Shown piece by piece: positions 1-25,366 of a stretch of DNA of 25,366 nt. Position numbers and translations under genes: made by a program. The notes under the pieces were generated by a model. The model did no database searches, was not told where the DNA came from, and saw only the letters and a program-made list of their open reading frames with translations. This DNA comes from a virus. Within the stretch, counting starts at the first letter, position 1; the number at the start of each line of letters is the position of its first letter. The stretch covers positions 1 through 25,366 of IMG/VR virus record IMGVR_UViG_3300044634_001881; one strand, 5' to 3'.

Positions 1-431
1 CAATAATAGCCATGAAAAACTGGTGACCCAGTGCCCCCAGCATGATCATGGAAAAACATTTTATTTTTTAATGGATTAACCCCAAAATCAGCATTTTGAG
101 TTTTAGGGTCTAGATTAAACCATCCATTAATATAAAACTTTGTGTCTTTATCTATTTTGTAATATTCTTTTGCCTGGTTCAACATTTGGCTAATGGCATC
201 TTTAAGCTTTTGAATACCAGGATACTCAAATGAAAAAATATTGTAATACTTTCCTAGTTGCGTTGAGGCACCAGTTTCTTTAGAAAAAGCCAAAAGATCT
301 TCGCCTGGGATATTTAAAATATTTTCGTTTAAAAATTTACAAAGCAAGTCATCTAAATAATGATAAAAGTCTTCTAGATTATTATCTAGGTAAGCATCAA
401 AGAATTTATGGCTTGGCTTTGAAGTGTTCAA
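1..431 (-). CDS. 2OG-Fe(II) oxygenase-like protein, partial (C-terminus beyond left edge)
   Basis: This reading frame runs off the left edge. Its likely start is a TTG at 431 that overlaps the TGA stop of the upstream gene. About 143 residues are visible. They resemble the neighbouring gene at 428-1081: both have an early HKFF motif, then a GWFN motif, then an HDH motif followed by HGYY. The HDH segment fits the first metal-binding strand of a 2-oxoglutarate/Fe(II) dioxygenase fold (compare the HxH motif of the PF13759 family). The second metal histidine and the 2OG-binding Arg would lie off the window. Tandem duplication with the next gene is clear. The substrate is unknown. The TTG start is the weakest part of the call. 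Confidence 0.72.
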   Translation of the reverse strand, partial: MNTSKPSHKFFDAYLDNNLEDFYHYLDDLLCKFLNENILNIPGEDLLAFSKETGASTQLGKYYNIFSFEYPGIQKLKDAISQMLNQAKEYYKIDKDTKFYINGWFNLDPKTQNADFGVNPLKNKMFFHDHAGGTGSPVFHGYY

Positions 432-1081
432 TTTAGAGGTATCCAATGCTGTTCTTCATCCAGTCCAAACTGTTGAATCTCTGACAGCGGAAGAAGATCG
501 TATGCAATAGTTATTCGATCTCCATCCCAGTCCCAATCGCCCATAGCATGAGGGTGTCCCATTTCTGAAAGAATTGCACGATTGTCTTTGTTTATATTTT
601 GAACCTCTTTATCAAAAACAAGGTAATGCGTTACTGATGGTTCAGACTTTACTGAATAATATCCGTGAAAAAATGGAGCTCCTCCAGGACCGTGGTCATG
701 CCAGTCTAGCTTTCCACCAAACTTTTTATTATTTATGTTAAACCAGCCCTGCATCATAAACTGCTGAGCTTTAAAATCTAAACCATAGTGCTCGCAGGCC
801 TCTATAGCCATTTCTTTTATTGCTAATCCAAGGTTATAGATTTCTGGAGTATGAAATTGAAAAACATTATACTGACGCCACTTCATTGTAGAAACACTTT
901 TTGATTCTTGCCAGGATTCATATTCTGTTAATGGGGTAACTCCAACTACTTCAGCATTTTTAATTTTTTCATATCTTAGTCTTAGATCATCTGACAAAAC
1001 CTGTAAATCATTAGTCAGGTATCTTTCAAAAAATTTGTGTGGCTGCGTTGACTTACTTAGGCTAGGCAGTGGACTTTTCAT
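428..1081 (-). CDS. 2OG-Fe(II) oxygenase-like protein
   Basis: A 217-aa protein. I start it at the ATG at 1081 rather than the TTG two codons upstream; an AGAAAAGAG-like ribosome site lies just before. Residues 113-142 hold GWFN, then WHDH (H128, D129, H130), then HGYY. Near the end come GHPHAMGD (H176, H178) and R189 in a DRITIAYDL strand. This order of metal ligands, distal His and 2OG-binding Arg fits the double-stranded beta-helix oxygenases, close in style to PF13759. Such enzymes use 2-oxoglutarate, O2 and Fe(II) to hydroxylate a substrate, which is unknown here. It overlaps the partial paralogue downstream by 4 nt, so the pair is probably co-translated at the end of the tail-fibre block. 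Confidence 0.78.
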   Translation of the reverse strand: MKSPLPSLSKSTQPHKFFERYLTNDLQVLSDDLRLRYEKIKNAEVVGVTPLTEYESWQESKSVSTMKWRQYNVFQFHTPEIYNLGLAIKEMAIEACEHYGLDFKAQQFMMQGWFNINNKKFGGKLDWHDHGPGGAPFFHGYYSVKSEPSVTHYLVFDKEVQNINKDNRAILSEMGHPHAMGDWDWDGDRITIAYDLLPLSEIQQFGLDEEQHWIPLN

Positions 1082-1109
1082 AAACAACTCTTTTCTATAA
1101 CTTGATTAA

Positions 1110-1115
1110 ATTATA
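1110..1115 (-). promoter_or_regulatory. -10 box for the oxygenase pair
   Basis: TATAAT on the minus strand lies 28 nt before the ATG at 1081, in the 47-bp gap after the fibronectin-III gene. No convincing -35 is seen. It would give a leader of about 20 nt with an AGAAAAGAG ribosome site. Confidence 0.45.
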
Positions 1116-1128
1116 GCATAACAGTGAT

Positions 1129-1836
1129 TTATTTTGGTCCTCTAATAGGTGCAAATCCAAATGGAGAGAATCCAAAGGCACCAAATGGGGAGAACCCGAA
1201 TGGAGAGAACCCAAATGCACCAAAGGGGGCAAACGAGAAGGTAGTTGTAACGCTATTGGATGCGCCAGAAGTTCCAGAGTTTCCGTTTGCATTAGTTGCA
1301 AAAATAGTATATGTCTGGGCTGTTCCCTGCTCCTGAGAAACGTCAACACTGGTGCTTGCGGTTGTCCCAGTTTTGCTGTCAGATGATGCCCAGGTATAGC
1401 CAGAAATAGCCTTTCCACCATTTGCTGGTGCTGTCCACTCAACTCTGTCTACACCTGCTGATGGGGTAGATGCTGTAGGAGCAGTTGGAGTTGCTGGAAC
1501 AGTGGTGGCTGTAACAGATGCCGAAGCTGATGAAGCAGGACTTGTTCCAGCGGCATTAGTTGCTGTCACTGTAAAGGTATAAGCTACATCTGACTGCAAA
1601 CCTTCTACTGTAAGTGGGGAAGATGCTCCAGTTGCAGTGAATGCACCAGGAGATGATGTTGCAGTAAATGAAGTAGCAGCATTTGGACCTTGAGCAGTAA
1701 ATGCTACTGTTACAGCACCATTATTAAATGCCCTAGCTGTTCCAACATCTGTAACAGTGTCAACTGAAGGGGCTGCTGGTGCTAGATAGTCGTTTTGTGC
1801 AAGAGATTTCTTTCCTGCTCTTTTATTTGCTGCCAT
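1129..1836 (-). CDS. Fibronectin type III tail protein with FSPFG repeats
   Basis: A 235-aa structural protein. Residues 1-20 are a basic N-terminal stretch. Residues about 21-112 and 115-199 look like two fibronectin type III-like beta-sandwiches: they have a P-x-A-P linker, a YTFTVTATNAAG strand in the first and a YTIFATNANGNS strand in the second. From about 200 the sequence becomes a low-complexity Phe/Gly/Pro/Ser tail with repeated FSPFG and FGAFGF units. Fn3 domains are common on phage tails, where they are thought to aid weak binding to cell-surface carbohydrate. A clean AGGAG ribosome site lies before the ATG at 1836. It follows the long fibre gene, and the whole run reads as host-contact proteins. 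Confidence 0.85.
   Translation of the reverse strand: MAANKRAGKKSLAQNDYLAPAAPSVDTVTDVGTARAFNNGAVTVAFTAQGPNAATSFTATSSPGAFTATGASSPLTVEGLQSDVAYTFTVTATNAAGTSPASSASASVTATTVPATPTAPTASTPSAGVDRVEWTAPANGGKAISGYTWASSDSKTGTTASTSVDVSQEQGTAQTYTIFATNANGNSGTSGASNSVTTTFSFAPFGAFGFSPFGFSPFGAFGFSPFGFAPIRGPK
1139..1240 (-). repeat. Repeat encoding FSPFG/FGAF units
   Basis: About 100 bp of imperfect short tandem repeats. On the plus strand they appear as variants of AATGGAGAGAACCC alternating with AATGCACCAAA. They encode the C-terminal Phe/Gly/Pro/Ser tail of the Fn3 protein. Such DNA can change copy number by slippage or recombination, but the copies seen here are all in frame. Confidence 0.7.
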
Positions 1837-1859
1837 TTACATATCTCCTAAATTTTTGA

Positions 1860-3419
1860 TTAAGCTGACAAGTCGCCGAAAACTACCCAAGTGTTTTCTG
1901 CTCTCTTAAATATTGTAGCAGATGACCACTGTGTACGAAGCTTTAGTCCTGGGGTAGCATTAACTGTTACTCCATCTGCCCCTGCAATTGTAACCTGTCC
2001 AGCGCCTGTCTGTAGGATATCGATTGATGTTCCTACTGGATAAGCAACAGATGCATTTGCAGGGATAGTTAGAGTCACACCAGTAGCTGAAGAGACCTCT
2101 ACGAGCTTGTCACGGTCTCCTAGGACTGTTGTGTAAGCACTGGTCTGTGCATTGATTTCAGTAAGAGAAGGGACTCCCTGCTTAACCTGAACCCCGTCAG
2201 AGAATTCTACTCCTCCAAGTCTTAGAGTATCGTATGCAGCGTTTGTTAGATCTACAACATTTGATACTGGGTGTGGAACGTTTGAAATAAGCTTCCACTT
2301 CTTGCTATCGCTTACGTCACGAATAAGACCAGAGTGCTTGTGGCTACCCTCAGTTCCTCCAACTTCACCTGTAGCAGCAAGGAATCCTACGTCTACAATA
2401 TCTGTTGTCCAGGCACCGCTAGACATGTAAATTAGTGGGTCTGATATAGCTAGATCTGTTGCATTAACAGTTGTGGTTGTTCCACCAACAGTAAGGTTTC
2501 CAGTGATAGAAAGATCTGCAGTAGTTGTTGTTCCTGTAAATGTTGGGCCATCCAGTGGTGCCTTAGCATCTAGCTGAGTCTGAATTGCAGAAGTTACGCC
2601 ATCTACATAGTTTAGCTCTGTAGTTGAAAGAGTTGCTCCGTCAAGAATGTTTAGCTCTGCTGCTGAAGAAGTTACGTCAATAATGTCTGCTGCATTTACT
2701 GTTACAGTATTATCTGCTGCAGAGATAGTCTTATTGGTCAGTGTTTCTGTTCCAGTCTTAGTTGCAAGAGCTGCGGTGTCTGCAATTCCATGAACGTTAG
2801 TGGTATCTGAGTTGTGGGTGGTAAGGTTACCATCTAGAGTTGTGTAGTTTGAGCTAACTGTGCCAGATAGTGTTGAGAGGTCTCCCTCTAGGTCACTTAC
2901 CGCAGACTCTAGGGCTGTAACGTCTCCCTGCAATGTTGTGATGTTTCCACCATTAGTTCCAATTGCAGTTTCGGCGTCATCTAGTCTTGTGTCTAGTCCT
3001 CCAACAGCACCTTCGAGAGCTGTAATATCGGCTCCTTGAGCATCAAGGTCATCGCCGATAGTTGTGAAGAAGTTAGCATCATCATTAATGGCGGCGGCAA
3101 TTTCATTAAGAGTATTTAGGGCAGCAGGGGAGCCATCGATGATGTTTCCTAACTGGTTTACTGGAATATTTCCAGTGCCATCGAGAGTTGCAACACCATT
3201 AGCGGCTGCTCTCTGAGTTAGTGGGATGTAGTCGTCTAGGCTACCACCTAGATCATCTATGGTTAGGAAGTAATCAAGGTTTGACCAAGTGTTGGTTCCA
3301 TCACCAATCTTAAACTTGCCACTGTCGGATTCAAATCCGATTTCACCAGCGCCCAAAACTGGGTTTGCTGTTGTCCACTGTAGCGCAGTTCCTCTGCGCT
3401 GTTGCATTCTAGTTGCCAT
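1860..3419 (-). CDS. Tail fibre with tropism-determinant-like N-terminus
   Basis: A 519-aa fibre protein. Residues 1-50 (MATRMQQRRGTA, then EIGFESDSGKFKIGDGTNTW) match the N-terminal module seen in many phage fibres and named after the major tropism determinant. Residues about 110-200 are rich in heptads with repeated TALE/LDT/LEGD patterns, suggesting a trimeric coiled coil. The middle holds the TKTGTETLTNKTI and ELNILDGATLS / ELNYVDGVTS motifs common in marine and freshwater phage fibres. The last ~90 residues are a beta-rich module also found at the C-terminus of the gene at 10089-10721. An AGGAG ribosome site lies 11 nt before the ATG. Probable role: adsorption to the host. Confidence 0.87.
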   Translation of the reverse strand: MATRMQQRRGTALQWTTANPVLGAGEIGFESDSGKFKIGDGTNTWSNLDYFLTIDDLGGSLDDYIPLTQRAAANGVATLDGTGNIPVNQLGNIIDGSPAALNTLNEIAAAINDDANFFTTIGDDLDAQGADITALEGAVGGLDTRLDDAETAIGTNGGNITTLQGDVTALESAVSDLEGDLSTLSGTVSSNYTTLDGNLTTHNSDTTNVHGIADTAALATKTGTETLTNKTISAADNTVTVNAADIIDVTSSAAELNILDGATLSTTELNYVDGVTSAIQTQLDAKAPLDGPTFTGTTTTADLSITGNLTVGGTTTTVNATDLAISDPLIYMSSGAWTTDIVDVGFLAATGEVGGTEGSHKHSGLIRDVSDSKKWKLISNVPHPVSNVVDLTNAAYDTLRLGGVEFSDGVQVKQGVPSLTEINAQTSAYTTVLGDRDKLVEVSSATGVTLTIPANASVAYPVGTSIDILQTGAGQVTIAGADGVTVNATPGLKLRTQWSSATIFKRAENTWVVFGDLSA

Positions 3420-3435
3420 TTATAATAATCTCCTA

Positions 3436-3450
3436 ATGGGTTCTTCCCAT
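3436..3450 (-). promoter_or_regulatory. 5' leader hairpin before the 519-aa fibre gene
   Basis: ATGGG and CCCAT form a 5-bp stem around a 5-nt loop, ending 2 nt before the AGGAG ribosome site of the gene starting at 3419. A minus-strand TATAAT at 3460-3465 would place the hairpin inside a leader of about 34 nt. It could affect mRNA stability or translation. This is an inference from base pairing only. Confidence 0.35.
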
Positions 3451-3459
3451 ACTCTTTTA

Positions 3460-3465
3460 ATTATA
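3460..3465 (-). promoter_or_regulatory. -10 box for the 519-aa fibre gene
   Basis: Minus-strand TATAAT directly after the stop of the upstream fibre gene (3473) and 41 nt before the ATG at 3419. No recognisable -35. It suggests the fibre gene can be transcribed on its own. Confidence 0.45.
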
Positions 3466-3472
3466 CTAGCTT

Positions 3473-3928
3473 TTAATTAAAATTATCCACTGGAGTTCCT
3501 CCATCGAGTACGATAGACCATACTGTTGTAGATGGACCACCGCCGTCAACTGGAGATCCTTGTGGGTCATTAAAACTTCCACCGCTTGTAAAAGTGGTTA
3601 CGATAAGTCCATTGCCATCAATTGAAGTATCGTGGATGTGTTGTGGGATATTTAGGGTATCGTCAACTGTTGCAACGGTCATCCAAGATCCACCGTAGTA
3701 TACATTGACTCTTTGTGTTAGTGTATCAAACCATAGAGTTCCATTGTCTGGCGACTCAGGAGCTTCTGGCCCTACTGGCATTCCTCCCGTAAGTTCGTCA
3801 ACATATGACTTAGTTACAGCATGGTTTGCTTCAGTTGGAGCACCAACTGTGACAGCGTCACCGAAGACACCGCCTTCTGCAACCTGCAGTCCTTTTTTGA
3901 CTTTAAAGTCTTTATTTTCTATAGTCAT
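3473..3928 (-). CDS. Small tail fibre-like protein
   Basis: A 151-aa protein whose N-terminus (NKDFKVKKGLQV, then an NHAVTKSYVDEL segment) is the same kind of fibre-attachment module as in the 947-aa gene upstream (NKNFKVKHGLVV and NEVATKEYV). The middle holds DNGTLWFDTLTQRVNVYYGGSW, a pattern common in phage fibre and adhesin proteins. The C-terminus is Gly/Pro/Thr-rich. An AAGGTAACAG ribosome-site-like stretch precedes the ATG. The shared head suggests it uses the same virion attachment point as the large fibre, either as an alternative fibre or as part of a mixed one. Its binding target is unknown. Confidence 0.82.
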   Translation of the reverse strand: MTIENKDFKVKKGLQVAEGGVFGDAVTVGAPTEANHAVTKSYVDELTGGMPVGPEAPESPDNGTLWFDTLTQRVNVYYGGSWMTVATVDDTLNIPQHIHDTSIDGNGLIVTTFTSGGSFNDPQGSPVDGGGPSTTVWSIVLDGGTPVDNFN

Positions 3929-3946
3929 GCTGTTACCTTAACCTTA

Positions 3947-6790
3947 TTAAGCTAGTAATGTTCCCATAACAGTTACCGAAGAGTTGTTTGTAGGAGTTAC
4001 TAACAGGTTAACGTTAGCTCCAACAACTGAGGCACTTATTGTGGAAAGAGTTCCATTTGTTCCAACTATTGCATATTCTGTAATAGCTACGTTGTCTGAT
4101 GTATCTAGTGTTAGAAGAACTTCAGAAATTTCTGTATGAGTTCCGTAAGCAACCTTTACCAAGAACTTGGCAGAACGGTAATCAGCCTTTGCAAAAGAGT
4201 AAGCTGTAGTTGCTGTAGCTGCTGTAGCAGATCCTGTAGCAGCAACCTGAGTTGCAACAGAGTTAAGATCTACTTCTGTAAAGTTTGGAACTACTGCCTC
4301 AAGTGCGTCTACTGCTCTTGCATCTGTAAAGTACAGGTTTGTGCCCTCAGAAACATCGTCAGTGTCTAGGCCAGTTACAGAGATTGTTGCTCCTGTAATG
4401 TCAATGTTTGCACCTGCAGTTAGTGTGTCCTGCTTTCCAGCAGCAATGTCCTGTAGGTCAGAGATGATGTCTGGGTTATCCTGAAGTGCTGCAGCCAACT
4501 CGTTTAGAGTGTCTAGAGTTGCTGGTGCAGAATCAACTAGGTTAGATACTGCTGTTGCAATTCTAGCAGTTACTGTGTTTCCAGCTGTACCGTCAACAGT
4601 CGCATCACCGATTAGCTCATCTGCGTAATTTCTTGCATCAGTCTCGGCAGTAGCTGCGGATCCTGCTGGGTCGTAGTTAGCTGCAAGACCATCTGCGTAG
4701 CCTTCGGCTGCAGCCTGAGCTGCTGCTGCTGCTCCTGCTACTTCGTAGTTTCCTGCAAGACCATCTGCATAATCTTCTGCTGCTTCTTGTGCTGTTGCTG
4801 CTGCACCATTTGCATCGTACCAAGTGTCTACAGTGGTGCGATCAATTTCAATTTGGCTGGTGCCGTCAAGTCCAAGACCTGTTCCAAGATTAGCATCAAT
4901 GTAACCAGTTGATGAATTGTAATCAATACCAGTTCCTGCAGCGATGGCTCCACGAGCACGTGCATCTGTAAAGTAAAGGTTTGTGCCTTCTGCAAGGTCT
5001 GTAGTGGTAGAATCTGCAACACCGTTTTCTGCGGTAATGGTTAGACCATTCTCATCACCAGTAATAGTAATGTTTGTCTTAATCGCATTGGTAATAAGGT
5101 CTGCTGCAGACTCCTTGGCACGAGTGTCAGTAAAGTACTGGTTTGTTGTACCCTCTTCAATATCATCAGTGTCAAGAGTTATGCTTCCACCTAGGGCAGT
5201 TGCAGAACCGTTAATTGTAATTGAGTCATTTACAAGTGAGGTATTAGCAATATTTGAAAGGGTATTGCTTGAAGCATCAATTGTCTTGTTAGTAAGAGTC
5301 TGAGAGTCAGATGTTCCTACAACATCACCAGTTACACCGTGAACACCAGTTGTAACGTCTGAGTGAGTTGAAACTGCTCCAGCTGCCTCATACCAATCAT
5401 CAACAGTTGTGCGGTCAATTGAAACCTCAAGACCGTCTACTGTAATACCAGAACCTGCTGTTACAGATCCCTGCCCAGAGAACTGTGTCCATGACTGTCC
5501 CGTAAAGTCAGTTAGGTAGTGGTTTCCCTGTACCCAAGAAGTTGACCCGTACTGGGTTCCTTCCATAACGTAAACAGCTGCACCAATTAGTTCGCCATAG
5601 GCGTCAGCATCTTCTGAACGAGTAAGTGTCCAAGATCCGCTAGTGCTGTTATAAACATAGATACCAGGACTTGTCGCTCCAGTTAGAAGAAGTCTGTATC
5701 CGCTGTCTGCATCACCTAGTACGTCGTGACCATCAACAATTAGCTGGGTAGCTCCGCTGCCAGATAATACTGGAATTGCTGCGTCATAAAGAAGATTTAC
5801 CGACTGCTTCCATGTAAGACCAGAAATTGCATTGTCTACGTATCCGTGGGTAGCAATTTCATTCTCTGCTGAGGCAGAACCGTAATAGGCTGCTCCATCT
5901 GCATTAAGAAGAATATCTCCATATGTTGATGTAATTTGAACATCAGATTCTGCTGCTACTGTCTTTAGGTGTAGGTCTCCCTGATTAGCCTGGACATCAA
6001 AGTCGTGGCTTACTGCACGAACAGCAATCTCTCCTTCGTCTGAAATTGTTACACCATCTGTAAAGTAAAGTGTGTCAATGATTCTCTTGTTTGAAAGGTC
6101 CTGATCATCAGTAGTTCCTACTACATCTCCAGTTACCCCGTGAACTCCTGAGGTTAGACCTTCGTGTGTTGAAAGATCTGCCGCTACATCTCCTGCAGCA
6201 CCTGCTGCATCGTATGCTGCTGCAGTTGCATCTAGAGCACGTTGGTTGGTAAAGTAAAGGTTTGTTCCCTCTGTTACATCATCTGTTGTGTATGTAAGAT
6301 CAATGTCTGCAATTGCACCAGTTACATACTCTTTAGTAGCAACTTCATTTTCTGCAGTTACAGGGAATCCAATGTGTACTGGTCCATCTTCAAAACGGAT
6401 GTGTCCTGTAGTTGAACCAATTACAACATCTCCAGTTGCATTTAGACGAATATCATCTGTTGAGTTAAGTCTAATGTCTTCAGCATTAATCTGAACATCC
6501 ATACCATCAATGTTCTCAATAATGAGATCGCCATCATCATAAATACGACCTATTGAGCCAATGCTAATTTCATTTACTGTGATATCTCCTGCAGCAAAGT
6601 CTCCGTTTGCATCACGAAGGACTAGGGTGTCTGGGGTATTTTCAGAAACACCAGAACCACCAACTTCAGCGATAATATAGTCAATGTCTGCCTGTGCTTT
6701 GGTAAGAATGTCCTCACCATTAATGGTACCTGTGGTACCTTCAACGACCAAGCCATGCTTGACCTTAAAATTCTTGTTTACTGTTGCCAT
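3947..6790 (-). CDS. Large tail fibre with EGTNLYFTDARA repeats
   Basis: A 947-aa protein, the largest in the window. Residues 1-20 hold the NKNFKVKHGLVV attachment-type head. The body contains four copies of a TDDVxEGTNLYFTDARA-like repeat (near 6230-6290, 5118-5174, 4958-5002 and 4314-4367 in DNA) and two copies of GVHGVTGDVVGT (near 6122-6165 and 5321-5365). It also holds Ala-rich helical stretches with repeated EGYADGLA, typical of elongated phage fibres. The last ~75 residues resemble the C-terminal module of the next upstream gene (6806-7252). The start has an AGGAG site 11 nt before the ATG at 6790. Role: adhesion and host range. Confidence 0.88.
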   Translation of the reverse strand: MATVNKNFKVKHGLVVEGTTGTINGEDILTKAQADIDYIIAEVGGSGVSENTPDTLVLRDANGDFAAGDITVNEISIGSIGRIYDDGDLIIENIDGMDVQINAEDIRLNSTDDIRLNATGDVVIGSTTGHIRFEDGPVHIGFPVTAENEVATKEYVTGAIADIDLTYTTDDVTEGTNLYFTNQRALDATAAAYDAAGAAGDVAADLSTHEGLTSGVHGVTGDVVGTTDDQDLSNKRIIDTLYFTDGVTISDEGEIAVRAVSHDFDVQANQGDLHLKTVAAESDVQITSTYGDILLNADGAAYYGSASAENEIATHGYVDNAISGLTWKQSVNLLYDAAIPVLSGSGATQLIVDGHDVLGDADSGYRLLLTGATSPGIYVYNSTSGSWTLTRSEDADAYGELIGAAVYVMEGTQYGSTSWVQGNHYLTDFTGQSWTQFSGQGSVTAGSGITVDGLEVSIDRTTVDDWYEAAGAVSTHSDVTTGVHGVTGDVVGTSDSQTLTNKTIDASSNTLSNIANTSLVNDSITINGSATALGGSITLDTDDIEEGTTNQYFTDTRAKESAADLITNAIKTNITITGDENGLTITAENGVADSTTTDLAEGTNLYFTDARARGAIAAGTGIDYNSSTGYIDANLGTGLGLDGTSQIEIDRTTVDTWYDANGAAATAQEAAEDYADGLAGNYEVAGAAAAAQAAAEGYADGLAANYDPAGSAATAETDARNYADELIGDATVDGTAGNTVTARIATAVSNLVDSAPATLDTLNELAAALQDNPDIISDLQDIAAGKQDTLTAGANIDITGATISVTGLDTDDVSEGTNLYFTDARAVDALEAVVPNFTEVDLNSVATQVAATGSATAATATTAYSFAKADYRSAKFLVKVAYGTHTEISEVLLTLDTSDNVAITEYAIVGTNGTLSTISASVVGANVNLLVTPTNNSSVTVMGTLLA

Positions 6791-6805
6791 TTTTTATCTC
6801 CTAGG

Positions 6806-7252
6806 TTATGCCTTAAGTCCAATACGTGCGTAACGTAATGTAACTGGCTTTACGACTGAATCTGGGGTAAGCGTAATTGCTACGGTATTTCCAGTCTTAG
6901 AGACGCTAATGGTGCCCATATTCCCATTGGTGTCTATTGTTCCATATTCAGAGACGCTAACATTTGTACCGTCTACCAAAATGGTTAATTCTGTTGCATA
7001 AAACTTATTGTCTCCGTTAGTTGTCTTTGAAATAGAAATAAGATACTTTACCATTCTCCATACAGTTGCATCAAAGCTATCAACGACTGTTGGATTTTCA
7101 ATTTGAGCTATGGAGTTCTCATTGTTTCCACTTGTACCAAGGTCGGTTGCCTGGGAGCTAAGGGTATCAATCAGATCAACGTAGTCTTCTTGAGATGGAC
7201 GATCTCCCGTCTCAAAGCGTGTTTTTACATAAGGGATAGAGGTTCTTGCCAT
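6806..7252 (-). CDS. Tail fibre-associated beta-module protein
   Basis: A 148-aa protein. Residues about 1-35 (TSIPYVKTRFETGDRPSQEDYVDLIDTL) look like a short fibre head. The rest is a beta-rich module with E-L-T-I-L-V-D, then SEYGTIDTNGNMGTISVS, then a NTVAITLTPDS strand. The same order (EVLLTLDTSDN, ITEYAIVGTNGTLSTISAS, NVNLLVTPTNNS) closes the 947-aa fibre just downstream, so the two are related by module sharing. The ATG at 7252 lies 6 nt after a minus-strand TATAAT, so the mRNA is probably leaderless. Exact role unknown. Confidence 0.8.
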   Translation of the reverse strand: MARTSIPYVKTRFETGDRPSQEDYVDLIDTLSSQATDLGTSGNNENSIAQIENPTVVDSFDATVWRMVKYLISISKTTNGDNKFYATELTILVDGTNVSVSEYGTIDTNGNMGTISVSKTGNTVAITLTPDSVVKPVTLRYARIGLKA

Positions 7253-7258
7253 GATTTA

Positions 7259-7264
7259 ATTATA
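7259..7264 (-). promoter_or_regulatory. Leaderless -10 promoter for 6806-7252
   Basis: Minus-strand TATAAT ends exactly 6 nt before the ATG at 7252, which places the A of the ATG at the expected transcription start. No -35 and no ribosome site are seen. Confidence 0.6.
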
Positions 7265-7286
7265 ATGGCTTTTATGATAATTTATT

Positions 7287-7508
7287 TTATAATATGTAGT
7301 TGCTGTAGCCAATAATCTGTATTCCAATTCCAGGAATAGTGTTTGCACCGTAGCCTGGAACGGTAATATTTGTTAAACGAATTCTAAACGGAACTGTTTC
7401 TTCAATTCTAACAATTCTTCTTGAAGGATTAATAGAAAATCTAGGATATTGCTTTGTTTCTATTTTTTTTGTTATGTTTGACTTATTTGCAATTACTGCT
7501 GTTGCCAT
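7287..7508 (-). CDS. Small structural protein, NYIL C-terminus
   Basis: A 73-aa basic protein with RIVRIEETVPFRIRLTNI in the middle and GIGIQIIGYSNYIL at the end. I recall similar short proteins with a TVPFR-RLTNI core and an NYIL end in phage tail-fibre clusters, but I know no assigned function. The start is set by a TAATG overlap at 7508 with the stop of the RGDTA-type gene upstream, so the two are translationally coupled. It may be a connector or accessory fibre protein; that is only inference from position. Confidence 0.72.
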   Translation of the reverse strand: MATAVIANKSNITKKIETKQYPRFSINPSRRIVRIEETVPFRIRLTNITVPGYGANTIPGIGIQIIGYSNYIL

Positions 7509-7918
7509 TAGTCAGTTACATCCTCAAGGATTACCATGGCACCCTGAGCTACCGTCCAAACAATCTCATTTTGTGGCAAAGAAAGCTGTATATCGAAAAT
7601 ATCTCCAGTCTGTAGCGTCTGAGTTTGAGCTGCTGTTAAAGATACTGTAAATTCACCAGGCAAGTCGTCTGCGTCGGCAGCTGGAGTAAGGGTAAGAAGC
7701 ACAGTTGCGCTGTCAGTCATGATTGGTGGAATAACTGGGTTTGCTGGACGTTTCATCTTCATTGAAATTGTCCAGTCCGCAATATTTAAGGGCTGACGAT
7801 CATCGTCTGTAACGTATACTCTAAATGCAGCAGTGTCTCCACGAACAACGGTCCATGTGACAAGTGGTGGATTATTTCCAACGGAATAGGATGAAGCGGA
7901 TCCTCTAGTAGTTGCCAT
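7508..7918 (-). CDS. Beta-sandwich tail protein (RGDTA type)
   Basis: A 136-aa protein. Residues 22-50 hold WTVVRGDTAAFRV followed by PLNIADW. This is the pattern of small Ig-like domains of phage baseplates and tails, similar to the BppU N-terminal / LtfC-like group. The rest alternates beta strands and ends in MVILEDVTD. The same core is in the gene at 13263-13637 (WQVVRGDTASLRV, PFDTSDW), and a looser version is in 12041-12400, so this phage carries a small paralogous set. It has its own TATAAT 7 nt before the ATG, so a leaderless mRNA is likely, and it is coupled to the next gene through TAATG. Confidence 0.8.
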   Translation of the reverse strand: MATTRGSASSYSVGNNPPLVTWTVVRGDTAAFRVYVTDDDRQPLNIADWTISMKMKRPANPVIPPIMTDSATVLLTLTPAADADDLPGEFTVSLTAAQTQTLQTGDIFDIQLSLPQNEIVWTVAQGAMVILEDVTD

Positions 7919-7925
7919 GATTGTT

Positions 7926-7931
7926 ATTATA
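7926..7931 (-). promoter_or_regulatory. Leaderless -10 promoter for 7508-7918
   Basis: Minus-strand TATAAT with a 7-nt gap to the ATG at 7918 and no ribosome site. It sits in the 18-bp gap between two structural genes. Confidence 0.6.
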
Positions 7932-7936
7932 CCACA

Positions 7937-8440
7937 CTAAGCTAGTCCAGCTTTAAGTGCACCCCAAGTTCCATTGCCCTTTGCTTCGACAATAACAAGT
8001 CCCTGCTCTGCTGCGTGTGCAACAACGCCAACCGCTCCTCCAACATCCTGAGTAGCAGTCAATCCTCCAGAAGATCCTGCATAAAGAATATTTCCAGCAA
8101 CAAAACCAGAAGTATTAATATTTTCTAAAATTCCAGAAACAACGACAATGCCGTTTGCCCCATTGCCAATTGAGGTTTTAGCTAAACCAAGAATTGGCTG
8201 GGTAGTTGAAGAAGTTGCTCTGCTTACTGTGGTTGCACTTGTATATCCAGTTACAAATACTGGATCTCCTGCAGAAATTGATACACCGCTGTTATTTAAT
8301 ACTCTAATTTGAGAATATGAAGATAGTGGAAGGACGGCTTCAAGCTTGTCCACTAGATCCTTTATGTCCCCATGAACATTAACTGGGTCGTCAAAAAGTG
8401 GGTAGGGAAGGTCGTAATTTAAAGATTCTCCAGTAGCCAT
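7937..8440 (-). CDS. Structural protein, tail/head decoration-like
   Basis: A 167-aa protein. After an N-terminal segment rich in Pro and Asp (residues 9-25) and a short helix (DIKDLVDKLEAV), it has the pattern RVLNNSGVSISAGDPVFVTGY, PILGLAKTSIGNGANGIVVVSG and then GNILYAGSSGGLT. This order of short beta strands with repeated 'nongenetic' Gly turns is common in phage fibre-head or decoration proteins of the DUF2190-like style. I cannot name a precise family. A minus-strand extended -10 (TGATATAAT) ends 7 nt before the ATG. It opens a run of structural genes that continues to the left. Confidence 0.75.
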   Translation of the reverse strand: MATGESLNYDLPYPLFDDPVNVHGDIKDLVDKLEAVLPLSSYSQIRVLNNSGVSISAGDPVFVTGYTSATTVSRATSSTTQPILGLAKTSIGNGANGIVVVSGILENINTSGFVAGNILYAGSSGGLTATQDVGGAVGVVAHAAEQGLVIVEAKGNGTWGALKAGLA

Positions 8441-8447
8441 AAAAATA

Positions 8448-8453
8448 ATTATA
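8448..8453 (-). promoter_or_regulatory. Leaderless extended -10 promoter for 7937-8440
   Basis: Minus-strand TGATATAAT (extended -10 with TGN) ends 7 nt before the ATG at 8440. A TTGACA lies upstream but only 9 nt from the hexamer, which is too close to act as a -35. Confidence 0.6.
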
Positions 8454-8518
8454 TCATGCGAATGTCAAAACAGCCTAATATGCCAAACAACAAGAGCTAG
8501 TAGACAAAAAATAATAAA

Positions 8519-9088
8519 CTAAAAATCTTGCATTTTTCTACTTTTATCAAATGTGAGGAAGCTTGTTAGGGTGTACCTGATGGCTCCTTCTATTTTAGTT
8601 ACCCCGTGCATATGATCCGTAGTTGCTGGGTGAATAGCTAGCTTGCCTGGCTCAGGAGTTACAGAAAAGTTATGTTGTGGGTAAAAGGTAATCCCGCCCT
8701 CAAAATCATTATTTAGGTAGATGACTATTCCGTACTCCCTATGCTGATGATTATGGTGATCTGGAGTATTTTCCATATTATCAGAGTGTGGGGTCTGCTC
8801 CATTCCAGGAAACCATCTAGTTAATGCAAGGATGTCTGAGTAAATTTCGGTCTCAATACCATAAGACTCTTTTGCAGTTTTTAAAATTCTTTCTTTGACA
8901 TTATTTAAAAAAAATCCTAAGTCTGGAATATTCTTATTGATAGTAACAGCATTTATAACTCTGCCGTCCCAAAATCCATTTCCAACATCTCCCCAAAGAT
9001 CTGTATCTTTAGCAAAATTTAAAATGTTTAAAGTCTCTTCTTTGGTTAAAAAATTTGGAAATTCTTTTGCTTTTATTTCTTCTACCAT
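8519..9088 (-). CDS. 2OG-Fe(II) oxygenase, prolyl-hydroxylase-like
   Basis: A 189-aa enzyme. I choose the ATG at 9088, which overlaps the stop of the zinc-ribbon gene (ATGGTAG); a longer frame to 9196 exists but lies inside that gene. The metal triad is visible: H101 and D103 in QTPHSDN, and H161 in DHMHGV. R171 in RYTLTSF fits the 2OG-binding Arg. The middle strand EYGIVIYLNNDFEGGITFYP is the classic core of prolyl 4-hydroxylase-like proteins (PF13640 group). It would hydroxylate a substrate using 2-oxoglutarate and O2. A target in the virion, such as the collagen-like protein, is possible but unproven. Confidence 0.88.
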   Translation of the reverse strand: MVEEIKAKEFPNFLTKEETLNILNFAKDTDLWGDVGNGFWDGRVINAVTINKNIPDLGFFLNNVKERILKTAKESYGIETEIYSDILALTRWFPGMEQTPHSDNMENTPDHHNHQHREYGIVIYLNNDFEGGITFYPQHNFSVTPEPGKLAIHPATTDHMHGVTKIEGAIRYTLTSFLTFDKSRKMQDF

Positions 9089-9318
9089 TTGTGTAATGGA
9101 CACTCCGCTTTTGCTAATTTTGTCTTTAATACCATAAAGCATCCGCACTGCTTGCATTGTTTTGTAGGGTTTATTAGTTCTGGGCAAGATTCGCAAATAG
9201 AAAATCTTTTAGTTGATACGGCTGCGTCCACGTACTCAGTTTCTGGATTAAGCAAATCCCAGGGGCGGGTCTCGCCTAGATTTTTTTTCCACTTAGCCCA
9301 TGGTGATAACTCTGACAT
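9082..9318 (-). CDS. Zinc-ribbon protein, GCFM/CP..KW family
   Basis: A 78-aa protein. The C-terminal half has C42-x2-C45, then C55-x2-C58-x-C60, then C73 just before the terminal KW: six cysteines in the pattern IC..C, C..CGCFM.LK, AECP..KW. A paralogue with the same pattern is at 15196-15393 on the other strand. I have seen this short family in phages near fibre and oxygenase genes; no function is known to me. The cysteines most likely bind zinc. The start overlaps the stop of the upstream gene (TAATG at 9318), and the end overlaps the oxygenase start, so the three genes are coupled. Confidence 0.82.
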   Translation of the reverse strand: MSELSPWAKWKKNLGETRPWDLLNPETEYVDAAVSTKRFSICESCPELINPTKQCKQCGCFMVLKTKLAKAECPLHKW

Positions 9319-9527
9319 TATTCGCTTACTGGAGCTATAAAGTTTTCACCATCGTAGGTCCAGCCAAACTGAACATCTGGAGTATCTGTAGACTCTATAA
9401 CTGTTGGGCTTGAAGATAATCCAGCCCAGAGTCTTTCATAATTTGGAGCCACGTCAGGAATGTGGAAAGTTGCAACAACATCCCCATCAACAACAAATGC
9501 AAAAATTTTAGTTTGTACTTCACTCAT
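9318..9527 (-). CDS. Small protein with GWTYDGENF C-terminus
   Basis: A 69-aa protein: residues 5-25 form a beta pair (KIFAFVVDGDVVATFHI), and the C-terminus reads DVQFGWTYDGENFIAPV. The GW-x-YDG-x-F-x-P ending is common in short phage proteins next to tail-fibre genes, but I cannot assign a function. It has the best ribosome site in the area (AAGGAG before the ATG) and a TATAAT upstream at 9548-9553. It is coupled downstream to the zinc-ribbon gene. Confidence 0.75.
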   Translation of the reverse strand: MSEVQTKIFAFVVDGDVVATFHIPDVAPNYERLWAGLSSSPTVIESTDTPDVQFGWTYDGENFIAPVSE

Positions 9528-9547
9528 ACTATTCTCCTTAGAAAAAA

Positions 9548-9553
9548 ATTATA
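9548..9553 (-). promoter_or_regulatory. -10 box for the 9527-8519 operon
   Basis: Minus-strand TATAAT 20 nt before the ATG at 9527, followed by an AAGGAG ribosome site. It would drive the small protein, the zinc-ribbon protein and the oxygenase together. Confidence 0.5.
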
Positions 9554-9558
9554 GCACA

Positions 9559-10080
9559 TTAACATGCCCAGCTGCCACCAAGGCAAACACATTCTGGGTA
9601 TGGTCTTGGAGTAGTACATCCAGGTGGTGGAGGCGGTGGTGGTGGTGGAGGCGGTGGTGGCGGGGGTGGCGCAACACAAGATATAAAGACCTCATCAACT
9701 AAATTATTACATTCGTCATACCAGAATCTAATATTTGCTGTTCCAGAAGGGCATCCAAAGCCAGGCCCTGTTCCAACTACAGAATAAACATTTGTTCCAG
9801 AACATGCTGGCGGTGGTGGCGGTGGTGGTGGAGAAGAAACAAAATTATAAAGACTAAAAGCAACAACAGTAGAATAATCAACTAGGGTGCTTGCTGATGG
9901 ATTTTGTGATGCAACTAGATTATCTAGTGAGGATGTTCCAGTATCGACATCGATACCCAAAGAATATTCTAAGCCGCTAGCTGATAAAGCAGATATCGCA
10001 GCAGAGGAAGAAAGTCCAGATAGGTCTGGTACTAAAACCATTCCTTTTGCAGATGCATAATAGCCGAATGCATTTATCAT
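9559..10080 (-). CDS. PASTA-domain protein with polyproline tracts
   Basis: A 173-aa protein. Residues about 16-80 fit a PASTA domain: VPDLSGLSSSAAISALSASG, then a SQNPSAST segment and a VVAFSLYNF end strand. PASTA domains bind peptidoglycan muropeptides in serine/threonine kinases and penicillin-binding proteins. Then come 8 consecutive prolines (84-91), a Cys-containing beta segment (93-135) and 16 consecutive prolines (138-153), ending in a Cys-rich tail (C155, C164, C166, C173). The stretched prolines would make rigid spacers and would need EF-P for efficient translation. It likely contacts the host wall from the virion. The ATG at 10080 follows an AGGAG site overlapping the upstream stop. 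Confidence 0.85.
   Translation of the reverse strand: MINAFGYYASAKGMVLVPDLSGLSSSAAISALSASGLEYSLGIDVDTGTSSLDNLVASQNPSASTLVDYSTVVAFSLYNFVSSPPPPPPPPACSGTNVYSVVGTGPGFGCPSGTANIRFWYDECNNLVDEVFISCVAPPPPPPPPPPPPPPPPGCTTPRPYPECVCLGGSWAC
9623..9670 (-). repeat. Polyproline-encoding triplet repeat (16 codons)
   Basis: 48 bp of GGN triplets on the plus strand (CCN on the coding strand) encode 16 prolines in the PASTA protein. A smaller 8-codon tract is at 9808-9832. Mixed third bases make it imperfect, but copy number could still vary. Confidence 0.75.
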
Positions 10081-10088
10081 TGCAGCTC

Positions 10089-10721
10089 CTAAGCCTTCAA
10101 GTCACCGATTAAATGCCACTCGTTTGTGCCAATTTTTGTCAGCATCGCTCCAGAATATTGCGTAGAAATTTTCGCATTATTATTTTTGCTTCTAATGGTT
10201 ACACCAGATCCAGAGACAATGACGATGCTCACCTCTCCAGAACCATATCGAATAACCTCAAGTCTTGCACCAATAGGAATTGCAGCTACAGAATTAGCTG
10301 GAATAAGCAACTCTAGATCTGAAGAGCTGTTCATCTTAATCATCTTATTCGCATCGGCAGTTGTAATTGTATAAGATAAAGTTTTTTCATCAATAGAAAT
10401 ATTCTTGTAGTCTACCCAAGCGCTGTTGTGGTAATACTGTATTTGATTAATAACGTTGCCATTAGCATCCTGACGAATAAATGCAACAATGCCATTTGTT
10501 GGAGATGTTATTGCTGCGTCTCTTGCTGCTGGGTTTTGAAAATTATTTACCCCTGCTTTTGCAGACACAACTGAGTTAAAAGAAACACTTGAAGAAAAAT
10601 TGTGGGTACCAGTCCAGCTATAATTTGCAGAGGTGCTAGCTAGACCAGCGGTTGGATACCAGGTGTCAGTAGCAGAATCATATATGTAAGCTACCTTAGA
10701 GTCAGAAGAAAAAGTTGTCAT
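10089..10721 (-). CDS. Tail fibre-like protein sharing a C-terminal module
   Basis: A 210-aa protein. I start it at the ATG at 10721, which overlaps the TGA of the upstream gene (ATGA); a start 5 codons earlier is possible. Residues 55-105 carry a fibre-type segment (NPAARDAAITSPTNGIVAFIRQD, then a YYHNSAWVDY strand). Residues 115-210 match the C-terminal ~90 residues of the 519-aa fibre: an LLIPAN, then PIGARLEVI, G-V-T-I, STQYSGAM and EWHLIGDLKA order against LTIPAN, PVGTSIDIL, G-V-T-V, RTQWSSAT and TWVVFGDLSA. This is probably an outer tip or trimerising module. Role: virion surface, exact ligand unknown. Confidence 0.8.
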   Translation of the reverse strand: MTTFSSDSKVAYIYDSATDTWYPTAGLASTSANYSWTGTHNFSSSVSFNSVVSAKAGVNNFQNPAARDAAITSPTNGIVAFIRQDANGNVINQIQYYHNSAWVDYKNISIDEKTLSYTITTADANKMIKMNSSSDLELLIPANSVAAIPIGARLEVIRYGSGEVSIVIVSGSGVTIRSKNNNAKISTQYSGAMLTKIGTNEWHLIGDLKA

Positions 10722-11443
10722 GCCTGATAACTCCAAACTTGATATTCGCCAGTATCAAAAGTTCCAGTATCAGAAAGAGTTAGTTGAACTGACGTAATTT
10801 CATTTGTATTCTTATAATATCCAAAATATGGACCTTCAGCAGTATCTGCAATAGTTGATACTGGCTTTAGAAAAGCTGCTGTGTTTGATAAGTCTACTTC
10901 AATTGTTAAGTCTTGAGTTGCAGTATTGGCAAATGTTGGAGAAGAAAGTCCAGAAGCAGATATTAGCCCACCAGTATTTACATAGTTCGGTCCTGAGTCA
11001 GAATTAAACCTGATTACTAGACCCAGTTCACTTCCAGTGTTTGAGTGTCCCCAGTCTTTTAAAACAACGTAAAACTTTTCTCCAGAAATTCCAGTAACAG
11101 AAAGTGAAGATCCAGAAAGAGTTCCAGAGCTAAGGAGTTGCCAAGTTGGATTTTGAATTACTGGGACAACGCTATCTGAGTCTACCCAGATAAAACCGTC
11201 TTCTGGTGATGTTGGCTCTGTAGCAGAGTAGTCTGACCCAATACCAGTAGACTCTACAGAATCTAGTCTTGTGTCTAAAGCCTTAATATGTCCTGCAACA
11301 GAGTTTGCAACTAATGCACCTTCATTTGCTGGTACGGTAGAACTACCATAGTGGTACAGCTTTAGAGCTGCCTGTATGTCAGCAGCATCATCGTACCCTG
11401 GAATTTGTGTCGGGTATACGGAGCCAATACTTTCAGAAGCCAT
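10718..11443 (-). CDS. Minor structural (tail) protein
   Basis: A 241-aa protein. Residues 1-75 hold an alpha-helical head with GYDDAADIQAALKLYHYG and an HIKALDTRLDSVES coiled segment. Residues 80-95 are PTSPEDGFIWVDSDS, a pattern I associate with phage fibre proteins. The remaining ~150 residues look like a jelly-roll carbohydrate-binding-like domain (repeated YVVLKDW, LGLVIRFNSDSG, VQLTLSDTGTFDTGEYQVW strands). A minus-strand TATAAT sits at 11462-11467, 18 nt before the ATG. It is coupled to the next gene by ATGA. Likely part of the host-binding apparatus. Confidence 0.77.
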   Translation of the reverse strand: MASESIGSVYPTQIPGYDDAADIQAALKLYHYGSSTVPANEGALVANSVAGHIKALDTRLDSVESTGIGSDYSATEPTSPEDGFIWVDSDSVVPVIQNPTWQLLSSGTLSGSSLSVTGISGEKFYVVLKDWGHSNTGSELGLVIRFNSDSGPNYVNTGGLISASGLSSPTFANTATQDLTIEVDLSNTAAFLKPVSTIADTAEGPYFGYYKNTNEITSVQLTLSDTGTFDTGEYQVWSYQA

Positions 11444-11461
11444 AAACTATCACCAGTTCAA

Positions 11462-11467
11462 ATTATA
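11462..11467 (-). promoter_or_regulatory. -10 box for 10718-11443
   Basis: Minus-strand TATAAT 18 nt before the ATG at 11443, overlapping the stop of the upstream gene. No clear -35. The leader would be about 11 nt with a weak GGTGAT ribosome site. Confidence 0.45.
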
Positions 11468-12041
11468 CCATAGTAATTAGCAGGTGAATTGTTTTTTGAC
11501 CAGCTAGATCTTGCCAAGCACCTGAGTCATATTCTATGGCACTAAAAGTTAGTGGCAATACGCTCTGGTCGTCTACAATAATAATCTCAGATACTGTCGT
11601 AGAAAATGACACTGGATTTTCATTAATTATGTTTGCTTGAACATTAAAGTTTTCAGCTGGGACGTCTCCAACTAGGCCATCTGGAACAATAAGTGATACT
11701 GGGATATTGACAGATGCACTCCCGTCAACAAAATTTCTAGAATAGTTTTCGCTATGGGTGTTTGTAGTTAATTTAAATATTTTGACCCATGATGGAGTTC
11801 CCCCATCTGCTGATATATACTGATAAAGAAACTGATACTCGCTATCTGTTGGCGATGCATTAATATATGTATCGTATGCCTTAAGATCTTCTGGCAAGGT
11901 TGAGATTTCGTCTGGCTTTCCTAATCCATAAAAAATTAGACTTCCACGGTCACCCTTAGGGCCAAAGTCTACATCTACACTTATTTCTGCGGGGCCGCCA
12001 AGAACAGTTAGATCATCTGATGATAGAATTACTTCTGCCAT
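11463..12041 (-). CDS. Structural protein with short GPKGDRG segment
   Basis: A 192-aa protein. A beta strand (residues 14-25) leads into GPKGDRGS at 27-34, a collagen-like remnant. Residues 40-95 hold YGLGKPDEISTLPEDLKAYDTYINASP, then QFLYQYISADGGTPSWVKI, a pattern common to phage tail proteins after collagen-like hinges. The C-terminal half is beta-rich. The ATG at 12041 overlaps the stop of the upstream gene (TAATG), so it is coupled. I cannot name a family. It lies among adhesin-like genes and is probably a tail or fibre component. Confidence 0.75.
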   Translation of the reverse strand: MAEVILSSDDLTVLGGPAEISVDVDFGPKGDRGSLIFYGLGKPDEISTLPEDLKAYDTYINASPTDSEYQFLYQYISADGGTPSWVKIFKLTTNTHSENYSRNFVDGSASVNIPVSLIVPDGLVGDVPAENFNVQANIINENPVSFSTTVSEIIIVDDQSVLPLTFSAIEYDSGAWQDLAGQKTIHLLITMV

Positions 12042-12400
12042 TAGTCACCAGACATCCTGGTTACATCTGCACGTACCGTAATGTCTCCAGTTAAGAGTGT
12101 ATAGATCTTATCTGCTGATCCAGCGACTGGCTTTTTTATTTGAACGTCATAGACATAATTTGTGCCTGCTGTAAGAGTCTTTCCAATACCGCCTGGGATT
12201 AGGCAAGATATTGCTCCATCGCTAATTGTTGCAACGCATTCATACTGTGTAGCCCCTGCGCCACGAGCTGTTGCAATAAAAAATTTAACAGAGTAGCCTG
12301 TTAGATCAAAGGCTGACCCATTGGTTGTTTTGGGGTAAATGTTAAACTCATACAGGTCGCCCTGATAGTATCTAATGTTGTAAGTACCTGGAAATGCCAT
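12041..12400 (-). CDS. Ig-like tail protein (BppU-N-like)
   Basis: A 119-aa protein. YYQGDLYEFNIYPKTTNGSAFDLTGYSVKFFIATARG in its first half is the typical start of small Ig-like baseplate/tail domains: a QGD turn, an extended strand, a DLTGY motif, then a strand. A second strand group (NYVYDVQIKKPVAGSADKIYTLLTGDITV) ends the fold. It is a looser relative of 7508-7918 and 13263-13637. A minus-strand TATAAT ends 6 nt before the ATG, so the mRNA is probably leaderless, and the gene is coupled to the next through TAATG. Confidence 0.78.
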   Translation of the reverse strand: MAFPGTYNIRYYQGDLYEFNIYPKTTNGSAFDLTGYSVKFFIATARGAGATQYECVATISDGAISCLIPGGIGKTLTAGTNYVYDVQIKKPVAGSADKIYTLLTGDITVRADVTRMSGD

Positions 12401-12406
12401 ATGGAT

Positions 12407-12412
12407 ATTATA
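12407..12412 (-). promoter_or_regulatory. Leaderless -10 promoter for 12041-12400
   Basis: Minus-strand TATAAT ends exactly 6 nt before the ATG at 12400. No -35 and no ribosome site. Confidence 0.6.
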
Positions 12413-12418
12413 GCACGA

Positions 12419-13168
12419 CTAAGAGACTGAAATGTCGATTGATTGCATCTGTACCAAGGCATTAAGGTCTGTTCTAATTTGTGGGACAGCTCCACCAAGC
12501 CTGATAAAATCATTCTCAACATAAAACTTTTGAGTGATAGACATTTCATACTCAAATTGGTACTTTAAAGTTCCAGCAAAGCTTACTATGGAGGTTTCTG
12601 GATTTGGAAAGTAAGTCCTAACCCATAGCTCAGTGTTGCTAGAAAAAGTTTCAATCAGGAACGTATAGGTCACAATAACCTGTGCTCCCAACTCTAAGCC
12701 TTTTAGGTTTATCCTTCTAGACTCAGGATTATAAAGGCTAACGGCACCTCTTGGTAAATACTTTTCTATTGTTTTTGATTTATTGAGATCTATAGACACC
12801 TGAACCCAGCCATCAATTCCATTATCTGCGCCTAGCTTTATCTGTTGCTGATCTTTATTAACATACTTTGCCCAACCAGCATCCTGTCCAGAAACTGGAA
12901 GATAGCTTTTTCCATCTTTTCCTGGATCGCCCTTTAAACCATCTTTTCCTGGCTCACCCTTTAAACCTGGCTTTCCTGGCTTGCCTGGCTCTCCTGGCTG
13001 TCCAGGTTTTCCTGGAGTCCCAGGCTCACCCTTAGGTCCTTGAGGGCCTTGAGGTCCTGGCAATGGAATATAAGAAGATTCAATTTCTTGCTTTTGAACT
13101 TGTTCTGCTAGCTTAGCGTAGTTTGATTTTTTGTTAGATGGAAAGTCCATGCTTTTGCTAATGGCCAT
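12419..13168 (-). CDS. Collagen-like tail protein
   Basis: A 249-aa protein with 17 uninterrupted Gly-X-Y triplets from about residue 39 to 89, rich in GKP, GEP and GKD units. A collagen-like triple helix is expected, as in other phage fibres, where it acts as a trimeric stalk. Residues 15-30 form a short helix, possibly a trimer nucleator. The last ~155 residues are a beta-rich head with [12 protein letters not shown] and [20 protein letters not shown]. Lys/Pro in the Y position could be hydroxylation targets, and six 2OG oxygenase-like genes lie nearby, but no link is proven. The start follows a GGGG-type purine stretch; an upstream start is not seen. Confidence 0.87.
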
Positions 13169-13176
13169 GCCAACCC

Positions 13177-13263
13177 CTACTTTGTTGTTTTAAAGATCTT
13201 TCCAGCAACCTTAATTACTGGAGGTATTACTGGAGGATTATTGGAAATTTTAATAACTGGCAT
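13177..13263 (-). CDS. 28-aa peptide, translationally coupled
   Basis: A short frame starting at an ATG whose last base overlaps the TAA of the RGDTA-type gene (TAATG at 13263), ending just before the collagen-like gene. It encodes 28 residues with a [15 protein letters not shown] core. It fills a gap that would otherwise be empty, and the coupling matches other pairs in the block. It is too short for homology, and I do not know a function. It may instead be the 3' end of a regulatory leader. Confidence 0.45.
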
Positions 13264-13637
13264 TATAGACTTCCTGACACATCCCCAAAAACAGTAATTG
13301 TGCCAATTAGAGGAGTCCATACAGATCCATCTACAACAACCTGTAGGTCAAAAGCTAGTTCAGCTACTGTGGAGTTATAGCCAACCCCCCAAAACTCAGT
13401 AATTTCAGCTGGGGCTGTAATAATGACATAGCCCTCACTGGCTTCTACTTCTAGCTCATCTAAGATATCTCCACGGAAGTCATAGCTGGTAGCAGTAAAC
13501 TGCCAGTCAGAGGTATCAAAAGGTGTAGATTCATCATTTTCATAGAAGTCTACTCTTAGAGAAGCGGTATCCCCTCTAACTACCTGCCACTTAATATTTG
13601 CAGGATTAGCGCCAAAGATTTCAGGAGAACAAGACAT
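13263..13637 (-). CDS. Beta-sandwich tail protein (RGDTA type), paralogue
   Basis: A 124-aa protein. I start it at the ATG at 13637 because a TATAAT at 13644-13649 ends exactly 6 nt before it; a frame five codons longer would place that -10 inside the coding region. Residues 17-45 hold WQVVRGDTASLRV and PFDTSDW, the same core as 7508-7918. The rest is a beta-rich Ig-like fold ending TPLIGTITVFGDVSGSL. It is probably a baseplate or tail-adaptor component. It is the first gene after a strong terminator-like hairpin and may be the start of the main leftward structural operon. Confidence 0.8.
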   Translation of the reverse strand: MSCSPEIFGANPANIKWQVVRGDTASLRVDFYENDESTPFDTSDWQFTATSYDFRGDILDELEVEASEGYVIITAPAEITEFWGVGYNSTVAELAFDLQVVVDGSVWTPLIGTITVFGDVSGSL

Positions 13638-13643
13638 ATTAAT

Positions 13644-13649
13644 ATTATA
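13644..13649 (-). promoter_or_regulatory. Leaderless -10 promoter for 13263-13637
   Basis: Minus-strand TATAAT with a 6-nt gap to the ATG at 13637. It decides the start codon of that gene. Confidence 0.6.
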
Positions 13650-13669
13650 CATACCAATATAAACAAAAA

Positions 13670-13717
13670 GCTAGTACCTGAAGCGGTGGGTATGAGAGAC
13701 TCACTTCAAGTACTAGC
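13670..13717 (-). terminator. Strong hairpin with U-tract (minus strand)
   Basis: Arms GCTAGTACCTGAAG and CTTCAAGTACTAGC pair over 14 positions with one G-U-type mismatch. TGGGT/ACTCA inside the 20-nt loop can extend it. On the minus strand the hairpin is followed by TTTTTG, so it resembles an intrinsic terminator placed after the holin-like gene and before the promoter of 13263-13637. Confidence 0.65.
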
Positions 13718-13775
13718 CTAACTAGTATATCAAATAAAATAAAATAAATTGTAAAAGTCAGGAAAGTAAAGGGTT

Positions 13776-13818
13776 GTTATAGAAAGTTTATAAAATCGTT
13801 ATAAAAGAGTTATAGAAA
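13776..13818. repeat. Three GTTATA(G/A)AAA repeats
   Basis: Direct repeats GTTATAGAAA, GTTATAAAAG and GTTATAGAAA begin at 13776, 13798 and 13809, so they are spaced by 22 and 11 bp (two and one helical turns). Phasing suggests a protein-binding array such as iterons. This is inference from pattern only. Confidence 0.5.
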
Positions 13819-13956
13819 TTTGCCTACTTTACGAACAAAAATCTGGTACAGTGTATATATTAATAAATTACTTTATATACTTAATATTTATATATAGTAT
13901 ATACTTTATCTTTATATCTAGATATCTTATATATTATATATATAGTAGATTATAGT

Positions 13957-14223
13957 TTATTTACTATTAGAAGACAAGTGATCAATTAAAGTGTCAAATA
14001 TCTTGTCTATTTTGGTTTCTAGCTTATTGTACTGAGAGTCCATCTTTTTCTCAAGATCGCCTTGCTTTGATTCAAGTCGGGTTATTTGATCCTTCATACT
14101 AGATCCACTATTAGGTCTAAGTTCGTCAAGATAATGTTTTACGAGCCAGCGGATAAACATAGCTACTGAAGTTATAATTGTTATAATTCCAACTGCGACT
14201 GCAACCCAGGATTCTGCTGACAT
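13957..14223 (-). CDS. Holin-like membrane protein with coiled-coil tail
   Basis: An 88-aa protein. I start it at the ATG at 14223 (MSAESW), because a TATAAT lies 9 nt upstream and the longer frame overlaps the previous gene. Residues 6-28 form a single membrane helix (VAVAVGIITIITSVAMFI). A charged segment follows, then residues about 44-80 form a likely coiled coil (KDQITRLESKQGDLEKKMDSQYNKLETKIDKI). One or two membrane helices with a charged C-terminus fit small actinophage holins, which make pores for endolysin release. No endolysin is seen in this window, so the holin call is provisional. Confidence 0.7.
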   Translation of the reverse strand: MSAESWVAVAVGIITIITSVAMFIRWLVKHYLDELRPNSGSSMKDQITRLESKQGDLEKKMDSQYNKLETKIDKIFDTLIDHLSSNSK

Positions 14224-14232
14224 AATAGAATA

Positions 14233-14238
14233 ATTATA
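14233..14238 (-). promoter_or_regulatory. -10 promoter for the holin-like gene
   Basis: Minus-strand TATAAT with a 9-nt gap to the ATG at 14223. Exactly 17 nt upstream is ATGT preceded by TTATAA, a partial match to the ATGTC-box promoters of the early region but without the final C. Confidence 0.5.
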
Positions 14239-14255
14239 CCTGGATTTTTTTACAT

Positions 14256-14852
14256 TTATAACTTCCAAAACGGATATTCTGTTACCCAAATTGGTAACGA
14301 ATATCTGTCTTCATTAATTTCTTCTACGACGTGCCTATATTGGTAAGGCTTTGATGGGAATATTACAAGATCTCCTGGTTGAGGTGTGTATTCATAATTA
14401 AGCTCTGGAAACTTAAGCTTTCCACCAGATGCCATGCTATTTAAATAAATAACTCCACCATACTTAAAGTGCAAGTTTACTCCACCATCTGTGTCTACAT
14501 GTTCTGCAACTATTGCACCCTTAGATTGTTTTGCTAAAAAGAAACTGCAAACCATTAAATCTTTTTTATTATTATAGATTTCTTTTGCAGTTAGTTCGAC
14601 TCTTGGAAATATGCTTTCCCTAAGAATTGGTTCAATATCTTTTATCTTATCTAGCGTTAGCTCCGAGCGTTCTTTATAGTACCCATCTTTACCAAAAATA
14701 AGAGTTTTTCTAACCGTATCTTGCATGTCATCAGCCATATAAATATCTGGGTTATTCTCTATATAATTAATGAATAGACTTATTTCTTCCTGAGATAAAA
14801 AGTTTTTAATAACCTTGATCTCTTCAATTCCCATATCAGACTCAAACTTCAT
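14256..14852 (-). CDS. 2OG-Fe(II) oxygenase-like protein
   Basis: A 198-aa protein. The metal ligands are visible as H118 and D120 in EHVDTDGG and H174 in YRHVVEE, with R183 in EDRYSLPIW as the 2OG-binding Arg. Between them are the strands FKYGGVIYLN and GGKLKFPELNYEYTPQPGDLVIFPS, standard for prolyl-4-hydroxylase-like proteins. It is distinct in sequence from the other oxygenases in the window. The ATG at 14852 is preceded by TAAACT with a 6-nt gap, so it may be leaderless; an internal ATG at 14834 is an alternative. It is divergent from 14897. Confidence 0.85.
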   Translation of the reverse strand: MKFESDMGIEEIKVIKNFLSQEEISLFINYIENNPDIYMADDMQDTVRKTLIFGKDGYYKERSELTLDKIKDIEPILRESIFPRVELTAKEIYNNKKDLMVCSFFLAKQSKGAIVAEHVDTDGGVNLHFKYGGVIYLNSMASGGKLKFPELNYEYTPQPGDLVIFPSKPYQYRHVVEEINEDRYSLPIWVTEYPFWKL

Positions 14853-14858
14853 ATAATA

Positions 14859-14864
14859 AGTTTA
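14859..14864 (-). promoter_or_regulatory. Weak -10 (TAAACT) for 14256-14852
   Basis: Minus-strand TAAACT lies 6 nt before the ATG at 14852. It fits the TANNNT form and the leaderless spacing seen elsewhere, but the match is weak. Confidence 0.35.
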
Positions 14865-14884
14865 CCATAGAAGCCGATAAATGA

Positions 14885-14890
14885 TATAAT
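14885..14890 (+). promoter_or_regulatory. Leaderless extended -10 promoter for 14897
   Basis: TGATATAAT with the hexamer ending 6 nt before the ATG at 14897. No -35. It is divergent from the oxygenase gene to the left. Confidence 0.6.
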
Positions 14891-14896
14891 TAAATT

Positions 14897-15088
14897 ATGA
14901 CAAAAGACGAGCTTGTTGAGATTATGTCCAATTCTGTTGAGGAGACAAACAGAAGGCATGCGACTAGCAGGAATATGCCAATGGATGAGTATGAGGTTTT
15001 GGCTAAATGGAACCGCCCTAACCTGGACTATACAAACGAAATGATCGTTGAAGAGCTCGTTCGAAAAAATATAATTTCGGTCGAATAA
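14897..15088 (+). CDS. 63-aa module protein, copy A
   Basis: A 63-aa, mostly helical protein. Its sequence lines up with the gene at 15393-15581 and with the C-terminal 59 residues of the DNA methyltransferase at 16985-17875. The shared pattern is (K/D)E(V/L)(I/V)xx(L/I)M(T/S)N near the start, an N-R or MN step at about 18, and a final TN-x-M-(I/L)-x-(D/E)-x-LV/LM...(I/V)I. The repeat suggests a small docking or regulatory module. It has its own -10 with a leaderless start. Function unknown. Confidence 0.75.
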   Translation: MTKDELVEIMSNSVEETNRRHATSRNMPMDEYEVLAKWNRPNLDYTNEMIVEELVRKNIISVE

Positions 15089-15183
15089 AGCTCGATTTTA
15101 AATTCGGCGGAATAGAGATACCAATGCACACAAACCCACAATATGTGATATATGTGCAATATTCCTAAGTATCCGAGATATGC

Positions 15184-15189
15184 TATAAT
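15184..15189 (+). promoter_or_regulatory. Leaderless extended -10 promoter for 15196
   Basis: TGCTATAAT with the hexamer ending 6 nt before the ATG at 15196. No -35 and no ribosome site. Confidence 0.6.
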
Positions 15190-15195
15190 CTACAT

Positions 15196-15393
15196 ATGGG
15201 AGACGTAACTTTCTTTGATCTATTTGATCCTAACCAGCCTAGGTCTGACAAGGAATTAATCGAATCCCGCCTAGCTATATGCAATACATGCGAATGGTTT
15301 GACAAGCGCCTGGTTAAATGTCGTAAATGTGGTTGCTTTATGAAATTGAAAAGTACGCTTAAACAGGCGGAATGTCCGATTGGTAAATGGTAA
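15196..15393 (+). CDS. Zinc-ribbon protein, paralogue of 9082-9318
   Basis: A 65-aa protein with C29-x2-C32, C42-x2-C45-x-C47 and C60 before the terminal KW. The C-terminal ~37 residues match the minus-strand gene at 9082-9318 (IC..C, C+KCGCFM.LK, AECP..KW). The N-terminus differs: acidic and Pro-containing (FDLFDPNQPRSDKE). It is likely a zinc-binding module. It shares an operon with the 62-aa module gene that follows, coupled by TAATG. No function is known to me for this family. Confidence 0.8.
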   Translation: MGDVTFFDLFDPNQPRSDKELIESRLAICNTCEWFDKRLVKCRKCGCFMKLKSTLKQAECPIGKW

Positions 15394-15581
15394 TGTATAG
15401 AGACGAAGTAATAGCATTAATGACAAATGCTGTAAATGACATGAATAGAAAAAGAGCTATTGAAATGGGTATACCGTCTCAGGGGCTTGAAGATAGTATT
15501 CAGGCAATGCAAGATGAGTTAAATAATGTCAACGGTATGCTATATGACACATTGGTTGACAATGGAGTTATAAGGACTTAA
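15393..15581 (+). CDS. 62-aa module protein, copy B
   Basis: A 62-aa, helix-rich protein, the second copy of the module in 14897-15088. It also resembles residues 238-296 of the methyltransferase: DEVIALMTNAV with EVIDLMTKEI, and LNNVNGMLYDTLVDNGVI with LNRVNGILFDLLMQHGVI. I take the start as the ATG at 15393, which overlaps the stop of the zinc-ribbon gene; an ATG two codons earlier is equally possible. The match to the methyltransferase tail suggests a shared partner or function. Confidence 0.78.
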   Translation: MYRDEVIALMTNAVNDMNRKRAIEMGIPSQGLEDSIQAMQDELNNVNGMLYDTLVDNGVIRT

Positions 15582-15596
15582 AGTCTTTATTCAGGC

Positions 15597-15616
15597 TGTG
15601 GAGTTTGTTTTCCACA
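15597..15616 (+). other. Small hairpin between module gene and oxygenase pair
   Basis: TGTGGA and TCCACA pair over 6 bp around an 8-nt loop, with no U-tract. A weaker inverted repeat (AAGGACTT/AAGTCTTT) covers the stop codon of the upstream gene. Either could be a weak terminator or stability element. Confidence 0.35.
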
Positions 15617-15659
15617 AGTACAGTTTCCGTTACACATAGTTATATGATACACTATAATC

Positions 15660-16325
15660 ATGGAAGATATTCTTAATTTTAAACCCTTTGTGTCAAAGGA
15701 TTTCCTACCCCAAGAAATTTACGATGTAGTGTATGATGCTGTAAACTCTCAAATTGCTAAGAACTTAGCCGAAGGCAAAGATGCCTATGCAGAACCTTTT
15801 AGTAAGGCTGTATGTGAAAACAATGGATTTATTATCTTGTTTGAGTGTGTTCCAGAATATGTGTATGACTTCCTTAAAGAGAAGATGTCAGAAGCCTTTG
15901 GAGTAAAGGCAGCTAGACCAAATTTGCTTTTTGCTAGATATACACACGATTCTGGATTTGCTCCTAGGCTATTGCCACATGCTGATAGAGCTGTAAAGAC
16001 TCAGTCTATTACTATGACAGTTGAGCTAGATTCTACACTTGATTGGGATATTTATGTTCAAGATGATAGATTTAAGCTAGAAAAGAATTCAGCAGTGTTT
16101 TTCTCAGGATCTCATCAAACACACTTTAGACCACACCAGGAGTTTAGTAAGGATGATTATTACGATATCCTGCTAGTTCAAGGACCTATTGATGCACCAG
16201 ATCAGGATGAAATGACTAACGAAAATCACTTCAATGATATGGACAAGAGAGCTGGACATTTTATTACTAAGTACAGTGATGTCTTAGAAGGATCGCTAAA
16301 GGGTGCAAAAAACGTCAATGAATAA
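15660..16325 (+). CDS. 2OG-Fe(II) oxygenase-like protein, tandem copy 1
   Basis: A 221-aa protein. LPHADRA at 105-111 gives H107 and D109, and FFSGSHQTHFRP at 147-158 gives H152/H155 and R157. Between lie TMTVELDSTLDWDIYV and LEKNSAVFF strands, consistent with a cupin-type dioxygenase core. The following gene has the same residues at the same positions, so this is a tandem duplication. The ATG is only 1 nt after a TATAAT, so that hexamer cannot serve as its -10 in the usual way; TATGAT at 15643-15648 fits better. The family is not one I can name with certainty. Confidence 0.7.
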   Translation: MEDILNFKPFVSKDFLPQEIYDVVYDAVNSQIAKNLAEGKDAYAEPFSKAVCENNGFIILFECVPEYVYDFLKEKMSEAFGVKAARPNLLFARYTHDSGFAPRLLPHADRAVKTQSITMTVELDSTLDWDIYVQDDRFKLEKNSAVFFSGSHQTHFRPHQEFSKDDYYDILLVQGPIDAPDQDEMTNENHFNDMDKRAGHFITKYSDVLEGSLKGAKNVNE

Positions 16326-16995
16326 GCATGATGCGCTGTATAACTTTAAACCTGTCCTTATAGATAATGTCTTTACTCAGGAAGAATATGACTCTGTTTA
16401 TAACAGCGTAAATGCTGTATTCCCTCAAGAGCTAAGCTCTGATGTACCCCCAGATTCTGGATACTTTAATGCTGGAGACATAGGCTATTTTGCTTATACT
16501 AGAGGATTCGAAGATATTGTTTATAAGAAGCTACTAGAGCTTACTAAAGAATATGGCAACATGGATGCTATTGAACCTAGAGTTCACTTTGCAAGATATA
16601 CCACAAAAACAGGATTTCCTCCTATGCTAAGACCACACAATGATCTAGGTGTTGAGACATCTGCACTTACATTCTCTGTTCAGCTAGATAGTACATTTGA
16701 TTGGGAGCTATGTGCTGTAGACACTTGCATTACCCTCAAAAAAAATCAAGCAATGCTGTTTTCTGGATCTCACCAAATACATTGGAGACCAGTAAAAGAA
16801 TTTGGTCCAGACGACTACTTTGACATTATGGTATGCCAGATGTATCTGGACAATGAAGGATTGACACAAGAGCATCAGGACAAGATGTTTGAGCTTAAGC
16901 TAAAAACCATTGAAAAGTACTTCCAGCTATTCCCAGAAATGGTCAATAATTTGCCTAGGGATATTAATATGGCGAATATGCGCAATGTTAAATAA
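16318..16995 (+). CDS. 2OG-Fe(II) oxygenase-like protein, tandem copy 2
   Basis: A 225-aa paralogue of the previous gene. I start it at the ATG at 16318, overlapping the upstream stop by 8 nt, rather than the GTG at 16303; the MNKHDALYNFKP start aligns with the neighbour's MEDILNFKP. The proposed ligands RPHND (H107, D109) and SGSHQIHWRP (H152/H155, R157) are in identical positions. Residues from about 180 differ more and may set substrate preference. It overlaps the methyltransferase start, so all three genes are probably one transcript. Confidence 0.72.
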   Translation: MNKHDALYNFKPVLIDNVFTQEEYDSVYNSVNAVFPQELSSDVPPDSGYFNAGDIGYFAYTRGFEDIVYKKLLELTKEYGNMDAIEPRVHFARYTTKTGFPPMLRPHNDLGVETSALTFSVQLDSTFDWELCAVDTCITLKKNQAMLFSGSHQIHWRPVKEFGPDDYFDIMVCQMYLDNEGLTQEHQDKMFELKLKTIEKYFQLFPEMVNNLPRDINMANMRNVK

Positions 16996-17875
16996 CAGAT
17001 ATTACAATGGAGACGCTGCAGAGGCCTTTCTAGCCCCTGAAAGTATTGACCTATTCATAACACATCCACCATACTTTAATACCCACCACGATGCGTATGG
17101 CAATGCTGAAGACCAATTACAGAACACCACCAAAAGAGAAGTTTTTGTAGATAAGATTATAGCTGTTATCAAGCACATGGAGATGGCTTTAAAGGATGAT
17201 GGCACAATCCTTATCTTATTTCCAACAGATGAGAATATCTATAGAATTATTGAAAAGATCAATACAGAGACAAGCTTGAAATATGGTCCATTGTTCTTTT
17301 GGGATTTTACCAATAGCCCTCATGTCAAAGAAGTAATTGGCAAAGAGAATAACATTATCTTAAACCTTCACAAGGGTTCTCAGATGGTTAATACTAGCTA
17401 TAAAGTAGACACCCACACTTTAGCATACCCCTGGATTCTTTCCGATAAATTAAAATCAAAAAGCCATGTCGCATTTATTAACGATTCAGCACCAGAAATA
17501 ATTTATGAAATATTGATCAATAGATACTCTAAGCCAGGAGATGTCGTAGCAGACATTATGGCTGGAACTGGTTCTGCTTTAGCTGTAGCCAGAAGACTAG
17601 GAAGACAGACTGTTTACAATGACGTATCTCCAGAACAGTTAAAGCTCGCAAAAATAATAATAGATGATGAGCCAGAGCTCGAAATAGACTTAAGAAGAAA
17701 AGAGGTTATCGACCTAATGACCAAAGAGATCATAGAAATGAATATTCAGCTAGCCAGCAATAAGTCGATAACTGATGAACAGGCTAAGGAGTATGCTCAG
17801 CAGACTGCTCCAGAGCTTAATAGGGTTAATGGGATTTTATTTGATCTGCTTATGCAGCATGGGGTTATTAAGTAA
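16985..17875 (+). CDS. Beta-class DNA methyltransferase with C-terminal module
   Basis: A 296-aa protein starting at the ATG at 16985, inside the end of the upstream gene. Motif IV is THPPYF (26-31), followed by NTHHDAYGN, and motif I is ADIMAGTGS (189-197), followed by LAVARRLGR. The order IV before I marks the beta class of N6-adenine or N4-cytosine methyltransferases; THPPY instead of TSPPY or DPPY is unusual. Residues 238-296 are a third copy of the ~60-aa module seen alone at 14897-15088 and 15393-15581. No restriction gene is nearby, so it is an orphan, perhaps protecting phage DNA or acting in regulation. Confidence 0.88.
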   Translation: MLNNRYYNGDAAEAFLAPESIDLFITHPPYFNTHHDAYGNAEDQLQNTTKREVFVDKIIAVIKHMEMALKDDGTILILFPTDENIYRIIEKINTETSLKYGPLFFWDFTNSPHVKEVIGKENNIILNLHKGSQMVNTSYKVDTHTLAYPWILSDKLKSKSHVAFINDSAPEIIYEILINRYSKPGDVVADIMAGTGSALAVARRLGRQTVYNDVSPEQLKLAKIIIDDEPELEIDLRRKEVIDLMTKEIIEMNIQLASNKSITDEQAKEYAQQTAPELNRVNGILFDLLMQHGVIK

Positions 17876-17974
17876 ATACCGCCAAATCTGAAAAAATTTT
17901 TAAAATAGCCAAAATCTGAATATTTTACAATTGTGTATGATACAGAAAAGAAATAAAAAAAGCAAGTAAGATTA

Positions 17975-17998
17975 GTGAGCACTCACCCGCCTTTTTTT
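17975..17998 (+). terminator. Hairpin plus T-tract after methyltransferase
   Basis: GTGA/TCAC forms a short stem around a 4-nt loop, followed by CCGCC and seven T. It is a weak but plausible rightward intrinsic terminator for the methyltransferase operon. Confidence 0.45.
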
Positions 17999-18002
17999 GT
18001 AA

Positions 18003-18036
18003 GCAGTAGTGCCACCATTTTTGTGAACACTACTGC
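18003..18036 (-). terminator. 9-bp inverted repeat, bidirectional terminator candidate
   Basis: GCAGTAGTG and CACTACTGC pair perfectly over 9 bp with a 16-nt loop. A third copy of the ACTACTGCC end lies at about 18054-18062. It directly follows the last leftward early gene and would stop that transcript; A/T-rich tracts flank both sides. Confidence 0.5.
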
Positions 18037-18046
18037 CACCTTTTGT

Positions 18047-18214
18047 TTATGCGACTACTGCCAAGCCTAAGTTTTTTTGCTTACGCAATTCCCCACACTT
18101 GACTAGGTCGTGTCCCTTGTTCCATTGCTTGCGGTCAAGGTAGTAGCTCAAGAAAGTTTCCTGAGTGTAGTGGCAGTTAGTACAAGCAGTCTTGCGATAC
18201 ATTGTTGTTGTCAT
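18047..18214 (-). CDS. Small CxxCH protein (early, leftward)
   Basis: A 55-aa protein: a basic N-terminus, C11-x2-C14-H15, and later C40 in an HDLVKCGELRKQK segment. This may be a small zinc-binding fold. The ATG at 18214 overlaps the stop of the upstream gene (TAATG), so it is the third of three coupled tiny genes driven from the promoter at 18504-18532. I do not recognise the family. Tiny early proteins of this kind in phages often target host functions, but nothing here proves it. Confidence 0.6.
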   Translation of the reverse strand: MTTTMYRKTACTNCHYTQETFLSYYLDRKQWNKGHDLVKCGELRKQKNLGLAVVA

Positions 18215-18312
18215 TAGTTATTTTCCTTTTCATTTATTGCGATTGTTAGTGAGGTAATACCTGAGATAGCATTGTCAAATTCTTCCCAAGTGTCAAAGGT
18301 TAGTGTTATCAT
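18214..18312 (-). CDS. 32-aa hypothetical protein (early, leftward)
   Basis: A 32-aa acidic-to-neutral peptide (MITLTFDTWEEFDNAI...) between two coupled neighbours. Its start overlaps the upstream TAA and its stop overlaps the next ATG. That double TAATG overlap, rather than its sequence, is the reason to accept it. Function unknown. Confidence 0.55.
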   Translation of the reverse strand: MITLTFDTWEEFDNAISGITSLTIAINEKENN

Positions 18313-18482
18313 TAGTCATCTCCTACAATTTCAAATTCTTCTTCCTGAAGTTTAGCCTTGATTTCCATAATCAGCAAGTCCCTAAAGTTGATTCTATCCT
18401 TAGCGTTTACCTTGAAGGTCATTTCGGTCATCTCAGTCATAACCTCATCCACTATGTCTATTACTCGCATTTTTCTAGCCAT
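18312..18482 (-). CDS. 56-aa hypothetical protein (early, leftward)
   Basis: A 56-aa protein with a basic start (MARKMRV) and a Met/Glu/Lys-rich helical body. Its ATG at 18482 follows an AAAGGATA ribosome-site-like stretch and the ATGTC-box promoter at 18504-18532. It heads a three-gene coupled operon. No recognisable family. Confidence 0.62.
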   Translation of the reverse strand: MARKMRVIDIVDEVMTEMTEMTFKVNAKDRINFRDLLIMEIKAKLQEEEFEIVGDD

Positions 18483-18503
18483 TTGTTTATCCTTTCTAAT
18501 CTA

Positions 18504-18532
18504 AACCTAGCATAACCTACCGACATTTATAC
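18504..18532 (-). promoter_or_regulatory. ATGTC-box promoter, leftward, TAGGTT -10
   Basis: On the minus strand: ATGTCGGTAGGTTATGC, then -10 TAGGTT, with the box starting exactly 17 nt before the -10. An extended TGC precedes the hexamer. The -35 position reads GTATAA, which is poor. The ATGTC box directly follows the TAA of the gene at 18527-18652. Confidence 0.8.
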
Positions 18533-18652
18533 TCTGTAAACACTTACAACATCTGCCATTGAGATGCCTTCCTGTGCTAGGTAGAATCCCCAGTTATCTC
18601 CTGGGTAAATCTCAACTTTTCCATTTGTAAAGGTAATCTGGACTTTTTCCAT
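18527..18652 (-). CDS. 41-aa hypothetical protein (early, leftward)
   Basis: A 41-aa protein (MEKVQITFTNGKVEIYPGDNWGFYLAQEGISM...) with a beta-then-helix look and no known family. It is the first leftward early gene, driven by the ATGTC-box promoter at 18695-18723. Its stop codon touches the ATGTC box of the next promoter. Confidence 0.62.
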   Translation of the reverse strand: MEKVQITFTNGKVEIYPGDNWGFYLAQEGISMADVVSVYRV

Positions 18653-18694
18653 TTTACACTTCCTTTCTTTTATCTAATCTTTCTTTATACTTAG

Positions 18695-18723
18695 AGCCTA
18701 TCACTAGCTACCGACATTTCTGC
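18695..18723 (-). promoter_or_regulatory. ATGTC-box promoter, leftward, TAGGCT -10
   Basis: On the minus strand: ATGTCGGTAGCTAGTGA, then -10 TAGGCT, 17-nt spacing, with an extended TGA. The -35 position (GCAGAA) does not fit TTGACA. It drives the 41-aa gene at 18527-18652, after a leader with an AAAGGAAGT-like ribosome site. Confidence 0.8.
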
Positions 18724-18754
18724 CCATTTTACAAGACATTTCTATACAAACTTT

Positions 18755-18775
18755 TACCCTGTTTTTTGTAGGGTA
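18755..18775. other. 6-bp hairpin in the divergent control region
   Basis: TACCCT and AGGGTA pair perfectly around a 9-nt loop containing six T. It lies between the two divergent promoters. It could be an operator or a small RNA structure. Confidence 0.4.
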
Positions 18776-18813
18776 TCTACAACAATTGCGACACGCCCGA
18801 CGCCGTGCGCCAC

Positions 18814-18833
18814 TGTGGATAACCTGTGGATAA
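18814..18833. promoter_or_regulatory. Two tandem DnaA-box sequences
   Basis: TGTGGATAA occurs twice, at 18814-18822 and 18825-18833, 11 bp apart. Its complement TTATCCACA is the classical DnaA-box consensus. They sit about 50 bp upstream of the first rightward promoter in a GC-rich patch. They could mark an origin or DnaA-dependent early transcription. Confidence 0.6.
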
Positions 18834-18873
18834 CTCCGTTATGAGAATGTTATAAGACACGCTGAATTATCTC

Positions 18874-18902
18874 CCCCGAATGTCGGTGGTTTGTGATAGG
18901 GT
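18874..18902 (+). promoter_or_regulatory. ATGTC-box promoter, rightward, TAGGGT -10
   Basis: ATGTCGGTGGTTTGTGA, then -10 TAGGGT, spacing 17, with an extended TGA. The -35 position (CCCCGA) is not a match. It drives the zinc-ribbon gene at 18931. Confidence 0.8.
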
Positions 18903-18930
18903 TTTAGTAAGTCAAAAGAAAGGAAACCAA

Positions 18931-19071
18931 ATGGACTTGATGTGTATCTACTGCGAAGGTGTCTACACTAGCGATACAGTTGTGTGCCACAGCTGTAATG
19001 AATACAAGGGGCTTATGCCACTAGATTCAGCTATTGACTATCTAGACCTTGACCCTAATGACTTTTCATAA
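18931..19071 (+). CDS. 46-aa zinc-ribbon protein (early)
   Basis: A 46-aa protein with C5-x2-C8 and C19-x2-C22, a simple four-cysteine zinc ribbon, followed by an acidic helical end. I start at 18931 because an AAAGAAAGG ribosome site precedes it; an ATG at 18880 in the same frame is part of the promoter's ATGTC box. Small zinc ribbons in phages may bind nucleic acid or host proteins; no specific partner can be seen. Confidence 0.68.
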   Translation: MDLMCIYCEGVYTSDTVVCHSCNEYKGLMPLDSAIDYLDLDPNDFS

Positions 19072-19094
19072 ATGTCATACCCCCATGCTAGGTT
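19066..19094 (+). promoter_or_regulatory. ATGTC-box promoter, ATGTCATAC variant, TAGGTT -10
   Basis: ATGTCATACCCCCATGC, then -10 TAGGTT, spacing 17, with an extended TGC. It starts right after the TAA of the zinc-ribbon gene. It drives the coupled gene set from 19119. The ATGTCATACCCC variant recurs at 21983-22011. Confidence 0.75.
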
Positions 19095-19118
19095 TGTAGT
19101 AATCGGAAAGGATACCTA

Positions 19119-19265
19119 ATGAAGCAATCAGTAATCACAGACACCACCATAACCACCATTGTGGCTAAGGCAGAGGACATCATCGACAGACCTCTAACCT
19201 ACATGGAAGGTGCTCTCATAGACTATGTTGTTAACCAGATTCGTTTTGGATTGGTGGAAAAGTAA
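19119..19265 (+). CDS. 48-aa hypothetical protein (early)
   Basis: A 48-aa protein, mildly acidic, with a Thr/Ile-rich start (VITDTTITTIVAKAEDI). It has an AAAGGATA ribosome-site-like stretch. Its stop overlaps the next ATG (TAATG), so translation is coupled. Unknown function. Confidence 0.6.
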   Translation: MKQSVITDTTITTIVAKAEDIIDRPLTYMEGALIDYVVNQIRFGLVEK

Positions 19266-19378
19266 TGATGTTTTATAACGGATTCAACTTGCTAATTGAC
19301 CTATTGTTAGTTATACTGGCGTATGAGGTTGGAATGTATTTTGGAACTAAGAGAGTAATTGAGAGGACAAAGAAATGA
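19265..19378 (+). CDS. 37-aa single-pass membrane protein (early)
   Basis: A 37-aa protein with a hydrophobic helix at residues 8-27 (NLLIDLLLVILAYEVGMYFG) and a basic tail (KRVIERTKK), so a small inner-membrane protein with a cytoplasmic basic end is likely. It is coupled on both sides (TAATG before, ATGA after). Unknown role; small membrane proteins at this point in phages can act in exclusion or lysis, but this is not shown. Confidence 0.6.
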   Translation: MMFYNGFNLLIDLLLVILAYEVGMYFGTKRVIERTKK

Positions 19379-19533
19379 CCGAAGAGATGTTTGATGAGTG
19401 GCTAGATGATGTTTACCCAACTTACAAAATTGCTGGCGTAGAACTATACCCCTCGCAAATACTAAAGAACTGCGACCCTATCGCATACAGAATTGCCCTA
19501 TCAGAAATTGAGGATGATGAAGATGACAATTGA
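19375..19533 (+). CDS. 52-aa acidic hypothetical protein (early)
   Basis: A 52-aa strongly acidic protein (start MTEEMFDEWLDDVYP, end EIEDDEDDN). Its ATG overlaps the upstream TGA. An acidic DNA-mimic function is a possible guess but has no direct support. Confidence 0.58.
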   Translation: MTEEMFDEWLDDVYPTYKIAGVELYPSQILKNCDPIAYRIALSEIEDDEDDN

Positions 19534-19618
19534 AGAATTAGAAACTTTGATTTATCAAATTGACCTAATGCTAACTGATGATGTTAGCCAACTATTCACA
19601 ACACCAGAGGAGAACTAA
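19523..19618 (+). CDS. 31-aa acidic peptide (early)
   Basis: A 31-aa peptide (MTIEELETLIYQIDLMLTDDV...) overlapping the end of the previous gene by 11 nt and ending just before the next ATG. Likely helical and acidic. Accepted because it fills the coupled operon; unknown function. Confidence 0.5.
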   Translation: MTIEELETLIYQIDLMLTDDVSQLFTTPEEN

Positions 19619-19753
19619 ATGGAATTGTTTTTGATTTTTGTAATCGTTGGTATTGCTATTTTTGTTGGAACTTCACTTGCCGCAGTTTTATTTCTGCTAC
19701 AAGAAAACAACAGGCTTGGCGAAGAGCTAGAAAAAAACCAACCGCCTTTCTAA
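19619..19753 (+). CDS. 44-aa single-pass membrane protein (early)
   Basis: A 44-aa protein with a long hydrophobic helix at residues 2-27 (ELFLIFVIVGIAIFVGTSLA, then AVLFLL) and a charged end (ENNRLGEELEKN). It is the last gene of the coupled set driven from 19066-19094, followed by a GC-rich hairpin at 19761-19776. Unknown function. Confidence 0.6.
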   Translation: MELFLIFVIVGIAIFVGTSLAAVLFLLQENNRLGEELEKNQPPF

Positions 19754-19760
19754 AACGACA

Positions 19761-19776
19761 CGCCCGACAGGGGGCG
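19761..19776 (+). terminator. GC-rich hairpin after the tiny-gene operon
   Basis: CGCCC and GGGCG form a 5-bp GC stem around a short loop, followed by a GGCGCCAGAT element. No U-tract, so a weak or factor-dependent terminator. The same GGCG(C)CCA element follows other early operons. Confidence 0.45.
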
Positions 19777-19833
19777 CCAGATCTTGATCCAAAAGTCAAT
19801 TACGTAGTCTATTAAAAATGTCCTAAAATTTAC

Positions 19834-19862
19834 CCTGAAATGTCAGTGGTTCGTGATAGGAT
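19834..19862 (+). promoter_or_regulatory. ATGTC-box promoter, TAGGAT -10, leaderless
   Basis: ATGTCAGTGGTTCGTGA, then -10 TAGGAT, spacing 17, with an extended TGA. The hexamer ends exactly 6 nt before the ATG at 19869, so the transcript is probably leaderless. The -35 position reads CCTGAA. Confidence 0.78.
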
Positions 19863-19868
19863 TATCCT

Positions 19869-20024
19869 ATGTTAGATAAAGCCAATGAAGCTAGACGCAA
19901 GGCAGAAGCCCAAGCGTTGTTTCAGACTATGCTAAAGGCTAAGCATACTGTAATTACCCCTAAGCCTAATAAAGGAACACGGCAGTCTACCAAAAGAAAG
20001 GCAATAGATGAGCAAAGTCTATAA
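19869..20024 (+). CDS. 51-aa basic protein (early)
   Basis: A 51-aa strongly basic protein (ANEARRKAEAQALFQ, then HTVITPKPNKGTRQSTKRK), likely nucleic-acid binding by charge. The start is set by the promoter geometry (6 nt after the -10), so no ribosome site is needed. The next gene starts inside it (overlap of 17 nt). No family recognised. Confidence 0.62.
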   Translation: MLDKANEARRKAEAQALFQTMLKAKHTVITPKPNKGTRQSTKRKAIDEQSL

Positions 20025-20142
20025 TTGTTTTGACTGTAATAAACTCACCAGGGACTTGTTGGAATTCAAGACAATAAATGTCTGTGGCAGATGTTATGCT
20101 GTTAGAGCTAATCACCCCTCAGCAAGAAAGTTGGTAAAGTAA
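20008..20142 (+). CDS. 44-aa zinc-ribbon protein (early)
   Basis: A 44-aa protein with C7-x2-C10 and C26-x2-C29, a zinc ribbon related in layout to 18931-19071. It overlaps the basic-protein gene and shares TAATG with the next gene. The C-terminus is basic (RANHPSARKLVK). Unknown target. Confidence 0.62.
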   Translation: MSKVYNCFDCNKLTRDLLEFKTINVCGRCYAVRANHPSARKLVK

Positions 20143-20237
20143 TGTTTGAGAATGTAATCAATGAGCAGGCTATCCTAGACCTTACCGAAGAGCAGGTAGT
20201 AGCAATTATGGAATTGCTAGAGAAAGCAGGATACTAG
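20142..20237 (+). CDS. 31-aa helical peptide (early)
   Basis: A 31-aa peptide (MFENVINEQAILDLTEEQ...). The shape fits a single amphipathic helix pair. It is fully embedded in a coupled series, sharing bases with both neighbours' start/stop codons. Unknown function. Confidence 0.5.
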   Translation: MFENVINEQAILDLTEEQVVAIMELLEKAGY

Positions 20238-20362
20238 TGTTAGGACAACTAAGCATAAGCTTTTGTGATACCTGTAATGAGTTTGCAATGGTGTCGGTGG
20301 TAGATGGTAAGCTAATGGTTCAGTATTGTGATTGTGAAGTAGAAACTCTAGAAGGAGAATAG
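20237..20362 (+). CDS. 41-aa Cys-containing protein (early)
   Basis: A 41-aa protein with C10-x2-C13 and C31-x-C33, an atypical zinc site. It starts with GTG, sharing the G of the upstream TAG. It ends just before a strong GAAGGAGAA ribosome site for the 89-aa gene. Unknown function. Confidence 0.55.
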   Translation: MLGQLSISFCDTCNEFAMVSVVDGKLMVQYCDCEVETLEGE

Positions 20363-20364
20363 AA

Positions 20365-20634
20365 ATGGGATACGCAACAGCAGTTGGACTTACAGATACA
20401 GACCTAACTCTATCAGACCAAATTAGTATTCACTTTAGTAGTAATTGCTATCCACCAATTCCCAAGGTAATGATTCCTGTAGCAGTAGCAGCTATTGACG
20501 CTTATTGGGAAGATGACTACTCTCGAATGATACCGTTGCCTGATGGCGTAGAGTTTAGAGATGGTTCAACAAGCGTGTCTGCCTCACAAGCTATTGAGTC
20601 TTTGAGACTTGATGCTTGGTGTTTGGAAGAGTAG
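20365..20634 (+). CDS. 89-aa hypothetical protein (early)
   Basis: An 89-aa protein of mixed character: MGYATAVGLTDTDLTLSDQI at the start, a SSNCYPPIPKVMIPVAV stretch in the middle, and an acidic, Trp-containing end. The clear GAAGGAG site before the ATG sets the start. It is the last gene of the 19869-20634 operon, before the CCCTC-GAAA-GAGGG hairpin. I do not recognise a family. Confidence 0.68.
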   Translation: MGYATAVGLTDTDLTLSDQISIHFSSNCYPPIPKVMIPVAVAAIDAYWEDDYSRMIPLPDGVEFRDGSTSVSASQAIESLRLDAWCLEE

Positions 20635-20645
20635 ACCCTACAGGT

Positions 20646-20659
20646 CCCTCGAAAGAGGG
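20646..20659 (+). terminator. CCCTC-GAAA-GAGGG hairpin
   Basis: A 5-bp GC-rich stem closed by a stable GAAA tetraloop, directly followed by the GGCGCACCAGAT element, 11 nt after the stop of the 89-aa gene. Terminator-like, but without a U-tract. Confidence 0.55.
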
Positions 20660-20710
20660 GCGCACCAGATCCTGATCCATAAGTCAAATTAAGAAACGTT
20701 TAAGAAGCCC

Positions 20711-20739
20711 TTGAAAATGTCCTAGGGTACTGGTATAGT
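20711..20739 (+). promoter_or_regulatory. ATGTC-box promoter with TTGAAA -35, TATAGT -10
   Basis: TTGAAA, then ATGTCCTAGGGTACTGG, then TATAGT, spacing 17. It has a fair -35 and an extended TGG. It drives the GP88-like gene at 20767. Confidence 0.8.
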
Positions 20740-20766
20740 TTTACCATACAAAGAAAGCAGGCCCCT

Positions 20767-21483
20767 ATGCTAATTCGTTCTAAAGACCGAAAGGTTACTA
20801 ATGCAGTATCTCCAAATGGTAAAACGCCAACTATTGCGAATACTTTTGGCCTTCCTTCTGGGAAAGCTTATTCCTGCCCTGGAGCAACAAGTGTATGCGA
20901 GAAAATCTGTTATGCGGGAAAGCTCGAAAAAGTATTCAAAGGTGTAAAAGCTGTACTGTTGACTAACTGGGACCAACTAAAAGACGCCAGTCAAGAACAA
21001 ATGGAAGCGCTACTATACCAAATGATAGATGAGTTCGACAAGGATTGTGATAAAAGGAATGCTGAAAGACTTTTTCGTATACATTGGGACGGTGACTTTT
21101 TTAGTGATACTTATACAGTGGCTTGGCGCAATGTAATCAAGGCATTCCCTAAGATTCAATTCTGGGTATACACTAGGTCAGACTTTGCAATTCCTATTCT
21201 TACTGGTATCGATAACTTAGCGCTTTACTTCTCAACCGATGATGACAACTGGCAGCTGGCCAGTGAATTAAAAAAGAGTACTGGCGTCAAGCTTGCTTAT
21301 CTTGCTAACAACTTTGCAATGGGTAAAGAGCGGATGTTGTCTATCACCGTCAAGTCTGCAATACCGTGCCCTGAGAATTCCAAGAAGCTACCGTTAATTA
21401 GCGACAAAGGTTCTGCATGTGTGACTTGCGGACAGTGTGTGTTTGCTCGGAATGACATTCTTTTTAGTGCAAGTAAAACATAA
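20767..21483 (+). CDS. GP88-like actinophage protein
   Basis: A 238-aa protein. Its N-terminal pattern TFGLPSGKAYSCPGATSVCEKICYA (C37, C44, C48), then a LFRIHWDGDFFS block (102-113), then FWVYTR (132-137), fits the 'gene product 88' family of mycobacteriophages. More cysteines follow at C201, C218, C221 and C224 in a CVTCGQC-type end. Two cysteine clusters may hold a metal or iron-sulfur centre. The biochemical role of the family is unknown to me. It stands alone between two ATGTC-box promoters. The ATG at 20767 has an AAAGAAAG ribosome site. Confidence 0.83.
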   Translation: MLIRSKDRKVTNAVSPNGKTPTIANTFGLPSGKAYSCPGATSVCEKICYAGKLEKVFKGVKAVLLTNWDQLKDASQEQMEALLYQMIDEFDKDCDKRNAERLFRIHWDGDFFSDTYTVAWRNVIKAFPKIQFWVYTRSDFAIPILTGIDNLALYFSTDDDNWQLASELKKSTGVKLAYLANNFAMGKERMLSITVKSAIPCPENSKKLPLISDKGSACVTCGQCVFARNDILFSASKT

Positions 21484-21509
21484 TCTCATGCTATAGGGGC
21501 ATGTAAAAC

Positions 21510-21545
21510 GTAGGTCCCCTGTTATATCCTTTCTTGGGGATCTAC
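21510..21545 (+). other. 10-bp RNA stem after GP88-like gene
   Basis: GTAGGTCCCC and GGGGATCTAC pair over 10 positions with one G-U, around a 16-nt loop. It lies between the GP88-like stop and the TAAAAC hairpin. It may act as a terminator or RNA-stability structure. Confidence 0.5.
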
Positions 21546-21551
21546 ACGTCC

Positions 21552-21574
21552 TGGCTACGACGTAAAACTGGCCA
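21552..21574 (+). other. TAAAAC hairpin, copy 1
   Basis: Stem TGGCTA/TGGCCA (6 bp, one U-G) with an 11-nt loop CGACGTAAAAC. Related hairpins at 23804-23826 and 24731-24753 keep the pairing while the bases change. The element GGCGCACCAGAT follows at 21581. Confidence 0.65.
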
Positions 21575-21666
21575 CAATCAGGCGCACCAGATTTAGCAGC
21601 AGTAGTCAAGTTTAAGAAGATAACGATTTGCCCCCCGAATCGTTATAAAATAATTGCCTCAAACAC

Positions 21667-21695
21667 TATACAATGTCGGTGGTATCCGCTACAAT
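21667..21695 (+). promoter_or_regulatory. ATGTC-box promoter, TACAAT -10
   Basis: TATACA, then ATGTCGGTGGTATCCGC, then TACAAT, spacing 17. It drives the 50-aa gene at 21759 and leaves a ~57-nt leader. Confidence 0.8.
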
Positions 21696-21758
21696 AGACC
21701 TATCAACAAAAGTTGGTAAATAATCAAACAAGACCCTCTGGGTTGGAATAGGAAGCAA

Positions 21759-21911
21759 ATGTCAAACGCAACTCTAACTGTTGGCTCACAGTTCACCACT
21801 CTAAAGTCTGGAGTATCAGGCACAATTCAGGAAATCGTAAACAACAAGAACGGAACCAAGCGTGTTCGTCTTGATGTAAACGGACAGCCACGCTGGACTA
21901 CTGTAAAGTAA
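21759..21911 (+). CDS. 50-aa basic protein (early)
   Basis: A 50-aa protein of short beta strands (LTVGSQFTTLKSGVSG, then IVNNKNGTKRVRLDVNGQPRW), resembling a small SH3-like or KOW-like barrel, but the family is not certain. The ATG is preceded by GGAATAGGAAGCAA, a good ribosome site. It has its own promoter and a 57-nt leader. Unknown function. Confidence 0.68.
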   Translation: MSNATLTVGSQFTTLKSGVSGTIQEIVNNKNGTKRVRLDVNGQPRWTTVK

Positions 21912-21982
21912 TCTAATTAGTGTAGTGGCGTTAGACTACATAAAAGGGTGAATCAGAGTCTATTTGAGAACCCCTGCCACTT

Positions 21983-22011
21983 TCACAAATGTCATACCCC
22001 ACCCCTATAAT
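21983..22011 (+). promoter_or_regulatory. ATGTC-box promoter, ATGTCATAC variant, TATAAT -10
   Basis: TCACAA, then ATGTCATACCCCACCCC, then TATAAT, spacing 17. The box shares the ATGTCATACCCC form with the promoter at 19066-19094. It drives the coiled-coil gene at 22041. Confidence 0.8.
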
Positions 22012-22040
22012 GTAAATACCCAAAAAGAAAAGGAAAACAA

Positions 22041-22484
22041 ATGGCTAGAACCCTGTCAGTAAAAATCCCAACCGCAAAACTAATCGCAGATGTAGAGTCA
22101 TCTATTGCTAAGATTGAGACTGCTATTGCTGAGTATGCTGAGAAGCGTAAGCAGTATGAAGTAGAAATCAAGCAGTATGAGAAAGACATTGTTGCTCACG
22201 CTATCAAGGCTATGTCAGACCCAGATAACATTGGAACAGAACACGGCTCTCTAGTTCGTGTATCAAGAGGATACAGCGGAAATGTGTCTGTTGATTTTGA
22301 TGTTGATGGACTTGGTTTCCCAAAGAAACCAGAAGAGCCAAGCAGACCAAACGAGAAGACCTATTTTGGTCGTGAGTATCTAACTCGTAAGGAATTGCTA
22401 GAGCGTAATCTTCGTATTCTAAAGATGACCTCACAAGAGGAAGTTTCAGCAAGTTCTTACTCTGCTGTTATTGACCTAATCTAA
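22041..22484 (+). CDS. Coiled-coil hypothetical protein
   Basis: A 147-aa protein. Residues 12-60 are strongly heptad-like (IAKIETAIAEYAEKRKQYE, then EIKQYEKDIVAHAI) and should form a coiled coil. Residues 62-100 hold NIGTEHGSLVRVSRGYSG and a VDFDVDGLGFP segment, and the end is basic, then Ser-rich. I know proteins of similar size beside DUF932 genes in actinophages but cannot name a family. The ATG at 22041 has an AAAGGAAA site and its own promoter. Confidence 0.7.
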   Translation: MARTLSVKIPTAKLIADVESSIAKIETAIAEYAEKRKQYEVEIKQYEKDIVAHAIKAMSDPDNIGTEHGSLVRVSRGYSGNVSVDFDVDGLGFPKKPEEPSRPNEKTYFGREYLTRKELLERNLRILKMTSQEEVSASSYSAVIDLI

Positions 22485-22785
22485 TCTTAGGGCAATCCCC
22501 CTGCTAGTCAGGCACAACGCCCGAAGCAACCTGAGTATGTTGTAAAACTGCTTCCACAAGTTGGCACAAATACTGCGTCTCTTAGACTCTAAAGCTGAAG
22601 CCAACATTTTCCCTGTGAAGTGATCTGGATAGATTGCTGGTAGCAGGGAAAAGTGGGGCGCCCCCCATTTTCGTTATCATATTGTTATTTATGATGACTA
22701 ATTATTTTGCCCTGAATCGTTGACAATGTCGGAGGGTAGCCCTATAATTAGACTATTAGTAATCCCCCTAAAGAAAGTAGAAAAC
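22485..22785. other. 301-bp non-coding region with predicted RNA structure
   Basis: No gene is seen. It holds several inverted repeats: CCCTGCTA/TAGCAGGG enclosing about 150 nt, GAAGCA/TGCTTC, GTTGGC/GCCAAC and a perfect 9-bp TTTTCCCTG/CAGGGAAAA pair. A GGGGCGCCCC palindrome follows, then the ATGTC-box promoter of the DUF932 gene at its right end. Part of it may be a structured RNA or a terminator-and-control module. Confidence 0.55.
22720..22748 (+). promoter_or_regulatory. ATGTC-box promoter with full TTGACA and TATAAT
   Basis: TTGACA, then ATGTCGGAGGGTAGCCC, then TATAAT, spacing 17: the most complete promoter of the set. It drives the DUF932 gene. Because it is perfect at both hexamers it anchors the alignment of the other 11. 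Confidence 0.88.
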
Positions 22786-23793
22786 ATGGCACATGAACTA
22801 GAATCAGTAAACGGACAGACTGCCTTTGCTTCACTCAGAGAGCCAGCTTGGCATGGCTTAGGCACAGTCTTCACCGAAGAAGTTTCAACTAACCAGATGT
22901 TGAGCTTGGCACACCTAGACAATTGGAATGTTCGCCTAGAAGATGTAGAAGTTCCAACTGGCTTTGCTTCAGACAAGAGCTATTCTTTTGTAGTCAGAGA
23001 TAATCCTTTTATTGAAGACCAGAAAGACATTCTCGGTGTTGTCGGTGAGCGTTATGTTCCGCTTCAGAATGAGGACTTGTTTGACTTTGGCGACTTGATG
23101 TTAGACGGCGGTGGTCGTTGGGAAACAGCAGGTTCAATCAAGAATGGTAGACAGGTATTCGGTTCGCTTGCTCTTGAGCGTGAAACTATCCTAGACCCTA
23201 ACGGCGTGTCAGATAAGGTAAACACTTATCTTCTAATCAACACTAGCCATGACGGCTCTGTTGCTATTCAAGCAAGTATCACGCCTGTTCGTGTTGTTTG
23301 TGCTAACACTCTAAACCTTGCTCTTGGTAATCGTGGTCGTGGTGGTTCTGTCAAGCAGTCATTCAAGATTAGACACACACAGACAGCTTCAGGCAAGGTT
23401 CAGCAAGCTCGTGAGGCTCTTGGCTTGGCTAATGCTTACATGGACAAGTTTGATGAAATGGCAAAGTCTATGATTGAAACTCAAATTACCAAAGACAAGT
23501 TTGATGAGCTAATTCTCAAAGCATACCCAAAGCCTGAGAAAGATTCCAAGGGTTCAATCAAGAAGTGGGAAACCAAGGTGGACATTCTTCAGGGTATCTA
23601 TGTTGGTTCAACTAATGAAATGATTGCTGGAACTGCTTGGGGTGCTTTCAATGCTCTAACCGAAAGACTAGACTGGTATCGTTCGGCAAGAGGTGGAAAC
23701 ACAGAATCTATTCTGGCTTCTGCTTCTGGCTTTGACCCTGTAATCACAGCAGAGAAAAATAGATTGCTTCAGTTAGTTTTGGCTAACAGCTAA
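22786..23793 (+). CDS. DUF932 phage/plasmid-like protein
   Basis: A 335-aa protein. I start at the ATG at 22786 (MAHELES), with an AAAGAAAG site; a TTG 66 nt upstream coincides with the promoter's -35. The segments PAWHGLG, ERYVPLQNEDLFDFGDLML, VSDKVNTYLLINTSHDGS and TPVRVVCANTLNLAL are hallmarks of the DUF932 / phage-plasmid-like family (TIGR03299 group). The function is not established; it is common in phages and plasmids of Actinobacteria. It stands alone as a single-gene transcription unit with the strongest promoter in the window. Confidence 0.9.
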   Translation: MAHELESVNGQTAFASLREPAWHGLGTVFTEEVSTNQMLSLAHLDNWNVRLEDVEVPTGFASDKSYSFVVRDNPFIEDQKDILGVVGERYVPLQNEDLFDFGDLMLDGGGRWETAGSIKNGRQVFGSLALERETILDPNGVSDKVNTYLLINTSHDGSVAIQASITPVRVVCANTLNLALGNRGRGGSVKQSFKIRHTQTASGKVQQAREALGLANAYMDKFDEMAKSMIETQITKDKFDELILKAYPKPEKDSKGSIKKWETKVDILQGIYVGSTNEMIAGTAWGAFNALTERLDWYRSARGGNTESILASASGFDPVITAEKNRLLQLVLANS

Positions 23794-23803
23794 TCAAAAG
23801 TCC

Positions 23804-23826
23804 TGGGCATGACTAAAAACTGCCCA
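23804..23826 (+). other. TAAAAC hairpin, copy 2
   Basis: Perfect 6-bp stem TGGGCA/TGCCCA with an 11-nt loop TGACTAAAAAC, just after the DUF932 stop. The middle pair is G-C here but C-G in the other copies, which is direct evidence of covariation. GGCGCACC follows at 23858-23865. Confidence 0.68.
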
Positions 23827-23912
23827 TCACTTACACTTGACACAGGATCAAAAAAGTGGCGCACCCAGGATAACGAAACCATAACAAGTTTACGACACAC
23901 TTTAAGAACCCC

Positions 23913-23941
23913 TTGAAAATGTCCGTGGTCCGTAGTAAAAT
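23913..23941 (+). promoter_or_regulatory. ATGTC-box promoter with TTGAAA, TAAAAT
   Basis: TTGAAA, then ATGTCCGTGGTCCGTAG, then TAAAAT, spacing 17. It drives the 40-aa gene at 23969 after an AGGAAAGGAA ribosome site. Confidence 0.82.
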
Positions 23942-23968
23942 GGACACATAACAGGAAAGGAACCCCCA

Positions 23969-24091
23969 ATGGACGAACAAGCAGCAGAAATTAGAGAAAA
24001 CCTAGCAGACTACTATGCTAACCCAGAAGAATACAGCCTATCCGACTTCGAGGAAATCTTTCAAGATAGGGACCCCTTCGAGTTCTTATAA
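23969..24091 (+). CDS. 40-aa acidic protein (early)
   Basis: A 40-aa strongly acidic protein (MDEQAAEIRENLADYY, then SDFEEIFQDRDPFEFL). A clear AGGAAAGGAA site precedes the ATG. Its stop codon lies at the start of the next promoter's ATGTC box. No family; acidic charge might mimic DNA, but this is only a guess. Confidence 0.65.
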   Translation: MDEQAAEIRENLADYYANPEEYSLSDFEEIFQDRDPFEFL

Positions 24092-24113
24092 TGTCGTAGG
24101 GTAATGGTAAAAT
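24085..24113 (+). promoter_or_regulatory. ATGTC-box promoter, TAAAAT, overlaps stop codon
   Basis: CTTATA, then ATGTCGTAGGGTAATGG, then TAAAAT, spacing 17. The TAA stop of the 40-aa gene shares a base with the ATGTC box. It drives the pair at 24138-24691. Confidence 0.8.
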
Positions 24114-24137
24114 TCAAAAACAACGAAAGGAAAACAA

Positions 24138-24335
24138 ATGCCGTATGTAATGGAACAAACCAGCTATGTATCTGAGGATGGAAACTTTGGAACAGGCTAC
24201 TTGCTAACATTCCCCTTTGACGCTTTGAATGAAGACCAATGGGATGTTCTGGACATTTTGCCAGATTCACAAAAGATGGAGTATGCTCAGGCTATTCTTG
24301 ATGGACAGCCAGACCTATCAGAGTGGGAGGACTAA
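24138..24335 (+). CDS. 65-aa acidic hypothetical protein (early)
   Basis: A 65-aa acidic protein with an aromatic-rich start (MPYVMEQTSYVSEDGNFG) and a DQWDVLDILPDSQKME helix. A GAAAGGAAAA site precedes the ATG. It is coupled to the next gene through TAATG. No family recognised. Confidence 0.68.
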   Translation: MPYVMEQTSYVSEDGNFGTGYLLTFPFDALNEDQWDVLDILPDSQKMEYAQAILDGQPDLSEWED

Positions 24336-24691
24336 TGCTAGACGTCTTAGAGATGGACTGGAGAATCGATGAGTATACCAATGAGGCTAAGGGCATTGCT
24401 TGGGATACCTGCCACAAAATCTATGTACTCATGGATGACGAGCAGGTAGCGCTTCAAAGGAGCTATGGCTATGGAGATGAGCCTGACCCAGACAGCCTAA
24501 TCACAAGTGAGCAGATGACTGGTGATGAAATGAGAAAGCAAGTCATGGAGTGGTATCAGAAGTCTTGTGGCCTAAGGTTTATTTCAGCTGTTTCTACTAA
24601 TCCTAGTTTTGGTGAAGATGGTTGGGTTCACATTATTAGTCAGTTTGAAGATACTGAAGATGACGAAGATGAGGACGACGAAGACATGTAG
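24335..24691 (+). CDS. 118-aa acidic hypothetical protein (early)
   Basis: A 118-aa protein. I start at the ATG at 24335, overlapping the upstream TAA. It has mixed strand/helix content (DTCHKIYVLMDDEQVAL, then GDEMRKQVMEWYQKSCG) and a very acidic tail (about 12 Asp/Glu in the last 15 residues). An acidic tail fits a DNA mimic or a flexible interaction tail; not proven. Confidence 0.68.
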   Translation: MLDVLEMDWRIDEYTNEAKGIAWDTCHKIYVLMDDEQVALQRSYGYGDEPDPDSLITSEQMTGDEMRKQVMEWYQKSCGLRFISAVSTNPSFGEDGWVHIISQFEDTEDDEDEDDEDM

Positions 24692-24730
24692 TGCATTCCC
24701 TTACTTCCTTTCTGGAATGTACTGCGGTCC

Positions 24731-24753
24731 TGGCCATGACCTAAAACTGGCTA
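24731..24753 (+). other. TAAAAC hairpin, copy 3
   Basis: Stem TGGCCA/TGGCTA (6 bp, one G-U) with an 11-nt loop TGACCTAAAAC, followed by GGCGCACCA at 24762. It shares GTCC before the stem with copies 1 and 2. Confidence 0.66.
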
Positions 24754-24827
24754 CAACTTTAGGCGCACCACATAAACGGATCAGTGTCAACAGTTTAAGA
24801 AGAATTAAGAAAACGTCCCGAAACCCC

Positions 24828-24856
24828 TTGATAATGTCGGTGGGTAGTAGTAAAAT
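24828..24856 (+). promoter_or_regulatory. ATGTC-box promoter with TTGATA, TAAAAT
   Basis: TTGATA, then ATGTCGGTGGGTAGTAG, then TAAAAT, spacing 17. It drives the gene that runs off the right edge. Confidence 0.82.
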
Positions 24857-24884
24857 AATACTACCCAAAAGAAAGGAACCCCCA

Positions 24885-25366
24885 ATGGGAACCAGAAATC
24901 TAACAGTAGTAAAAGACAAAGCAGGACAAACTAAGATTGCTCAATACGGACAATGGGACGGATACCCTAGCTATTCAGGTATTCAGGCTCTAGAGTTTCT
25001 AAGAAACAAAGACTGGCAAGCATTGCTACAGTCTAAGCTAGACCTTGTAGAGTTTGTTGGTGATGAGGAAGTAGATACGCTGTATAAGCAGTATGAGACT
25101 ACTGATTGGGAGAATAAGGATTTCCTAAACGCATACCCTGGCCTACACAGAGATACTGGTGTTGGTATCCTATCAGTAGTTGCTAATGCTACTGCCCCTA
25201 TCAAGAGTGTTGATAATACAGAGTTTGCTAAGGATGACTTATTTTGTGAAGGTATCTATGAGGTAGACTTCAAGACTAATAAGTTTATTACTACCTATGC
25301 TGACAAGGTTGTTGAGTATGACCTTGATACCCTGCCAACAGACGAAGAATACCTAGCCCAATGGGA
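24885..25366 (+). CDS. MGTRNLTVV / QWDGYP phage protein, partial
   Basis: The gene is cut by the right edge; about 160 residues are visible. Its start, MGTRNLTVV then IAQYGQWDGYPSYSG, is a conserved signature of a phage protein family of unknown function that I recall from several actinophages and other phages. The middle is acidic and Trp/Tyr-rich. A GAAAGGAACC site and its own ATGTC-box promoter precede it. Nothing else can be said without the rest of the gene. Confidence 0.82.
   Translation, partial: MGTRNLTVVKDKAGQTKIAQYGQWDGYPSYSGIQALEFLRNKDWQALLQSKLDLVEFVGDEEVDTLYKQYETTDWENKDFLNAYPGLHRDTGVGILSVVANATAPIKSVDNTEFAKDDLFCEGIYEVDFKTNKFITTYADKVVEYDLDTLPTDEEYLAQW

Follow-up and report, generated by a model that had tools for sequence, protein, structure and literature searches.

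The window analysed here is the whole of one IMG/VR virus record, a linear stretch of 25,366 bases that is probably a fragment. Its first 17.9 kb are devoid of the motif ATGTC-N12-TANNNT, and the sites are confined to a block of small genes after 18.5 kb. This block includes a GP88-family gene (PF17338; 20767..21483) and a DUF932 gene (PF06067; 22786..23793), both on the plus strand. Most of the small proteins of the window match no family.

An earlier note had listed twelve ATGTC sites with a TANNNT hexamer starting exactly 17 nt after the first base of the box, and all twelve were recovered as described. They are treated below as putative promoters, termed RecA-NDp-type for their resemblance to a class of actinobacterial DNA-damage promoters, or CC-flavour where a CC pair follows the TGTC core. 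Two RecA-NDp-type sites lie on the minus strand, ATGTCGGTAGGTTATGCTAGGTT (18504..18526) upstream of a 56-aa ORF (18312-18482) and ATGTCGGTAGCTAGTGATAGGCT (18695..18717) upstream of a 41-aa ORF (18527-18652). The others are on the plus strand. The RecA-NDp-type site ATGTCGGTGGTTTGTGATAGGGT (18880..18902) has its box start 51 nt from a start codon, and its ortholog in the related locus L008 has a CC box at an identical distance. It is followed by the CC-flavour site ATGTCATACCCCCATGCTAGGTT (19072..19094), upstream of a 48-aa ORF (19119-19265), and by the RecA-NDp-type site ATGTCAGTGGTTCGTGATAGGAT (19840..19862), which has an ATG 29 nt from the box start (19869). Orthologous promoters in the comparison phages show the same 29-nt distance, and the mRNA is predicted to be leaderless because the predicted transcription start site (TSS) coincides with the ATG. 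Further on, ATGTCCTAGGGTACTGGTATAGT (20717..20739, with a TTGAAA -35) precedes the GP88 gene, the RecA-NDp-type site ATGTCGGTGGTATCCGCTACAAT (21673..21695) precedes an ORF at 21759-21911, the CC-flavour site ATGTCATACCCCACCCCTATAAT (21989..22011) precedes an ORF at 22041-22484, and ATGTCGGAGGGTAGCCCTATAAT (22726..22748, with a TTGACA -35) precedes the DUF932 gene. The last three are ATGTCCGTGGTCCGTAGTAAAAT (23919..23941, with a TTGAAA -35) upstream of an ORF at 23969-24091, ATGTCGTAGGGTAATGGTAAAAT (24091..24113) upstream of an ORF at 24138-24335, and the RecA-NDp-type site ATGTCGGTGGGTAGTAGTAAAAT (24834..24856, with a TTGATA -35) upstream of an ORF starting at 24885. Just four of the twelve, those at 20717, 22726, 23919 and 24834, thus have a TTGA-type -35, as had been claimed, and eight have none.

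The core TGTC with TANNNT 12 nt on is present at 12 of 12 listed sites; seven continue as TGTCRG, and the remainder have C/T or T at one of the two positions after TGTC. Exact matches to ATGTC-N12-TANNNT number 13 in the 25.4-kb window, against a mean of 1.08 and a maximum of 4 in 100 dinucleotide shuffles. When the spacing was varied from 5 to 24 nt, N12 alone was enriched (13 hits, against 0-6 for each other spacing), and every TGTCNGTGG box in the window (7/7) has its TANNNT at this distance. The thirteenth match, ATGTCTGTGGCAGATGTTATGCT (20078..20100, plus strand), lies within an ORF at 20008-20142 and is uncertain, as is a possible extra site, GTGTCGGTGGTAGATGGTAAGCT, of the form GTGTCGGTGG-N7-TAAGCT (about 20291..20313, plus strand), within an ORF at 20237-20362 and upstream of one at 20365-20634. 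These two sites inside short ORFs (20078 and about 20292) may be chance occurrences or internal promoters.

The DUF932 protein served to find relatives, and the comparison covers 80 viral loci whose DUF932 relatives have 73-100% identity. The motif recurs in them: these loci have 832 sites, whereas eight other spacings average about 92, some loci being near-copies of one another. A logo of 719 distinct sites is A-rich before ATGTC, and has mostly G at +6 and paired GG or CC at +8/+9. The -10 is TAtaaT-like and preceded by TGN, and a T-A step is conserved at +28/+29 of the box, a position that would fit -1/+1 of a transcript. A -35 matching TTGACA at four or more of six positions was found at 24% of the GG-type sites and 15% of those of the CC type, against a background of 5%, and is missing from 76-85% of the family's sites. 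At orthologous phage genes the box is kept at a nearly equal distance from the start codon. Upstream of DUF932, 34 of 80 loci have the strict motif and 5 the reversed pattern; TTGTC or a variant -10 stands there in several of the loci that lack it. The sites also cluster along the genome: a 116-kb relative has 19, of which 16 fall within 34.8-42.2 kb, 15 of these 16 on one strand.

A scan of viral contigs for the motif yielded 119 loci, 73 of which have DUF932 or GP88 relatives; of the motif-rich loci without such relatives, 28 of 29 matched the same virus group by blastn. Among 15 cultured actinophages with DUF932 or GP88 relatives there was no clear array, so use of the array seems specific to the uncultured group. 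A phage protein specific to the family had no match among cultured phages.

The arrangement is that of a known class of bacterial promoter. The M. tuberculosis RecA-independent DNA-damage promoter (RecA-NDp) has been described as tTGTCRgtg-N8-TAnnnT (PMC5656591), and the PafBC motif of the same species as TGTC(G/A)G-N10-TA-N3-T, a directional element that acts in one direction only and whose targets include the rv2719c operon, adjoining lexA (PMC8151990). PafBC is a host heterodimer activated by single-stranded DNA (ssDNA); in its initiation complex PafB engages a promoter motif at -26, and PafC contacts sigma domain 4, the normal reader of the -35 (PMC11804915). Counted from TGTC, the position of the TA in the phage sites equals that in both published motifs exactly. 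The phage sites share with RecA-NDp/PafBC promoters of Mycobacterium and other Actinobacteria the TGTC box, the 12 nt to TANNNT, the orientation, a weak or absent -35 and the inferred TSS, and this match in sequence, spacing, orientation and TSS makes host PafBC the best candidate for the factor that reads them. They differ in standing on a phage, in at least 12 copies within a few kb before small phage genes, in a first base that is mostly A instead of T, and in having two flavours after TGTC. Another WYL activator, SiwR, likewise works at the -26 region, but its promoter is built on an imperfect palindrome of 19 bp in which a GGA at -26 is conserved, and one target operon has been described (PMC10693628). 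A literature search found no report of the RecA-NDp/PafBC promoter class on a phage, and searches with the box strings returned unrelated papers only. To our knowledge, the class is known from bacterial genes only.

We consider it probable, from the sequence comparisons, that in these sites the phage carries promoters of the actinobacterial RecA-NDp (PafBC-dependent) class, by which it exploits the PafBC of its host. The RNA polymerase of the host, together with the housekeeping sigma factor, would contact the TANNNT -10, and host PafBC would bind the TGTC box at about -26 and link it to sigma region 4, so that a good -35 would not be needed. Since ssDNA switches PafBC on, the ssDNA arising from phage replication or from genome damage would turn on or boost the dozen small transcription units. 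We infer PafBC binding, the ssDNA trigger during infection, the timing and the identity of the host. If the proposal is true, a host DNA-damage alarm joins the viral expression programme, phage replication feeds phage transcription, and genotoxic stress of the host tunes infection.

Several observations count against PafBC. Of the 12 window sites just 7 have strict TGTC(A/G)G, the candidate host family described below has almost no CC-flavour boxes, and no clear arrays were seen in cultured actinophages with related genes, whose hosts would nonetheless be expected to have PafBC. Some of the family's sites could also work without an activator, since about 15-24% have a TTGACA-like -35.

The alternative that survives best is a phage-encoded activator outside the WYL family that reads the box as a MotA-type regulator of middle genes. 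In T4 middle promoters the contact of sigma region 4 with the -35 gives way to an activator near -30. The earlier note had compared the sites with these promoters and proposed an activator in place of the -35. The sites do fit promoters of that kind, with an activator near -26, and the likeness extends to the replacement of the sigma region 4/-35 contact (with the MotA box and AsiA in T4), but it is an analogy only: T4 supplies MotA and AsiA itself, and the sequence of its MotA box is different, whereas the regulator here is likely a host stress regulator. A phage factor would account for the concerted shifts of flavour across many promoters of a phage, since a phage regulator with altered specificity should have that effect, and many of the phage proteins belong to no recognised family. 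Repair genes on host chromosomes, however, stand under an identical box at the same spacing, which needs no phage protein. A WYL (PafBC-type) protein was absent from all 50 phage records searched, up to 124 kb in length, and no sigma factor, WhiB or HTH regulator is among the Pfam families listed for 79 proteins of the 116-kb relative. With no such family found in the phages searched, host PafBC is the economical candidate, and we regard a phage activator as unlikely. The earlier note had left the activator as phage- or host-encoded; the described host activator of matching specificity, which it did not name, is PafBC.

It is highly unlikely that the sites are housekeeping promoters of the ordinary extended -10 kind, in which the box is spacer read by RNA polymerase alone. 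Such promoters would be consistent with the TGN before the -10 at 41-54% of the family's sites, with the TTGACA-like -35 of the minority noted above and with a few DUF932 orthologs that have TTGACA-N17-TANNNT and no box. TGTC, however, lies outside known sigma-A recognition, is locked in position and is common to the DNA-damage regulon of the phylum, and a distant relative, Streptomyces phage Angela, has plain promoters without a TGTC box. The stoperators of mycobacteriophage L5 are multiple, asymmetric, intergenic sites bound by a phage repressor, and the sites described here are similarly numerous, asymmetric and intergenic but locked to one spacing, whereas those of L5 stand at no fixed distance from a -10. 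We regard it as highly unlikely that the box is an operator for a phage repressor between -35 and -10, in spite of its many asymmetric copies in short intergenic regions and the TTGACA that directly precedes some of them, because every site lies at one exact distance from the -10, most lack the -35 that a repressed promoter should retain, and the element is an activator motif in mycobacteria (PMC5656591, PMC8151990).

The exact composite pattern was also scanned for in 84,980 genomes. The 32 hits, mostly in unrelated phyla, were at about chance level, and the scan was useful only as an entry to the acI-type genome SCGC AAA278-O22 and one Mycobacterium locus. SCGC AAA278-O22 (acI-B) has two adjacent WYL proteins that match the solved PafB and PafC, and in its family all 61 of 61 genomes have a WYL protein, mostly as a PafB/PafC-type pair together with a WYL protein of about 730 aa. 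Summed over these 61 genomes, TGTCRGTGG-N7-TANNNT was matched 97 times and its reversed control 17 times; the loose ATGTC-N12-TANNNT, unlike this longer motif, was no commoner than its reversed control. Two RecA, five LysM and five NlpC/P60 proteins are among the products of the ORFs downstream of 30 fetched matches. Also recurring is a small protein beginning MII(D/N)C, without a listed Pfam match, whose start codon falls at the predicted TSS behind the box (L138, L139, L141, L142, L149, L152, L154 and L155); it is a candidate for an unnamed DNA-damage gene. In SCGC AAA278-O22 itself the motif also lies ahead of a gene for a CarD-like transcription regulator (L101 7645-7668). The family around this genome is our candidate for the host. 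A contig with a 73% identical DUF932 relative was present in 1 of 296 genomes of the candidate order, which may reflect mis-binning. The CC-type box ATGTCNKACCCC had a single match in the 61 genomes of the family; because it is nearly absent there, CC-rich phages may use other hosts.

The CC flavour occurs on other actinobacterial chromosomes, with 108 matches against 10 for controls, summed over 397 Actinomycetota genomes. The pattern TGTCNGACCCC-N5-TANNNT stands upstream of recA, radA, sbcD, polA, dnaX and helicase genes in many Actinomycetota (L312-L359). ORFs downstream of 48 CC-type matches also include a DEDD exonuclease, RmuC, NrdE and SCO1167-type helicases, and many of them start at +28/29 from the T of TGTC, the predicted TSS; a part of the 48 matches seems unrelated and is probably due to chance. 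The earlier proposal of an activator recognising ATGTCGGTGG was therefore too narrow, since the flavours GTGG and GACCCC both occur upstream of actinobacterial repair genes; the core is TGTC and its spacing, and the next bases come in two flavours. The M. smegmatis motif has been reported as apparently not conserved in Streptomyces (Streptomyces venezuelae; PMC9380542). The genomes with TGTCNGACCCC-N5-TANNNT include several of 8-10 Mb, a Streptomyces-like size, and the TGTCNGACCCC box may be the PafBC box reported missing there. A GACCCC-type box upstream of repair genes across Actinomycetota bears on whether a PafBC response exists in genera such as Streptomyces.

Within the phage group the two flavours are not randomly mixed (chi-square 361, 71 degrees of freedom, 72 loci, a value inflated by near-identical loci). 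The flavour labels can be placed on the DUF932 tree with 16 changes, whereas shuffled labels take 36.7 on average. The DUF932 proteins of L020 (13 GG, 1 CC) and L026 (1 GG, 10 CC) are 93% identical, and at several orthologous promoters the one has GG where the other has CC; between L008 and L003, which nearly duplicates the window, six orthologous promoters differ in flavour. In these comparisons (L018/L020 with L025/L026, and L003 with L008) most orthologous promoters go from GG to CC, and TGTC, the spacing and the -10 are unchanged. We infer from this parallel change that the promoters follow a change in a trans factor, possibly a change of host. The fuller picture, of an aquatic actinophage group with a replication-coupled switch on the host ssDNA sensor PafBC whose promoters are rewritten in parallel between TGTCRGTGG and TGTCNGACCCC when the trans factor shifts its specificity, for example on a change of host, is tentative. 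If the proposal is true, promoter arrays of this kind would be a clue to the hosts of uncultured actinophages, and so many natural promoter sets would open the specificity of PafBC to study.

Other features accompany the arrays. The 116-kb relative (L306-L311) encodes RecA, a primase, a DnaB-type helicase and ribonucleotide reductase, as well as Hsp20, GroES and a proteasome/HslV-like subunit. In the window, the boxes at 18717 and 19840 each have an extra ATGTC exactly 22 nt upstream (at 18739 and 19818), a distance of about two helical turns; neither extra copy has a -10 of its own. Dispersed repeats of the GGCGCACCAGATC type (19771-19802, 20659-20690 and 21581-21612) and of the CCTGGC-ACGACGTAAAACTG type (21550-21570, 22530-22550, 23802-23822 and 24729-24749) precede several promoters by about 40-200 nt and are possibly terminators or another control element.
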